In this document: positions 1 through 64,000 of the stretch, piece after piece
Layout of the letters: each line of letters begins with the position of its first letter
Position numbering within the stretch: the first letter of the stretch is position 1
Source of the DNA: Achromobacter pulmonis
GTDB taxonomy: Bacteria; Pseudomonadota; Gammaproteobacteria; Burkholderiales; Burkholderiaceae_B
Length of the DNA stretch: 64,000 nt
Reading direction: 5' to 3'
Assembly (NCBI RefSeq): GCF_902859765.1
Contig: NZ_CADIJV010000018.1
Location: 41,646-105,645 of the forward strand
The notes under the pieces: generated by a model
The model's database searches: none
Told to the model about the DNA's origin: nothing
The model's input: only the letters and a program-made list of their open reading frames with translations
Program-made: the position numbers and the translations under genes

Positions 1-945
1 GAACTCGATGCCGCCGGCCGGGCCATTGACGATGGCGTCATGCACTTCGCGGCGCACCGCGACGGCGCCCGCCGGCACGGCGGCGTTGCTGACGCCCTTG
101 GCCATGGCGATCAGGTCCGGCGTGACGCCGAAGAATTCCGACGCGGTGGCCGCGCCCAGGCGGCCGTAGGCGGTGATGACTTCGTCGAAGATCAGCAGGA
201 TGCCGTGCTTGGAGGTGATCTCGCGCAGCTTTTCCAGGTAGCCCTTGGGCGGGATCAGCACGCCGGTGGAGCCGGCCATGGGCTCGACGATGACCGCGGC
301 GATGGTCGAGGCGTCGTGCAGCGCGATGATGCGTTCGAGTTCGTCGGCCAGATGCGCGCCCCAGGCCGGCTGACCCTTGGAATAGGCGTTCTGTTCCAGG
401 TTGTGCGTATGGGGCAGGTGGTCCACGGCGGGCAGCAGCGCGCCGGAGAAGGTCTTGCGGTTGGTCGAGATGCCGCCCACCGAGATGCCGCCGAACCCCA
501 CGCCGTGGTAGCCGCGCTCGCGGCCGATCAGGCGGGTGCGCTGGCCGTCGCCGCGGGCGCGGTGATAGGCCAGGGCGATCTTCAGGGCGGTGTCGACCGA
601 TTCCGACCCCGAGTTGGTGAAGAACACGCGGTCCAGGCCCTGCGGCATGAAGCTGGCGACGGCGGTGGCCGCTTCGAATGCCAGCGGGTGGCCGAGCTGG
701 AAGCCGGGCGCGTAGTCCATGATGCCGGCCTGGCGCGAGATCGCCTCGACGATCTCCTGGCGGCCGTGGCCGGCGTTGACGCACCACAGCCCGGCCGTGC
801 CGTCCAGCACCTGGCGGCCGTCGGCCGAGGTGTAATACATGCCCTTGGCCGACGCCAGCATGCGCGGGTGCGCCTTGAATTGCTTGTTGGCGGTGAAAGG
901 CATCCACAGATGGGACAGGTCGGGCAACTCGGCGGGGGCGTTCAT
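1..945 (-). CDS. beta-alanine/omega-amino acid--pyruvate aminotransferase (partial, C-terminus off window)
   Basis: Class III PLP-dependent aminotransferase, predicted to move the amino group of beta-alanine or another omega-amino acid to pyruvate. The reading frame is open from the ATG at 945 to the left edge, giving 315 codons of a family usually about 440 long. The N-terminus reads MNAPAELPDLSHLWMPFTAN, typical of this subgroup. The segment LDGTAGLWCVNAGHGR is the usual cofactor-site region, and MAKGVSNAAVP carries the PLP lysine at about K283. The gene diverges from a MocR-type regulator across a short promoter region, the usual layout for a MocR protein and its target. Substrate preference among omega-amino acids cannot be read from the sequence. 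Confidence 0.87.
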   Translation of the reverse strand, partial: MNAPAELPDLSHLWMPFTANKQFKAHPRMLASAKGMYYTSADGRQVLDGTAGLWCVNAGHGRQEIVEAISRQAGIMDYAPGFQLGHPLAFEAATAVASFMPQGLDRVFFTNSGSESVDTALKIALAYHRARGDGQRTRLIGRERGYHGVGFGGISVGGISTNRKTFSGALLPAVDHLPHTHNLEQNAYSKGQPAWGAHLADELERIIALHDASTIAAVIVEPMAGSTGVLIPPKGYLEKLREITSKHGILLIFDEVITAYGRLGAATASEFFGVTPDLIAMAKGVSNAAVPAGAVAVRREVHDAIVNGPAGGIEF

Positions 946-1070
946 GGTGGCTCCAGGGCAGGGACAAGCGCCGGGCCTGCGCCAAGTGGGGCGGGCAGCC
1001 GGCGGGATGCGATTGATTCTGGTCCGTCCTGGGGCGAATGAAAATATACAATCCGCGCAAACCGGGCTAA

Positions 1071-1101
1071 CTGTATAGTTGCAGGCATGGCAACTGTACA
1101 G
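1071..1101. promoter_or_regulatory. inverted-repeat operator between aminotransferase and MocR gene
   Basis: CTGTATAGTTGC (1071-1082) and GCAACTGTACAG (1090-1101) form an inverted repeat with 12-bp arms, one mismatch and a 7-bp spacer. It lies 13 bp upstream of the GTG start of the MocR gene, in the divergent promoter region. It is the natural candidate for the site bound by that regulator, controlling both genes. Confidence 0.65.
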
Positions 1102-1114
1102 ATAACGTAGCGTC

Positions 1115-2533
1115 GTGATCGACTTCCAGCCTGTGCGCGCCCGTGGCCAGGCGCCGACCCTGGTGGACCAGGTGGTGGCGGCCGTGCTGCGCGCCATCGA
1201 GGCGCAATTGCTGCGTCCGGGTATGTCCCTACCTTCGGTGCGCGAGTTTGCCCGCCAGCACCAGGTCAGCACCTTCACCGTGGCCAGCGCCTACAGCCGG
1301 CTGGTGTCGCTGGGCTGGCTGGCGGCGCGGCCGGGCGCCGGCTACCGGGTGGCCTCGCCCGATGCGCCGGCACGCCGTGGCGAGCCGCAGTCGTGGGAGC
1401 CGCCGCGCCTGAATGCGGCCTGGCTGCTGTCGGACATCTTCGCGGACCATTCCATCCCCATCAAATCGGGCTGCGGCTGGTTGCCGGGCGAATGGCTCAA
1501 TGAAGAGGGGCTGCACATGGCGCTGCGCCACATGGGCCGGGTGCCGGCCATGCGCATTGCCAACTACGGCCATCCCTATGGGTACGCGCCGCTGCGCGAA
1601 ACCATCGCCGCCACGCTCGGCGCGCAGGGGATGGAGGTCGAGGTGTCGCAGGTGCTGCTGACCCAGGGCGTGACGCACGGGCTCGACATGGTGATCCGCA
1701 CCTTGCTGCGGCCGGGCGACACCGTGCTGGTCGAGCAGCCGGCCTATGCCAACCTGCTGCAGATGCTGCGGCTGGCCGGCTTGCGGGTGGTGCCGGTGCC
1801 GCGCACCCTGGACGGCCTCGATTGCGAGGCGCTGGAGCAGGCCGCCTCGCAGCACCGGCCGCGCGCGCTGTTCGTCAACACCGCCCTGCAGAACCCGTCC
1901 GGCGCCAGCATCAGCATGGCCAATGCCTTCCGCATCCTGCAACTGGCCGAACGCCATGGTCTCTGGGTGATCGAGGACGATATCTCGCGCGAACTGGCGC
2001 CGGGCGTGACGCCCATGCTGGCGGCGCTGGATGGCGGCCGCCGGGTGGTCTATCTGGGCGGCTATTCCAAGGTCATCAGCCCGTCGGTGCGGGTCGGCTA
2101 CGTGGTGGCGCACCGCGACCTGGTGCGCGACATCGCACGCACCAAGATGGCGGTGGGGCTGACCTCGCCGGAGATCATGGAGCGCATCGTGCACCAGGTC
2201 ATCCGCGAGGGCCGCTATCGTGCCCACATCGAACGCACCCGCGAACGGCTGGCCCAGGCCCACGCGTCGGTGGCGGAGCTGATGGCGCAGCATGGTTTCG
2301 AGATCTATGCGCGGCCCCGGGCCGGCCTGTTCCTGTGGGCCAAGGTGGCCGGCCAGTGGCGCGAGCGCGGCGCCAACGGCCTGGCCGGATTGGCGCTCAA
2401 GGATGGTATCTGGCTGGCGCCGGGCTCGTATTTCGAGGCCGATGAGGCCGATACGCCGTGGGTGCGCTTCAACGTGGCGTATTCGGAAGCGCCGGCCCTG
2501 TGGCGCTTCATGCGCAACGCGGGCGCGGTCTGA
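1115..2533 (+). CDS. MocR-type transcriptional regulator (GntR winged helix plus aminotransferase-like domain)
   Basis: 472 aa, the normal MocR length. Residues about 15-80 form a GntR winged helix-turn-helix (LPSVREFARQHQVSTFTVAS). Residues about 110-470 form a type I aminotransferase fold with the PLP lysine in GGYSKVISP (K319). MocR proteins bind PLP or an amino acid-PLP adduct and control a neighbouring gene, here most likely the divergent omega-aminotransferase. The start is GTG; an ATG further in would truncate the DNA-binding domain. A 31-bp inverted repeat immediately upstream is the likely operator, which also suggests autoregulation. The effector is unknown. The gene converges with folA. 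Confidence 0.88.
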   Translation: MIDFQPVRARGQAPTLVDQVVAAVLRAIEAQLLRPGMSLPSVREFARQHQVSTFTVASAYSRLVSLGWLAARPGAGYRVASPDAPARRGEPQSWEPPRLNAAWLLSDIFADHSIPIKSGCGWLPGEWLNEEGLHMALRHMGRVPAMRIANYGHPYGYAPLRETIAATLGAQGMEVEVSQVLLTQGVTHGLDMVIRTLLRPGDTVLVEQPAYANLLQMLRLAGLRVVPVPRTLDGLDCEALEQAASQHRPRALFVNTALQNPSGASISMANAFRILQLAERHGLWVIEDDISRELAPGVTPMLAALDGGRRVVYLGGYSKVISPSVRVGYVVAHRDLVRDIARTKMAVGLTSPEIMERIVHQVIREGRYRAHIERTRERLAQAHASVAELMAQHGFEIYARPRAGLFLWAKVAGQWRERGANGLAGLALKDGIWLAPGSYFEADEADTPWVRFNVAYSEAPALWRFMRNAGAV

Positions 2534-2573
2534 TCTTCCGGACCGGCTGGGCCGCCGGTAGCGGGCGCCGCTA

Positions 2574-3059
2574 TCAGGCGCGCTCGTACGTCACGAAGTC
2601 GTAGCGGTAGCCGTTTTCCGCGGGCTGCGCCGCGCGCGCGGTTTCGCGCCACTGGAAGCCGGGCAGCAGCGGGAAGAAGGCATCGCCCTCGACCTCGGCA
2701 TGGACCTCGGTGGCCAGGACGCGGCTGGCCAGCGGCAGGGCCTGCGCATAGATCTGCGCGCCGCCGATGACGAAGGCCTCAGCGCTGTCGCCACAGGCGG
2801 CGACGGCGGCCTCCAGCGTAGCCACCACGGTGGCGCCGGCGGCCTCGAAAGCGGGGTTGCGGCTGATGACGATATTGGCGCGGCCGGGCAGGGGACGGCC
2901 GAGCGACTCCCAGGTCTTGCGGCCCATGATGATCGGATGCCCCAGCGTGCTGCGTTTGAAATGCGCCAGGTCGCCCGGCAGTTTCCAGGGCAGGGCGTTG
3001 TCGCGGCCGATGGCGCGATTGGTGGAATAGGCGACGATCAGGATCAGGCGGGCGGACAT
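2574..3059 (-). CDS. folA: dihydrofolate reductase
   Basis: 161 aa, the standard length for chromosomal DHFR. It reduces dihydrofolate to tetrahydrofolate with NADPH. Visible motifs are IGRDNALPWKLPGDLAHFK with the catalytic acid at D30, GRKTWESLGRPLPGR for NADPH binding, and FVIGGAQIYAQAL near the C-terminus. Its partner thymidylate synthase lies upstream on the same strand but is separated from it by a cyclic-di-GMP signalling gene and a terminator-like hairpin, so folA probably has its own promoter in the 3060-3188 gap. Confidence 0.97.
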   Translation of the reverse strand: MSARLILIVAYSTNRAIGRDNALPWKLPGDLAHFKRSTLGHPIIMGRKTWESLGRPLPGRANIVISRNPAFEAAGATVVATLEAAVAACGDSAEAFVIGGAQIYAQALPLASRVLATEVHAEVEGDAFFPLLPGFQWRETARAAQPAENGYRYDFVTYERA

Positions 3060-3078
3060 GCGGTCGGGGAGGGTCTGT

Positions 3079-3105
3079 AAAAAAGGGCCGGCATTGCCGG
3101 CGGGA
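3079..3105 (-). terminator. intrinsic terminator after the MHYT-GGDEF-EAL gene
   Basis: On the minus strand GCCGGC-AAT-GCCGGC forms a 6-bp GC hairpin followed by CC and six T. It would end transcripts leaving the c-di-GMP gene before folA. Confidence 0.65.
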
Positions 3106-3188
3106 AGACCCCAAGCGTAGCAAATTTGACCGGCCGGGCCGGGCCGCGTCGTCGCGCCGGCCGGGGGGGCACGGCGGCAGGGGCCGGC

Positions 3189-5252
3189 TCAGCCGCTGGC
3201 GTGCTCCAGGAATTCGTCGGCCGGCATCGGCTTGCCCAGCAGGAAGCCCTGCAGCGAATCGCAGCCCAGGCCGGTCAGGAATTTCTGCTGCGCGGTGGTT
3301 TCCACCCCCTCGGCCACGATGCGCAGGTTCAACTGCTGCGCCAGCGCGACGATGGCCGAGACGATGGCGGCGTCCTCGTTGTCATTGTCCAGCTGGTTGA
3401 CGAAACCGCGGTCGATTTTCAGTTCGGTGGCCGGCAGGCGCTTCAGGTACAACAGGCTGGAGTAGCCGGTGCCAAAATCATCGATCGAGATAGTCACGCC
3501 CAGCCCCGACAGGCGCTTGAGCACGGTCAGGCTGGCCTCGGCATCGCGCATGGCGGTCGACTCGGTCACTTCCAGCGTCAGGCAGGACGGCGGCACGTCG
3601 TGGCGCGCGAGCGCGCCGCGCACGGTTTCGACCAGGCTGGAATGGGCGAATTGCAGCGCCGAGATGTTGACGGCGATGGTCCAGTGTCCCTGTCCGGCGT
3701 TGATCCATGCGCGCATCTGGCGGCAGGCCTCGTTGATGACCCAGTCGCCGATCGACAGGATCAGCCCGGTCTTTTCCGCTGTCGGGATGAACTGGTCCGG
3801 GCCCACCAGGCCGCGGGTGGGATGGTTCCAGCGCAGCAGCGCCTCGGCGCCGATGATGGGGCCGGCCGGCGCTTCGTATTTGGGCTGGTAGTGCAGCACG
3901 AACTGACCCAGTTCCTGCGCCAGGCGCAAGTCATGCAGCAGTTCGATCTGCTCGTGGGCGTCGGCGTTCATCGACGGCTCGAAGAAGCTGTAGCCAGTGC
4001 CGCCCAGGCGCTTGGCATGGTACATCGCGGCGTCGGCATTGGTCAGCAGGGCGTGGGTGTCCTCGCCGTCGTTGGGATAGATGGCAATGCCGACGCTGGA
4101 GGTCACCAGCACTTCGTGTCCGTACACCATCACCGGCCGCGCGATCGCCTCGATCAGGCGGTCCGCCACATTGGCGGCGTCGGTGGGTTCGGCCACTTCG
4201 CTGAGCACGATGAACTCATCGCCGCCCAGGCGGGCCACCGTGTCCTGCGTGCGCAGGGTCTGGCGGATGCGCTGGGCCAGGTCGATCAGCAGGGCATCGC
4301 CGGTATGGTGGCCATAAGCGTCGTTGACCGCCTTGAACCCGTCCAGGTCGAAGAACAGCACGGCGAAATAGCCCTTGCGGCGACTGGCGCTTTCGATCGC
4401 CTGTTCCAGCCGGTCTTCCAGCAGGATGCGATTGGGCAGCTTGGTCAGCGTGTCGTGCAGCGCCAACTGCACCAGTTCTTCGTTGGCTTCGGCCAGCGAT
4501 GAGGCGAGCGCCGAGGTCCGGGCCTCCAGGCGGTTGTCCAGCACCGCCACCACCAGGGCGATGGCCAGCACGCTGAGCGTCACGGCGGTCACGGCAATGG
4601 CCAGCCAGCCGGCCGAGATGCCCGTGTTCGCCGCCGTGCAGAGGCTGCCCGCCGGGAAGCCCGCGGCCTCCATGCCGGTGTAATGCATGCCGACGATGGC
4701 AAGCCCCATGACCCCCGCCGCCAGCGGCCGCGACAGGGCCACGCGCGGACCGTCCTGGCGCAGGCGGTAGGTGATCCACAGCGCCGCGCCCGACGCCGCC
4801 ACCGCGATCACGATGGACAGGATGAACCAGGCCGGATCGTAGACGATGCCGGGCATCATGCGCATGGCGGCCATGCCGATATAGTGCATGGCGGCGATGC
4901 CCGCTCCCATCAGCAGGGCGCCGCTGACCAGGCGGGGCCAGGGCAGCTCGTCCTTGCAGACGACCCACAGCGCGAATGCGGAACAGCCTATGGCGATGGC
5001 CAGCGACAGTACCGTCAGGGGCAGGTCGTAGCCCATCGGGATCGGCAGGCTGAACGCCAGCATGCCGACGAAATGCATGGACCAGATGCCGATCCCCATG
5101 GCCAGCGCGCCGCCCGCCAGCCAGTAGCGCGCCGCCGGCAGCCCGCTCGCCGCCCGCACGCGATTGGCCATACCCAGCGCCGTGTATGACGCCAGGATGG
5201 CGACCCCTAGGGATACGAGGACGAGCGAAGGGTTATATGTTCCAACGAGCAT
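3189..5252 (-). CDS. MHYT-GGDEF-EAL membrane protein (diguanylate cyclase/phosphodiesterase)
   Basis: 687 aa. Residues about 10-235 form a seven-helix MHYT sensor with the three signature motifs MHFVGM (59-64), MHYIGM (122-127) and MHYTGM (189-194); this domain is thought to bind copper and sense O2, CO or NO. A GGDEF domain follows with intact GGDEF at 343-347 and an RxxD inhibitory site (RTQD, 334-337) five residues before it. The EAL domain has intact EAL at 470-472, plus DDFGTGYSS at 591-599. Both c-di-GMP synthesis and breakdown are therefore possible, and the net activity cannot be predicted. The ATG at 5250-5252 is preceded by AGGA at good spacing. The gene sits alone between thyA and folA and ends at an intrinsic terminator. 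Confidence 0.93.
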   Translation of the reverse strand: MLVGTYNPSLVLVSLGVAILASYTALGMANRVRAASGLPAARYWLAGGALAMGIGIWSMHFVGMLAFSLPIPMGYDLPLTVLSLAIAIGCSAFALWVVCKDELPWPRLVSGALLMGAGIAAMHYIGMAAMRMMPGIVYDPAWFILSIVIAVAASGAALWITYRLRQDGPRVALSRPLAAGVMGLAIVGMHYTGMEAAGFPAGSLCTAANTGISAGWLAIAVTAVTLSVLAIALVVAVLDNRLEARTSALASSLAEANEELVQLALHDTLTKLPNRILLEDRLEQAIESASRRKGYFAVLFFDLDGFKAVNDAYGHHTGDALLIDLAQRIRQTLRTQDTVARLGGDEFIVLSEVAEPTDAANVADRLIEAIARPVMVYGHEVLVTSSVGIAIYPNDGEDTHALLTNADAAMYHAKRLGGTGYSFFEPSMNADAHEQIELLHDLRLAQELGQFVLHYQPKYEAPAGPIIGAEALLRWNHPTRGLVGPDQFIPTAEKTGLILSIGDWVINEACRQMRAWINAGQGHWTIAVNISALQFAHSSLVETVRGALARHDVPPSCLTLEVTESTAMRDAEASLTVLKRLSGLGVTISIDDFGTGYSSLLYLKRLPATELKIDRGFVNQLDNDNEDAAIVSAIVALAQQLNLRIVAEGVETTAQQKFLTGLGCDSLQGFLLGKPMPADEFLEHASG

Positions 5253-5713
5253 TTTTGGAGTCCTGTCCTGAGCGCATACAGCCGCCGCGCCGGCCTCAAT
5301 TCAAATCAATTAGTAGTCAACGGTTGCAACTTGGCCGCACGGGCATTCTGCTGTCGACGCTGGCGATTCACATACTCTCTTGTCTGGATGGGGGGGGCGG
5401 CGCCGCCCTGCAGGCGGTCGGCGAGACCAGCGGATGAGCCGGTCACGCGGCGAGTGGCAGGCACGGCGCGGCAAGGGCCGTTCAGCAGCGACGGCGCGCA
5501 GGGCTTGCAGTACCCGCGTCCGAGGCTAAGGGATGGGTTATACCGAAAACGCGCTTCCAGAAGCTCACCAATCTTCACCTGTGCCGGGCGGGGCGTGCCC
5601 GCCACGCGGCGTCGTTGTACGCGCCTCGCATGGCCTGGCCACGCGGCGGCGACCGCGCCAGGCCGGGCGGCCGATGGCCGGTCCGCGCGAGGCGCCTTCA
5701 AGTGGCAGCCGGT
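5253..5713. other. 461-bp gap between thyA and the MHYT-GGDEF-EAL gene
   Basis: No convincing gene. An AT-rich block at about 5297-5330, within an otherwise very GC-rich stretch, is the likely promoter area of the c-di-GMP gene, but I cannot assign clear -35/-10 boxes. A run of eight G (5390-5397) is present. I saw no match to the c-di-GMP-I riboswitch core. Confidence 0.4.
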
Positions 5714-6685
5714 TCAGACGGCCATGGGAGCGGTGAGCGGGGCGTGATGGGTGTAGCCGGCCAGCGAAAAATCGCCCGGTTCGACCTTTTCGAGCCATTC
5801 CGGTTCATAGCGGCCGGTCTGGGCGAAATCGGGGATGCGGTCGGACAGCACCAGCCGGGGCGCCTCGTGCGGCGTGCGCGTCAGTTGCTCGCGCAGCATC
5901 GGCAGGTGGTTCTCATAGATGTGGGCGTCGCCGATGAAATACGTGAACCAGCGCGGCGTGTAGCCGGTCAGCCGGCCGACCAGGTGCAGCAGCGCCGCGC
6001 CTTCGGTCAGGTTGAACGGCGTGCCCAGGCCGACGTCATTCGAGCGGATGTACAGGCACAGCGAGATTTCGCGCGTGGTCGCGTTCGGCAGGAACTGATA
6101 GAGCAAGTGGCAGGGCGGCAGCGCCATTTCCTCGATCTGCGCCCAGTTCCAGCCGTGGAACAGGATGCGGCGGTCGCCCGGACGCTCGTGGATGGTGTCC
6201 AGGCACTGGCGCAACTGGTCGACCGCCTTGTACAGCAGCACCTTGGGCGCGCCGCCTTCCTGCAGGTCGGCCACCTTGGTGTAGCCGCGGGCCAGGGCAT
6301 CGGCGATCTGGCCGTCGCGGCCGGCGTCCAGCAGTTTGTAGGCCGGCCATTGGCGCCATTGCACGCCGTAGACCGGGCCCAGGTCGTCCGGCCCTTCGCG
6401 GTACGGGTTGGCCAGCCATTGGGCGTTTTCGTTGGCGTTCTGGTCCCAGACCTTGCAACCCAGTTCCCGGAACGCGGCGGCGCTGCGCACGCCGCGCAGG
6501 AAGCCGACCATTTCACCGATGGCGGACTTGAAGGCCAGTTTCTTGGTGGTGACGGCCGGAAAGCCCTGCTGCAGATCAAAGCGCAGCGAGGCGCCCGGCA
6601 TGCTCAGCGTGCGTATGCCCGTCCGGTTTTCCTGCCACGCGCCGGTGTCCAGGATGGATTGAACGAGGTCCAGGTATTGTTTCAT
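5714..6685 (-). CDS. thyA: thymidylate synthase
   Basis: 323 aa, longer than the 264-aa E. coli enzyme; the extra length is mostly an insertion around residues 85-150, as in several betaproteobacterial and phage enzymes. It methylates dUMP with methylene-tetrahydrofolate. Motifs: QENRTGIRT near the N-terminus, the nucleophilic cysteine in [12 protein letters not shown] (C192), [12 protein letters not shown] for dUMP binding, and HIYENH. The ATG at 6685 lies 47 bp after the OsmC gene on the same strand. DHFR, which recycles the dihydrofolate made here, is encoded further along the same strand. Confidence 0.96.
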
Positions 6686-6732
6686 GGGTACAGAATCAGA
6701 AAAGGCTGAAGTGGCGCCGGCAACGGGCAGCG

Positions 6733-7176
6733 TCAGGCGGCCGCCGGGGCTTCCTGGGTATCGACGATATCCACTGAGAAGGTCAGTTCGGCGGTCTTTT
6801 CAAGCATGGCGGAAGCCGAGCAGTATTTCTCGTGCGACAACTGCACCGCGCGCTCGACCGCCGCGCGCGGCAGGTTGCGGCCGGTGACGGTGAAGGCGAA
6901 GTGGATGCGCGTGAACACCTTGGGGTCGACGTCGGCGCGGTCGGCCTGCAGTTTGACGCTGCAGCCGGTCACGGCATGGCGGCCGCGCTTGAGGATCAGC
7001 ACGACATCGTAGGCGGTGCAGCCGCCGGTGCCGGCCAGCAGCATTTCCATGGGGCGGGGCGCCAGGTTGTGGCCGCCGCCGTCCACCGCGCCGTCCATCA
7101 CGGCCACATGGCCGCTGCCGGTGCTGGCGGTAAAGAGCATGCCGTTGGGGCCGCCCCAGTCGATCGTGCATTCCAT
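6733..7176 (-). CDS. OsmC/Ohr family protein
   Basis: 147 aa from the ATG at 7176 ([15 protein letters not shown]); an in-frame start nine codons earlier is less likely, because AAGGA sits 8 nt before this one. Two conserved cysteines occur in [11 protein letters not shown] and [11 protein letters not shown], the usual OsmC arrangement for thiol-dependent peroxide reduction. The sequence is closer to the YhfA-like group ([17 protein letters not shown]) than to true organic hydroperoxide resistance Ohr. It diverges from coq7. A role in peroxide detoxification is inferred from the family only. Confidence 0.88.
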
Positions 7177-7293
7177 TTCTCGGGTCCTTGTGCTTGAGCG
7201 CAATCAATGGCTGATGATACCCGTTGCGTACAATTCCAGGCGTGAGAGCCCCGCCCCGCGTCAGGGGTGTGTGCCGCAATCCAGGAGTTGTCC

Positions 7294-7971
7294 ATGTCCC
7301 CCTCCCTGTCCCCAACCGCTCCCGCCAGATTCCCGCGCCGCGCCGCGCCGCTGGACGCACTGCTGGCCGAGGCCGACCGGGCCTTGCGCGTGCTGTCCGG
7401 CAGCGCCAGCGCCGGCCGGCCCAACCCGGCCACCGCCGAGGAGGCGCCGGACACCCTGTCGGCGCAGGAAAAGCGCCATGCGGCCGGGCTGATGCGGGTC
7501 AATCATGTGGGCGAGGTCTGCGCCCAGGCGCTGTATCGCGGCCAGGCCGCGGTGTGCCGCGAGCCCGGCCCGCGCAACCTGTTGCTCGAGGCCGCTGGCG
7601 AAGAGGTCGATCACCTGGTGTGGTGCAACCAGCGTCTGGGGGAACTGGGCAGCCGGCCCAGCCTGCTCAACCCGGTCTGGTATGCCGGCTCGTTCGCGCT
7701 CGGCCTGCTGGCCGGCTACGCGGGGGCGCCGCGCAACCTGGGTTTCATGGCCGAGACCGAGAAGCAGGTCGAGGCGCATCTGGAGGGGCATTTGCGCACG
7801 CTGCCGCAACAGGATGCGCGCTCGCGCCAGATCGTGCAGAAGATGAAGGAAGACGAGGCCCAGCACCGCGCCAGCGCCGAAGCGGCCGGCGGAGTGCCGT
7901 TGCCCGCCCCGGTCAAGGCCGCCATGCGCGCGATGTCCAAGGTCATGACGACCACAGCGTACTGGATCTGA
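7294..7971 (+). CDS. coq7: 2-polyprenyl-3-methyl-6-methoxy-1,4-benzoquinone monooxygenase (Coq7)
   Basis: 225 aa. Di-iron hydroxylase performing the late C6 hydroxylation in ubiquinone synthesis, replacing UbiF. The metal ligands are visible: E in [24 protein letters not shown] in [13 protein letters not shown], the E of [16 protein letters not shown], and EDEAQH near the C-terminus. I chose the ATG at 7294 because AGGAG stands 6 nt before it; an in-frame start nine codons earlier has no such site. About 35 N-terminal residues are low-complexity and precede the conserved domain. An 813-bp gene-free gap follows. Confidence 0.95.
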
Positions 7972-8073
7972 GGGCGGCGGCCCGGCGGCACCCCCCTGGG
8001 GCATCAAAATGTTGCGATGCGCAATAATTGCCGCAATCTGGTGCCGGGCGCACCTTTCTGGTGCAAATCATAG

Positions 8074-8146
8074 GGCGGGATTACCCGGCCAAGGCTAGGG
8101 TAAGTCCGCAAGGGGTAAACCCGTTTGGCAATAACCCGCCTTTTTT
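8074..8146 (+). terminator. structured RNA element ending in a U-run (coq7 terminator or small RNA)
   Basis: GGCGGG(A)TTA at 8074-8083 pairs with TAACCCGCC at 8132-8140, followed directly by TTTTTT (8141-8146). Inside, GCCAA (8088-8092) pairs with TTGGC (8125-8129), and GGGT/ACCC can form an inner hairpin. A simple terminator would not need 50 nt inside its closing helix, so this may be a folded RNA domain. It lies about 100 bp after coq7, and I found no clear promoter of its own. Confidence 0.45.
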
Positions 8147-8183
8147 GAAAAACATTGCTGGGCGCGGCTTTGCGGGCGATGAC

Positions 8184-8216
8184 AGCCTGCGTTGCGGCAA
8201 AAAAGCAACGCAGGCT
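8184..8216. repeat. perfect 12-bp inverted repeat
   Basis: AGCCTGCGTTGC (8184-8195) and GCAACGCAGGCT (8205-8216) form a perfect hairpin with a 9-nt loop containing six A. No T-run follows on either strand, so it is not a standard terminator. Confidence 0.6.
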
Positions 8217-8245
8217 CCGAGAGCCTGATGCGCGCAAAAAAAATC

Positions 8246-8274
8246 TTGCATCGCACAAAAAAACCCGATACTAT
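8246..8274 (+). promoter_or_regulatory. sigma-70-type promoter of the small-RNA candidate
   Basis: TTGCAT (8246-8251), 17-bp spacer, TACTAT (8269-8274). The spacing is ideal and the boxes are close to consensus. The predicted transcript start is about 8281-8283, with no coding frame in the following 145 nt. Confidence 0.65.
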
Positions 8275-8281
8275 GCATCTC

Positions 8282-8426
8282 ATCGGATGTTGAAACGCAG
8301 TCGGCGCGGTGCCAAACCCCGACAGCGCAGTGAGCGAAAGCGGCTCCCAACATGCCACGGTTGTCTCCTCCACCCTCCTCCTTTGGTGGATTTAGCCCGA
8401 GATCTCACGATCTCGGGCTTTTTTTT
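8282..8426 (+). ncRNA. candidate small RNA with anti-Shine-Dalgarno loop
   Basis: A compact transcription unit of about 145 nt between a good promoter and a strong terminator. Predicted folding: ATGTTG (8287-8292) pairs with CAACAT (8348-8353), enclosing GTCGG/CCGAC (8300-8304/8319-8323). A second hairpin, TCCACC/GGTGGA (8369-8374/8385-8390), presents the loop CUCCUCCUUU, a perfect complement of a Shine-Dalgarno sequence. A second CUCCUCC lies just before it (8365-8371). Pyrimidine anti-SD loops of this kind are known in translation-repressing small RNAs of several proteobacteria. I do not recognise the family by name. Both the RNA identity and its targets are inferred. Confidence 0.6.
8394..8426 (+). 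terminator. strong intrinsic terminator of the small-RNA unit
   Basis: AGCCCGAGATC (8394-8404) and GATCTCGGGCT (8409-8419) form a perfect 11-bp stem with loop TCAC, followed by a run of T to 8426. Confidence 0.9.
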
Positions 8427-8784
8427 AAGAAAAATCAACGCGTCCCCAATTTCCTGAGCGCGGCGTCGAAGCGCGTTGGGGCAGGGGGCGGGAAAGGATT
8501 TCAGACGCGGCTGCCCTCCTTATGACGGACTCCGTGTTTTCCCTTGGATATTTCGCGTGCGCAGGGGCGGAAAGCTCTACAATCAATTCATGAAATCCGT
8601 ATTTCCGCGGGCCAATGGCCGCGTCGCGGCACACCCCTCAACCGGGGACGCTGCGCCGGCCCGGTCCGCGGCCGTTACGTTCTGTCCCGGTGAATTGCAC
8701 TTCCTTATTCCTGCCATATATGGGCGTTACACCTGCCGTCGATAATGGCCGGCCTGTCTCGATAGACCAACCAGAGGTGACCCT

Positions 8785-9888
8785 GTGACCTGGCTGTACA
8801 TATGCGTGGTCGCGTTCATGGTGGGGGGACTCATCGTGGCGTCGGAGCGCTGGCATGGCGCCTTCACCGGCGACAGCGATCTCAACAAGCCGCAAGCGAA
8901 CCATTCGCGCGCCACGCCGCGCGTGGGCGGACTGGCCGTGCTGGCCGGCACGCTCATGGGTCTGCTGGTGCTGGGGCCCGACAACATGACCCTGACCTGG
9001 CTTTGGCCGGCATTGTTCGTTTCGGCGCTGCCGGTGTTCGTGGCGGGGCTGCTCGAAGACATCACCAAGGACATTGGCGCCAGCAAGCGCCTGCTGGCCG
9101 CCTTCGCGTCCGCGGCGATCGCCTGGTGGCTGCTGGGCGGCGTCAGCCGCGTCGGCATGGCGCCGGTGGACTACATCCTGTCGTATTGGCCGGTTTCCCT
9201 GATTTTCACCATGTTCGCGGTGGGTGGCTGTACCCATGCGCTGAACATCGTCGATGGCATGAACGGGCTGGCCGGCATGGTCGCGACGCTGATGGCGGTG
9301 TCCATCAGCCTGGTCGCGCTGCAGGTGGGCGATGTGCCGATCTTCCTGGTGGCCGCGGCCCTGGCATCGGCCACGCTCGGCTTCCTGGTGTGGAACTTCC
9401 CCTTCGGGCGCGTGTTCCTGGGGGACGGCGGCGCTTACTTCCTGGGCTTCATGCTGGCCGAGCTGGCGGTGCTGCTGGTGGTGCGCAATCCGTCGGTGTC
9501 GCCGTTCTACGCCTTGGCGGTGTTGTTCTACCCCGTTTTCGAAACCGGTTTCTCGATCTGGCGCCGCCGCTTCAAGCGCGGCGTGCCGGTGGACCAGCCG
9601 GATGCCCTGCACCTGCATCAGTTGGTGTTCCGCCGGCTGGTGCGCGTGACCTTCAGCCGCGGACGCCGCCACGCGGTGCCGGCGCTGTGCAACGCCCTGG
9701 CTTCGCCCTACATGTGGGTCCTGGCCCTGATCGGCCTGGTGCCGGCCACCATCTGGTGGGACAACGCCTGGGCGCTGAGCGCCAGCCTGCTGGTCTTTGC
9801 CGGCGTGTACATCTGGCTGTATGCGCGCCTGGTGTCCTGGCGCCGGCCAGGATGGCTGCTGCTGCCGTCCGTCCTGCGGGCCGATTAA
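8785..9888 (+). CDS. MraY/WecA-family undecaprenyl-phosphate glycosyl-1-phosphate transferase
   Basis: 367 aa, polytopic inner-membrane enzyme expected to load the first sugar-1-phosphate (typically an N-acetylhexosamine) onto undecaprenyl phosphate. Family motifs are PRVGGLAVLAG near residue 50, LNIVDGMNGLAGM in the middle and LGDGGAYFLGF; the HLHQLVFRRL segment is the carbohydrate-recognition loop. The start is GTG, with GAGGTGA immediately upstream. It is the first gene of a same-strand surface-glycan cluster running to 20135, and probably starts its lipid-linked oligosaccharide. The exact sugar donor is unknown. Confidence 0.9.
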   Translation: MTWLYICVVAFMVGGLIVASERWHGAFTGDSDLNKPQANHSRATPRVGGLAVLAGTLMGLLVLGPDNMTLTWLWPALFVSALPVFVAGLLEDITKDIGASKRLLAAFASAAIAWWLLGGVSRVGMAPVDYILSYWPVSLIFTMFAVGGCTHALNIVDGMNGLAGMVATLMAVSISLVALQVGDVPIFLVAAALASATLGFLVWNFPFGRVFLGDGGAYFLGFMLAELAVLLVVRNPSVSPFYALAVLFYPVFETGFSIWRRRFKRGVPVDQPDALHLHQLVFRRLVRVTFSRGRRHAVPALCNALASPYMWVLALIGLVPATIWWDNAWALSASLLVFAGVYIWLYARLVSWRRPGWLLLPSVLRAD

Positions 9889-9956
9889 GTTTTTGGGTGC
9901 CCCGGTGATTTCCGCCGGGGGCCCGGTTATCCATCACCCCGACCATATTTAAAATG

Positions 9957-9974
9957 CCGTAATGGTTCTTACGG
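9957..9974 (+). promoter_or_regulatory. hairpin or operator in the leader of the WbpO-like gene
   Basis: CCGTAA-TGGTTC-TTACGG is a perfect 6-bp inverted repeat directly before the ribosome binding site AAAGGGAG of the next gene and just after an AT-rich stretch (CATATTTAAAAT). It could be an operator or a 5'-end mRNA hairpin. Confidence 0.4.
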
Positions 9975-9987
9975 TAAAGGGAGAATT

Positions 9988-11265
9988 ATGTTGCGTATTC
10001 AGGATGTGAAACTCGCGGTCGTCGGCCTGGGCTACGTCGGCCTGCCGTTGGCGGTCGAGTTCGGCAAGAAGCGGTCGGTTATTGGTTTCGACATCAACAC
10101 CCGACGCATCGAGGCGCTGAAGGCCGGCCATGACCACACGCTGGAAGTCAGCGACGCCGAATTGGCCGAGGCCACGCAACTGAGCTACACCGCCGACCGC
10201 GCCGAGCTGGGCCAGGCCAATGTCTTCATCGTCACCGTGCCCACGCCGATCGACGAATACAAGCAACCCGACCTGACGCCGCTGGTCAAGGCCAGCGAGA
10301 CCATCGGCGCGGTGCTCAAGCGCGGCGACATCGTCATCTATGAATCGACCGTGTACCCCGGCGCCACCGAGGAAGACTGCGTGCCGGTGCTGGAACGCGT
10401 GTCGGGCCTGAAGTTCAACGTCGATTTCTACGCCGGCTACAGCCCCGAACGCATCAACCCGGGCGACAAGGCGCACCGCGTCAGCACCATCAAGAAGGTC
10501 ACGTCGGGCTCGACGCCGGAAGTGGCCGAGCTGGTCGACCAGCTCTACAAGCAGATCATCACCGCCGGCACCCACAAGGCTGCCAGCATCCGCGTGGCCG
10601 AGGCCGCCAAGGTGATCGAGAACACCCAACGCGACGTCAACATCGCGCTGATCAATGAACTGGCGCTGATCTTCAACAAGATGGGCATCGATACCGAAGC
10701 GGTGCTGCAGGCCGCCGGCACCAAGTGGAACTTCCTGCCGTTCCGTCCGGGCCTGGTGGGCGGACACTGCATCGGCGTGGACCCGTACTACCTGACGCAC
10801 AAGGCGCAGTCGATCGGCTACCACCCCGAGATCATCCTGGCGGGCCGCCGCCTGAACGACTCGATGGGCGGCTACGTGGTGTCGCAACTGGTCAAGGCCA
10901 TGACCAAGCGCCGCATCCACGTGCAGGGCGCGCGCGTGCTGGTGATGGGCCTGGCCTTCAAGGAAAACTGCCCCGATCTGCGCAATACCCGCATCGTCGA
11001 CATCGTCAAGGAACTGGGCGACTACAACGTCGATGTCGATGTGTACGACCCGTGGGTGGACGCCGAAGAGGCCATGCACGAATACGGCATCACCCCGGTC
11101 ACCAAGCTCGAGGAAGGCAAGTACGACGCCGTGATCCTGGGCGTGGCGCACCAACAGTTCGCCGACATGGGCGCGGCCGGCATCCGCAAGCTGGGCAAGC
11201 CGGAACACATTCTTTACGACCTGAAGTACGTGTTGTCGCCCGCCGAATCCGATCTGCGCCTGTAA
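9988..11265 (+). CDS. wbpO: UDP-N-acetylglucosamine 6-dehydrogenase / Vi-type nucleotide sugar dehydrogenase (WbpO/TviB)
   Basis: 425 aa. NAD-dependent four-electron oxidation of UDP-HexNAc to the uronic acid. The N-terminal Rossmann motif is [12 protein letters not shown] (11-22), VTVPTPID sits at 83-90, and the catalytic cysteine is in [12 protein letters not shown] (C261), with K208 and N212 in the usual helix. The sequence matches the TviB/WbpO branch rather than UDP-glucose dehydrogenase. With the WbpP-like epimerase directly downstream it would supply UDP-GalNAcA. AAAGGGAG precedes the ATG. Confidence 0.92.
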
Positions 11266-11279
11266 TAGGAGGATGTCGC

Positions 11280-12305
11280 ATGACCACACGCTTTGAATCC
11301 GTCACCCGGGAGCTGGCCGCCGCGCCGCGCAAGTGGCTGGTAACCGGCTGCGCCGGCTTCATCGGCTCCAATCTGCTGGAAGCCCTGCTCAAGCTGGACC
11401 AGACCGTCACCGGCCTGGACAACTTCGCCACCGGCCACCAGCGCAACCTGGATGAAGTGAAAGCCGCCGTCACGCCCGAGCAATGGGCGCGGCTGACCTT
11501 CATCGAAGGTGACATCCGCGACCTCGAGGTTTGCCGTCGCGCGGTTCAAGGCGTGGATTTCGTGCTGCACCAGGCCGCCCTGGGTTCGGTGCCGCGCTCG
11601 CTGAAGGATCCGATCACCACCAACGAGGTGAACATCGGCGGGTTCCTCAACATGCTGGTGGCGGCGCGTGACGCGGGCGTCAAATCGTTCGTGTATGCCG
11701 CTTCCAGCTCGACTTACGGCGACCATCCGGCGTTGCCCAAGGTCGAGGAGAATATCGGCAAGCCCTTGTCGCCCTATGCGGTGACCAAATTCGTCAACGA
11801 GCTGTACGCCGACGTGTTCGCGCGTTCCTACGGGTTCGAGACGGTGGGCCTGCGCTACTTCAACGTGTTCGGCAAGCGCCAGGATCCCAACGGCGCCTAT
11901 GCCGCGGTCATTCCCAAATGGACCGCCGCGATGATCCAGGGCGAGGACGTCACCATCAACGGCGATGGCGAGACCAGCCGCGATTTCTGCTTCGTCGACA
12001 ACGCGGTGCAGGCCAACATCCTGGCCGCGATGGCGCCGGCCGAAGGCCGCAACCAGGTCTACAACGTGGCCGTCAGCGGCCGCAGCACCTTGAACCAGCT
12101 GTTCGGGTTCCTGGTGAAGGCGCTGGGCAACCAGGGCGTCGCCTACGACAAGCAACCGGTCTACGCCGACTTCCGGGCGGGCGACGTGCGCCATTCGCAG
12201 GCCGACGTCAGCAAGGCCGGCCGGCTGCTGGGCTACCAGCCCACGCATACCGTGCTGCAGGGCCTGGAAGTGGCAATGCCCTGGTACACGCAATTCCTGC
12301 GTTGA
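11280..12305 (+). CDS. wbpP: UDP-N-acetylglucosamine/-uronate C4-epimerase (WbpP/TviC)
   Basis: 341 aa, extended SDR enzyme. NAD motif GCAGFIG at 23-29, catalytic serine about S144 (ASSSTYGD), and YxxxK at Y166/K170 (SPYAVTK). The long N-terminal extension before the Rossmann motif and the motif [12 protein letters not shown] match WbpP/TviC enzymes that act on N-acetylated UDP-hexosamines. The start at 11280 follows AGGAGG at 8 nt. It forms a pair with the preceding dehydrogenase; the order of the two reactions cannot be told from the sequence. Confidence 0.92.
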
Positions 12306-12306
12306 T

Positions 12307-13656
12307 TTGAAAGCACTCATCCGCAAACTCGGCAGCATCCACCCGGATCACCAGCGCATTTTCAAGGGCGCTTTCCGGGTGGCGCTGTTTCTGCTGCTGG
12401 GCAAGGCCGCCGGCGCCATCAAGGAGATGGCGGTGGCGTACCGCTATGGCGTCAGCGATGCCGTCGACGCCTATCAGTTCACGATGACCATGGCCACCTG
12501 GCTGCCGGTCACCATCGTGGGCGTGCTGTCAGTGGTGCTGATTCCGGTGCTGGTGCGCTTGCGCCGCGCCGAGGATACCGAGCGTGAGCAATTCATCCGC
12601 GAGCTGCAAGGCTGGGTGGCGGCCGCGGGCATCGCGCTGGCCTTGTTGACCTGGTTCGCCTGGCCACAGGTGCTGGGCGCGCTGGGGCAGGGCCTGTCGG
12701 CGCGCGTCGGCGAGATGACCGGCGAGCTGTTGCTGGCCTTCGCGCCGGTGTCGGCATTGCTGCTGGTGGCGGGCATCAGCGCCGCGCGGCTGCGTTCGCA
12801 TGAGCGTCACGTCAATACCCTGCTGGACAGCGTGCCGGCGGTGGCGACGCTGGCGTGGGTCATGCTGGCCGCCAGCGCCGAGAGTATCGGACCGCTGTTG
12901 TGGGGCACGCTGGTGGGCTATGCGATCCAGACCGTGTGGCTGGCCTGGCTGGCCGCGCGCGCCGACGGAGGATTCTGGGGCGCGCCGAGGCTGACCCTGC
13001 GTTCGCCCCATTGGCCCGAGTTGATGGGCGCGGCCGGCGTGATGCTGATCGGCCAGGTGGCCATGAGTTTCGTCGGGCCGCTCGATCAATACGCCGCCGC
13101 CAACCTGGGCGCCAATGCCAATGCCACGCTGGGTTACGCCAGCCGCCTGTTGTCGCTGTTGCTGGGTATCGGCGCGGTGTCGGTGGGCCGCGCGGCGCTG
13201 CCGGTGTTGGCCGACGTGCAGGCGCGCGGCGACACGGCGCGCGCGCGGGCCATGGCATTGAAATGGTCGGTGCTGATGGTGGCGGCCGGCGCCGGCGCGG
13301 TGGCGGTGGGCTGGGTGCTGGCGCCTTGGGGCGTGTCGGTGCTGTTCCAGCGCGGCGCCTTCACCGCCGAGAATACCGCGGCCGTGGCGCATGTGTTGCG
13401 TTGGGGCCTGCTGCAATTGCCGTTCTACTTCGGCGTGCTGATCCTGGTGCAGTTGCTGGCCAGCCAGAACCGCTATCGCATCATGGCCGCCATCGCGGTC
13501 GCCAATTTCGCGTTGAAGGCTGGCCTGAATACTGTGTTGGCGCCGAAGATGGGGGCCGCGGGCATCATGCTGGCCACCAGTCTGATGTACCTGTTGTCCT
13601 ATGCCTGCTACCTGGTGGTGGCCTTGCGCCGCGCCGAACCCAAAGAGGCCGACTGA
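12307..13656 (+). CDS. MVF/MviN-type lipid-linked oligosaccharide flippase (Wzx-like)
   Basis: 449 aa with about 12-14 hydrophobic segments and the MurJ-like N-terminal pattern (GKAAGAIKEMAVAYRYGVSDAVDAYQ). It belongs to the MOP flippase superfamily. Position in a glycan operon suggests it moves the undecaprenyl-linked glycan made here, rather than lipid II, across the inner membrane. The start is TTG, one base after the stop of the epimerase gene, implying translational coupling; the next in-frame ATG is about 120 bp further in and would remove the first helix. A duplicated MurJ is the alternative. Confidence 0.8.
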   Translation: MKALIRKLGSIHPDHQRIFKGAFRVALFLLLGKAAGAIKEMAVAYRYGVSDAVDAYQFTMTMATWLPVTIVGVLSVVLIPVLVRLRRAEDTEREQFIRELQGWVAAAGIALALLTWFAWPQVLGALGQGLSARVGEMTGELLLAFAPVSALLLVAGISAARLRSHERHVNTLLDSVPAVATLAWVMLAASAESIGPLLWGTLVGYAIQTVWLAWLAARADGGFWGAPRLTLRSPHWPELMGAAGVMLIGQVAMSFVGPLDQYAAANLGANANATLGYASRLLSLLLGIGAVSVGRAALPVLADVQARGDTARARAMALKWSVLMVAAGAGAVAVGWVLAPWGVSVLFQRGAFTAENTAAVAHVLRWGLLQLPFYFGVLILVQLLASQNRYRIMAAIAVANFALKAGLNTVLAPKMGAAGIMLATSLMYLLSYACYLVVALRRAEPKEAD

Positions 13657-14799
13657 ATGCCCGCCGCTTCCGACACCGGCCGCGCGCAACGCGTGCTGCT
13701 GTTCATCCATTCCCTGCACGGTGGCGGCGCCGAACGCGTGGCCGCCGACCTCAGCGCGCACTGGGCCGCCATGGGCCGCGAGGTGATGGTGGTGACCCAG
13801 GCCGGCACTGATGGCGACGCCTATGCGCTGCACCCCCAGGTGCGCCGCGAAGTGCTGCACACGGCGGGCGAGGGCGGCGGCCTGCGCGGCATCTGGAGCA
13901 ACATGCAGCGGGTGCGCGCGCTGCGACGTGTGGTCAAGGCGTTCCGGCCCGACATCGTGCTGGGCATGATGACCACCGCGTCGGTGCTGTCGGTGCTGGC
14001 CTGCGCCGGGCTGGGATGCCGTGTCATCGCCACTGAACACACCCATCCGCCATCGCAGACCCTGTCCGGCTTCTGGCAGCGCCTGCGTCGCCTGACCTAC
14101 CCGCGCGCCGCGCGCGTGGTGGCCCTGACGCGCGGCACCGCGCAATGGCTGGAGCGGCATGTGCCGGGCTCGCGGCTGGCGGTGATCCCCAATCCGGTGC
14201 ACTGGCCGCTGCCCCAGGGCGAGCCGGTGCTGGCGCCGCCAGCAGGCGCCGGCCGCAAGCGCCTGCTGGCGGTCGGCCGGCTGCACGCGGACAAGGGCTT
14301 CGACCTGCTGCTGCGGGCCTACGCGCGGCTGGCGCCGTCGCATCCGGACTGGGATCTGGTTATCCTGGGCGAAGGCGGCGAGCGCCGCGCCTTGGAGGCG
14401 CAGGTGCGTGAAGCCAGTCTGCAGGATCGCGTCCACCTGCCGGGGCGTGCGGGTAACGTGGGCGATTGGTACCAGAGCGCCGACCTGTACGTGCTGACCT
14501 CGCGTTTCGAGGGGCTGTCCAATACCTTGCTGGAATCGATGGCCAGTGGCCTGGCCGCGGTGGCGTTCGATTGCGACACCGGGCCGCGTGAAATCGTGCG
14601 CGAAGGCGTCGATGGCGTGCTGGTGCGGCCCAATGGCGATGTCGACGCGTTGTGCCGCGCGCTCGATGCGGTGATGGGCGACGAGGCCGGCCGCCAGCGC
14701 ATGGCGGCGGCGGCCACGGCGGTACGCGAGCGCTTTTCCGCCGCACGCGTGCTGGGCCTATGGGAAGAACTTTTTGCTGCGGTGACCACGAGAACCTGA
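13657..14799 (+). CDS. GT4-family glycosyltransferase
   Basis: 380 aa, GT-B fold. The N-terminus has HSLHGGGAERVAADL, typical of GT4 enzymes of O-antigen and capsule clusters. The C-terminal nucleotide-sugar site carries the EX7E motif in FEGLSNTLLESMASG. The ATG follows directly on the flippase stop codon, so the genes are probably co-translated. It is cytoplasmic or peripheral to the inner membrane, adding one sugar to the lipid-linked intermediate. Donor and linkage are unknown. Confidence 0.88.
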   Translation: MPAASDTGRAQRVLLFIHSLHGGGAERVAADLSAHWAAMGREVMVVTQAGTDGDAYALHPQVRREVLHTAGEGGGLRGIWSNMQRVRALRRVVKAFRPDIVLGMMTTASVLSVLACAGLGCRVIATEHTHPPSQTLSGFWQRLRRLTYPRAARVVALTRGTAQWLERHVPGSRLAVIPNPVHWPLPQGEPVLAPPAGAGRKRLLAVGRLHADKGFDLLLRAYARLAPSHPDWDLVILGEGGERRALEAQVREASLQDRVHLPGRAGNVGDWYQSADLYVLTSRFEGLSNTLLESMASGLAAVAFDCDTGPREIVREGVDGVLVRPNGDVDALCRALDAVMGDEAGRQRMAAAATAVRERFSAARVLGLWEELFAAVTTRT

Positions 14800-14803
14800 A
14801 ATC

Positions 14804-16735
14804 ATGTGTGGAATTGTCGGAATTTGGGGCCCCCTGGGTGACAAGGCGCAAGTGCTGGCGGAGAGTTGCCGCCGCATCCGCCACCGCGGGCCCGACAGCA
14901 ACGGCTTCTGGGAAGACGCCGAAGCCGGCCTGGCGCTGGCGCACGTGCGCCTGGCGATCCAGGACCTGACCGAAGCCGGCCATCAGCCGATGGTGTCGGC
15001 TTGCGGCCGCTACGTGATGGTGTTCAACGGCGAGATCTACAACCACCTGGACATGCGCCGGCAGTTGGAAGCGTCCGGCCTGGCGCCGTCCTGGCGCGGC
15101 CATTCCGATACCGAGACCCTGCTGGCCGGTTTCACCGCGCTGGGCATCGAGGCCACGCTGCAGGCCTCGGTCGGCATGTTCGCCATCGCGCTGTGGGACC
15201 GCGCCGCGCGCAAGCTCCTGCTGGCGCGCGACCGCATGGGCGAAAAGCCCCTGTATTACGGCTACTCGGGCGCCGACCTGGTGTTCGCGTCCGAACTCAA
15301 GGGCTTGATGCCCATTCCCGGTTTCGGCCGCAACCTGAACCGCAATGCGTTGGCGTCGTTCATGCGGCATAACTACATTCCCGCGCCGCAGTCGATCTAC
15401 GAAGGCATCGCCAAGCTGCCGCCCGGCACCTGGATCGAATTCACCGCCGACGACACCCGCAGCCGCCGAATGCCCGAGCCGCGCGTGTACTGGTCGGCGC
15501 GCGAGGCCGCCGATACCGCGGCGCAATCGTTGCTGTCGTTTGATTCCGACGCGCAGGCCACCGACGCGCTCGAAGGCGTGCTGTCCAAGGCCGTCGGCGG
15601 CCAGATGCTGTCCGATGTGGCCCTGGGGGCGTTCCTGTCGGGCGGCATCGATTCGTCCACCATCGTCTCGCTGATGCAGGCGCAGAGCGCGCGGCCGGTG
15701 CGCACGTTCGCCATCGGCTTCCACGAAAAAGGCTACGACGAGGCGCAACATGCCAAGGCGGTGGCCACGCACCTGGGCACCGATCATACCGAGCTGTATG
15801 TCACCGCCGACGATGCGCTGGCGGTGGTGCCGGGCCTGGCCGACATGTACGATGAACCGTTCGCCGATTCATCGCAGATCCCGACCTCGCTGGTGACGCG
15901 CATGGCGCGCCAGCATGTCACCGTGGCGCTGTCCGGCGACGGCGGCGACGAGCTGTTCGGGGGGTATTCGCGTTACTTCCGCGTCAACAACTGGTGGCAG
16001 AAGTGCGAGCGCATTCCGGCGCTGCTGCGCACCCCCGCCGGCGCGCTGCTCAGCGCCTCGACCCACCTGCCAGGCCGTGGCGCCTGGCGCGGCAAGGTCG
16101 GCAAGCTGGGCGAGTTGCTGCGGGCCGACACGCGCGGTGATTTCTACCGCTTGTTCGTGTCGTACTGGTCGGACCCGGCCCGCGTGGTCAAGGGCGCCGT
16201 GGAGCCGGTGTCCGAGTTCGCGCGGGAGATGCGCGGCTCGACCTTCGAGGCCATGATGAAGCTCGATACGGTGACCTATCTGCCGGACGACATCCTGGTC
16301 AAGGTGGACCGGGCCGCCATGGCGGTAAGCCTGGAGACCCGCGTGCCGCTGATCGACCACCGCGTCTACGAATTCGCCTGGAGCCTGCCGCACCGCTACA
16401 AGGTGCGCGGCGCCACCGGCAAGTGGCTGCTGCGCCAGGTGCTGTACCGCCATGTGCCGCAGGCGCTGGTGGACCGCCCCAAGCGCGGCTTCGCCGTGCC
16501 GCTGGCCGCCTGGCTGCGCGGCCCGCTGCGCGACTGGGCCGAGGCCCTGCTGGATCCGGCGCGCCTGCGCCAGGAAGGCTGGTTCGAACCCGAGCCCATT
16601 CTGCGCAAATGGCGCGAGCACGTGTCCGGGCATCGCAATTGGGATAGTCATCTTTGGGGCGTGCTGATGATGCAGGCCTGGCTGGACCGCTACCGCGCCG
16701 GTGGCGAACAGGGAGGAACGGTTGGGAGTCGCTGA
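14804..16735 (+). CDS. asparagine synthase-type amidotransferase (AsnB/WbpS-like)
   Basis: 643 aa. The N-terminal class II glutamine amidotransferase domain has nucleophile C2 (MCGIVGIWG) and the usual RHRGPD and FNGEIYN motifs. The C-terminal ATP-pyrophosphatase domain has SGGIDSS at 279-285 and SGDGGDELFGGYSR. In glycan clusters such enzymes (for example WbpS in Pseudomonas O-antigens) are thought to convert uronic acid sugars to their amides. With WbpO/WbpP encoded upstream, amidation of GalNAcA is the likely job, although a true asparagine synthetase role cannot be excluded. Four bases separate it from the preceding glycosyltransferase. Confidence 0.85.
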   Translation: MCGIVGIWGPLGDKAQVLAESCRRIRHRGPDSNGFWEDAEAGLALAHVRLAIQDLTEAGHQPMVSACGRYVMVFNGEIYNHLDMRRQLEASGLAPSWRGHSDTETLLAGFTALGIEATLQASVGMFAIALWDRAARKLLLARDRMGEKPLYYGYSGADLVFASELKGLMPIPGFGRNLNRNALASFMRHNYIPAPQSIYEGIAKLPPGTWIEFTADDTRSRRMPEPRVYWSAREAADTAAQSLLSFDSDAQATDALEGVLSKAVGGQMLSDVALGAFLSGGIDSSTIVSLMQAQSARPVRTFAIGFHEKGYDEAQHAKAVATHLGTDHTELYVTADDALAVVPGLADMYDEPFADSSQIPTSLVTRMARQHVTVALSGDGGDELFGGYSRYFRVNNWWQKCERIPALLRTPAGALLSASTHLPGRGAWRGKVGKLGELLRADTRGDFYRLFVSYWSDPARVVKGAVEPVSEFAREMRGSTFEAMMKLDTVTYLPDDILVKVDRAAMAVSLETRVPLIDHRVYEFAWSLPHRYKVRGATGKWLLRQVLYRHVPQALVDRPKRGFAVPLAAWLRGPLRDWAEALLDPARLRQEGWFEPEPILRKWREHVSGHRNWDSHLWGVLMMQAWLDRYRAGGEQGGTVGSR

Positions 16736-16738
16736 CGT

Positions 16739-17854
16739 ATGAAGATCCTGATGCTGGTCAGTTCCATGCATGCCGGCGGCGCCGAGCGTGTGGCCGCCAC
16801 GCTGGTCAATGCGTGGGCCGAGCGCGGCGACGATGTCACCCTGACGCCGACCTATTCGTCCAAGGGCAGTTGTTTCTATCCGCTGTCGGACAAGGTCAAG
16901 CTGGAATGGCTGGCGGATCTGGCGGGCACGCGCGTCTCCGGTCCGATGGCCGCGTGCAAGCGCCTGCTGGCGCTGCGCCGGCATATCTGCGACAGCGCGC
17001 CGGACGTGGTGGTGTCGTTCCTGACCAACGTCAATGTGGCCGCCATTTTGGCCACGCGCGGCCTGCGCACGCCGCTGATCGTCTGCGAGCGCACCAATCC
17101 GGTGGCTGAAACCACCACTGGCGCCGTTTGGCGCAGATTGCGCCGCCTGCTGTATCCGCGCGCCGACATGGTGACGGTGCAGGCGGCCGATACCGCCGGC
17201 CCGTTCGCGCGCCAGGTGCCGGGCATCAAGCGCCTGGCCGTGATCCCCAATCCGCTGCCGGCGCCGCTGTTGGAGGCGCCTCGGGTAGCGCAGCGCGAAG
17301 ACGGCGCGCCGCGCATGCTGCTGGCGATGGGGCGGTTGGTGACGGACAAGCAGTTCGACCTGCTGATCGATGTGTTCGCGCAACTGGCGCCCGAATTTCC
17401 GGACTGGAACCTGCGTATCTGGGGCGAAGGCCCCGAGCGCGGCGCGCTGGAGCGCCAGGTCGAACGCCTGGGACTGCAGGCGCGCATCAGCCTGCCGGGG
17501 CGCACCGAGACGCCCTGGGAAGAACTGGCCCAGGGCCAGGCCTTCGTGCTCAGTTCGCTGGTGGAGGGCTTTCCCAACGTGTTGCTGGAGGCGATGGCGT
17601 TGGGCCTGCCGTGCGCCGCCTTCGATTGTCCCAGCGGCCCGCGCGAAATGACGCGCGACGGCCAGGATGCCCTGCTGGTGCCCGCTGGCGACCGCGAGGC
17701 GCTGCGCGAGGCGCTGCGCCGCCTGTTGGGCGATGCGGCGTTGCGCCGGCAACTGGGCGAGCGGGGCGCTGATGCGGTGCGCCAACGTTATGCACTGGCC
17801 AGCGTGCTGGCGGAATGGGATGAATTGTTCGAAGCCGTGAGGGAAGGGCGATGA
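16739..17854 (+). CDS. GT4-family glycosyltransferase
   Basis: 371 aa, GT-B fold. N-terminal SSMHAGGAERVAATLVNAW and C-terminal VEGFPNVLLEAMALGLPC with the EX7E motif. It resembles the enzyme at 13657-14799 in the first 80 residues (same GGGAERVA-type loop), so the two may be paralogues acting on related acceptors. It is three bases after the amidotransferase gene and overlaps the next gene by 4 bp (ATGA). Sugar specificity unknown. Confidence 0.88.
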   Translation: MKILMLVSSMHAGGAERVAATLVNAWAERGDDVTLTPTYSSKGSCFYPLSDKVKLEWLADLAGTRVSGPMAACKRLLALRRHICDSAPDVVVSFLTNVNVAAILATRGLRTPLIVCERTNPVAETTTGAVWRRLRRLLYPRADMVTVQAADTAGPFARQVPGIKRLAVIPNPLPAPLLEAPRVAQREDGAPRMLLAMGRLVTDKQFDLLIDVFAQLAPEFPDWNLRIWGEGPERGALERQVERLGLQARISLPGRTETPWEELAQGQAFVLSSLVEGFPNVLLEAMALGLPCAAFDCPSGPREMTRDGQDALLVPAGDREALREALRRLLGDAALRRQLGERGADAVRQRYALASVLAEWDELFEAVREGR

Positions 17855-19005
17855 GCGCCGCCTTGCGCATCGTCCATGTGATCACCGGCCTGGGCCAGGG
17901 CGGCGCGGAGTCCGTGTTGTGGCGGCTGGCCACCTTTCCCGGGCAGGACGTGGAACACATCGTTGTGTCGCTGACCGACGACGGCCTTTATGGCGAACGG
18001 CTGCGCGCGGCCGGCGTTGCCGTGCATGCACTGGGCATGCCGCGCGGCCGCATCACGCCGGGCGGCTTCATGGCCTTGCGCCGTTTCATCGCCGGCGCCA
18101 AGCCCGATGCGGTGCAGACCTGGATGTATCACGCCGACCTGATCGGCGGCCTGGCGGCGCGCCTGGCGGGCGTGCGCGCCATTGCCTGGGGCATCCGCAA
18201 TTCCGGCGCCCATCTCGAGCGCAGCAGCCGTTCGGCCCGCATGGTGCTGCGCGCCTGCGCACTGCTGTCGGGCGTGCTGCCGGGCGCCATCGTGTGCGCC
18301 GCGCAGGATGCCGCCGAACGGCACGCGGCCAAGGGCTATCGCCGCGACCGCATGGTGGTGATCGCCAACGGCTACGACCTGTCGCGCTACGCGCCCGACG
18401 CGGCGGCGCGGGCGCGGGCGCGGGCCGAGTGGGGGCTGGACGGCGATGTGCCGGTGATCGGCTGCGTGGCGCGCTGGGATCCGCTGAAAGACCACGCCAA
18501 CCTGCTGCGCGCGGTGGCCGCGCTGGTGCGCGATGGCCGCGACGCCGGGTTGCGCTGCGTGCTGGTGGGGCGCGGCATGACGGCCGACAATCCGGCGCTG
18601 ATGACCTGGGTCGACAAGCTCGATCTGCGCGAGCGGCTGGTGCTGGCGGGGCCCAGCGATGACGTGCCGGCCGTGATGAACGGGCTGGACCTGCACGTAT
18701 TGTCCAGCTGCGCCGAGGGCTTTCCCAACGTGGTGGCCGAGGCCATGGCCTGCGGCGTCTATTGTGTGGCGACGGACGTGGGCGATGCCGCCTACATCAT
18801 CGGCGATACCGGCGTGGTGGTGCCGCCCGAACAGCCCGAGGCGCTGGCGCGCGGCATCGAGAGTGCGTTGCGCGAGGTGGCCGCGCGCGGCCGGAGCCGC
18901 GCCGGCGAGGCCGGCCGTGCCCGGGTGCTGGAGCACTTCGACCTGGCGCGCATGGTGCAGAACTACATCGCAGTGTGGCGCCGCCTTGCCGGAGCCTCGG
19001 CATGA
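17851..19005 (+). CDS. GT4-family glycosyltransferase
   Basis: 384 aa, GT-B fold. N-terminal VITGLGQGGAESVLWRL, then VQTWMYHADLIGG, a motif often seen in O-antigen GT4 enzymes. C-terminal AEGFPNVVAEAMACGVYC carries EX7E. The ATG overlaps the preceding stop by 4 bp, and the gene itself overlaps the next in the same way, so four genes from 14804 to 20135 are tightly coupled. Donor sugar unknown. Confidence 0.88.
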   Translation: MSAALRIVHVITGLGQGGAESVLWRLATFPGQDVEHIVVSLTDDGLYGERLRAAGVAVHALGMPRGRITPGGFMALRRFIAGAKPDAVQTWMYHADLIGGLAARLAGVRAIAWGIRNSGAHLERSSRSARMVLRACALLSGVLPGAIVCAAQDAAERHAAKGYRRDRMVVIANGYDLSRYAPDAAARARARAEWGLDGDVPVIGCVARWDPLKDHANLLRAVAALVRDGRDAGLRCVLVGRGMTADNPALMTWVDKLDLRERLVLAGPSDDVPAVMNGLDLHVLSSCAEGFPNVVAEAMACGVYCVATDVGDAAYIIGDTGVVVPPEQPEALARGIESALREVAARGRSRAGEAGRARVLEHFDLARMVQNYIAVWRRLAGASA

Positions 19006-20135
19006 GCCCGGCCCGCCGCCTGCTGTTCGTGGTCAACAATCCGGCGTTCTTCATGTCGCATCGGGTGCCTGTGGCGCTGGCCGCGCAGCGCGCCGGCTAC
19101 GACGTGCACGTGGCCACGATGGATGGCCCCGCGGTGGCCGATATCGAGGCGCTGGGCATGACCCATCACGTGGTCCCGATGACGCGCAGCGGCAAGCATC
19201 CCTTGCAGGAATTGGGCACGCTGCTGTCATTGCTGCGCCTGTTCCGCCGGCTGCGGCCGCAGGTGGTGCACCTGGTGACCATCAAGCCGGTCCTGTACGG
19301 CGGCATCGCCGCGCGCCTGGCGCGCGTGCCGGGCATGGTGGCGGCGATCTCCGGCCTGGGTTTCGTGTTCCTGTCCAATTCGTTGAAGATGCGGCTGGTG
19401 CGCGCAGTGGTGGCGCGGCTCTACCGCCTGGCGCTGGGCCATCGCAACAGCCGCGTGATCTTCCAGAATGCCAGCGACCGCGATCTGCTCCAATCGCTAG
19501 GCGCGGTGCGCGATGAGCAGGTGGTGCTGATCCGCGGCGCCGGGGTCGACCTGGACCAGTACCGCGCGCTGCCCGAACCGCCGGCGCCGCCGGTGGTGGT
19601 GACGATGGTGGCGCGCCTGCTGCGCGACAAAGGGGTGCGGGAATTCGTGCAGGCCGCGCGCCTGCTGCGCGAGCGCGGCGTGGACGTGTCGATGCAGTTG
19701 GTGGGCGGAGTGGATGCGGGCAATCCGGCCTCGGCGACGCCGGCCGAGGTCCAGGCCTGGCAGCGCAAAGGCTGCGTGCAGGCCCTGGGCGAGCGATCCG
19801 ATGTGCCGCAGCTCTATGCGGCCTCGCATATTGCGGTGCTGCCGTCCTACCGCGAAGGCTTGCCGAAGTCGCTGATCGAGGCCGCGGCCAGCGCGCGCGC
19901 GGTGGTCACCACCGACGTGCCAGGCTGCCGTGACGCCATCGATCCGGGCAAGACCGGGCTACTGGTGCCCGTGCGCGACCCGCAGGCGCTGGCCGACGCG
20001 ATCGCCCGCCTGGCCGATGATCAGGCCCTGCGTCAGGCCATGGGGACAGCCGGGCGTGCCCTGGCTGAACGCGAATTCAATATTGAGCGCGTCGCCCGCC
20101 TCCACGTCGAGCTGTACGACACGCTCAGCGCCTGA
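19002..20135 (+). CDS. GT4-family glycosyltransferase
   Basis: 377 aa. N-terminal FVVNNPAFFMSHRVPVALAAQ and the internal VHLVTIKPVLYGGIAARLARV are characteristic of transferases acting early in O-antigen or LPS band assembly, usually adding a HexNAc or uronic acid. C-terminal REGLPKSLIEAAASARA includes EX7E. It is the last gene of the cluster and converges with pgi 18 bp away. TGAGGCG...CGCCTCA (20133-20156) overlaps both stop codons and may act as a shared terminator hairpin. Confidence 0.88.
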   Translation: MSPARRLLFVVNNPAFFMSHRVPVALAAQRAGYDVHVATMDGPAVADIEALGMTHHVVPMTRSGKHPLQELGTLLSLLRLFRRLRPQVVHLVTIKPVLYGGIAARLARVPGMVAAISGLGFVFLSNSLKMRLVRAVVARLYRLALGHRNSRVIFQNASDRDLLQSLGAVRDEQVVLIRGAGVDLDQYRALPEPPAPPVVVTMVARLLRDKGVREFVQAARLLRERGVDVSMQLVGGVDAGNPASATPAEVQAWQRKGCVQALGERSDVPQLYAASHIAVLPSYREGLPKSLIEAAASARAVVTTDVPGCRDAIDPGKTGLLVPVRDPQALADAIARLADDQALRQAMGTAGRALAEREFNIERVARLHVELYDTLSA

Positions 20136-20153
20136 GGCGGCCGCCGCGTCGCC

Positions 20154-21713
20154 TCAATGGCGGCGCGCGATGGCGTCGATCCAGAAGCGGGTCGAAGGGT
20201 CCTGGGGCGCGGTCTGCTGGGCGGGCGCGTCCAGTTCGCGGATGATGTTCTTGGCCAGGGCCTTGCCGAATTCCACGCCCCACTGGTCGAACGGGTTGAT
20301 GCCCCAGATCACCCCCTGGGTGAAGACCTTGTGTTCGTACAGCGCCAGCAAGGCGCCCAGCGTATAGGCTTCCAGGCGCGGCAGCACGATCAGCGACGAC
20401 GGCCGTCCGCCCGGATGCACCTTGTGCTGCGCCAACAGGCGCGCGCGCGCCGCATCGGGTTCGACCCGCGCGGTTTCGGCCAGCGCTTCATCGAACGACT
20501 TGCCACGCAGCAGCGCTGCCCGCTGGGCCAGGCAATTGGCGATCAGCAGTTCGTGGTGGCGCGCGTAGGCGTGGTCGGGCTGTTCGCACAGGATGAAATC
20601 GACGGGCGCGCCCGCGGTGTCCTGGTGCAGCCACTGGAAGAACGTGTGCTGGCAATCGGTTCCCGACATGCCCCATACGGCCGGCCCGGTCGGCACGCCC
20701 GCCGGGCTGCCATCGGCGGTCGCCACCTTGCCCAGCGATTCCATTTCGAGCTGCTGGGCCCATGGCACCACGTGATAGAGGCGCGAATCGTAGGGCGAAA
20801 TGACCAGCGAATCGAAACCCAGCACGCTGCGGTTGACCACGCCAGCCAGCGCCAGCTGCAGCGGCGCGTTCTCGGCCAGCGGGGCGTGGCGGAAGTGTTC
20901 GTCCATGGCCGCGGCGCCAGCCAGCAACTGGTCGAAACAGTCGTTGCCCAGCGCCAGCGCCACCGGCAGCCCGATGGCGGACCAGAGCGAATAGCGGCCG
21001 CCGACCCAGTCCCAGATCTGGAAGATGTGATCGGGTGAAATGCCGAGGTTGAGCGCGGCCTCGACGTTGGCGGTGATCGCCACCACCTGCTTGATCGGAT
21101 CGGCCACGCCGGCCTCGCGCAACCAGTTCATGGCCACTTCGGCGTTGGCCAGCGGTTCGGTGGTGGTGAAGGATTTCGAGGCGACGATGACCAGGGTGTT
21201 GTGCGGGTCCAGCCGGCTCATGGCATCGGCCACCGAATGCGAATCGACGTTCGAGGCGAAACGCACTTCGCGCCGCATGCCGCCATGGCGCAGGGCGCGG
21301 GTGACCAGCCGAGGTCCCCAGTCGCTGCCGCCGATGCCCAGGTGCAGCACGCTGCTATAGCGGCCGGCCTCATCGGCGGCGCGCACGAACTGGCGCACGC
21401 GTTCGCGTTCGGCCAACACGGCGGCGGCGACCATCGCGGGCGGCCGGGCAGCGCGCAGCGCCGTGTGCCAGGCCGGGCGCTGCTCGGTCCAGTTGGCGTT
21501 GCCGCCGTCGAACAGCCGGGCGCGCGCGGCATCGAAGTCCTGCTGCGCCAGCAGCGCCGCGGCGGCCTGTTGCAGCGCGGGGGAATCGGCCTGGGCGCTC
21601 AGGTCCAGGCGCAGTCCCGGGGCATGGATCAGGCGCAGTTGCTCGCCGCGCAGAGGGGCGGCGGCGGCAGCGGCGGCGAATGCGCGCCAGGCAGGGCTGT
21701 TGGGCAGGGACAT
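20154..21713 (-). CDS. pgi: glucose-6-phosphate isomerase
   Basis: 519 aa. Interconverts glucose-6-phosphate and fructose-6-phosphate. Signature stretches: LHLGIGGSDWGPRLVTRAL, VIVASKSFTTTEPLANAE, WDWVGGRYSLWSAIGLP, and GALLALYEHKVFTQGVIW at the C-terminal signature. I chose the ATG at 21713 (MSLPNSPAWRAF) because the family N-terminus begins there; upstream codons lie inside the preceding gene. It follows the phosphohexomutase gene by 7 bp on the same strand, so the two form an operon feeding hexose phosphates to nucleotide-sugar synthesis next to a glycan cluster. Confidence 0.96.
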   Translation of the reverse strand: MSLPNSPAWRAFAAAAAAAPLRGEQLRLIHAPGLRLDLSAQADSPALQQAAAALLAQQDFDAARARLFDGGNANWTEQRPAWHTALRAARPPAMVAAAVLAERERVRQFVRAADEAGRYSSVLHLGIGGSDWGPRLVTRALRHGGMRREVRFASNVDSHSVADAMSRLDPHNTLVIVASKSFTTTEPLANAEVAMNWLREAGVADPIKQVVAITANVEAALNLGISPDHIFQIWDWVGGRYSLWSAIGLPVALALGNDCFDQLLAGAAAMDEHFRHAPLAENAPLQLALAGVVNRSVLGFDSLVISPYDSRLYHVVPWAQQLEMESLGKVATADGSPAGVPTGPAVWGMSGTDCQHTFFQWLHQDTAGAPVDFILCEQPDHAYARHHELLIANCLAQRAALLRGKSFDEALAETARVEPDAARARLLAQHKVHPGGRPSSLIVLPRLEAYTLGALLALYEHKVFTQGVIWGINPFDQWGVEFGKALAKNIIRELDAPAQQTAPQDPSTRFWIDAIARRH

Positions 21714-21720
21714 GGGCAAT

Positions 21721-23112
21721 CTAGAAAGGCAGGGACGCTTGGGGGGCCAGTTTAGCCAGTTCGCGCCGGAAATCAGCCTGGATGCGGGCCAGCGCCTCGG
21801 CGGTCTGGGCCTCGAAGCGCAGCACCACCACCGGCGTGGTGTTGGAGGGACGGGCCAGGCCGAAACCGTCAGGGTATTCGGCGCGCACGCCATCAATGGT
21901 GATGACGCGCGCGGCGCCGGGGAATTGGCCTTGTTCCTGCAGCGCCCGGACCAGGGCGAACGGCTGGCCTTCTTCCATCTCCAGTTTCAATTCGGGCGTC
22001 GAGACGTCCTGCGGCAGCGCTTCCAGGGGCGCGCCGGCATCGCTGAAGCGCGACACGATCTCCAGCAGGCGGGCGCCGGTGTAGAGCCCGTCATCAAAGC
22101 CATACCAGCGCTCCTTGAAGAAGATGTGGCCACTCATTTCGCCGGCCAGCGGGGCGCCGGTCTCGGCCAGCTTGGCCTTGACCAGCGAGTGGCCGGTCTT
22201 CCACATCAGGGCCTCGCCGCCGGCGGCCTCGACCGACAGGCCGACGTGCCGGCTGCACTTGACGTCATAGATGATGGTGGCGCCGGGGTTGCGCGCCAGC
22301 ACGTCGCGGGCGAACAGCACCAACTGGCGGTCGGGCCAGATGATCTGGCCGGACTTGGTCACCACGCCGAGACGGTCGCCGTCGCCGTCGAAGGCCAGGC
22401 CGAGTTCACAGTCGGTGGTGGCCAGGCAATGGATCAGGTCCTGCAGATTCTTGGGTTCGGCCGGGTCGGGGTGGTGGTTGGGGAAGGTGCCGTCGACTTC
22501 GCAGAACAGCTCGGTGACTTCGCAGCCCAGGGCGCGGAACAGCCGTGGCGCAATGGCGCCGGCCACGCCATTGCCGCAGTCGATGGCGATTTTCATGGGG
22601 CGGGCCAGTTTTACGCCCGAGGCGACGCGCGCGATGTAGGCCGCCACCAGGTCCAGTTCGCGGCGCACGCCGGTGCGCGCGGCCGGGGCATCGGTGGCGC
22701 CGTTCATGCGGGCCGCCAGGGCCTGGACGTCATCGCCATACAGGGCGCGGCCGCCCATCATCATCTTGAAGCCGTTGTACTTGGGCGGATTGTGGCTGCC
22801 GGTGATGGCGACGCCGGACCCGGTCTGCATCGTGTGCGCGGCGAAATACACCAGCGGCGTCGGCACCTGGCCGATATCCAGAGTGTCGACGCCGCCTTCG
22901 AGCATGCCTTCCTGCAGCGCCTGCGACAGCATTTCGCTGCTCAGGCGCCCGTCGCGGCCCACCACCAGCGTCTGCACCCCTTGTTCGCGCGCGACCGCGG
23001 CCAGCGCCGCGCCCAGGGAGCGGGCGAAACGCGCGTCGATCAGGTCCGGGACGGTGCCGCGGATGTCATAGGCCTTGAAGACGGAGGCGGGAAATTGCGC
23101 ATGGTCGGCCAC
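21721..23112 (-). CDS. phosphomannomutase/phosphoglucomutase (AlgC-type)
   Basis: 463 aa, alpha-D-phosphohexomutase. The phosphoserine is in ITGSHNPPKYNGFKM (S106), the metal loop is FDGDGDRLG, and the sugar-recognition loop GEMSGHIFFKERW is intact. C-terminal RPSNTTPVVVLRFEA is the phosphate-binding loop. Enzymes of this class convert Man-6-P/Man-1-P and Glc-6-P/Glc-1-P for LPS and exopolysaccharide synthesis. It is the first gene of a two-gene operon with pgi. Confidence 0.94.
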   Translation of the reverse strand: MADHAQFPASVFKAYDIRGTVPDLIDARFARSLGAALAAVAREQGVQTLVVGRDGRLSSEMLSQALQEGMLEGGVDTLDIGQVPTPLVYFAAHTMQTGSGVAITGSHNPPKYNGFKMMMGGRALYGDDVQALAARMNGATDAPAARTGVRRELDLVAAYIARVASGVKLARPMKIAIDCGNGVAGAIAPRLFRALGCEVTELFCEVDGTFPNHHPDPAEPKNLQDLIHCLATTDCELGLAFDGDGDRLGVVTKSGQIIWPDRQLVLFARDVLARNPGATIIYDVKCSRHVGLSVEAAGGEALMWKTGHSLVKAKLAETGAPLAGEMSGHIFFKERWYGFDDGLYTGARLLEIVSRFSDAGAPLEALPQDVSTPELKLEMEEGQPFALVRALQEQGQFPGAARVITIDGVRAEYPDGFGLARPSNTTPVVVLRFEAQTAEALARIQADFRRELAKLAPQASLPF

Positions 23113-23443
23113 GGCGGTTCCTCATTCTGTGGATGATAGGGCAATGCAATGGACAGGTCCGTCCGGAACGGTTCCTGCGGTTCGATCCCCGTCGGTGAGT
23201 GAGGTCCGGCCGGGGTGCAGACTCGGATTATCCTCCATCGGCGACCGGGATATGATCCGGCCCGGTGTTCCCGCGGCGTCCGTGGCGGGGCCATGGCCCC
23301 GGCTTGGTGCATGCGGGCGCTGCGCCACGCCTTGTTGCGGTGCGCCAGGACGGGCGTCTCCAGGGGGCGGGCGATGGCATGGAACTTGCTCGTCATCCGA
23401 AGGTGATACGCTTGTCATGCAAGCAGAAAGACCGGAGGGGCCC
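23113..23443. other. 331-bp divergent gap before the biotin-carboxylase-like gene
   Basis: No gene seen. It must contain the promoters of the phosphohexomutase operon (minus) and of the gene at 23444 (plus). GCTTG-TCATG-CAAGC at 23410-23424 is a short inverted repeat 20 bp before the second gene and might be an operator. A GGTTCGATCCCC stretch (about 23182) resembles a tRNA T-arm but no tRNA can be folded around it. Confidence 0.4.
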
Positions 23444-24073
23444 ATGCGAGCCAAAGTATCCACAGTCACGTCAACGGGCGGCGCCAGACGCAGGCGCGGG
23501 CCGCCCACGGACTTCGCCGGCCCGTCGGCCGGGCGGGAACGCCGGCTCGACATCCACGTATTCGTCTCGCCCGGCGGCGAGTTGGCGACCAGCCAGGCCT
23601 GGGAGCGCTGCGTCTGGCGCGATGCCCGGGTGCTGATTGCCGAATGTCCGGCCCCGCACCTGCCGGCCTCGGTCGAAAGCGCCCTGCGCGCCATCGCTGC
23701 CGGCGTGGCGCGGGACCGTGCCTGGCAGGGCATGGGCACGGTGGCTTTTTCGCTGGACGACCGTAGCGGCGTGTTCCGCGTGATCCTCGCCGAATCGCAG
23801 CCGCGCTCGGGGACCCCGATGGCCGATTTCGAGCCGGTCGCGGCGCATGCGCTGGAATTGCGCATCGACGGCTGCGCCGACCGTCTCATGCCCTGCACCC
23901 ATCTGCTGGTGTGCGGCGCCACCCGTGGCGAAGCCCTGCGGCGCGCCTATCGCGCCCTGTCCGAGATGCCGGGGCCGGCGGGCGTCGACCGGGCCTTTCT
24001 GATGCACCGCATCGCTTCGCGCGCCTATTGCGCGGGCCTGACCGGCACGCGCCTGGACCAGGCCGTGGGCTGA
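23444..24073 (+). CDS. degenerate biotin-carboxylase-like protein (C-terminal half, catalytically incomplete)
   Basis: 209 aa, preceded by GGAGGGG. Residues 33-209 line up in order with the second half of acetyl-CoA carboxylase biotin carboxylase. RRLDIHVF matches the RHVEIQVL strand, ERCVWRDARVLIAECPAP matches ERDCSxQRRxQKVxEEAPAP, GTVAFSLDD matches GTVEFL, AESQPR matches EMNPR, HALELRI matches HAVECRI, and CGATRGEALRRAYRAL with GVDRAFL match the C-terminal domain. The N-terminal biotin carboxylase domain is absent and about 40 residues between the last two parts are collapsed to roughly 12. The metal ligand equivalent to E276 is A101, while E288 and R292 equivalents (E117, R121) remain. It cannot be an active carboxylase. 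A regulatory or scaffold role, or decay, are both possible. Homology is my reading by eye. Confidence 0.7.
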   Translation: MRAKVSTVTSTGGARRRRGPPTDFAGPSAGRERRLDIHVFVSPGGELATSQAWERCVWRDARVLIAECPAPHLPASVESALRAIAAGVARDRAWQGMGTVAFSLDDRSGVFRVILAESQPRSGTPMADFEPVAAHALELRIDGCADRLMPCTHLLVCGATRGEALRRAYRALSEMPGPAGVDRAFLMHRIASRAYCAGLTGTRLDQAVG

Positions 24074-24202
24074 CCGGCGCCGGGCCGGGCCCGGCCGCCG
24101 CCTGACCGGGCGGCGCCATGCCCGCCCAGCCTCTACAATAGTCCGCATCATCCCTGAACAGTGCCCGGGCGTGGCCCGGCGCGACCTTTCCCTGCGGCGG
24201 CT

Positions 24203-25618
24203 ATGACTTTGCTGAGTGAATTGCAGTCCCTTCTGGGCCAGGCCCATGTGTTGACCGGCGCCGATGCCGAACCCTACGCGCTGGATTGGCGGCGCCGTTA
24301 TCGCGGCGTGGCGCTGGCGGTGCTGCGGCCCGGTTCGACGCAGGAAGTGGCCGACGCCATCAAGCTGTGCGCGCGCCATGGCGTGCCGGTCGTGCCGCAA
24401 GGCGGCAACACCGGCCTGTGCGGCGGCGCCACGCCCGACGATTCGGGCGGCGCGGTGGTGCTGTCGACCGCGCGCCTGAACCGGGTGCGCGCGCTGGACA
24501 CTGACAACGACACCATCACGGTCGAGGCGGGCTGCATCCTGCAAGCGGTGCAACAGGCCGCCGCCGACGCCGGTCGGCTGTTCCCGCTGAGCCTGGCCGC
24601 CGAGGGCAGTTGCACCATCGGCGGCAATCTCGCCACCAACGCCGGCGGCACCCAGGTGCTGCGCTACGGCAACACGCGCGATCTCGCCCTGGGCCTGGAA
24701 GTGGTCACCGCCGAAGGCGAGATCTGGAACGGCCTGCGGGGCCTGCGCAAGGACAATACCGGCTACGATCTGCGCGATCTCTACATCGGCAGCGAGGGCA
24801 CGCTGGGCATTATCACCGCCGTCACGCTGAAGCTGTTCCCGCGGCCGGTGGCATCCTGCACCGCGCTGCTGACATTGGAGAGCATCGACAACGCGGTCGA
24901 ACTGCTGTCGCGCGCCCGCGCCGGCTTCGGCGCCGCGCTGACGGGCTTCGAATTGATGAGCGGCGACTGCCTGCAGGCGGTGGTGCGCCTGTTCCCACAG
25001 CAGCGCCTGCCGTTCGAAGGCGAGTCCGCGGCCGCGCCCTGGTTCGCGCTGCTGGAGCTGTCCGACAGCGAAAGCGAGGCGCATGCGCGCGAGCGCTTCG
25101 AAACCGTGCTGGGCGAAGCCATCGAGGCCGGCCTGGTGAGCGACGCGGCCATTGCCGCCAGCGTTGCGCAAAGCAAGGCGCTGTGGCATTTGCGCGAAAG
25201 CATCCCGCTGGCCGAGGCCGAGCTGGGCAAGTCGGTCAAGCACGATGTGTCGATCCCGATTTCCGCCATCGCCGGCTTCGTGCACCAGACCAATGCGCTG
25301 CTGCAGGCACGTTTTCCGGGCGTGCGCCATGTGATCTTCGGCCATCTGGGCGACGGCAACCTGCACTACAACGTGGCCAATGCGCCGGGGCAGACTGAAG
25401 CCGAATTGCTGGCGCTGCAAAATGACATCTATGGTGTCGTGCATGACAGCGTGCATGCGCATACCGGCTCCATCAGCGCCGAGCATGGCGTGGGCCAGCT
25501 CAAGCGCGACGAGCTGCCGCGCTACAAGAGCCCGGTCGAGCTGGCCCTGATGCGCCGCATCAAGCGCGCGCTCGACCCGCAAGGCCTGATGAATCCGGGC
25601 AAGGTGCTGCAGGCTTGA
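24203..25618 (+). CDS. FAD-linked oxidase (D-lactate / D-2-hydroxyacid dehydrogenase family)
   Basis: 471 aa, VAO/PCMH-type flavoprotein. The FAD-binding region includes VPQGGNTGLCGGATPD and CTIGGNLATNAGGTQVLRYG, and IGSEGTLGIITAVTLKL follows. The C-terminal domain has FGHLGDGNLHYNV and ISAEHGVGQLKR, the metal-site motifs of D-lactate, D-2-hydroxyglutarate and glycolate dehydrogenases. It oxidises a 2-hydroxyacid to the 2-oxoacid; the substrate cannot be fixed. I chose the ATG at 24203; an in-frame GTG 14 codons upstream lacks a plausible leader. A TACAAT box stands about 65 bp upstream. The two-component system follows after 37 bp. Confidence 0.92.
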   Translation: MTLLSELQSLLGQAHVLTGADAEPYALDWRRRYRGVALAVLRPGSTQEVADAIKLCARHGVPVVPQGGNTGLCGGATPDDSGGAVVLSTARLNRVRALDTDNDTITVEAGCILQAVQQAAADAGRLFPLSLAAEGSCTIGGNLATNAGGTQVLRYGNTRDLALGLEVVTAEGEIWNGLRGLRKDNTGYDLRDLYIGSEGTLGIITAVTLKLFPRPVASCTALLTLESIDNAVELLSRARAGFGAALTGFELMSGDCLQAVVRLFPQQRLPFEGESAAAPWFALLELSDSESEAHARERFETVLGEAIEAGLVSDAAIAASVAQSKALWHLRESIPLAEAELGKSVKHDVSIPISAIAGFVHQTNALLQARFPGVRHVIFGHLGDGNLHYNVANAPGQTEAELLALQNDIYGVVHDSVHAHTGSISAEHGVGQLKRDELPRYKSPVELALMRRIKRALDPQGLMNPGKVLQA

Positions 25619-25655
25619 CGGGGGGCAGACCTTTCTTTCCACGAGGAATGAGACC

Positions 25656-26371
<716 letters not shown>

Positions 26372-26375
<4 letters not shown>

Positions 26376-27691
26376 GTCGCAGTCCAGGCGGGGGCACCCT
26401 GACGCAACGCGTGGTGTGGGCGCTGACCGGCACCGTGGCGCTGTTCGTGACGGCGCTGGCGTTGCTCGCTTACCTGACGTTCGACCAGATGGAAGACGAT
26501 CTGGTCAACGACATCCTCAATACCGAGATGGACCGCCTGGTACAGCATGCCCGCACCAGCGACCAGTTCCTGCCACGCCGCGGCGCGCGCGAACTGGGCG
26601 GCTCGATGCGTGCCTGGCTCAGCGTCGATGGCCAGGCGCCGATCGGCATACCCGAGGAAATCCGTGGCCTCGACAACGGCCTGCACCTGGTCGAGCCCGG
26701 CGCCTATACCTGGCATGTAATGGTGGCCGACACCGGCACGGGCAAGGTCTACCTGCTCTACGACGCCACCGACAACGAAGAGCTGGTACACGATTTCGGC
26801 TTGATCGTGCTGGGCGTGGGGGCGATCTGCGTGGTGGGCGCGTACGCCCTGTCGCGACGGGTGGCGGCGGTGGCGGTGGGGCCGTTGCTGGAGTTGACCG
26901 ATCGCATGTCGACCTGGGCCCCCGGCGCGCCGGACCTGGCGGTGACCCGCGACGACGAGGCCGGGCGCCTGATCGAGGCGTTCAACCGCGTGCAGAACCA
27001 GGTCGACCGTTCGATCGCGCGCGAACGTGAATTCGCCGGCAACCTCAGCCACGAAGTGCGCACGCCGTTGGCGGCGATCCGCTCGGACAGCGAGCTGATG
27101 TTGCTGACCCAGGACCTGACCGCCGACCAGCGCCAGCGGCTGACGCGCATGATGGATAACGTCGACGATGTCATCGTCAGCCTCGAAAGCGCCCGCGCCA
27201 TGGCCCGTGACCAGATGCGCCCGCCCGAGCCGGTCGACCTGGCCGAGTGCATGCTGGACGCATGGCGCGGCTACGAAACCCAGGCCGGCCTGGCCGAATT
27301 GCGCTTCGATAATCACATTCCGGCCGATCACATCCGGGTTCTCGACCGCTATGCCTTGTTGACCGTGCTGCGCAATCTGGTGCGCAACGCCGTCGAGCAT
27401 GCCGCGCCCGCCACCCTGACGGCCTCGCTGAGCCCCGATGGCGCGCTGCAACTGAGCGACGACGGCAAGGGCATCGCGGCCGACGACCTGCCATTCCTGT
27501 TCCGCCGCTACTACAGCGGCCGGTTGCGCGATTCGGGGGCGGCGGGCCGCGATGAAACCGCCCGCGGCCTGGGGCTGGCGATCGCCAAGCGAGTCTGCGA
27601 CATGCAAGGCTGGACACTGGCGGTGGATTCCTCCCGCGAGGGGCCGCAGCGCGGCACGCGCTTCACCTTGCGCCTGGAGGGGGCGGCCTGA
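26372..27691 (+). CDS. sensor histidine kinase
   Basis: 439 aa. TM1 at about 13-35, a periplasmic region of about 105 residues, TM2 at about 143-163, then a HAMP-like linker. Dimerisation box NLSHEVRTPLAAIRSD with phospho-histidine H227, N box NLVRNAVEHA, G1 LSDDGKGI and G2 RGLGLAIAKR are all intact. The periplasmic part is short and acidic (DQMEDDLVNDILNTEMDR), so a divalent cation or cationic ligand is imaginable but unproven. The start overlaps the regulator gene (ATGA). Confidence 0.93.
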
Positions 27692-27855
27692 CCGCCATGG
27701 CGCCGGCCGGCGCGGCGCCGTCGCCTGGGTAGCCGCCGCAATGGCCGGCCCGGCACTGTGGGAAAGTCGCCACGGCATGCGGATTTGACGAATTTTCAAC
27801 TGTCCGCCACCTAAGCTGTCCGCTTCGGCCGGTCGCCATCGTTTCCTGTCCCGTC

Positions 27856-28647
27856 ATGTCGCCACCCCTCTCGCCCGCGGTCGCCCGGCCGACGCCTGTC
27901 TTTTACCTTTGCACGCATGTGCTGGGGGTGACAGCGATCCTGGCCTGTCTGGCCTGGTGGGCCAATGCGTCCGGGCTGGATCTGGCCGTGGCGCGCGCCC
28001 TGTTCAACCCGGCGCTGGACGATTTTCCGCTGCACACCAATCGTTGGTTGGAACTGGTTGGCCACCGTATGGTGCTGACCCTGCCCATCAGCCTGGGGCT
28101 GGGCGCCGTCGCCGTGGCCGCCGCCAGTTACCGCATCCCCGCCTGGCGTTCCCTGCGCGCCCCGGCGCTGGCGTTGGCGCTCACCTGTATCGTGGGGCAA
28201 TTGGCGATCACCCAGCTCAAGCACTACACCACCTTGCCGCGTCCCTACGATCTGGACTCGCTGGGCGGCTACACGCCGTATCCGCAGACGTGGTGGACCT
28301 GGGATCGGGGCAAGGCGGGCGGCGCCCTGCCCAGCGGCCACGCCGGGGCCGGCTATTCGATGCTGACTCTGTATTTCGCGGGATGGGCCGTGGGACGGTC
28401 CGGGTGGCGTTGGGGCGGGTTGGCGTTGGGCGCCCTGGCGGGCATCGGGTTTTCCGCCGTGCGTATTCTGCAAGGCGCGCATTTCCTGAGCCAGACGCTG
28501 TGGTCGGCCGCGCTGATGTGGTTGCTGGCCGCGCTGTTCTTCTGGCCGGTGCTGTGCGCAGGCACGCCCGGCGGCAGGCCGTCGTCCGTCGTGTCGATCC
28601 GCTTCGGCGGTAGGCGTGGCAGCCACGGCGAGAAGGCCGGCACATAG
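27856..28647 (+). CDS. PAP2-superfamily membrane phosphatase
   Basis: 263 aa with about six membrane helices. The three PAP2 motifs are K122-x6-R129-P130 (KHYTTLPRP), LPSGHAG (159-162) and R203-x5-H209 (RILQGAHFLSQ). The last motif ends in Q213 where classical PAP2 enzymes have Asp; LpxT-like members also lack that Asp. Likely a lipid phosphate phosphatase or phosphotransferase facing the periplasm, such as a lipid A or undecaprenyl pyrophosphate enzyme. It follows the two-component system by 164 bp with a TTGACG box at 27785 and could be regulated by it. Confidence 0.85.
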   Translation: MSPPLSPAVARPTPVFYLCTHVLGVTAILACLAWWANASGLDLAVARALFNPALDDFPLHTNRWLELVGHRMVLTLPISLGLGAVAVAAASYRIPAWRSLRAPALALALTCIVGQLAITQLKHYTTLPRPYDLDSLGGYTPYPQTWWTWDRGKAGGALPSGHAGAGYSMLTLYFAGWAVGRSGWRWGGLALGALAGIGFSAVRILQGAHFLSQTLWSAALMWLLAALFFWPVLCAGTPGGRPSSVVSIRFGGRRGSHGEKAGT

Positions 28648-28680
28648 TCGGGCTGAGGCACAGCGAAAAGATGGTTGCTG

Positions 28681-28720
28681 GTACGTTATCGTACAACTAG
28701 TGTGCCGTACGTATAATGGG
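28681..28720 (+). promoter_or_regulatory. promoter and probable operator of the GntR gene
   Basis: A perfect TATAAT lies at 28712-28717. GTACG-TTAT-CGTAC (28681-28694) is an inverted repeat at the -35 position, and CGTACG (28706-28711) abuts the -10 box. FadR/FCD regulators bind short GT-N-AC palindromes, so autoregulation is likely. Confidence 0.55.
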
Positions 28721-28771
28721 CACGCTTTTTTTGCGCTCAAGCGCCACGCAACCGCTCCCGGACAATCCCTG

Positions 28772-29500
28772 ATGAACGCTCCTGTCGATCCCCCTGTCCT
28801 GCCGCGGCGTCGTCCCCGGAACCTGGCCCAGGGCCTGGTGGAGAACATCTCCGAGCGCATCCGTGGCGGTGACATCCGCCCGGGCGACAAACTGTCGACC
28901 GAATCCGAGATCATGCGGCAGTTCGGCGTCAGCCGCACGGTGGTGCGCGAAGCGTTGTCGCGCTTGCAGGCCTCGGGCCTGGTCGAAACCCATCATGGCG
29001 TCGGTACCTATGCGCTCGAACCCAGCGGCGGCGGCGATTTTCGTGTCGATCCGGCCGATATCGCCACGGTGCGCGACGTGCTGGTACTGCTGGAGTTGCG
29101 CATCTGCCTGGAAAGCGAGGCCGCCGGCCTGGCCGCGATCCGCCGCAGCGAGGCGCAACTGGCCGACATGCGCCGCGCGCTGGACGCTTTCAAGGCCGCG
29201 CTGGACAGCGGCGGCGATACCATCACGCCGGACTTCCAGTTCCATCTGCTGGTGTCGCAGGCCACCGACAATCGCTATTTCGCCGATCTGATGTCGCACC
29301 TGGGCTCAGCCATCATTCCGCGCACCCGCATCAATTCGGCCAAGTTCGCGCACGAGGATCGTGGCGCCTATCTGGCGCGCGTCAACCTTGAGCACGAAGA
29401 TATCTACAGCGCCATCGTGCGGCGGGACGCCGAGGCGGCGCGCGCGGCGATGCGCACCCACTTGAGCAACAGCCGCGAGCGCCTGCGCCGGGCGCAATGA
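28772..29500 (+). CDS. GntR-family regulator, FadR/FCD subgroup
   Basis: 242 aa. Winged helix at about 15-85 (STESEIMRQFGVSRTVVREALSRLQASGLV) and an all-helical FCD ligand domain at about 100-230 with the metal-site pattern of Asp and His residues (FQFHLLVSQATDNRYF, NLEHEDIYSAI). FCD regulators usually sense small organic acids. The ATG at 28772 is chosen because the conserved domain begins about 15 residues later and a consensus -10 box lies 55 bp upstream. No adjacent catabolic operon reveals its target. Confidence 0.9.
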   Translation: MNAPVDPPVLPRRRPRNLAQGLVENISERIRGGDIRPGDKLSTESEIMRQFGVSRTVVREALSRLQASGLVETHHGVGTYALEPSGGGDFRVDPADIATVRDVLVLLELRICLESEAAGLAAIRRSEAQLADMRRALDAFKAALDSGGDTITPDFQFHLLVSQATDNRYFADLMSHLGSAIIPRTRINSAKFAHEDRGAYLARVNLEHEDIYSAIVRRDAEAARAAMRTHLSNSRERLRRAQ

Positions 29501-29652
29501 GACCAGGGCGCGCGCGCCCGCGGCTCGTAACGTTGGCCCGTTCCGCGTTAATCTTGGCCGGTTTCAATCACCGGATGGCAAGGCATGGTTAGGCTCGGCA
29601 AGCGCGGCGCGGCAATCACCGCGGGTTTCACTCACCGGGGGAGGGCCGCCGC

Positions 29653-31548
29653 ATGCGCCGCTTGACGCTCCGTTTCATCTTGTCCGTGCTGGTTCTGCTG
29701 ACGCTGAGCCGGCTCGGCCTGTCGCTGTGGATGTGGGACCGGGTCGAGGCGGCCGGCGGCCTGTGGCCGGTGCTGTTCGGCGGCCTGCGCATCGACGTCT
29801 GCCTGCTGTCCATGGTGATCGCGCTGCCGGCGGTGTTCTCGCCGTGGCTCGGGCACCGGCCGTGGGCCGCGCGCGTCACTGCCTGGTGGTTCCGGGCCTG
29901 GTGGATGCTGTATGTGCTGCTGGAGGTATCCACGCCGCAGTTCATCGCCGAATACGACACGCGCCCGAACCGCCTGTACTTCATCTACCTGCTCAACCCC
30001 AAGGAAGTGGGTTCGATGCTGTGGCAGGGCTACAAGGGCGTGCTGCTGGCCGCCCTGGTGGCGCTGCTGGTGGCGGCCTGGCTGGCAGTCAGGCTGTTTC
30101 CGGTGCGCGTGCGCGATCCGTTCCTGGCGTGGTGGAAGCGGCCGCTGGCGTCGCTGGCGATCCTGGCGCTGGTCGTGCTGGGCGCGCGCGGCACGTTGGA
30201 GCATCGCCCCATCAACCCGGCCAAGGTCGCGTTCAGCTCGGACGCCATGGTCAACTCGCTGGCGCTCAACTCGCTCTACAGCGTGTTCGACGCCGCCTAC
30301 CGCATGCGCGACGAACGCTCGTCGGCCGCGATGTATCCGAAGATGCCGGTGGACGAGATGAACGCCATCGTGCGCGACAAGGCCGGCCTGACCGGCGCGC
30401 CGCTGGATCCGCGCTATCCCAGCCTGCACGAGCAGAAGGCCACGGTGCGGCGCGACAAGCCGCTCAACCTGGTGATCATCCTGCAGGAAAGCCTGGGCGC
30501 GCAGTACGTCGGCAGCCTGGGCGGCAAGGACCTCACACCGAACATCGACCGGCTCGGCAAGCAGGGCTGGATGTTCCACCGCGCCTACGCCACCGGCACG
30601 CGCTCGGTGCGGGGCATCGAGGCGGTCACGGCGGGCTTTCTGCCCAGCGTGGCCGACGCGGTGGTGAAGCTGCCGCGCTCGCAGACCGGCTTCTTCACGC
30701 TGGCGCAGGTGCTGGGCAAGCATGGTTATCACTCGCGCTTCGTCTATGGCGGCGAGTCGCACTTCGACAATATGCGCGCCTTCTTCCTGGGCAACGGCTT
30801 CAACGAGGTGGTTGACCGGCCGAAGTTCGAGCATCCGGTGTTCGAAGGCTCGTGGGGCGCGTCCGACGAAGACATGTTCAACCAGGTCGACCGGCTGCTG
30901 CGCGCCGACGGCGACAAGCCGGCGTTCACGCTGGCGTTCTCGGTCAGCAACCATTCGCCGTGGGAATATCCAGCCGGCCGCATCCAGCCGGTGGGCGATC
31001 CGGCCAGCGTCGACAACACCGTGCGCTACGCCGACTGGGCGCTGGGCCAGTTCTTCGACAAGGCGCGCAAGGCGCCCTATTGGGACCACACGGTGTTCCT
31101 GGTGATCGCCGACCACGATTCCCGCGTCTACGGCTCGATTCCGGTGCCGGTGCGACACTTCCAGATTCCGGCCTTGATCCTGGGCGCCGGCATCGCGCCG
31201 CGACAGGACGAACGCATCGTCAGCCAGATCGACATGGCGCCCACGCTGCTGTCGTTGATCGGGCTGGACAACGTCAACCCCATGCTGGGTGCGGACCTGA
31301 CGCAACGCGATCCCAACCGGGCGCTGATGCAGTACGCCGATAACTTCGGCTACCTGCAAGGCGACAAGCTGCTGGTGCTGGAGCCGGCCAAGGACGCGCG
31401 CGAGTTCCGCTACCGCGCCGCGCCGGTCGGGCAGGACGAAACCTACGAACCGGTCGAACCGGTGGACGCGGCCTTGAGCAAGGAGGCGCTGGCGCATGCC
31501 CTGTGGGCCAGTTGGGCCTACCGCGAAGAAAAATACCGCCTGCCTTGA
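29653..31548 (+). CDS. LTA synthase-family phosphoglycerol transferase
   Basis: 631 aa. Five N-terminal membrane helices (to about residue 180) followed by a large periplasmic sulfatase-like domain. The catalytic threonine is in YATGTRSVRG (T316), with E279 in ILQESLG and IADHDSRV supplying metal ligands. In Gram-negatives this family includes OpgB-like enzymes that move phosphoglycerol from phosphatidylglycerol to periplasmic glucans or other envelope glycans. It sits beside a PAP2 phosphatase and an acyltransferase, suggesting an envelope-lipid neighbourhood. The acceptor is unknown. Confidence 0.9.
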   Translation: MRRLTLRFILSVLVLLTLSRLGLSLWMWDRVEAAGGLWPVLFGGLRIDVCLLSMVIALPAVFSPWLGHRPWAARVTAWWFRAWWMLYVLLEVSTPQFIAEYDTRPNRLYFIYLLNPKEVGSMLWQGYKGVLLAALVALLVAAWLAVRLFPVRVRDPFLAWWKRPLASLAILALVVLGARGTLEHRPINPAKVAFSSDAMVNSLALNSLYSVFDAAYRMRDERSSAAMYPKMPVDEMNAIVRDKAGLTGAPLDPRYPSLHEQKATVRRDKPLNLVIILQESLGAQYVGSLGGKDLTPNIDRLGKQGWMFHRAYATGTRSVRGIEAVTAGFLPSVADAVVKLPRSQTGFFTLAQVLGKHGYHSRFVYGGESHFDNMRAFFLGNGFNEVVDRPKFEHPVFEGSWGASDEDMFNQVDRLLRADGDKPAFTLAFSVSNHSPWEYPAGRIQPVGDPASVDNTVRYADWALGQFFDKARKAPYWDHTVFLVIADHDSRVYGSIPVPVRHFQIPALILGAGIAPRQDERIVSQIDMAPTLLSLIGLDNVNPMLGADLTQRDPNRALMQYADNFGYLQGDKLLVLEPAKDAREFRYRAAPVGQDETYEPVEPVDAALSKEALAHALWASWAYREEKYRLP

Positions 31549-31625
31549 CTTGGCCCCGGCCGGGCCCGGGGCCGGTTTGATCCCGCTCAAGCCGGCCCGG
31601 CGCCAGTGCTCGCACACTCGTGCTC

Positions 31626-32642
31626 ATGACTTTTCCCGATCCGCTCGCCGGTCCGGCCCGGCCTCCTGTGGTTGATGCCATCGACGCGCCCGCGTCCACC
31701 CCGGCCCCGCGCTGGCGCGGCTGGCCGGTGCCGCGCGGCCGCCTGGCCTGGCTGACCGGCGCGTTCAGCACGCTTCTGCTCGGCGCCAGCACGCTGTTCT
31801 GGTGCCTGTTGTTGTTTCCCATGGCGTTGCTGAAACTGGCGCTGCCCTTCGCCGCGGCCAGACGCCGCATCGATCCGGTCCTGAATGGCATCGCCACGGC
31901 GTGGATCAGCGTCAATACCGCCTGGTTCACGCGCATCCAGCGCTCGGCCTGGGATGTGCGCGGCAACACCGGATTGCGCTACGCGGATTGGTATCTGGTC
32001 AATTGCAACCATCAGTCCTGGGTGGACATCTTCGTGCTGCAGGGCGCGCTGAACCGGCGCATTCCGCTGCTCAAGTTCTTCCTCAAGCAACAACTGATCT
32101 ATGTGCCGGTGATCGGCTTGGCGTGGTGGGCGCTGGACTTCCCCTTCATGAAGCGCCACGGCAAGGCAGCCCTGCGCCGCAATCCGGCGCTGGGCCGTCA
32201 GGACCAGGAGACCGCGCGCCGCGCCTGCCGCAAGTTCTCATTGGTGCCGACCAGCGTGATGGTCTTTGCCGAGGGCACGCGCTTCGCGCCGGCCAAGCGC
32301 GACGCGCAAGGCGCGCCCTACCGGCACCTGCTCAAGCCCAGGGCGGGCGGAATGGCGGTGTCGTTGAACGCGATGGGCACGCGCTTTCGCTCGATGATCG
32401 ACGTCACCATCGCCTATCCGCAAGGCGTGCCCAGCTTCTGGGACATGGCCTGCGGCCGCATGGGCCTGACGCGGGTGCGGATGCGTCAGTTGCCGGTGCC
32501 GGCAGCCTTCTGCGAAGGCGACTACAGCCGCGACAAGGCTTTCCGCAGCGAATTCCACCATTGGCTCGGCCAGCAGTGGCTGGCCAAGGATGCCGAGATC
32601 GAGGCGTTGACGGCGGATACGGCCGCCACGCCCCGATCGTAA
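31626..32642 (+). CDS. lysophospholipid acyltransferase (PlsC/YihG-like)
   Basis: 338 aa. LPLAT motifs: catalytic HQSWVD in CNHQSWVDIFVLQ (HX4D), FPFMKRHGK, EGTRF in VMVFAEGTRFAP, and LKPRAGGM. The longer size and motif spacing match the YihG/LPLAT family of inner-membrane acyltransferases that acylate lysophosphatidic acid. N-terminal hydrophobic helix at about 35-65. I chose the ATG at 31626; an in-frame GTG two codons earlier is equally readable. Converges with fahA, 9 bp apart. Confidence 0.88.
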   Translation: MTFPDPLAGPARPPVVDAIDAPASTPAPRWRGWPVPRGRLAWLTGAFSTLLLGASTLFWCLLLFPMALLKLALPFAAARRRIDPVLNGIATAWISVNTAWFTRIQRSAWDVRGNTGLRYADWYLVNCNHQSWVDIFVLQGALNRRIPLLKFFLKQQLIYVPVIGLAWWALDFPFMKRHGKAALRRNPALGRQDQETARRACRKFSLVPTSVMVFAEGTRFAPAKRDAQGAPYRHLLKPRAGGMAVSLNAMGTRFRSMIDVTIAYPQGVPSFWDMACGRMGLTRVRMRQLPVPAAFCEGDYSRDKAFRSEFHHWLGQQWLAKDAEIEALTADTAATPRS

Positions 32643-32651
32643 CGGCGCCGC

Positions 32652-33971
32652 TTACGCCCGCGCCGGCAGCACCGTGCCCGAGCATTCGCCGAAGCCGATG
32701 CGCGGGTAGCCGGCCTTGACGCACTCGGCGCGGATGATGATCTGATCGCCATCCTGCAGGAAGGTGCGCTTCTCGCCCCAGGGCAGCTCGATCGGCTGCT
32801 TGCCGCCGTGGTTCAGTTCCAGCAGCGAGCCGGCTTCCGACGGTTGCGGGCCCGACAGCGTGCCGGTGCCGAGCATGTCGCCCGGTTGCAGATTGCAGCC
32901 GTTCACCGTGTGGTGCGTGATCAGTTGCGCCACGTTCCAGTACGCATCGCGGAAATTGCTGCGCGACAGCCGCGCCGGCGCCGCGTTGCCGGCGCGCGAC
33001 TGTTCGGTCGTCATCAGCACCTCCATCTGCACATCGTAGGCGCCCTTGGCGCGGTTGGCGTCGGAGGCCAGGTACGGCAGCGGTTGCGGCTCGGACGGGC
33101 CGCGGGTCCATTGCGTGCGGAACGGTTCCAGCGCTTCCATCGTGACGATCCACGGCGAGATGGTCGAGGCGAAGTTCTTCGACAGGAACGGCCCCAGCGG
33201 CTGGTATTCCCAGGCCTGGATGTCGCGCGCCGACCAGTCGTTCAGGATGCACAGGCCGAACACATGCGCGTCGGCATCGGCCAGCGGGATGCGCTCGCCC
33301 TGGGCGTTGCCCGTGCCGACGAAGATGCCCAGCTCCAGTTCGTAGTCCAGCCGCGCGCACGGGCCGAACTGCGGCGCCTCGCCTTCGTTGGCGGGACGGG
33401 TCTGGCCGACCGGGCGCGGGAATTTCTGGTCCACGCCGATGCTGGAGGCGCGGCCGTGGTAGCCGATAGGCACCCACTTGTAGTTCGGCAGCAGGGGATT
33501 GTCGGGGCGGAACTGTTTGCCGATGGCGGTGGCGTGGTGCACCGAGATGTAGAAGTCGGTGTAGTCGCCGATGCGGGCCGGCGTGGTGTATTCGGCGTCG
33601 GCCTGGGCCACCAGCAGCGGCTCGACCGTGGCGCGCAGCGCGGCGCCTTCACGCAGCGCGCGCGACAGCGCCAGGCGCAGCGCGCTCCAGTGGGCATGGC
33701 CCAGGGCCATCAGCGCGTTCAGGCTGTCGCCCTGGCAGGCGGCCAGCGCCTCGGCGGCGGCGCCTTCGAACGGCTTGGCGGCGGCCAGCGCGGCCAGGTC
33801 GACGATCTGGTCGCCGATGGCCACGCCGGGGCGGAACGATTCCTGCGAGCCCTTGCGGCGGAACGCGGCGTAGGGCAGGTTCTGCACCGGGAAGTCCGAG
33901 GCGCCGGTATTGGCGCTGGCGACCCAGCTCTTCAGGGACGGGTCGTGGGTTTCATTGATGGCGGTGGTCAT
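32652..33971 (-). CDS. fahA: fumarylacetoacetase
   Basis: 439 aa. Last step of tyrosine and homogentisate breakdown, splitting fumarylacetoacetate to fumarate and acetoacetate. Family stretches: DFYISVHHATAIGKQFRPDNPLLPNYK region (metal and catalytic His), LDYELELGIFVGTGN, DWSARDIQAWEYQPLGPF and NLQPGDMLGTGTLSGP. The ATG at 33971 (MTTAINETHDPSLKSW) is used; upstream in-frame codons enter the intergenic region. It is the second gene after hmgA, with a strong hairpin in between. Confidence 0.96.
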   Translation of the reverse strand: MTTAINETHDPSLKSWVASANTGASDFPVQNLPYAAFRRKGSQESFRPGVAIGDQIVDLAALAAAKPFEGAAAEALAACQGDSLNALMALGHAHWSALRLALSRALREGAALRATVEPLLVAQADAEYTTPARIGDYTDFYISVHHATAIGKQFRPDNPLLPNYKWVPIGYHGRASSIGVDQKFPRPVGQTRPANEGEAPQFGPCARLDYELELGIFVGTGNAQGERIPLADADAHVFGLCILNDWSARDIQAWEYQPLGPFLSKNFASTISPWIVTMEALEPFRTQWTRGPSEPQPLPYLASDANRAKGAYDVQMEVLMTTEQSRAGNAAPARLSRSNFRDAYWNVAQLITHHTVNGCNLQPGDMLGTGTLSGPQPSEAGSLLELNHGGKQPIELPWGEKRTFLQDGDQIIIRAECVKAGYPRIGFGECSGTVLPARA

Positions 33972-34034
33972 GGGGAGTGTCTCGTTCAGTGTGTTTGTGA
34001 GGGCGCGGCAGGCGCCGGAAAAATCCAAAGCCAA

Positions 34035-34062
34035 ACGGCGATGCGCTTGCGCGCATCGCCGT
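34035..34062 (-). terminator. 12-bp perfect hairpin between hmgA and fahA
   Basis: ACGGCGATGCGC and GCGCATCGCCGT form a perfect 12-bp stem with a 4-nt loop. On the minus strand it is followed by TTTGGCTTTGGATTTTT, so it may be a partial terminator or mRNA-stability element reducing fahA relative to hmgA. Confidence 0.55.
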
Positions 34063-34089
34063 GGGCGGGCGTGATGGCGTCAGGGCCGG

Positions 34090-35388
34090 TCACGCCTTGG
34101 CGGGATCGAAATGCTTCTGCAGGCCCTGCCAGCACCGGTAATAGTCGCCCTGCAATTCTACCGAGGCCAGCGCCTGCGCTGTCGGCCGGATCACGCGCCG
34201 CGTCTCGAACATGAAGGCCATGGTGTCGCGGATGTAGTGCGCCTGGCGGGTATCGGCGTGCGAGGCCTTCTCGAAGGTCTCGGCATCGGGGCCGTGACCG
34301 CTCATGCAGTTGTGCAGGCTGGCGCCGCCGGGCGCGAAGCCGTCGGCCTTGGCGTCGTACACGCCCTGGATCAGGCCCATGAATTCGCTGGCCACGTTGC
34401 GGTGGAACCAGGGCGGACGGAAGGTGTTTTCCATCGCCAGGATGCGCGGCGGGAAGATGGCGAAGTCCATATTGGCCGTGCCCGGGGTGTCGGACGGCGC
34501 GGTCAGCACCGTGAAGATCGACGGGTCCGGATGGTCGTAGCTGATCGAGCCGATGGTGTTGAAGTGGCGCAGGTCGTACTTGTACGGCGCATGCGTGCCG
34601 TGCCAGGCCACCACGTCCAGCGGCGAATGGCCGATCGCGGCGCGCCAGAAGCCGCCGGTGAACTTGGCGATCAGTTCGAAGTCGCCTTCCACGTCTTCGT
34701 ACCAGGCCACCGGCGTCTTGAAGTCACGGGCGTTGGCCAGGCAGTTCGAGCCGATCGGGCCCAGTTCGGGCAGGCGCAGCGCGGCGCCGAAGTTCTCCAG
34801 CATGTAGCCGCGCGCGGTGTCGTCCAGCAGTTGCACGCTGAAGCGCACGCCACGCGGGATCACGGCGATCTCCAGCGGCTCCAGGTCGATCAGGCCCAGT
34901 TCGGTGGCCAGACGCAGGCGGCCCTGTTGCGGCACCAGCAGCAGTTCGCCGTCGGCGTTATAGAAATAGCGGCCCTGCATCGAGCGGTTGGCGGCATACA
35001 GGTGGATGCCGACGCCGCCTTGTTCGTCCGGACCGCCATTGCCGCCCCAGGTCCGCACGCCTTCGATGAAGTCGGTGGGCGTGGCGGGGATGGGCAGGGG
35101 GCTCCAGCGCAGTTGGTTGGGCGTGACCGGGCCATGGCCGAACGCGCTTTCCCAGCCCTTGATGGCGGCAAACGGCTCGAACGGCTTGTGCTGTGCGCCG
35201 GGGCGGATGCGGTAGAGCCAGGAGCGGCGGTTCTCGCTGCGCGGCGCGGTGAAGGCGGTGCCGGACAACTGCTCGGCATACAGGCCATAGGGGCATTGCT
35301 GGGGCGAATTGCGGCCCAGCGGCAGGGCGCCGGGCAGGGCTTCGGTGGCACAGTCGTTGCCGAAACCGGTCTGGTAGTGCAGTTCCAT
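34090..35388 (-). CDS. hmgA: homogentisate 1,2-dioxygenase
   Basis: 432 aa, standard length. Fe(II) ring-cleavage enzyme turning homogentisate to maleylacetoacetate. N-terminal [19 protein letters not shown] and [15 protein letters not shown] are family signatures; iron-site residues lie in [19 protein letters not shown] and [17 protein letters not shown]. The ATG at 35388 has AGGAGG 5 nt upstream. Transcribed before fahA and divergent from a LysR gene that is its probable regulator. No maleylacetoacetate isomerase gene is adjacent. Confidence 0.97.
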
Positions 35389-35553
35389 GGAATCCTCCTG
35401 GGGTGGCGCGCGATGCGTGGCCGCGCGGTCTGGTCGTGGCGCGCCGGACGGGACGGTCCGATGCCGATACGCCATTGTCGGAAAAATCCCCCACTACGGC
35501 TACGGGAATGCAAAAATAGCAACTATAAATTTTGTGAATAGTAGGGGTGCCTG
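35389..35553. promoter_or_regulatory. divergent promoter region hmgA / LysR regulator
   Basis: An AT-rich island (about 35508-35542, GCAAAAATAGCAACTATAAA and TTTTGTGAATAG) lies in front of the LysR gene, in an otherwise GC-rich stretch. LysR proteins normally bind in such a region to control both genes. No single operator can be chosen with confidence. Confidence 0.5.
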
Positions 35554-36471
35554 ATGGCGGACTTGCGAGAGGTCGACCTGAACCTGCTGATCTTGTTCCA
35601 GCACTTGCTGGAGGACCGCAACCTGTCCGCCGTGGCGCGCCGGCTGGACCTGTCGCAGCCGGCCGTCAGCAACGCCCTGCGCCGGCTGCGGCTGGCATTC
35701 GGCGACGAACTGTTCGTGCGCACCGCCCAGGGCATGCTGCCGACGCCGCGCGCGCAGCGCCTGGCCGGACCGGTCAGCGAAGCGCTGGCCCTGCTTTCAC
35801 AGGCGCTGCAGGATCAGGACGCCTTCGACGCGGCCACCAGCACGCGGCGCTTTCGCGTGGCCATGACGGACGTGGGCGAAATTCATTTCATGCCGCGGCT
35901 GATGGAGGTCTGCGTCCAGGTGGCGCCGCAGGTGCGCATCGATTCCGTGCGCGTGCAGGGGGCGGACCTGCCGCGCGAGATGGAGGCGGGCCGGGTCGAC
36001 CTGGCCATCGGCGCATTCGACGATATGGGCGCGGGTACCTTGCAACGCATGTTGTTTCGCCAGGGGTACGCCACGCTGTTCCGCCAGGCGCATCCCACCG
36101 CCCATGCCGGCATGGGGTTGAAGGCATTTCGCGCCGAGCGCCACCTGATCGTGTCGCGCGCCGCGCCCTACGGGCAGGTCAACCAGTCGATGGAGCGCGC
36201 TGGCGTGCCGCTGGCCGAGCATTTCAGCGTGCCGCATTTCTCGGCCGTGCCTTACATCGTCAGCGCCACCGACCTGCTGGCCACGGTGCCGGAAAAGCTG
36301 GCGGCCAGCGCCGCCCAGCCGTTCGGCCTGCGCTACATGGCGCCGCCGGTGAAGGTGCCGGCGCTGCAGACCAATATGTACTGGCAGCGCCGCTACGACC
36401 GCGACGGCGGCAACCAGTGGTTGCGAGCCTTGATCGTCAACACGTTTGCGGTGGGGGCGCTGTCGCGGTGA
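35554..36471 (+). CDS. LysR-family transcriptional regulator
   Basis: 305 aa. N-terminal winged helix (DLNLLILFQHLLEDRNLSAVARRLDLSQPAVSNALRRLR) and a C-terminal periplasmic-binding-protein-like effector domain from about residue 95, of the NodD/NahR-like type. It is divergent from hmgA, so it likely activates homogentisate catabolism with an aromatic acid effector; the convergent monooxygenase operon is another possible target. Its last 35 bp overlap the 3' end of the DUF2783 gene on the other strand. Confidence 0.92.
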   Translation: MADLREVDLNLLILFQHLLEDRNLSAVARRLDLSQPAVSNALRRLRLAFGDELFVRTAQGMLPTPRAQRLAGPVSEALALLSQALQDQDAFDAATSTRRFRVAMTDVGEIHFMPRLMEVCVQVAPQVRIDSVRVQGADLPREMEAGRVDLAIGAFDDMGAGTLQRMLFRQGYATLFRQAHPTAHAGMGLKAFRAERHLIVSRAAPYGQVNQSMERAGVPLAEHFSVPHFSAVPYIVSATDLLATVPEKLAASAAQPFGLRYMAPPVKVPALQTNMYWQRRYDRDGGNQWLRALIVNTFAVGALSR

Positions 36472-36655
36472 CCGACGCGCGCGCCTGCGCCAGGGCCTCG
36501 CGCAGCACCGCCATGTCGCCCAGGTGGTTGGCCAGCAGCAGGATCAGCGCCGCGTTCATTTCCTGGCTCTGCTCGTTGCTCAGGTCGCGATGGGCGTCGA
36601 TCAGCGCCTCGTAGAAGTCGTCCGGCGCGGCCAGGTTGGTTTCGGTGTTCAGCAT
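36437..36655 (-). CDS. DUF2783 small protein
   Basis: 72 aa, start preceded by GGAGG. The sequence DDFYEALIDAHRDLSNEQSQEMNAALILLLANHLGD is recognisable as DUF2783, a family that recurs next to FAD-dependent aromatic monooxygenases. Function unknown; a small accessory or subunit role is inferred from this pairing. It follows the monooxygenase by 17 bp and overlaps the end of the LysR gene antiparallel. Confidence 0.85.
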   Translation of the reverse strand: MLNTETNLAAPDDFYEALIDAHRDLSNEQSQEMNAALILLLANHLGDMAVLREALAQARASVTATAPPPQTC

Positions 36656-36672
36656 GGATGGGGCCTCCGGAT

Positions 36673-38352
36673 TCAGGCGCGGCCGATGGCGCGGTTGACG
36701 GCCGACGCCACCGCGTCGGGTTGGAAGGCGCGCCAGCGCGCGGCGACGTGCTGGTCGGGCCGGATCAGATAGGCAGTGCCCGTCAGCGCGTCGTAGCGCT
36801 GGGCCAGCAGCCCTTCGGCATCGACGACGCGCGCCAGGTCTTCCGGCCAGCCGGCGGCGTTGCCGCCGGGACCGGCTACCAGCACCGGCGTGACCGGCAC
36901 GGCGGCCAGGCGCAGCGCGCGCAGGGCCTGCAGCGTTTCACTATCGGGCGGGGCATCGCCGCAGAACAGCGCCAGCGTGAAGCCGGCGTCCAGGTGCGAC
37001 AGCCACCACGGCGCGTCGGCGGTGCCGCGCACCGGCGCGTCCAGCGCCACCGCGCCGGGCCGCATGCGGCCGGCGAAGGTGTCGGTGTCGGGGGTGTTTA
37101 GCGGCGAGTCCACATAGGTGGCGGGCAGCGACAGGCGGCCGCTGTTGACCAGCGCGCGTGCGAACGCATGGGTACGGGCCAGGTTCAGCACCGCGTTGCG
37201 GAAACTGCGGCTGATGTCGCTTTTGGGGGTGATGAAGTCGGTGGCGCGCGACGAATTCAGGATGTTTTCGTCGGCGGCATGCTCGCGTTCGGCGGCGTAG
37301 CTGTCGATCAGCGCTTCCGGCGCCTGGCCGGCCAGCACCAGGCGCAGCTTCCACGCCAGGTTCTCGGCATCCTGCACGCCGCTGTTGGCGCCGCGCGCGC
37401 CGAACGGCGAGACGCGGTGCGCCGAGTCGCCGGCGAACACCACGCGGCCGTGGCGGAACTTGTCCATGCGTTCGCAGGCGAAGGTGTAGACGCTGACCCA
37501 TTCCAGGTCGAACTGCGCGTCCGGGCCCAGCAGGGCGCGGATGCGCGGCAGCACGTTCTCGGGTTTGACGGCCTCGACCGGGTCGGCGTTCCAGCCCAGC
37601 TGAAAGTCGATGCGCCAGACATTGTCGGGCTGCATGTGCAGCAGCACCGATTGATTGGGGTGGAAGGGCGGGTCGAACCAGAACCAGCGCTCAGCCGGGA
37701 AGTCGGCCTTCATCTTGACGTCGGCGATCAGGAAGCGGTCGCGGAAGATGCGGCCGTGGCTTTCCTGGCCGATCAGCTTGCGCACCGGCGAGCGGGCGCC
37801 GTCACAGGCCACCAGCCAGTCGGCACGCAGCGCGTAGCCGCCCTCGGGCGTGTCGATCGACAGCACCACGCCGTCGCCCGCCTGTTCCAGGCCCACCACC
37901 TTGTTCTTCCAGCGCAGGTCGATGTTCGGTTCCTGGCGCGCCTGCTCGTACAGATAGCCTTCAGCGTAGTACTGCTGCAGGTTGATGAAGGCGGGGCGGC
38001 GGTGTCCGGGTTCGGGCAGCAGATCGAAGCGCCAGACCTCCTGGTCGCGGAAGAACACCTTGCCGACGTTCCACGACACGCCCTTGTCGACCATGCGCTG
38101 GCCGACGCCGAGGCGGTCCCAGATTTCGAGGGTGCGCTTGGAAAAGCAGATGGCGCGCGAGCCGGTGGACAGGCGGTAATCGTCGTCCAGCACCACCACC
38201 CGCACGCCCTGGCGCGCCAGATCCAGCGCCGTGGTCAGGCCGACCGGACCGGCACCCACCACCACCACCGGGTGGCGCGCCTGGGTCGCGGCGGCCTGGT
38301 CGGCGTGCTTCTCATAGGCGAACTCCATCGCCTGAAAGTCGATGTCTCCCAC
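36673..38352 (-). CDS. FAD-dependent aromatic monooxygenase (MhpA/PheA-TfdB-like)
   Basis: 559 aa. Class A flavin hydroxylase: FAD motif VVVVGAGPVGLTTALDLA near residue 28-45, the GD motif RVVFAGDSAHRVSPFGARGANSGVQDAENLAWKL split around 300-325, and the C-terminal thioredoxin-like domain of the MhpA group. Likely hydroxylates a phenolic acid with NAD(P)H. The start is GTG with AGGAGA 5 nt before it. It sits in an apparent operon with an MBL-fold protein upstream and DUF2783 downstream. Substrate unknown; 3-hydroxyphenylpropionate-like and homogentisate-pathway precursors are possibilities. Confidence 0.9.
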   Translation of the reverse strand: MGDIDFQAMEFAYEKHADQAAATQARHPVVVVGAGPVGLTTALDLARQGVRVVVLDDDYRLSTGSRAICFSKRTLEIWDRLGVGQRMVDKGVSWNVGKVFFRDQEVWRFDLLPEPGHRRPAFINLQQYYAEGYLYEQARQEPNIDLRWKNKVVGLEQAGDGVVLSIDTPEGGYALRADWLVACDGARSPVRKLIGQESHGRIFRDRFLIADVKMKADFPAERWFWFDPPFHPNQSVLLHMQPDNVWRIDFQLGWNADPVEAVKPENVLPRIRALLGPDAQFDLEWVSVYTFACERMDKFRHGRVVFAGDSAHRVSPFGARGANSGVQDAENLAWKLRLVLAGQAPEALIDSYAAEREHAADENILNSSRATDFITPKSDISRSFRNAVLNLARTHAFARALVNSGRLSLPATYVDSPLNTPDTDTFAGRMRPGAVALDAPVRGTADAPWWLSHLDAGFTLALFCGDAPPDSETLQALRALRLAAVPVTPVLVAGPGGNAAGWPEDLARVVDAEGLLAQRYDALTGTAYLIRPDQHVAARWRAFQPDAVASAVNRAIGRA

Positions 38353-38482
38353 GGTTGTCTCCTGTGTGGGTCATTTTGTTTTTTATGCGCGGCGCCGCGC
38401 GCTGCCCGCGACCCCTGGCCGGCGGGCCGTGCGGCGCCGTTTCAATCGGTGGCACAGCGGCCGGCGAACCGGCCGCGCGGGA

Positions 38483-39436
38483 TCAGCCTTCCAGCTGGGC
38501 CCACATTTCCAGGTCGCGCTTGTCGGTCCAGATGCGCGGGTGGACGTGGCCGGTGGCCTCGTCATAGGCGCGCGACACGTCGAACGGCATGCAGTGGTCG
38601 AAAATGACCCAGTCGCTGTAGCGCGGCTTCATGAAGTCGTACACCTCGCGGTAGATCGTCTTCAGGTCCTTGCCTTCGGCCACGCCGCGGTTCACCGCGC
38701 CGTACAGGTCGGTCAGGAAGGCGCGCGTGCCGGCCAGGCCCTGGCGCACTTCAGTGGCGTTCTTCAGGGCCGGGCCGCGGCCCGGCACCATCTTCTCGGC
38801 CTCGAAACCCGACAGCGCGTCCAGCGTGCTGGGCCAGTCGCGGAAATAGGCATCGCCGCAGTAGGGCGTGGATTGGTATTCGACCAGATCGCCGGCGAAC
38901 AGGATCTTCTGCTCGGGCAGCCAGGCGATGGTGTCGCCCTTGGTGTGGCCGCGGCCGACCTGCAACAGCTTGACCTCCAGGTTGCCCAGGTTGACGGTCA
39001 TCTCGCCCTTGAAGGTCATGGTGGGCCAGACCAGGCCGGGGGGAATCGATTCGGCGTTGCGGAACAGGCGCGGGAAGCGGCCGATTTCGCTGGCCTTGTC
39101 CTGCTCGCCGCGTTCGGCGATCAGGTCGTAGGTGTCGCGGCTGGCCAGGATTTCCTGGGCGTTGTAGGCCGACGCGCCGAACACGCGCACCGCGTGGTAG
39201 TGCGACAGCAGGATGTACTTGATGGGCTTGTTGGTGACTTCGCGGATGCGGCGGATGACGTCCTGCGCCATGACCGGCGTGGCCTGGGTATCGACCACCA
39301 TGACGGCCTCGTCGCCGATGATGATGCCGGTATTGGGGTCGCCTTCGGCGGTGTAGGCGTAGGCGTTGTCGGACAGCTTTTCGAACGACACGACCTTGTC
39401 GGCCAGATCGGCGTGCGAGGCGAATTGCTTGCTCAT
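38483..39436 (-). CDS. MBL-fold protein with degenerate metal site
   Basis: 317 aa from the ATG at 39436, with AAGGAG upstream. The metallo-beta-lactamase fold is clear (SHYH at 78-81, GRGHTKGDT, LFAGDLVE). The HxHxDH motif, however, reads H79-Y-H81-A-V83-R84, losing Asp and His of the second metal site, and the usual PGHGP reads PGRGP (R220). H164 and D183 remain. It is the first gene of the operon with the aromatic monooxygenase and has a near-consensus promoter. Function unknown; a ring-product hydrolase or a non-hydrolytic binder are possible. Confidence 0.88.
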   Translation of the reverse strand: MSKQFASHADLADKVVSFEKLSDNAYAYTAEGDPNTGIIIGDEAVMVVDTQATPVMAQDVIRRIREVTNKPIKYILLSHYHAVRVFGASAYNAQEILASRDTYDLIAERGEQDKASEIGRFPRLFRNAESIPPGLVWPTMTFKGEMTVNLGNLEVKLLQVGRGHTKGDTIAWLPEQKILFAGDLVEYQSTPYCGDAYFRDWPSTLDALSGFEAEKMVPGRGPALKNATEVRQGLAGTRAFLTDLYGAVNRGVAEGKDLKTIYREVYDFMKPRYSDWVIFDHCMPFDVSRAYDEATGHVHPRIWTDKRDLEMWAQLEG

Positions 39437-39478
39437 GGAGGCTCCTTCCACTGTTATAGGAATAGGGTGTGTGGACGG

Positions 39479-39524
39479 ACTATAGCGTGGCGTTAGTGGT
39501 TGTGCAATACGTTTGCTATAAACG
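39479..39524 (-). promoter_or_regulatory. promoter with upstream palindrome for the MBL-monooxygenase operon
   Basis: On the minus strand TTGCAC (39502-39507), a 17-bp spacer and TATAGT (39479-39484) form a near-consensus promoter. Immediately upstream of the -35 box CGTTT-ATAGC-AAACG (39510-39524) is a perfect inverted repeat, a likely regulator site. Confidence 0.7.
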
Positions 39525-39652
39525 AATTAACCCTTTTTGCCAGGGATTCCCCTTGGGTTTCCGCGGCCCGCCAAAATGCATCCGGGCCGCGTAGGGCGGC
39601 CCGGACGGGAACCTTTCCGGCCGGCGGCGGCCCCAGGGAGTCGGCGTGTGGG

Positions 39653-40480
39653 TCAGGCCTTCTGGCACTTCGGGCAGTAATAGGTGGCCCGCTGGCCCTG
39701 CACGATGCGCTTGATCGGCGTGCCGCAGACCCGGCAGGGCTGGCCGGCGCGCTCGTAGACCGCCGCGTGGATCTCGAAATACGCGCCCGGTTCGCCGCTG
39801 GCGCCGACGTAGTCGCGCAGGGTGCTGCCGCCGGAGGTCAGGGCGTCGGCCAGGGTGGCGCGCACCATGTCCGCCAGGCGGTCGCAGCGCGCGCGCGACA
39901 GCGTGTTGGCCGGGGTCTTGGGGTTGATGCGGGCGCGGAACAGGCTTTCGGAGGCGTAGATATTGCCCACGCCCACCACCGCCATGCCGGCCAGCAGCAC
40001 CTGCTTGATCGCGGCGCCGTGGTTCTTGAAGTGGCGGTGCAGCCAGGCGCCATCGAAGCGCGGGTCGAAGGGTTCGATGCCGAGCTTGGCCAGCAGGGGG
40101 TGGCTTTCGACCGGTCCGTCCGCGTCGGAGTGCCACAGCACCGCGCCGAAGCGGCGCGGATCATGCAGCCGCAGCACGGCCTGGTCGAAGATCCATTCGA
40201 CGTGGTCGTGCTTGCGCAGGAATTCACCGGGCGCCACGCTGCGCAGCGATCCGGACATGCCCAGATGCACGATCTGGGTGCCGTGGTCGAAGCGCAGCAG
40301 CAGGTATTTGCCGCGGCGGCCGCATTCCAGCACGGTACGGCCGCTCACCAAGGCGGGCAGCTCGGCCGGGATGGGCCAGCGCATCCGGGACTCATGGATG
40401 ACCAGCCGCGTGAGGGGGCGGCCGGTGATGACGGCGTCGATTCCGCGACGCGTGGTTTCAACTTCAGGCAGTTCCGGCAT
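39653..40480 (-). CDS. mutM: formamidopyrimidine-DNA glycosylase
   Basis: 275 aa. Removes 8-oxoguanine and formamidopyrimidines. The mature N-terminus PELPEVETTRRGI provides catalytic Pro and the PE helix, LLRFDHGTQIVHLGMSGSL has the conserved K-like loop region, and the C-terminal zinc finger CRVCGTPIKRIVQGQRATYYCPKC is complete. The ATG at 40480 is required for the catalytic proline at position 2. It diverges from the TPR gene, with only about 60-80 bp between the starts. Confidence 0.97.
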   Translation of the reverse strand: MPELPEVETTRRGIDAVITGRPLTRLVIHESRMRWPIPAELPALVSGRTVLECGRRGKYLLLRFDHGTQIVHLGMSGSLRSVAPGEFLRKHDHVEWIFDQAVLRLHDPRRFGAVLWHSDADGPVESHPLLAKLGIEPFDPRFDGAWLHRHFKNHGAAIKQVLLAGMAVVGVGNIYASESLFRARINPKTPANTLSRARCDRLADMVRATLADALTSGGSTLRDYVGASGEPGAYFEIHAAVYERAGQPCRVCGTPIKRIVQGQRATYYCPKCQKA

Positions 40481-40541
40481 GAGCCAGTGTAAGATCATCA
40501 ATTGCGTGTACGAAGATTGTGCCACCAACCGGACGGGCCGC

Positions 40542-42365
40542 GTGAAGTCGTCTTTCAAACAAATGAATATCGGGATTGCCGCGCTGGCGCTTGCGTTGGC
40601 CTCCGCCCTGGCCCCTCAGGCCCAGGCCGCCGACAGCCGGACGCGCGATGCGACCGGCCCCCGCATGGCGCCGCTGAATCGTCAACCGGAAACCGAGGTG
40701 ATCCGCCTGCGGCCAGGCCAGTTGCCGTACGTCACCCTGACCGCCGATATCTTCTATCGTGTCCTGGCCTCCGAAATCGCCGCCCAGCGCGGCATGTATG
40801 GCACGGCCGCCAGCACCATGGTCGGCCTGGCGCGCGACACCGGCGACCCCCGCCTGGCGCGCCGCGGCCTGGAGTTCCAGCTGGCCGGCGGCAACCTGCC
40901 CGGCGCGCTGGATGCGGCGCGTGTCTGGGCGCGGCTGTCGCCCAATGATCTCGAAGCCAGCTCCACCGAACTGGCGCTGGCCGCCGCCAATGGCCAGACC
41001 AAGGGCCTGTCGCAGGCGCTGCGCAACCGCATCGAGTCCTCGCACGACAAGCCGGCCGCCATCGGCCAGGCCCTGGCGGTGCTGAGCCGCCTGAACGACC
41101 GCCGCCTGGCGCTGCGCATCCTCGACGATGCCTTGAGCGACAGTGTGCGCAAGCTGCCTGCCGCCCACCTGGCGCTGGCCGATGTGGCATCGGCCGCCGG
41201 CGATTACCCGCGCGCCGCCCAAGAGGCCCGCGCCGCCCTGGCCGCCGATCCCAAGTCCGAACCGGCTGCCCAGCGCGTGCTCGAATACGGCGCCAAGGTC
41301 GATCCGCAACGCGCGCAGGCCGATGCCCGCGCCTATATCAGCCGCAATCCCAACGCGCGCAAGGTGCGGCTGATGCTGGCTGGCCAGATGGCCGACGCCG
41401 GCGATTACAACGGCGCCCTGGCCGAATTGCAGGCCATGTCGCGCCGCTCGCCCGAAGACTTCGACCTGCTCTTCATGCAGGCCCAACTGGCGTACAAGGC
41501 CGGCCAGTTGCCGCGCGCCAAGACGCTGCTGCAACAGTATCTCGAAGTCCAGAACCAGCGCCAGCGCGCCATCGTGCCAGGCGCCACCGATGCCGGCGCC
41601 GCCGCGGCCGATGCTCATGTGCTGCTTTCGCGCATTGCCGAAGACCAGGGCCAATACGACGAGGCCATCGCCGAGCTGGGCCGTATCGACGACCCGTCGC
41701 TGCGTTTCTCGGCGCGCATGCGCCAGGCCGCGCTGCGCGCCAAGTCCGGCCGCATCGACGACGCCATCAAGATGGTGGACGCCGCCTCGCCCCAGGACGA
41801 GGAAGAGCGCACCCTGGGCGTGTTGACCAAGGCCCAGATCCTGCGCGACGCGGATCGCATCGGCCAGGCCGTGTCGGTGCTGGAAGCGGCCGACCAGGCG
41901 CTGCCGGACACGGTCGAGATCAAGTACGAGCTGGCCATGCTGTACGAGCGCCAGGACCGCCTGGCCGACCTCGAACGCATGCTGCGCCAGGTCATCGCCC
42001 TGGATCCCGAACACGCCCACGCCTACAACGCGCTGGGCTACACCCTGGCCGACCACAACCAGCGCCTGCCCGAGGCCCTGGACCTGATCACCCAGGCGCT
42101 GGAACTCTCGCCCAACGACCCGTTCATCCTCGACAGCATGGGCTGGGTCAAATTCCGCATGGGCGATCAGGCCGCGGCCGCCGACTACCTGCGCCGCGCC
42201 TACAGCGTGCGGCCCGAGGCCGACATCGCCGCCCACCTGGCCGAGGTGCTCTGGACCCAGGGCAAGCGCGATCAGGCGGTCGAACTGCTGCGCGCCGCGG
42301 TCCGGAAGGATCCCAAGAACGCGACCGTGCTCGAGGTCATCAAGCGCCTTGGGGTCGCCCTGTGA
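40542..42365 (+). CDS. TPR-repeat exported protein
   Basis: 607 aa if the GTG at 40542 is used, giving MKSSFKQMNIGIAALALA with two lysines, a hydrophobic stretch and an AQA-like cleavage site near residue 29. The ATG at 40563 is an alternative but removes the positive charges. The rest is a series of TPR-like helical pairs, clearest near the C-terminus (NALGYTLADHNQRLPEALDL). Proteins of this type adjacent to lolB are common in betaproteobacteria and may serve in outer-membrane or lipoprotein assembly. Its stop overlaps the lolB start. Confidence 0.85.
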   Translation: MKSSFKQMNIGIAALALALASALAPQAQAADSRTRDATGPRMAPLNRQPETEVIRLRPGQLPYVTLTADIFYRVLASEIAAQRGMYGTAASTMVGLARDTGDPRLARRGLEFQLAGGNLPGALDAARVWARLSPNDLEASSTELALAAANGQTKGLSQALRNRIESSHDKPAAIGQALAVLSRLNDRRLALRILDDALSDSVRKLPAAHLALADVASAAGDYPRAAQEARAALAADPKSEPAAQRVLEYGAKVDPQRAQADARAYISRNPNARKVRLMLAGQMADAGDYNGALAELQAMSRRSPEDFDLLFMQAQLAYKAGQLPRAKTLLQQYLEVQNQRQRAIVPGATDAGAAAADAHVLLSRIAEDQGQYDEAIAELGRIDDPSLRFSARMRQAALRAKSGRIDDAIKMVDAASPQDEEERTLGVLTKAQILRDADRIGQAVSVLEAADQALPDTVEIKYELAMLYERQDRLADLERMLRQVIALDPEHAHAYNALGYTLADHNQRLPEALDLITQALELSPNDPFILDSMGWVKFRMGDQAAAADYLRRAYSVRPEADIAAHLAEVLWTQGKRDQAVELLRAAVRKDPKNATVLEVIKRLGVAL

Positions 42366-42964
42366 CGGTAACGCTGTGCGGCGCGCGCCTGGGCCTGGCG
42401 TGGATGCGCTGGGCGCTGTTGGCCTTGCTGGCGTTCGTGCTGGCCGCCTGCACCACCACTCCCAAGCCCATCGAAGGCGAGGCGGCCGATGCGTTTTCGC
42501 GTGTCGGGCGGTTCGCCATCACCGTCAACGAAGAAGGCGGCAAGCAGAGCGCGGTGCAGGGCGGCTTTTCGTGGTCGGACGACGGCCGGCGCTACGTGCT
42601 GGACCTGACCAACCCGCTCGGTTCGACCGAGGCGCGGGTCGAAGGGCGGCCGGGCGCGGCCAGCCTGACCAAGGCCGACGGCACCCGCCTGGTGGCCGAC
42701 AACCCCGATGCCTTGGCCGAGGATGCGCTGGGCAGTCGCATGCCGGTGTCCGGCCTGCGCGACTGGCTGCGTGGCAGGCTGGCGGGACAGCCCGATGCCA
42801 CCGATGTGTCCACCGATGATCTCGGCCGGCCGGTGGCTTTCGAGCAGGGCGGCTGGCGCGCGCGGCTCTCGCGCTACGACACGCTGGGGCCGCGGATGCT
42901 GGTGCTGGAACGCCTGGAGCCAGGCCGCCGCATCATGGTGCGCCTGGTCGTCAACCAGCCTTGA
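42362..42964 (+). CDS. lolB: outer-membrane lipoprotein insertion protein LolB
   Basis: 200 aa. Lipoprotein signal with lipobox LAAC at about residue 27-30, then FSRVGRFAITVNEEGGKQSAVQGGFSWSDDG, the LolB core pattern. It receives lipoproteins from LolA and inserts them in the outer membrane. GTG start overlapping the TPR gene's TGA (GTGA), so translationally coupled. In most relatives ispE follows directly; here a chemoreceptor gene intervenes. Confidence 0.93.
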   Translation: MTVTLCGARLGLAWMRWALLALLAFVLAACTTTPKPIEGEAADAFSRVGRFAITVNEEGGKQSAVQGGFSWSDDGRRYVLDLTNPLGSTEARVEGRPGAASLTKADGTRLVADNPDALAEDALGSRMPVSGLRDWLRGRLAGQPDATDVSTDDLGRPVAFEQGGWRARLSRYDTLGPRMLVLERLEPGRRIMVRLVVNQP

Positions 42965-43197
42965 TACCGCGGGCCGGTGGTCTGGACCCCCAGCCTCCCC
43001 GAGGCGGGGCGCCGTCCGCGCTAACACGTCTGTCTCGCTTCAATCAGCAAAGCAGCCTTGCAAAATCGAGGCTGTTACTGATTGATAGGTTCTGTTTAAC
43101 CTGAATAATTCTCCGCACACCCGCGCGCATTACCCCTGTGCGCGGCATGCAAGCCGGCGGACGCGGATCGCGCCGCCGCTTTTTACGGAGAACGGCT

Positions 43198-44796
43198 ATG
43201 TTCAGGAATACACGAATCGCGACGATGCTCTTGGGGATCATCGCGGTGTTTTTCACTTTCCAGCTGCTGGTGGGTGGCATGGGCTTCGCCGCCCTGCGCC
43301 AGACCAATCAGGACGTCGGCCAGCTCTATCGCCTTTCCGCGCTGCAGGTCAACGCCGTCAATACGGCCGCGCTGTCACTGGTGGCGGCCCGCACCGACCT
43401 GAGCCGTTACGCCAACCGGGTGACACAGGGCAATCCCGGCGACACCACCGCGCTGCGGTTGGCGCGCCAGCGCATCGCCGCGGGCGATCGCGCCTTCCAG
43501 CGCTTCGCCGGCGGCTTGTCGGCTCAGGAAAAGACCGAGTCCAAGGACCTGATCGAGGCCTACAACAACCTCAGCGCCAACCTGCAGAACGTCGGCAAGG
43601 TGCTCGAGGCCGGTGACATGGAAGCCTATTTCAAGCAGGGCACGCAGCAGGCGCAGGAACTGCTGGTGTCCGAGCGCGATGCTTTCATGCGCCGCGCCGA
43701 AGCCGCCGGCCAGGATGTGATGGACGAGATTTCGCTGTTCCACACCGCCTTCAGTTCGCTGCTGGCCGGCATCCTGGTATTGGGCCTGCTGATGGCGGTG
43801 GGCGCGCATGTGCTGATTCGCCGCATGATCGTGCGGCCGCTGCTGGAAGCCGGCGAGATCTTTCGCCGCATTGCCGATGGCGACCTGACGCGCCGCGTGG
43901 CGGATCGCGGCCGCAATGAGATCGGGGCGCTGCTGAATGCCCTGCGCGCGATGCAGGACAGCCTGGTCCGTACGGTGTCCAGCGTGCGCCGAGGGGTCGA
44001 CGAGATCAACGTCGGTGCGCGCGAGATTTCGTCCGGCAATGCCGACCTGTCCAGCCGCACCGAAGAGCAGGCCGCCTCGCTCGAGGAAACCGCCGCCAGC
44101 ATGGAAGAGCTGGCCACCACCGTGAAGCAGAACGCCGACAGCGCGCGCGAAGCCAACCGCATGGTTGCCACCTCGGCCGCCGTGGCGCAACGCGGCGGCG
44201 AGGCCGTCTCCAGCGTGGTCGAGACCATGCGTGCGATCCAGGGCAGCTCATCACGTATTTCCGACATCGTCGGCGTGATCGACGGCATCGCCTTTCAGAC
44301 CAACATTCTGGCGCTGAACGCCGCGGTGGAGGCCGCGCGCGCCGGCGAGCAGGGCAAGGGCTTCGCCGTGGTCGCCAGCGAGGTGCGCACGCTGGCCCAG
44401 CGCAGCGCCGCCGCCGCCAAGGAAATCAAGCAACTGATCGAGGATTCCGCGCAGACGGTCGGCGTTGGTGCCGCGCAGGTCGAAACCACGGGCGCCACCA
44501 TGCGCGAGATCGTCGATTCGGTGCAGCGCGTGACCGGCCTGATGGGCGAGATCTCCGCTGCATCGGAAGAACAGGCCACCGGCATTGACCAGGTCAACCG
44601 CGCCGTGACGCAGATGGATGGCGTGACCCAGCAGAACGCCGCGCTGGTGGAGCAGGCCGCCGCCGCGGCCGGCGCGCTCGAAGAGCAGGCGCGCCAGTTG
44701 GCGGGCGCCGTGGCGGTGTTCAAACTGCCGGAAGGGCAGGTGATCGAGGCGCCGGCCGAGCGCCTGGCTGGCCGCGTCGCGCCGCAGATCGCCTGA
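43198..44796 (+). CDS. methyl-accepting chemotaxis protein
   Basis: 532 aa. TM1 near the N-terminus ([19 protein letters not shown]), a periplasmic four-helix-bundle-type ligand domain (about 35-190), TM2, HAMP, then the signalling domain with hairpin tip [43 protein letters not shown]. This is the Tsr/Tar-like 36-heptad class by eye. No C-terminal NWETF-like CheR tether is present. The ATG at 43198 follows GGAG at 8-9 nt. It sits alone between lolB and ispE, with 233 bp upstream and 110 bp downstream. Ligand unknown. Confidence 0.92.
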
Positions 44797-44906
44797 TGAT
44801 CCGGGGCCGCTGGGCGGGTGCCGGCGGCCCGGCTTTGCCACGCCCGGCGCCTGCGCGTGCGCCTGATCGCTAAAATCGACGCATCCGTCTTTTTTCCCGA
44901 TCCGCC

Positions 44907-45836
44907 GTGACCCTCTACGACGTACCCGCGCCCGCCAAGGTGAACCTGTTCCTGCATGTGGTGGGCCGCCGTCCCGACGGCTACCACCTGCTGCAGACTG
45001 CCTTCCGCTTCATCGACCTGTGCGACACGCTGCATTTCGAGGCGCGCGCCGACGGCGTCATCAGCCGCGCCACGGCATTGCCGGGCGTGTCCGAGCAGGA
45101 CGACCTCACCTTGCGCGCCGCGCGCGCCCTGCAACAGGCCACCGGCACGCGCCAGGGCGCGCAGATCGCGCTGGAAAAACGCATTCCGCAGGGCGGCGGC
45201 CTGGGCGGCGGTTCGAGCGATGCGGCCACCGTGCTGATCGCCTTGAACCGCCTGTGGGGCACCGGTCTGTCGCGGCGCGAATTGATGGACCTGGCTCTGC
45301 CGCTGGGCGCCGACGTGCCGGTGTTCGTGTTCGGCCAGTCTGCTTTTGCCGAGGGCGTGGGCGAAAAGCTGACCGCGCTGGACCTGCCGGCGCGGGCCTA
45401 TCTGGTGGCGCAGCCGGACGTCAGCGTGCCGACCGCTGGAATTTTTTCCGCCCCCGATTTGACAAGAGACTCTTCTTACATCACAATAGCGGACTTTCTT
45501 GCTTCGCCAACATTTTCCTTCGGGAAAAATGATCTGGAGCCGGTGGTCTACCGTCTTTATCCTGAGGTTCTCAGGGCATCGCGGTGGCTTGCAGAGCAGG
45601 GTGTGTTGAAAAACACAGGTACCCAAGTTCGCATGTCGGGATCTGGTGCGTGTTTATACGCCGAGTTTTCCGAACTTTCGGAGGCCGTTTTGGCGAAAAC
45701 GGAAATTACCGCTACAATGCGCGGCGCTGTTGAAGCAAACTGCAAATCACACAGCACAACGCATCCACGGTTCCGGTTGGTACAGGCGTGTCCTGGGTTG
45801 ACTGAACATCCGTTGCGGAATTGGATTGCAAGATAG
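44907..45836 (+). CDS. ispE: 4-diphosphocytidyl-2-C-methyl-D-erythritol kinase
   Basis: 309 aa. GHMP kinase of the MEP isoprenoid pathway. [21 protein letters not shown] at the N-terminus, ATP loop [16 protein letters not shown], and the C-terminal [12 protein letters not shown] motif are intact, so the enzyme should be functional. GTG start. Composition changes abruptly: 75% GC at 45181-45240 but 45% at 45481-45540 and 50% at 45661-45720 (direct counts). The AT-rich third also contains two good promoters reading towards tRNA-Gln. The stop is one base before the tRNA. Confidence 0.95.
45459..45487 (+). promoter_or_regulatory. promoter inside ispE
   Basis: TTGACA (45459-45464), 17-bp spacer, CACAAT (45482-45487), within the AT-rich third of ispE. 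Perfect -35 box. Confidence 0.55.
45690..45718 (+). promoter_or_regulatory. probable tRNA-Gln promoter inside ispE
   Basis: TTGGCG (45690-45695), 17-bp spacer, TACAAT (45713-45718). Predicted start about 45725, 113 nt before the mature tRNA. Confidence 0.6.
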
Positions 45837-45837
45837 T

Positions 45838-45914
45838 TGGGGAGTCGCCAAGCTGGTTAAGGCACCGGATTTTGATTCCGGCATGCGAAGGTTCGAATCC
45901 TTCCTCCCCAGCCA
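45838..45914 (+). tRNA. tRNA-Gln (anticodon TTG)
   Basis: Acceptor stem TGGGGAG/CTCCCCA, anticodon stem-loop CCGGA-TTTTGAT-TCCGG giving anticodon TTG, T-arm GGTTCGAATCC, discriminator G and encoded CCA. It reads CAA codons. Located between ispE and prs in the usual betaproteobacterial order. Confidence 0.97.
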
Positions 45915-45930
45915 ACCGAATACATAACAA

Positions 45931-45980
45931 AGCTGTTGAACACGCCTGTAAGACACTGGCCCGGGTTCAGCAGCTTTTTT
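45931..45980 (+). terminator. terminator after tRNA-Gln
   Basis: AGCTGTTGAAC (45931-45941) pairs with GTTCAGCAGCT (45965-45975), one G-U pair, followed by TTTTT. The loop is unusually long at 23 nt. Confidence 0.7.
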
Positions 45981-46049
45981 ATTTTCCGGTGTCAGCAGGT
46001 TCCCGCATCACCTCGTTAGTGTCTCAAAACGACCATCGCATCATCCATC

Positions 46050-47000
46050 ATGGCAAACGATAGCTTCATGATCTTCACGGGCACGGCCAATACTCGGCTG
46101 GCCGTGGACGTAGTCAACCACCTCGACATGTCCCTGGGCAAGATGACCGTCGGTCGCTTCTCGGACGGCGAGGTGATGGTCGAGATCAACGAGAACGTGC
46201 GCGGCAAGGACGTCTTCGTCCTGCAGCCCACCTGTGCGCCTACCAACGACAACCTGATGGAAATCATGGTGATGGTCGATGCCCTGCGCCGCGCCTCGGC
46301 CGGCCGCATCACCGCCGCGATTCCCTATTTCGGCTACGCCCGCCAGGACCGCCGCCCGCGCTCGGCGCGCGTCGCGATCTCGGCCAAGGTGGTGGCCAAC
46401 ATGCTGCAAGTGGCTGGCGTCGACCGTGTCCTGACGATGGACCTGCACGCCGACCAGATCCAGGGTTTCTTCGACATCCCGGTGGACAACATCTACGCCG
46501 GTCCGATCCTGCTGGGCGACATCTGGCGCCGCAATTTCTCGAACCTGGTCGTGGTGTCTCCGGACATCGGCGGCGTGGTGCGGGCCCGCGCACTGGCCAA
46601 GCAGCTCGAAGCCGACCTGGCCATCATCGACAAGCGTCGTCCGCGCGCCAACGTGTCGGAAGTGATGAACATCATCGGTGAAGTCGACGGCCGCACCTGC
46701 ATCATCATGGACGACATGGTCGACACCGCCGGCACGCTGTGCAAGGCGGCCCAGGCCTTGAAGGACCGTGGCGCCGGCGCCGTCTACGCCTATTGCACCC
46801 ATCCCGTGCTGTCCGGCGGCGCCATCGACCGCATCGAGGCGTCGGCGCTGGACGAACTGGTCGTCACCGACACCATTCCGCTCTCCGAGCAAGGCCAGGC
46901 CAGCGGCAAGATCCGCCAGCTGTCGTGCGCCGCGCTGCTGGGCGAGACCATCCTGCGTATCTCGAACGCGGAATCGGTCAGCTCGCTGTTCGTCGACTGA
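46050..47000 (+). CDS. prs: ribose-phosphate pyrophosphokinase
   Basis: 316 aa, class I PRPP synthase. Makes PRPP from ribose-5-phosphate and ATP for nucleotide, His and Trp synthesis. Motifs: [41 protein letters not shown], the PRPP loop [13 protein letters not shown] and catalytic flexible loop. The tRNA terminator and 70 bp lie upstream, so it has either read-through transcription or its own promoter. Confidence 0.97.
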
Positions 47001-47052
47001 CGCCAGCCCACCCGTTTTTTGTGCCTTGCTGGTCGCGGCAAGGCACAAGCAA

Positions 47053-47108
47053 CACGGCGCACCTGTTGTGCGCCGTGCATTTAACCGGCGAAGTCCGCTT
47101 CGCTTTTT
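47053..47108 (+). promoter_or_regulatory. paired hairpins in the rplY leader
   Basis: CACGGCGCAC-CTGTT-GTGCGCCGTG (47053-47077) is a perfect 10-bp hairpin. It is followed by GCGAAG-TCCG-CTTCGC (47088-47103) and TTTTT, a terminator-like hairpin only 19 nt before the rplY ATG. This could be a prs terminator or an attenuator controlling the L25 gene. Confidence 0.6.
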
Positions 47109-47126
47109 CAGTTTTTGGAGTTTTCC

Positions 47127-47732
47127 ATGAAATTCACTGCCACTGCGCGTAGCGTCCAGGGTTCGAGTGCGAGCCGCCGCCTGCGCCGCGCGGGCCGCGT
47201 TCCCGCCATCGTCTATGGTGGTTCGGCTGCCCCGCTGAACATCGAACTCGACCACAACGAGATCTACCACGCCCTGCGCAAGGAAGAGTTCCACGCGTCG
47301 ATCCTGCAAATGCAGCTCGAAGGCAAGGACGAGCAGGTCCTGCTGCGTTCGGTTCAATGGCACGCCTACAAGCCGCAAGTCCTGCACGTGGACTTCCAGC
47401 GCGTCGACGCCAACCAGGCGCTGCGCACCAAGGTGCCGTTGCACTTCGTGAACGCTGAAATCTCGCCGGCCGTCAAGCTGAGCGGCGCGATCGTCAGCCA
47501 CGTCACCACCGAACTGGAAATCACGTGCCTGCCGTCGGCGCTGCCCCAGTTCATCGAAGTCGACCTGACCAACATCCTGGCCGGCGCTTCGATCCACCTG
47601 GCTGACATCAAGCTGCCGATGGGCGTGACCTACGTCCCGCACGGTGGTGAAGAGAACCCGCTGCTGGCCGCCGCTGTCGTCAAGGGCGGCGCTGCCGCCG
47701 ACGACGCCGCCGCGGAAACCCCCGTCGCCTAA
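47127..47732 (+). CDS. rplY: 50S ribosomal protein L25/general stress protein Ctc
   Basis: 201 aa, the long (TL5/CTC) form with the N-terminal 5S rRNA-binding L25 domain ([20 protein letters not shown]) and a C-terminal beta domain (about 95-185), ending in an acidic Ala-rich tail. Binds 5S rRNA in the large subunit. TGGAG lies 7 nt before the ATG; an in-frame TTG four codons earlier is not used. Leader hairpins suggest regulation. Confidence 0.95.
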
Positions 47733-47775
47733 GTCCTGCCGGAAAGCCCTGGCTTTCCTGCGGCTTGCGCCCGAA

Positions 47776-47811
47776 ACCCTGCGTGTGCATTTGCATGCGC
47801 AGGGTTTTTTG
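47776..47811 (+). terminator. intrinsic terminator after rplY
   Basis: ACCCTGCG (47776-47783) and CGCAGGGT (47798-47805) pair around an inner TGCAT/GCATG segment, followed by TTTTT. Confidence 0.85.
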
Positions 47812-47828
47812 GTTTAAACAGCCCCATC

Positions 47829-48425
47829 ATGTCTATTCCCATACGCCTCATCGTGGGATTGGGTAACCCCGGTCCCGACTACGAAACCACTCGCCACAAC
47901 GCGGGCTTCTGGCTGGCCGACCACCTGGCGGACGATCTGCGCGCCTCATTCGCGCTGGAGAAGTCGTTCTTCGGCATGGTGGCCAAGGCCCGCCTGGGGG
48001 CCGACAACGTGCTGCTGCTCAAGCCCAACACCTACATGAACCGTTCCGGCCAGGCGGTCGGAGCGCTGGCGCGCTTCTACAAGCTGACGCCGGAACAGGT
48101 GCTGGTGCTGCACGACGAACTCGACCTGATGCCGGGCCAGGTCAAACTCAAGCAGGGCGGCGGCCACGCCGGCCACAACGGCCTGAAGGACATCCAGGCC
48201 GCGCTCGGCAGCCCGAATTTCTGGCGCCTGCGCATCGGCATCGGCCATCCGCGCACGCTCGGCCTGGCGCAGCAGGTGGCCGACTTCGTGCTGCACCCGC
48301 CGCGCCGTGAAGAGCAGAAGGAGATCGAGGCGGTCATCGACCGCTGCCGCGCCGTGGTGCCGGCCATGCTGGCGGGCGACTTCGCGCTGGCCACGCGCCA
48401 GTTGCACAGCGGCAACGACGCCTGA
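47829..48425 (+). CDS. pth: peptidyl-tRNA hydrolase
   Basis: 198 aa. Recycles peptidyl-tRNA. [20 protein letters not shown] contains the catalytic His and binding residues, [15 protein letters not shown] and [24 protein letters not shown] are family signatures. A terminator lies between rplY and pth, so its promoter must lie in that short gap or expression relies on read-through. Overlaps the next gene by 1 bp. Confidence 0.97.
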
Positions 48426-49204
48426 TGGACGACGCTCCGGGCTCCGCCGCGCCGCGCAAGCTGCGTTTCCGCAGTGAGCTGGCGGATTTCTGGCGCTTCG
48501 TGCGTCATCCCCATCCGGTGCGCCGCCTGCCGGGGCGCACGCCGGCGATCGGCTGGGTGTCGGACTGGTGGCCCGGCGTCGGCCCCGGACGCCTGCTGGC
48601 CTGGGCGGCCGTGCTGTGGCTGATCAACCTGTTCGCGCTGGGGCCGGTGGCGGTGGCCGCGGCAGGCTTGGGAGGCGTGACGCACCGGCTGGACCCGGCC
48701 AACATCCCGTGGCTGACGGCGGTGGTCTGGGCGCCGCTGGTCGAGGAAATGCTGTTCCGCTATGGCCTGCGCCGGCCCAAGCAGGCGCTGTGGCTGTGCC
48801 CGGCGCTGTTGCCGGTGGTGCTGTACGGCCCGCGCATCTGGACCGGCCTGCTGCTGGCCGCCTTGGTGCTGCTGGCCTGCTGGGCGCTGCGGCCGCGCCC
48901 CGCGCCGCTCAGGGGCTGGAACACGCGGTGGCGGCGCCTTTACCTGAGGCACTTCGGCTGGGTGTTCCACCTGGTGGCGCTGACCTTTGCCGCCGTGCAC
49001 CTGACCAACTTCGTCTTCAACCACACGCCTTATTGGCTGCTGCCATTGCTGGTGCTGCCGCAATGGGTCACCGGCCTGGTGCTGGGCTGGATCCGCATCC
49101 GCCGTGGCATCGGCGCGGCAATCGCGTTGCACGCCACGTTCAACGCCGGCCCCATTTTGCTGATCTGGGTCGTGATGCGCTGGGCGCCCACGGCGGCCGG
49201 TTGA
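48425..49204 (+). CDS. CPBP-family intramembrane metalloprotease
   Basis: 259 aa with about six hydrophobic segments. CPBP/CAAX-like motifs: EEMLFR (EExxxR) near residue 105, FAAVHL (FxxxH) near 196 and HATFNA near 238 form the putative zinc site. The family includes Rce1-like proteases and bacteriocin-immunity proteins; substrate unknown. ATG overlaps the pth stop by one base. An accessory gene between pth and ychF, which are often adjacent. Confidence 0.8.
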   Translation: MDDAPGSAAPRKLRFRSELADFWRFVRHPHPVRRLPGRTPAIGWVSDWWPGVGPGRLLAWAAVLWLINLFALGPVAVAAAGLGGVTHRLDPANIPWLTAVVWAPLVEEMLFRYGLRRPKQALWLCPALLPVVLYGPRIWTGLLLAALVLLACWALRPRPAPLRGWNTRWRRLYLRHFGWVFHLVALTFAAVHLTNFVFNHTPYWLLPLLVLPQWVTGLVLGWIRIRRGIGAAIALHATFNAGPILLIWVVMRWAPTAAG

Positions 49205-49298
49205 GCCGTCCGTCCCCCACGGGCGCCGTCCCGATGGCGCCGCCCGGCGGGGTAAACTAGAACGTTAACGATCAATACCGTACTTACACAGGATTCCC

Positions 49299-50390
49299 AT
49301 GGCTCTGCAATGCGGCATCGTCGGCCTGCCCAACGTTGGCAAATCGACACTTTTCAATGCTCTGACCCGCGCCGGCATCGCCGCCGAGAACTACCCGTTC
49401 TGCACCATCGAGCCGAACGTCGGCGTGGTCGAGGTGCCGGATCCGCGTCTGCAGAAGCTGGCCGAGATCGTCAAGCCCGAGCGCATCCTGTCGGCCACGG
49501 TCGAATTCGTCGACATCGCCGGCCTGGTGGCGGGCGCCAGCAAGGGCGAGGGCCTGGGCAACCAGTTCCTCTCGCACATCCGCGAAACCGACGCCATCGT
49601 CAACGTGGTGCGCTGCTTCGAAGACCCCAACGTGATCCACGTCGCCGGCAAGGTCGACCCGATCGCCGACATCGAAGTCATTGAAACCGAACTGGCCCTG
49701 GCCGACCTGCAGACCGCCGAAAAGGCCCTGCAGCGCCACCAGAAAACCGCGCGTTCCGGCGACAAGGAATCGCAGCGCATCGTCGCCGTGCTGGAAAAGT
49801 GCGTGGCGCAGCTGAACGAGGCCAAGCCGATCCGCGCGCTCGACCTGTCCACCGAGGAAAAGGCTGACATCGCCCAGCTCTGCTTCATCACCGCCAAGCG
49901 CGCGATGTACGTGGGCAACGTGGCCGACGACGGCTTCACCAACAACCCGCTGCTGGACCGCCTGACCGAATTCGCCGCCGCCCGCAACGCGCCGGTGGTC
50001 GCTATCTGCGCCGCCATCGAATCGGAAATCGTCGACCTGGACGACGCCGACCGCCAGGCCTTCCTGTCGGACATGGGCATGGAAGAGCCGGGCCTGAACC
50101 GCCTGATCCGCGCTGCCTTCAAGCTGCTGGGCCTGCAGACCTACTTCACCGCCGGCGTCAAGGAAGTGCGCGCCTGGACCGTGCCGATCGGCGCCACCGC
50201 CCCCCAGGCCGCGGGCGTCATCCACACCGACTTCGAACGCGGCTTCATCCGCGCGCAGACCATCGCGTATGAAGACTTCATCACCTACAAGGGTGAGCAG
50301 GGCGCGAAGGAAGCGGGCAAGATGCGGGCGGAAGGCAAGGAATACATCGTGCAGGATGGGGATGTGATGAATTTCTTGTTCAACGTCTGA
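49299..50390 (+). CDS. ychF: redox-regulated ATPase YchF
   Basis: 363 aa, Obg-family P-loop protein with ATP preference. Walker A is [14 protein letters not shown], followed by the DxxG-type [25 protein letters not shown] split across 68-92, a coiled-coil insertion and a C-terminal TGS domain ([10 protein letters not shown]... to FLFNV). It binds the ribosome and is linked to oxidative stress. Start ATG 49299 with ACAGGA upstream. Converges with the TonB receptor gene; a 10-bp hairpin (50429-50460) lies in between. Confidence 0.96.
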
Positions 50391-50428
50391 TCGTTATTCC
50401 CACGCGCATTCGGTCGCGCTTCACAGAC

Positions 50429-50460
50429 GGGGCAGGCCTTTGGCATCAAGGGCCTGCCCC
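50429..50460. terminator. hairpin between convergent ychF and TonB receptor
   Basis: GGGGCAGGCC (50429-50438) and GGCCTGCCCC (50451-50460) form a perfect 10-bp stem with a 12-nt loop. No clear T-run on either strand, so termination is likely but not textbook. Confidence 0.55.
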
Positions 50461-50466
50461 GCCCAT

Positions 50467-52761
50467 TTAGAACTTCGCCTGCAAACTCAACGTCACCCTA
50501 CGCGGCTCGCCATAGATCAAGCCGTTGTAGAACCCATACTGCCGATAGTACGTCTTGTCGAACAGATTGCTGACGTTCAGCATGGCCGACAGATGGCGGT
50601 TGATGTCATAGCGCGCCATCGCGTTGAATAGCGCATACCCCTTCAGAGGAATCGGCGAATCGTCGAAGCCGCCGCGGCCATCCGGCCGGCCGGGATAGGG
50701 CTCGGACACCGTCTTGCCTTGCCAGGACATGCCGCCGCCGACGGTCAGCCCCCGGAGCGGCCCCTGGAACCGGTAGGTGGTGTTCAGCCGCAGCAGATGG
50801 CGCGGGTCGGGGCGCTCGGCGGTGTCGTTGTTGCCGACGTCCAGATAGGTGTAGCCCAGATAGACGTTCCAGGCGGCCGTCACGGCGCCGGCGATCTCGG
50901 CGTCCACGCCCTTGACGATGACGCCGGTGCCGGGCTGGTAGGCCTGGTCGCCATCGGGCGTCAACCTGTCGCCGTCTTTCAGGGCGACGTTCTTCTGCAG
51001 GCTGCGGAATGCCGACACGGCGGCATTGAGAGCGCCATTGAACCATTCGCCCTTGATGCCGGCCTCGTAGCTGGCGCCCGTGATGGGCTTGAGGGTGTCG
51101 CCGCTTTCGTTCTTGTTGGTCTGCGGCGTGAAGACATCGGTGTAGCTGGCGTAGACCGAGTAGTTCGGCGTCAACCCGTAGACCAGGCCGTAGTAGGGCG
51201 TCCAGGCGTGGGCGGCGTTTTCTCCGGTGCGCGCGCCGCGGGCGCCCGCCGCGTTGTAGTTGTCGCTGTGGATCTGGTAGACGCTGCGGCGCAGCCCGGC
51301 GATCAGGGTCAGGTCGTCGGCGAGCTCGAAGCGGCCCGCGACGTAGCCGCCGTAGAGCGTTGTCCGGGTGACGCGGCGGGCGTTGGTGCGGAAGGCGCGG
51401 ATGTTGCCATATTCGTCGCCGCGCCAGGCGCGCCAGTCGGCGACGGGCAATTCGGTGCGGTATTGGCAGCGTCCGCGGAAGCCGGCGATGCCGTCGATGC
51501 TGCAGTTGCTGCTGTCGAAGGTCCAGGACGGTTCGTCCATGCGCGAGCCGTTCAGGCCGACGAGCAGTTCATGCCGGCGTCCGAACAGTTCCAGGGGGCC
51601 CGACAGATCCAGCGAGAACGCGTCGGTTTCGCCTTCGGTCTCCGAATGGATGGCATTGAGGTAGGCGCCGCTGCCGTCCTGATTCCAATGGGGCCAGCGG
51701 ACCCTGCCGTTGTTGACCTTGATGGCCCCCTTGTTGTTCAGGTCCGCGCGCGAGGCGTGGGCATAATCGGCACGCAGCTTCCAGTCGTTGTCGAAGCGAT
51801 GGTCGAGCGAGACGAACAGCGTCTTTGCTTCCATGTCGGTCTTGCTCCAGTCCGCCGCGAGGTTGAGGCTGCGGCGGAAATGGGTCGGCGATCCGTCCGC
51901 AAACCAGGCGGGCACGTTGGCGCCCCAGGAGGCGCCGTGGAAGATGCTGTGTTCGTACTGGAAGCCCAGGCCCACCTGCGTGCGGGCTGTCACATCCATG
52001 GCGATGCTGGCCAGGAACCCCTGCCGTTCGATGCCCGAGTGGTCGCGAAACCCGTCGGAGTCCTCGCCGCTGAATACCAGGCGCGAGCGGACGCGGCCGT
52101 CCGCCGCCAGCGGTATGTTGATGTCGCCGACGGCGTTCTTCTTGTTCCAGCTTCCGGTGCGCAGGGTCAGGCTCGCGCCGAGCGTGCGGCCAGGGCGCTT
52201 GCGCACCAGGTCGACGGTGGCGGAGGGATCGCCGGTGCCGCCCATCAAGCCGTTCGCGCCCCGCACGATGCTGACGCGGTCGTAGAGATCCATGTTGATC
52301 GCGCCGCTGCCGCCGCCGTTGAACGAGGACCCGCCGATGATCGACAGGCCATCGACCTTGTAGTTGGTGATGTTGAATCCGCGGGCCCGCCAGGTGGTGC
52401 GCCCGCCGTTGTCCAACTCGGTGAAGGTGATGCCCGTCGTGCTGCCGAGGACGTCGCCGATGGACTGCATGCCCTGGTCGTCCATCTGCTGGCGCGTCAC
52501 CACCGACACGGACTGGGGTGTTTCCTTAGGACTCAGCGTCAGGCCCGTCGAGGCACGGGTCGAGGGCACGGTATAGGAGCGCGTGGCCTCGGTGGGCTCG
52601 TCGGCTTGCCCGCTCACTTCAATGGCCGGCAGCGTGGCCGGTCCGGGCGATGCGTTGCCGGCGGCATCCGGCTGTCGCGCCTGGGCCGGGGCGGCCGCGG
52701 ACGCCAGCGCAAGCGTGATCAGGCCAAGCAGTACGGACGCGCCCGACGAGTGGTGGTGCAT
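50467..52761 (-). CDS. TonB-dependent siderophore receptor
   Basis: 764 aa with a signal peptide (cleavage about residue 28, APAQA-RQ). Plug domain with SPKETPQSVSVVTRQQMDDQGMQSIGDVL and RGFNITNYKVDGL, then a 22-strand barrel ending in Phe (SLQAKF). The plug and barrel resemble ferric-siderophore receptors of the FhuE/FpvA type. No N-terminal STN signalling domain and no adjacent FecIR genes, so simple Fur control is expected; I see only a weak Fur-box-like AT-rich stretch at about 52800-52830. No siderophore genes nearby, suggesting uptake of a siderophore made by others. Confidence 0.93.
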   Translation of the reverse strand: MHHHSSGASVLLGLITLALASAAAPAQARQPDAAGNASPGPATLPAIEVSGQADEPTEATRSYTVPSTRASTGLTLSPKETPQSVSVVTRQQMDDQGMQSIGDVLGSTTGITFTELDNGGRTTWRARGFNITNYKVDGLSIIGGSSFNGGGSGAINMDLYDRVSIVRGANGLMGGTGDPSATVDLVRKRPGRTLGASLTLRTGSWNKKNAVGDINIPLAADGRVRSRLVFSGEDSDGFRDHSGIERQGFLASIAMDVTARTQVGLGFQYEHSIFHGASWGANVPAWFADGSPTHFRRSLNLAADWSKTDMEAKTLFVSLDHRFDNDWKLRADYAHASRADLNNKGAIKVNNGRVRWPHWNQDGSGAYLNAIHSETEGETDAFSLDLSGPLELFGRRHELLVGLNGSRMDEPSWTFDSSNCSIDGIAGFRGRCQYRTELPVADWRAWRGDEYGNIRAFRTNARRVTRTTLYGGYVAGRFELADDLTLIAGLRRSVYQIHSDNYNAAGARGARTGENAAHAWTPYYGLVYGLTPNYSVYASYTDVFTPQTNKNESGDTLKPITGASYEAGIKGEWFNGALNAAVSAFRSLQKNVALKDGDRLTPDGDQAYQPGTGVIVKGVDAEIAGAVTAAWNVYLGYTYLDVGNNDTAERPDPRHLLRLNTTYRFQGPLRGLTVGGGMSWQGKTVSEPYPGRPDGRGGFDDSPIPLKGYALFNAMARYDINRHLSAMLNVSNLFDKTYYRQYGFYNGLIYGEPRRVTLSLQAKF

Positions 52762-53000
52762 GACAATCCATCCCTGTTTAAATTGGAAAACGAAGCGCCA
52801 TTGATTGGCATTTGTATTTATGGAAATGACTGCCCAGGGAATATGCCGGATATCGGCCGGGATGGATCGCGCAACGCGCGATGGCGCGGCAAAAGCAGAC
52901 TTGTTGAAGTGGGGCGCCGCCGCGCGAATGGGATCAGGCGGTGCGATGGCGAGGCGCGCGGGGCCTCATTGCCATGCCGACCTATCGGCATCGTGTGCGC

Positions 53001-54614
53001 TCACCACGGTTCCAGGAGCCAGCCCTGTTCTGTGGCGCGCAGCCTATCGGTCAGCGCCAGGTTGTCCAGGAACGCGTTGTCGTGCGACACCACGACCAGC
53101 GCGCCGGGGTAGCCGCGCAGCATGCTTTCCAACGCGAGCAGGGAAGGCAGGTCGAGGTGATTGCCCGGCTCGTCCAACAGCAGCAGGCGTGGCGGCGGAT
53201 CGGCGTAGAGCGCGCAAGCCAGCGCCGCTTTCAGGCGTTCGCCGCCGCTCAGTGCGCCGCTCGGCGCCATGATCTTGCGCGCGTCCAGGCCGAGGTGCGT
53301 CAGGCGTGTGCGCAGATCGCCTTCGCTCAGGGCTGCGTTGACGGCTTGCAGTTGTTCGAGCACGGGTCGGTCCGAGGCCAGGCCGGCCAGGCGCTGGTCG
53401 AGATGGACGCATTCGGGCACGCGCTTGCGTTCGCCCGCCAGCGGCGCCAGTTGGCCGGCCAGCACCTTGAGCAAGGTCGATTTGCCGCAACCATTGGGGC
53501 CGGTGACCGCGACGCGTTGCTGGCCGCCCAGCAGCAGGTCGACGTGGCGGGTGGGGCCCGCGACAAAAGGCAGTGTGACGGCCTCCAGCGCCGCCACGCG
53601 CCGCTGCACGGCCGGCGAGACGGGCAGGGCATGCAGCGAGATGTCGACGTCCCTTTCCACCTGCTGCGCGGCGTCGCGCACGGCCTGCGCCAGGCGGTCG
53701 TGGGCGGCGGCATGCTGCTGGCGCAGCCTGCCTGCCGAGTCCTCGCTGCGGCCCTTTTGCCGGTCGAGCAGGATCTTCGCCTGATTGGCCTCCTTGCCAT
53801 GTCGCTGGCCGCGCGCCTGCCGCCGTTCCTGCCGTTCGCGCTGCGCCTGCATGGCCTGTTCTTCGCGCCGGCGTTCGAGCTTGCGGTGTTCGAGCCGCTC
53901 GAGCGCATTCGATCGTTCCTGTGCCTTGCTGGCGGCATAGGCGTCGTAGTTGCCGCCGTAGCTGCGCAGGCCCAGCGACGACAGTTCGACGATGCGCGTC
54001 ATGGTGTCTAGCAGTTGGCGGTCGTGGCTGACGACCAGCAGTCCGCGCGGCCAATGCCGCAACTGTTCGATCAGGGCCTGGCGGTTGCGCCGGTCCAGGT
54101 GGTTGCTGGGTTCGTCGAGAATGAGGAAGTCGGCGTCGGACAGCATGGCGCTGGCCAGCGCCACGCGCATGGCCTCGCCGCCGCTGAGGGTGCTGGCGGG
54201 CGTCGAGACGTCGAGATGGCCGAGGCCATCGCGTGCCAGCGCGTGTTGCAGGCGTTGGCGGATATCCCAGCGATCGCCGACTTGCTCGAAGTCTTCCGGC
54301 GCGCTGCTGCCGGCTTCGATGTGCCCGAGGGCGTCCAGCGTGGCTTGCACGCCGGCCAGGCTGGCGACGGTGGCGCCGGCAGGCGGGGACACCTGTTGGG
54401 CCAGGTAGAAGACGTTGCCCGATCGCAGGCAACGCCCGCTCGAGGGCGATAACTGGCCGGCCAGGATCCGCGCCAGCACGGTTTTGCCGGCGCCATTGCG
54501 CCCGACCAGGCCGGTGGGGCGTTGGTCGAAGGTTTCGTCGAGTGCGGAAAAAAGCGGGCTGCCGTCGGGCAGCAGGTACGACACGCGTTCCAGCGTGAGA
54601 TAGGGAGTCGTCAT
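53001..54614 (-). CDS. ABC-F family ATPase
   Basis: 537 aa, two ABC domains and no membrane helices. Walker A motifs GRNGAGKT and GPNGCGKST, signatures LSGGEAMR and LSGGERLK, Walker B LILDEPSNHLD and LLLDEPGNHLD. The linker between domains (about 235-330) is very basic and helical (ERLEHRKLERRREEQAMQ), which is the part that reaches the ribosome in antibiotic-resistance or EttA-like members. Could be housekeeping or a ribosome-protection factor; the sequence alone cannot tell. Own transcription unit with a 240-bp leader region. Confidence 0.92.
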   Translation of the reverse strand: MTTPYLTLERVSYLLPDGSPLFSALDETFDQRPTGLVGRNGAGKTVLARILAGQLSPSSGRCLRSGNVFYLAQQVSPPAGATVASLAGVQATLDALGHIEAGSSAPEDFEQVGDRWDIRQRLQHALARDGLGHLDVSTPASTLSGGEAMRVALASAMLSDADFLILDEPSNHLDRRNRQALIEQLRHWPRGLLVVSHDRQLLDTMTRIVELSSLGLRSYGGNYDAYAASKAQERSNALERLEHRKLERRREEQAMQAQRERQERRQARGQRHGKEANQAKILLDRQKGRSEDSAGRLRQQHAAAHDRLAQAVRDAAQQVERDVDISLHALPVSPAVQRRVAALEAVTLPFVAGPTRHVDLLLGGQQRVAVTGPNGCGKSTLLKVLAGQLAPLAGERKRVPECVHLDQRLAGLASDRPVLEQLQAVNAALSEGDLRTRLTHLGLDARKIMAPSGALSGGERLKAALACALYADPPPRLLLLDEPGNHLDLPSLLALESMLRGYPGALVVVSHDNAFLDNLALTDRLRATEQGWLLEPW

Positions 54615-54854
54615 GCGTGATGCTTCCAGAGATGCCAGGACTCCCCCTGCGAACGGGGGCGGGTGGAGACTGGCCGTCAGGGCGACGGCGGCATCAATGG
54701 CGCATGGGACGAATACCTCGATGAATGGCGTTCAGGCCGTTACTTTAAAAGCCCTGCGGGGAATTGGCAAAGCGCGTGCGCGGCAAGGCTGTCCGGGCAG
54801 GCGGGAAGGGCTCGCGGCAAAGGCAATCGGGCCGGTGCGCGGAGGCGCGGCGTT
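54615..54854. other. 240-bp gap upstream of the ABC-F gene
   Basis: On the minus strand it holds a six-codon frame (54677-54694, MPPSP and stop) and, between it and the ABC-F start, a hairpin CCCCC-GTTCGCA-GGGGG (54643-54659). No other gene seen. Whether the short frame is translated is unknown. Confidence 0.35.
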
Positions 54855-55352
54855 TCAGGCCTCCAGGGCCTGCGCCACCACCCATCCCGCCAAGTACAGC
54901 CCCACGCCGAACGACGCATGCGCCATCAGGCTGCGCAGGCGCGCCACGCCGGGCTTTGGGGTCTTGGACGCGGCGATGCCGGCGCCCATGCCGGGTTGCA
55001 GGATCAGGAACGGCGCCGCCACCGTGGCGAGGCCGACGATCAGCGCCGGCGGCAGGGTCGGCCGCGCGGCCCAGGCCGGGCCCCAGATCGCCAGCAGCAG
55101 CAGGGCGAAGAGGACGCCGATGGCGTAGTGGGCGATCCAGCCAATGGCGCGTTCGCCCGCCACGGGCGCCGAGCGCGCGATGCCGGGATGGGTCAGGCGT
55201 CCTTGCGGCAGGTGGCCGAGCCAGCGGCCGACCAGGGCGTAGTCCAGCGACGGCACGCCGAACAGGCGCTTGAGCAGCAGCGCCCACAGATCCATGACGA
55301 GCGTGGCGCCGGCGCCGATCAGCACGGCGCGAAGAATGAGGTCGGGGGGCAT
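54855..55352 (-). CDS. DUF2938 membrane protein
   Basis: 165 aa with four hydrophobic segments. The N-terminal GAGATLVMDLWALLLKRLFGVPSLDY and IGWIAHYAIGVLFA are DUF2938 features. Function unknown. The ATG at 55352 is followed by the first helix within ten residues; an in-frame start 11 codons upstream lies in the promoter. A 17-bp palindrome sits about 40-57 bp upstream, so it is probably under a dedicated regulator. Confidence 0.8.
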   Translation of the reverse strand: MPPDLILRAVLIGAGATLVMDLWALLLKRLFGVPSLDYALVGRWLGHLPQGRLTHPGIARSAPVAGERAIGWIAHYAIGVLFALLLLAIWGPAWAARPTLPPALIVGLATVAAPFLILQPGMGAGIAASKTPKPGVARLRSLMAHASFGVGLYLAGWVVAQALEA

Positions 55353-55392
55353 GCGAGGGCTCCGGCGATATGGAATAACAATCAATAGATTA

Positions 55393-55409
55393 ATTGAATG
55401 TTATTCAAT
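55393..55409. promoter_or_regulatory. palindrome upstream of the DUF2938 gene
   Basis: ATTGAAT-GTT-ATTCAAT, 7-bp perfect arms, in an AT-rich island. MarR/TetR-type operator size; the nearby MarR gene is a candidate binder. Confidence 0.5.
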
Positions 55410-55532
55410 AACCTTTCCGAGTGTCAATGGCACGGACAGGCGATGGGGCATTGCCCGCGCGAAGCGGCACGGGTAGGAAGGTTTTGGGCCGTGGCGTTGG
55501 AGCAACGCCACGGGCGGCCCCAGGGCGTGGCG

Positions 55533-55979
55533 CTACCCGCCCTTGCCGCCGCCCGCGGCGCGCAGGAAGTTCTCTTCCAGCACGTTCAGCACCCGGTTCA
55601 GGGTGTCGATGTCGGACGCGGACAGTCCCTTGAGCGATTCGTCGAAGAAGGCCGCGCGCTTGGGCAGGGCTTCATCGACCACGGCCTGGCCGGCCGGCGT
55701 GAGGCGGGCGTTGGTCAGGCGGTTGTCGTGCGGGTCGACGGCGCGCGCGATCCAGCCAAGTTTCTGCATTGCCTGCAATTGGCGGGTGAGCGAGGCGGGA
55801 TCGAGGCGGCAGCGTTCGGCCAAGTGCTTCTGTGAGCAGGGACCGTTTTCATGCAGCGCCAGCAGGATGCGCCAGCGCGGCAGCGCGTGGCCGACCCGGC
55901 CGCTGAAGGCGCTCTGCATGACCCGGTAGGTCTGGCCCATGTGCTGGATGACCTGCAGGCCCTGTTGTTGTTTGGGCAA
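55533..55979 (-). CDS. MarR-family transcriptional regulator
   Basis: 148 aa. Winged helix with KHLAERCRLDPASLTRQLQAMQKLGWIAR and wing DPHDNRLTNARLTPAGQ. The start is TTG at 55979, with GGAG 8 nt before it, overlapping the end region of the MFS gene (its stop is 4 nt upstream), so the two are translationally coupled. It most likely represses the MFS efflux gene and itself, released by a hydrophobic or phenolic compound. Confidence 0.9.
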   Translation of the reverse strand: MPKQQQGLQVIQHMGQTYRVMQSAFSGRVGHALPRWRILLALHENGPCSQKHLAERCRLDPASLTRQLQAMQKLGWIARAVDPHDNRLTNARLTPAGQAVVDEALPKRAAFFDESLKGLSASDIDTLNRVLNVLEENFLRAAGGGKGG

Positions 55980-55982
55980 AAG

Positions 55983-57581
55983 CTACTCTCCGACGGCGGC
56001 GGGCTCCGGCTTGGCGGGGCGCGCCAATTGCACCAGGGGGACGCGCCGCACGCACCACAGCGCCAGCACCGCGACCGCCAGGGCGATGAGCTGCCCCTCG
56101 TGGATGGCGCCGACCAGCGCCACGCGCGCGATCTCGATCAGCGACGTTCCATCCTGGCCTTGATGCGCCAATTGTGCCAGGAACTGGCTCTGGGCCTCGG
56201 GATTGACCAGCATCTGCGGGTCGTTCAGTTGCGGCAGCCAACGCGCCGAGGCGCCGCGCAGGGTCGATTCGACGCCGCTGAAATAGCTGTGGCTGACCAT
56301 GGTGCCGACCACGGCCGTGCCCAGCATGCCGCCGACCATGCGCAGCGATTGCAGCATTGCGGTGGCGATGCCCAGGTGGCTGCGGCCGGCGGTCTGCTGC
56401 GCGAACACGGTCAGGTTGGGCATGATGAAGCCCATGCCCAGGCCGGCCATCAGCATGTAGGCGGCGATCAGGCCCTGCGGCGTGTCGTTGTGGGTGGTGA
56501 CGATACCCAGGCAGGACAGCGCCATCAGGATGAAGCCGGCATACAGCATGCGGTTGGGGTTGCGGATGCGGGTGATGATGCGGCCGTTGACGATGCTGCC
56601 CACGGTGATGAAGACCACCATCGGCGTGATTAGCAGGCCGGCGTCCTGCGGCGACAGGCCGAAGCCGCCCTGCAGCAGCAGCGGCGCGTAGAACAGCAGC
56701 GAATACATGGTGACGCCCACCAGCAGGGCCAGGATGAACAGCATGGCCAGGCCGCGGTTGCGGAACATGTCGAAGGGCAGCAGCGGATGCGGGCAGCGCC
56801 GTTCCCACCAGATCAACAGGCCGAAGGCGGCAACGCTGGCGGCGCCCAGCAGCGCGATGGTGGCGCTCAGGCCTTCCTTGGGCAGCAGTTCCACCAGCAG
56901 TTGCAGGCTGCCGAGCGCGGCGGCGATCAACAGCGCGCCCTGCCAGTCCAGGCGCACCTTGCCGGTGGCGTGGTTGCGCAGGTGCGGCAGGTAGCGCGTC
57001 ACGAACCAGAGGCCGAGGATGCCGATGGGCAGGTTGACGTAGAACACCGAGCGCCAGCCGTAGTGCTCGGTCAGCGCGCCGCCCAGCGTGGGGCCGATTG
57101 CGTTGGCGATGCCGAAGGCCGAACTGAGCATGACCTGCCAGCGCAGCCGCACGTGCGGGTCAGGGAACAGGTCGGGAATGGAGGCGAAGGCGGTGCCCAC
57201 CAGCATGCCGCCGCCGATGCCTTGCAAGGCCCGCGCCAGCACCAGCGTGAACATGCTGTCGGCGGCGCCGCACAGCACCGAGGCCAGCGTGAACAGCACG
57301 ATCGCCGCCACCACGAAGGGCTTGCGGCCGTAGTAGTCGCCCAGCCGCCCGAAGATCGGCACGGTGATCACCGAGGTCAGCAGATAGGACGTGGCCACCC
57401 ATGCGTACAGCTCGAAGCCCTTGAGTTCGGCCACGATGGTGGGCAGCGCGGTGCCCACCACGGTCTGGTCGATGGCGACCATCATCATGACGAAGCACAT
57501 GCCCAGCATGGCGAGCAGGGTCTGGCGGAAGGGGAGCACCTGGCCGGGCGAATAAGGGGTGCTGGGGGCGGGGGCGGGCAT
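55983..57581 (-). CDS. DHA2-family MFS drug efflux transporter (EmrB/QacA type)
   Basis: 532 aa from the ATG at 57581, 14 predicted membrane helices. Motif A (GRLGDYYGRKPFVVAA), the motif C region GPTLGGALTEHYGWRSVFYVNLPIG and D1 LTSVITVPIFGRL are typical of H+-driven multidrug exporters. There is no EmrA-like adaptor gene beside it. A TTG in frame five codons earlier is possible. The start has no obvious SD and the MarR palindrome overlaps the probable transcription start, so a very short leader is likely. Confidence 0.92.
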   Translation of the reverse strand: MPAPAPSTPYSPGQVLPFRQTLLAMLGMCFVMMMVAIDQTVVGTALPTIVAELKGFELYAWVATSYLLTSVITVPIFGRLGDYYGRKPFVVAAIVLFTLASVLCGAADSMFTLVLARALQGIGGGMLVGTAFASIPDLFPDPHVRLRWQVMLSSAFGIANAIGPTLGGALTEHYGWRSVFYVNLPIGILGLWFVTRYLPHLRNHATGKVRLDWQGALLIAAALGSLQLLVELLPKEGLSATIALLGAASVAAFGLLIWWERRCPHPLLPFDMFRNRGLAMLFILALLVGVTMYSLLFYAPLLLQGGFGLSPQDAGLLITPMVVFITVGSIVNGRIITRIRNPNRMLYAGFILMALSCLGIVTTHNDTPQGLIAAYMLMAGLGMGFIMPNLTVFAQQTAGRSHLGIATAMLQSLRMVGGMLGTAVVGTMVSHSYFSGVESTLRGASARWLPQLNDPQMLVNPEAQSQFLAQLAHQGQDGTSLIEIARVALVGAIHEGQLIALAVAVLALWCVRRVPLVQLARPAKPEPAAVGE

Positions 57582-57917
57582 TATTGGACCGATCAATTAT
57601 TGATGGATCAATCATTCTAGCCCTACAATCCCCGAGACAGAAAACCGTCAGCCTCGGGCCGGGCGCGAGGCCGGGCCCGATTTGTTACGATAGCGGTATG
57701 TGCACGCTGGTCAGACTGGCGTCTTCAGCAGGTCTTTCCATGGCAGTCCTCTCCGCTTGGCATCCCGGCCCCCCGGCCTGGCGCACGCGGCGGCACGCGA
57801 TCGAAGACGGACAAATCAGGAGGCCGCGCGCAGGGCGCGGCGGCAAAGCGCCATTTCCGCGCCAGGCGCGGCGGATGGCATTCAAGGATTACCAGTCGAG
57901 GTACCGACGGGGCGGCA
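57582..57917. promoter_or_regulatory. 336-bp divergent region MFS/asmA with MarR-type palindrome
   Basis: ATTGAT-GG-ATCAAT (57599-57612) is a perfect palindrome 18 bp from the MFS start, flanked by another GATCAAT. On the minus strand TAGAAT just upstream is a probable -10 box, so a bound repressor would block the start. The rest of the gap, towards asmA, contains no gene I can support; a TACGAT box at about 57687 could serve asmA. Confidence 0.6.
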
Positions 57918-60413
57918 ATGAAAACGTGGTTCAAGCGCATTCTGATAGGCCTGGTGGTGTTGATTGTCGTGGCCGTCGTTGGCCTGGCCATCTTTTTGCT
58001 GACGTTCGACCCCAACGCGTACAAGTACAAGCTCGAAGAGCTGGTGCAGGAACGCTATCACCGCACCCTCACGATCGACGGCGAGATCCAGCTGTCGCTG
58101 TTCCCGCGCATCGGCCTGTCGGTGCAGGGTGTGTCGCTGTCCGAGGTCAATAGCCCCGATACCTTCGCCTCCATCGACAGCACCCGCCTGGCGGTGGCGG
58201 TGTGGCCGCTGCTGTCCAACAGCTTCGTGGTCGACCACGTGGCCATCAGCGGCTTCAAGGCGCGCGTGGTGCGCAACAAGGACGGCCAGTTCAATTTCAG
58301 CAACCTGGTGGGCGGCACCGCGCCGGTGGTGGCCACGCCCGCCAATCCGGCCGAGGCGCTGGCAGGCGCCGCCCAGACCGCCGCGCAGGCGCTCAGCAGC
58401 GGCGCGCTGCCGCCGTCGCGCAACAACATGCAGATCGACATCGCCGGCCTCGACCTGAAGGATGGCGAGGTGCTGTTGCAGGACCAGATGTCCGGCATGG
58501 CGGTGGCGGTCACCAAGATCAATGCCAACACGGGCCGCGTCACGTTCAACCAGCCTTTCGACGTGCGCCTGACCGCGCGCATCGAGGGCGGCAATCCGCG
58601 TATCGACGCCAATCTGACCGGCCAGGCGTTGCTGACGCTGGACCCGTCGGCCAAGCGCTATGCGGCGCAGAAGCTGGACCTGCGCATGGACGGCAAGCTG
58701 CCGGGCGCCGAGGCCAAGAGCCTGGCGATGCGCGGCAACCTGGCGTTCAATGGCCAGAAATCGGCCTTGAACGTGGCGGGCCTGGAGGTCGTGTTCCAGG
58801 GTGACGTGACCGATCCGGCCGCGCGCGCCACCAATGTCGAGGCAAGCGTGGCCATGCCCAAGCTGTCGATCGACCCGCACAAGAGCCAGCTGCAGATCGA
58901 GAAGCTGGCGGTGCGCGCCAAGGGGGGCGTGGCCGACGGCCCGTTCGAATTCGCCGTCGATGCGCCCGCGCTGAATATTTCCCCGACGCAGGCCACCGGC
59001 GAGGCGCTGACCGGCCGCGTGCGCCTCAGCGGCCTGGATGCCAGTTTCGGCTTGAACGGCATCAGCGGCAACGCCGCCGAACTCGACATCAAGGAAGCCA
59101 AGCTCGACAGCACTTCCAAGAGTGGCGAGCGGGTCGTCAAGCTGAGCTTCGCCTCGCCGTTGACGCTGAACCTGCTGCAGCGCCAGGGCGGCCTGTCGGG
59201 CTTGCGCGGCGATGTCAGCATCACCGATCCCGGCCTGCCCAAGGGCAGCCTGCAGATCCCCGTGATCGGCAGCCTCAACGTCGATCTGCTCAAGGACACG
59301 GCCAGCAGCAAGATCAACGCCGTGCTGGAAGGCGGCAAGTTCGACCTGACCGCCGACATCGCCAAACTGAGCGATGCGCCGCAAGTGAAGTTCGCGCTGG
59401 CGGTGGATACGCTGGACCTGGATAAGCTGGCGCCGCCCGTCGCCGCCGCGCCGGCCAAGCCGCCCGCCGACGGCAAGAAGGACGAGAACAAGCCGGCGCA
59501 ACCGGCGCCGGCCGCGCCGGCGGATGATTCGATCAACCTGTCGGCGCTGGTCGGTCCCAGCGTGAACGGCACGCTCAAGGTCGGCAAGCTGGTGGTGCGC
59601 GGCCTGAAGGCCGATGATGTCGCCGCCGCCATCAAGCTCGACCGCGGCAAGCTCGACATCTCCAGCCTGACCGCCGGGCTGTATGGCGGCAAGCTGGCCG
59701 GCGCGTTGTCGCTGGACGCGGCGCAGGGCAACCAGTTGGCCACCAAGATGTCGCTGGCGGGCATCGCCATCGAGCCGCTGCTGGTGGATCTGGCGCAGCG
59801 CAACATCCTGAGCGGTACCGGCAGCCTGGCGCTGGACCTGAAGACCGCGGGCGCCAATGCTTATGCCATGAAGGGCGGGCTGGGTGGCACCGTGCAGGTG
59901 CGGCTGCGCGATGGCGCCGTCAAGGGCATCAACCTGACGCAGACGTTGCGCGACCTGAAGGCCGCGCTCAAGCCCGACTCGCAGGACGAGACCGTGGCCG
60001 CCGATACCAGCAAGCAGACCGCCTTCTCGGAAATGGAAGCCGACCTGGCCTTCAACAAGGGCGTGGCCAGCGTCAAGCGCCTGAACGTGGTGTCGCCGCT
60101 GTTGCGCGTGACGCAGGGCGAGCCGGCCACCATCGATTTCGTCAAGAGCGAGCTCAACCTGGTGGCGCGCGCCCGCGTGATCAACCCGGCCGCCGACCCC
60201 GAGGGCAAGGAACTGATCGACCTGAAGGACGTGACCATTCCGGTGCACATCAAGGGCCCGTTCGACAAACCCACGTATACGCTGCTGTGGAAGGATGCCA
60301 TCGGCGGCATCCTCAAGCGCAGCCTGGAAAACAAGCTGCGTGAAGCCGTGACCGGCAAGGGCAAGGGCGGCGCGGCGGTGGACAAGGCGCTCAAGGGCCT
60401 GCTGGGCAGATGA
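57918..60413 (+). CDS. asmA: AsmA-family protein
   Basis: 831 aa. One N-terminal membrane anchor (ILIGLVVLIVVAVVGLAIFLL), then a long periplasmic beta-rich region and the C-terminal AsmA domain (LGGTVQVRLRDGAVKGINLT region and KDVTIPVHIKGPFDKPTY). Members such as AsmA and YhdP form grooves that help phospholipid transfer to the outer membrane. A Pro/Ala/Lys-rich linker occurs at about 510-540 (PAKPPADGKKDENKPAQP). It overlaps the next gene by 4 bp. Confidence 0.92.
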   Translation: MKTWFKRILIGLVVLIVVAVVGLAIFLLTFDPNAYKYKLEELVQERYHRTLTIDGEIQLSLFPRIGLSVQGVSLSEVNSPDTFASIDSTRLAVAVWPLLSNSFVVDHVAISGFKARVVRNKDGQFNFSNLVGGTAPVVATPANPAEALAGAAQTAAQALSSGALPPSRNNMQIDIAGLDLKDGEVLLQDQMSGMAVAVTKINANTGRVTFNQPFDVRLTARIEGGNPRIDANLTGQALLTLDPSAKRYAAQKLDLRMDGKLPGAEAKSLAMRGNLAFNGQKSALNVAGLEVVFQGDVTDPAARATNVEASVAMPKLSIDPHKSQLQIEKLAVRAKGGVADGPFEFAVDAPALNISPTQATGEALTGRVRLSGLDASFGLNGISGNAAELDIKEAKLDSTSKSGERVVKLSFASPLTLNLLQRQGGLSGLRGDVSITDPGLPKGSLQIPVIGSLNVDLLKDTASSKINAVLEGGKFDLTADIAKLSDAPQVKFALAVDTLDLDKLAPPVAAAPAKPPADGKKDENKPAQPAPAAPADDSINLSALVGPSVNGTLKVGKLVVRGLKADDVAAAIKLDRGKLDISSLTAGLYGGKLAGALSLDAAQGNQLATKMSLAGIAIEPLLVDLAQRNILSGTGSLALDLKTAGANAYAMKGGLGGTVQVRLRDGAVKGINLTQTLRDLKAALKPDSQDETVAADTSKQTAFSEMEADLAFNKGVASVKRLNVVSPLLRVTQGEPATIDFVKSELNLVARARVINPAADPEGKELIDLKDVTIPVHIKGPFDKPTYTLLWKDAIGGILKRSLENKLREAVTGKGKGGAAVDKALKGLLGR

Positions 60414-60796
60414 GCGCCGCCACCTTCCAGCCCATCGCCCAGTGCGGCGTGACGGCGCAGGCCGAGGCCGCGCCCTATCACCGCCAATGGCTGGTGGCCA
60501 ACGATTCGGGCCAGTGGCTCAACCGCGAACTGTGCCCGCGGCTGGCCGACGTGGCGGTGGAGTTGCGCCTGGGTTACCTGGTGCTGCGCGCGCCGGGCAT
60601 GCTGCGCATGGATATTCCGCTGGACGTGATCGAGGACGACGACAGCGTGCGCTACAGCATGAGGGTCGGCGAGCAGGTCATCGATGTGATCGACGAGGGC
60701 GAACTGGCTGCTGCCTGGATCTCGAATTTCGTGCAGGTGCCGTGCCGCATCATGAAGGTGCATCCGGACACGCCCGTGTCCGCCTGGCCGGACTGA
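60410..60796 (+). CDS. stand-alone MOSC N-terminal beta-barrel domain protein
   Basis: 128 aa. The pattern YHRQWLVANDSGQWLNRELCPRLADV followed by CRIMKVHPDTPVSAWPD matches the MOSC_N barrel that normally precedes the MOSC catalytic domain of molybdenum-cofactor sulfurase-like enzymes. The MOSC domain itself and its sulfur-carrying cysteine region are absent. It may bind a cofactor-derived or lipid ligand. The ATGA overlap with asmA suggests co-translation. Function unknown. Confidence 0.75.
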   Translation: MSAATFQPIAQCGVTAQAEAAPYHRQWLVANDSGQWLNRELCPRLADVAVELRLGYLVLRAPGMLRMDIPLDVIEDDDSVRYSMRVGEQVIDVIDEGELAAAWISNFVQVPCRIMKVHPDTPVSAWPD

Positions 60797-60863
60797 GCCT
60801 GGCGCGGTAAAGCCATTGCGCGAACCGTCGCCGGGTTGGCCGGCAACGCGCGAGGCGGCCGGT

Positions 60864-63085
<2,222 letters not shown>

Positions 63086-63652
63086 TTATTTGCGCAATGC
63101 AGCAAATTTCAGGAGATGGTAGTGGACCGCCCCGGCCTTGTCCTGGCGCAGGATCTCGAAGCCCTCGGGGGGCTCGATCGGGCTCTCGGCCTCGACGTAG
63201 ACCAGTCCGCCGTCGGCCAGGATGCCCGGCAGGATCGGCCACAGGCGCGCCAGCCAGCCCTGCCCGAACGGCGGATCCAGCAGGATGAGGTCAAAACGGG
63301 ACGCATCCATTCTTTCGGCGACCTGCATCGCATCGCCCACATGGATGCGTATCATGTCGGCTTTGAGTTTGTCGCGCAGTGTCCGCAGCGCGGACGCGGC
63401 GGTCTTGTCCCGCTCGACCATCTGCACATGCGCCACGCCGCGCGAGGCCGCCTCGAAGCCCAGGGCGCCGCTGCCGGCGAACAGATCCAGCACCTGCTTG
63501 TCGGCGAATTCGCCGCCCCACAGGTGATTGAGCCAGTTGAGCAGCGTTTCCCGCACCCGGTCGGGCGTCGGGCGGAGCGTCTCCACGTCGGGCACGACGA
63601 TAGGGGTGCGCCGGTATTGGCCCCCGACGATACGAATATACTTGTTACCCAT
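63086..63652 (-). CDS. rsmD: 16S rRNA (guanine(966)-N(2))-methyltransferase
   Basis: 188 aa. IRIVGGQYRRTPIVVP at the N-terminus, SAM motif DLFAGSGALGFEAASRG, and catalytic LLDPPFG. Start at ATG 63652, where the family N-terminus begins; its CAT on the plus strand shares two bases with the ATG of ftsY, so the two genes start back to back. GAAG lies about 13 nt upstream inside the ftsY coding sequence. Confidence 0.94.
   Translation of the reverse strand: MGNKYIRIVGGQYRRTPIVVPDVETLRPTPDRVRETLLNWLNHLWGGEFADKQVLDLFAGSGALGFEAASRGVAHVQMVERDKTAASALRTLRDKLKADMIRIHVGDAMQVAERMDASRFDLILLDPPFGQGWLARLWPILPGILADGGLVYVEAESPIEPPEGFEILRQDKAGAVHYHLLKFAALRK
63637..63642 (+). promoter_or_regulatory. TATACT box before ftsY
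   Basis: TATACT lies 8 bp before the ftsY ATG with no SD sequence between, placing the transcript start at or next to the start codon. The -35 region is poor. Confidence 0.4.
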
Positions 63653-64000
63653 GTTTAGCCGCTTCTTCAAGAAAAAATCCCCTCCGCCCGCCGCGCCGGC
63701 CCAGCCCGCGCCGCCGCCGGAGCAGGTGGACGCAGGGATCGCGCCGCCAGCCGGGGCCGAGGCGTCCGCCCAGCCCGTCGAACCCGCCGTTCCGGCCCGC
63801 GAATTCGCGCCGGTCGCAACGCCCGAGGTGACCCTGCCGGCGCCGTCCGCCGAGGTGCCGATGCCGGCTTCGGCCAGTGTGCCGCAACCGGCGCCGGCCG
63901 TGGTGCCGCAGCCGCAGGCCTCGGCGCCGGTGGTTGCGCCCGCCGCCACGCCGGTTTCCAACCCCGCGCCCGCCGCTCCCGCTCCCGCTTCCGCGCCCGT
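63651..64000 (+). CDS. ftsY: signal recognition particle receptor FtsY (partial, N-terminus)
   Basis: 117 codons visible, open to the right edge. The start MFSRFFKKKSPPP is the usual FtsY N-terminus. What follows is a long Pro/Ala/Val-rich, acidic A domain of low complexity, as in Bordetella-like FtsY proteins; the NG GTPase domain lies outside the window. FtsY docks SRP-ribosome complexes at the membrane. Divergent from rsmD with overlapping start codons, an arrangement seen in order but rarely so close. Confidence 0.88.
   Translation, partial: MFSRFFKKKSPPPAAPAQPAPPPEQVDAGIAPPAGAEASAQPVEPAVPAREFAPVATPEVTLPAPSAEVPMPASASVPQPAPAVVPQPQASAPVVAPAATPVSNPAPAAPAPASAP

Follow-up and report, generated by a model that had tools for sequence, protein, structure and literature searches.

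The region between coq7 and a glycosyl transferase gene of Achromobacter pulmonis carries a pair of promoter hexamers, a CU-rich hairpin and an intrinsic terminator. This raises the question which RNA is encoded here and which part of it meets the targets. The window refers to the whole stretch of 64,000 nucleotides analysed (assembly GCF_902859765.1, contig NZ_CADIJV010000018.1, positions 41,646 to 105,645, forward strand).

Organization of the element

The element and its neighbours in the window are as follows.

6733..7203, minus strand: OsmC-like gene (PF02566, E = 1.4e-18), a neighbour in many relatives
7267..7971, plus strand: coq7 (PF03232, E = 2.7e-43), a neighbour common to S17 and relatives
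8246..8251, plus strand: -35 hexamer TTGCAT, read from the sequence, with the letters of the published S17 promoter
8269..8274, plus strand: -10 hexamer TACTAT after a spacer of 17, read from the sequence, as in the published S17 promoter
8282..8361, plus strand: 5' leader of the long form, its start A placed 7 nt after the -10 hexamer by analogy with S17
8362..8426, plus strand: core sRNA (RF02278), the expected processed form equivalent to S17S, with a putative processing site taken from B. pertussis
8362..8369, plus strand: predicted 5'-terminal pairing site UGUCUCCU inside Site 1, from the fold and the count of complements in the genome
8369..8390, plus strand: hairpin 1, UCCACC/GGUGGA, with loop CUCCUCCUUU (8375-8384, Site 2), from sequence and fold
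8394..8426, plus strand: intrinsic terminator, 11 bp stem and U-run, from a terminator scan
8785..9888, plus strand: glycosyl transferase family 4 gene (PF00953, E = 2.5e-29); S17 also adjoins a glycosyltransferase gene

In hairpin 1, positions 8369-8374 pair with 8385-8390 around a loop of 10 nt, and the first CUCCUCC (8365-8371) overlaps the stem. The loop letters CCUCCUUU are presumably those of the 3' end of 16S rRNA. The terminator arms 8394-8404 and 8409-8419 are followed by a U-run ending at 8426. A sequence-only reading had described this hairpin with its 10-nt loop, the preceding CUCCUCC and an 11-bp terminator with U-run, and all were recovered with the same letters and places, the terminator also by terminator scan. 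The same reading called the promoter near-consensus. The two hexamers and the 17-nt spacing are indeed present, but the term was overstated, as 7 of 12 positions agree; a consensus promoter scan over 7400-9300 listed the terminator (8394-8419) and no promoter.

The core (8362-8427, 66 nt) forms two hairpins (-28.6 kcal/mol, z = -6.51) and leaves its first seven nucleotides unpaired, and the long form (8282-8427, 146 nt) folds at -55.7 kcal/mol (z = -3.55). By analogy with B. pertussis, the stable species is probably the processed form of about 65 nt rather than the transcript of about 145 nt. Conservation was analyzed over 11 aligned rows, nine obtained by exact core match, one by the Rfam model and one being the window itself. 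The share of the window letter averaged 0.51 ahead of the promoter, 0.85 across the promoter itself (8246-8274), 0.74 in the leader (8282-8350), 0.98 at 8351-8361, 0.95 in the terminator and 0.30 beyond it; the value of 1.00 in the core is not independent because nine rows were chosen by exact core match. An inverted repeat (GCCTGCGTTGC/GCAACGCAGGC, 8185-8215) lies between coq7 and the promoter; it has no U-run and falls in a poorly conserved stretch.

The element is an S17 orthologue of family RF02278

The covariance search against Rfam, which had been proposed as a check, gave two matches in the window, one tRNA and RF02278. The RF02278 match (8362-8426, plus strand, model positions 1-64) scored 69.2 bits with E = 6.9e-12, above the curated cut-off of 50, and the element has two hairpins, the second being the terminator, along with CU-rich unpaired stretches. 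NmsR (RF02877) was not among the two matches of the window, and its cut-off was not reached. In the whole genome RF02278 was found only once (E = 1.5e-13). RF02278 scores above the cut-off in 186 of 200 genomes sampled from the family, representing 41 of 43 genera, and unlike the core value of the 11 rows this presence is an independent measure of conservation. Eight of the 14 genomes that lack it belong to one genus with genomes of 0.7-0.8 Mb. None of the 14 control genomes searched for RF02278 gave a match. Copy number varies among genera: genomes of one genus (g34) possess 3-5 copies and most genomes of another (g43) possess two, while three loci (L022, L096 and L112) show two tandem copies about 380-540 nt apart.

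S17 of Bordetella pertussis has a glycosyltransferase gene on one side and coq7 on the other; its mapped promoter is TTGCAT-17-TACTAT, and transcription begins at an A 7 bp further on (PMC11722255). The window shows the same neighbours, the same promoter hexamers and the same layout of core and terminator. Given the RF02278 match, the same hexamers and spacing, the A start and the coq7 and transferase neighbours, the element is therefore an orthologue of the studied RNA. It is a known RNA, S17 (CT_433), and the locus itself is low in novelty; the earlier view that no named family could be assigned no longer stands. Achromobacter xylosoxidans A8 is one of the species in the alignment of Fig. 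3 in the S17 preprint, according to its legend (PMC11722255). S17 differs in its total length, reported as 190 nt against about 145 nt in the window, where the leader is shorter. In B. pertussis it is described as being under BvgAS control.

As reported for B. pertussis, RNase E cuts S17 to 67 nt and Hfq is needed (PMC11722255, PMC12235514). Deletion of S17 raised 91 candidate genes (92 according to the abstract), and 70 of these are complementary to S17 in or close to the ribosome site; direct pairing represses BP2158, chiefly through Site 1, as supported by compensatory mutations (PMC11722255). A second group described the same RNA as CT_433, a hub of the Hfq network in RIL-seq with 36 chimeric partners and a target motif resembling the Shine-Dalgarno sequence (PMC12235514). 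The sequence-only reading of a translational regulator of many mRNAs thus gains support from the orthologue, through deletion, complementarity, compensatory mutations and RIL-seq. Growth inhibition of E. coli upon cloning was reported for other RF02278 members (PMC5688073, PMC4603805), while S17S left the exponential growth of E. coli BL21 unimpaired, against the 'toxic' family name (PMC11722255).

Four RNAs of B. cenocepacia, ncS03, ncS05, ncS27 and ncS62, are similar in belonging to RF02278 and in their two hairpins, CU-rich stretches and predicted targets in transport and metabolism (PMC5688073, PMC4603805). They differ in that B. cenocepacia is described with several RF02278 copies while this genome has one. 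NmsR of Neisseria (RF02877) likewise has CU-rich unpaired stretches facing ribosome sites, but it is described as a separate Rfam family in tandem arrangement. The B. cenocepacia RNA ncS35 is reported to have two forms by processing, as expected for the element, and to attenuate growth (PMC5760752); it was considered as a lead and dropped as an identity, its authors reporting no Rfam hit (PMC5760752).

The 5' end as predicted pairing site

The octamer AGGAGACA complements nucleotides 1-8 of the RNA in its expected processed form. The pattern AGGAGACA-N1-7-ATG was found at 80 places in the genome, while the permutations of same composition AGGAGAAC and AGGAGCAA were found at 14 and 21; reading AGGAGACA, AGGAGAAC and AGGAGCAA backward gave 0, 1 and 3. 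The 80 places are pattern sites and not confirmed starts, and 3 of the first 30 head frames of at most 67 codons. The pattern GGAGGAGAC-N2-9-ATG accounts for 14 of 182 GGAGGANNN sites. One of the 14 is the antisense of the sRNA itself, and all but one of the remaining 13 precede frames of at least 151 codons, including two TctC and two Peripla_BP_6 receptors. In a sample of 464 kb, made of 20 stretches and the window, none of the 64 triplets follows AGGAG before ATG as often as ACA does (6/62), and ACA also leads after GGAG (16/253). Across 284 guessed starts of this sample, Site 1 formed three runs of at least 9 against a control mean of 0.12.

The complement of the loop (Site 2) showed no excess over flank-shuffled controls at the same 284 guessed starts, and its long form, AAAGGAGGAG-N2-9-ATG, does not occur in the genome. 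The loop therefore leaves no ribosome-site mark here, though it may still act in regulation. Based on these counts, the RNA probably pairs mainly through the 5' end of its processed form and not through the loop. The element had earlier been named after an anti-Shine-Dalgarno loop; such a loop exists, but the sequence evidence favours the 5'-terminal site as the main site of pairing.

Predicted target genes

The first 30 of the 80 AGGAGACA sites in contig order were taken, the three short frames were dropped and the remaining 27 were searched in Pfam. Transport-related genes made up 15 of the 27, namely nine TctC, two Peripla_BP_6, one phosphonate-binding protein, one ABC ATPase and two MFS members. 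One is a phenylacetic acid catabolic protein (PF05138), nine are mostly metabolic or redox enzymes and two showed no family at the search threshold. The published S17 targets include many transporters and paa genes (PMC11722255), and the predicted target types agree with them in kind. In its predicted complementarity to the ribosome sites of transporter genes and catabolic genes, too, the element matches what is expected of an S17 orthologue. The window contains one more candidate.

36673..38352, minus strand: candidate target predicted from sequence, a GTG-started frame of 559 codons with AGGAGACAACC directly before the start

Octamer signature across genomes

The ratio AGGAGACA:AGGAGCAA was compared in a panel of 46 hand-picked genomes. 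In 27 betaproteobacterial (beta) genomes that possess the RNA it was 1366:474; 21 of these genomes are above 1 and the other six show no excess. In seven genomes of the family without RF02278 hit it was 23:45, in seven gammaproteobacterial (gamma) genomes with the gamma form described below 57:69, and in five gamma genomes without hit 33:34. A rank test between the 27 beta genomes and the seven family genomes without hit gave p = 1e-4, a comparison which is confounded because the hit-less genomes are small and include one that is only 84% complete, and because the panel was hand-picked. Within genus g23, genomes with and without the RNA showed 92:111 and 5:13, a difference which is not significant (p = 0.22). 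The presence of the RNA and the excess of AGGAGACA are thus linked by correlation only.

Gamma relatives form a probable sister family

RF02278 was searched in 369 genomes of the class. It was detected in 103 at E <= 0.001, of which only 3 were above the cut-off and 100 lie outside the order, where the best hit reached 48.7 bits. The gamma set comprises 40 of these 100 genomes with one stretch each and 45 hits in total; they are mostly high-ranked, but the ranking was not followed exactly, as some higher genomes were passed over and one genome (G462) was taken for its tandem hits. In 20 of the gamma loci no Rfam family reached its cut-off at the position of the hits. Among the other 20, RF02278 matches were present in 19, all below 50 bits, so that by score the gamma group does not qualify as RF02278 members; two loci (L209 and L224) showed competing weak Rfam matches with an E-value similar to that of RF02278. 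One of the 40, L223, was rejected as a relative, its hits fitting anti-hemB better. This locus possesses five weak head-to-tail anti-hemB (RF02837) matches below the cut-off at 880-1602 (plus strand), about 150-170 nt apart.

The gamma core usually reads CTCCTCCATCCTCCTTTGGTGG, with a GC-rich terminator behind it. Site 1 was found in 41 of the 45 gamma hits and CCTCCTTT in 35. An alignment of 39 of the 45 hits was folded by RNAalifold, omitting three hits of L223, one of L197 without U-run, and L194 and L189, whose core is that of L188. It showed two hairpins, and all 8 modelled terminator pairs change on both sides. A combined alignment in which the first stem was shifted by three columns was excluded from the counts. 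When 32 beta and gamma sequences were aligned by fitting to a model, which leans towards structure, 99.5% of cells pair and both-side changes occur in 82 cells against 25.3 in shuffles. The terminator holds 79 of the 82. In stem 1 three pairs are invariant, another varies on one side, and a further pair is CG in 23, UG in 6 and UA in 3 sequences.

A covariance model built from the 39 gamma sequences alone (R1) found the window element as the sole match in its genome, with 58.1 bits and E = 1.0e-10. Below about 40 bits R1 lacks specificity, and hits of that strength were rejected as evidence; they include PrrF (9 matches), one NmsRb locus, SorX and mmgR. The PrrF RNAs (L235-L242) are hit weakly because they have UAUCUCCUCAUC and a terminator in common with the model. 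Reciprocal detection, fold and the shared neighbourhood described below all relate the gamma group to RF02278, and the gamma elements are likely a sister family of it. In 800 kb of one gamma genome (G324), the triplet TCA, expected after AGGAG from its own Site 1 with an assumed 5' end, was found at 1 of 227 AGGAG-N3-N1-7-ATG sites, so that the gamma form leaves no matching signature at ribosome sites in this sample. A literature search at the level of listed entries found neither gamma relatives nor a link to rplM, and rplM, ribosomal protein and Gammaproteobacteria are absent from the main text of the S17 paper (PMC11722255).

Gene neighbourhood and the rplM-rpsI operon

Neighbours of the gamma loci were identified by tblastn. 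In 29 of 40 loci, rplM and rpsI are situated downstream on the same strand, the rplM alignment starting 95-417 nt past the sRNA, while COQ7 was found in 11 of 40 and OsmC in 5 of 40. At least 120 beta loci were found by the exact core 26-mer. Among the matches listed for 120 of them, rplM occurs in 53, 52 at 87-349 nt and one at 1021, along with rpsI in 48, OsmC in 96, COQ7 in 70 and glycosyl transferase in 34. For 30 loci of the window's own family, its own locus included, the matches listed contain COQ7 in 27, OsmC in 26, the transferase in 21 and rplM in none; such absences mean little because many of the stretches end short. Pfam searches on sample loci confirmed COQ7, L13 and S9. Two named Bordetella loci (L041 and L049), found by the core 26-mer, show COQ7 and the transferase adjoining the sRNA. 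In B. cenocepacia, ncS27 is reported at BCAL3348a/BCAL3349, with BCAL3348 among ribosomal protein genes (PMC5688073, PMC4603805), a position which fits the order on the rplM side. The simplest reading is an ancestral order of osmC/coq7, sRNA and rplM-rpsI that was broken downstream in the window's family.

Other features were also observed near these loci. A tandem glycine riboswitch adjoins the gamma sRNA in L199 (906-1089, minus strand) and L204 (1430-1611, plus strand), with OsmC close by, and in L204 a GcvT gene lies downstream of the riboswitch. A contig titled as a Klebsiella pneumoniae MAG (L094) contains a locus of betaproteobacterial type with COQ7, OsmC and rplM and is probably mislabelled or a mixed bin.

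Alternative explanations

Two alternatives concern how the RNA meets its targets. It is rather unlikely that the RNA pairs mainly through the loop CUCCUCCUUU and thereby masks ordinary Shine-Dalgarno sequences broadly. The loop is complementary to AAAGGAGG, CCTCCTTT is kept in most gamma hits (35/45), and Site 2 was assigned to 2 of the 11 listed conserved targets of B. pertussis; Site 1, however, was assigned to the other 9 of the 11 (PMC11722255), and in this genome the 5' site shows an excess while the long loop complement is absent. A stronger but still doubtful contender explains the AGGAGACA excess by translation preference, by common ancestry of transporter genes or by another sRNA. TctC is one paralogous family, accounts for 9 of the 27 genes and may inflate the count; the C/T-rich sRNA CT_521 of B. 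pertussis is reported to have a similar target motif (PMC12235514) and could share the signature; and 6 of 27 genomes carry the RNA yet show no excess. Against this, the permutations of same composition are about 4 and 6 times rarer than AGGAGACA, the genes other than TctC belong to many families, and the octamer is exactly the complement of the first eight nucleotides of the expected processed RNA.

The other two concern the nature of the locus. The element might have arisen or act as a leader or attenuator of rplM-rpsI, with early termination yielding the sRNA as a by-product, and rplM does follow on the same strand in 29/40 gamma loci and, among the matches listed, in 53/120 beta loci. This is quite improbable. 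The gene downstream in the window encodes a glycosyl transferase, and S17 is reported to act in trans (PMC11722255). A pair resembling TTGACA/TATAAT with at most 2 mismatches was found in 22 of 44 gamma stretches upstream of the element and in 4 of 44 gaps towards rplM. These four promoter-like sites between terminator and rplM (L186, L188, L189 and L194) speak against the attenuator; the promoter scan of the 44 gap stretches gave a mean of 4.36 against 5.12 in shuffled sequence, only modestly better, and is therefore a weak point. That the locus encodes a small protein is hardly credible. S17L of B. pertussis has a 32-residue frame, and frames starting in the leader exist in the window as well, but these shift between relatives and most of them continue through the terminator; a conserved leader peptide was rejected on account of the shifts. 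The earlier statement that the stretch is free of coding frames holds only so far, as the leader-start frames are unconserved while a 100-codon frame (8155-8457, plus strand) does cross the element.

Proposed mechanism and implications

The reading as a whole, an RF02278 member orthologous to S17, with its own promoter and terminator, cut by RNase E, helped by Hfq and blocking ribosome sites by pairing of its 5' end, is held with high confidence. Transcription would begin at its own promoter and end at its own terminator. RNase E would most likely cut just before U8362, as judged from S17, giving an RNA of about 65 nt. With the help of Hfq, its free 5' end (UGUCUCC-U) would pair with ribosome sites reading AGGAGACA, and translation of uptake and catabolic genes would thereby be blocked. 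Promoter use, RNase E processing, the need for Hfq and repression by pairing were demonstrated in B. pertussis and would apply here by analogy.

A wider proposal is somewhat better supported than its negation. An older sRNA lineage, shared with Gammaproteobacteria, would be situated beside coq7/osmC and upstream of rplM-rpsI, with S17/RF02278 as one branch. In Burkholderiales the 5' octamer would serve as a genome-wide address, each genome carrying its perfect complement at tens of ribosome sites (80 here); most of the genes examined at such sites serve uptake or catabolism.

An RNA that was unassigned is now a known and studied regulator, so its functions can be carried over and tested. The octamer at ribosome sites would yield a list of targets in Burkholderiales genomes. 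With the gamma relatives upstream of rplM-rpsI, the age, the original role and the target turnover of an anti-Shine-Dalgarno sRNA would become testable across two large groups.
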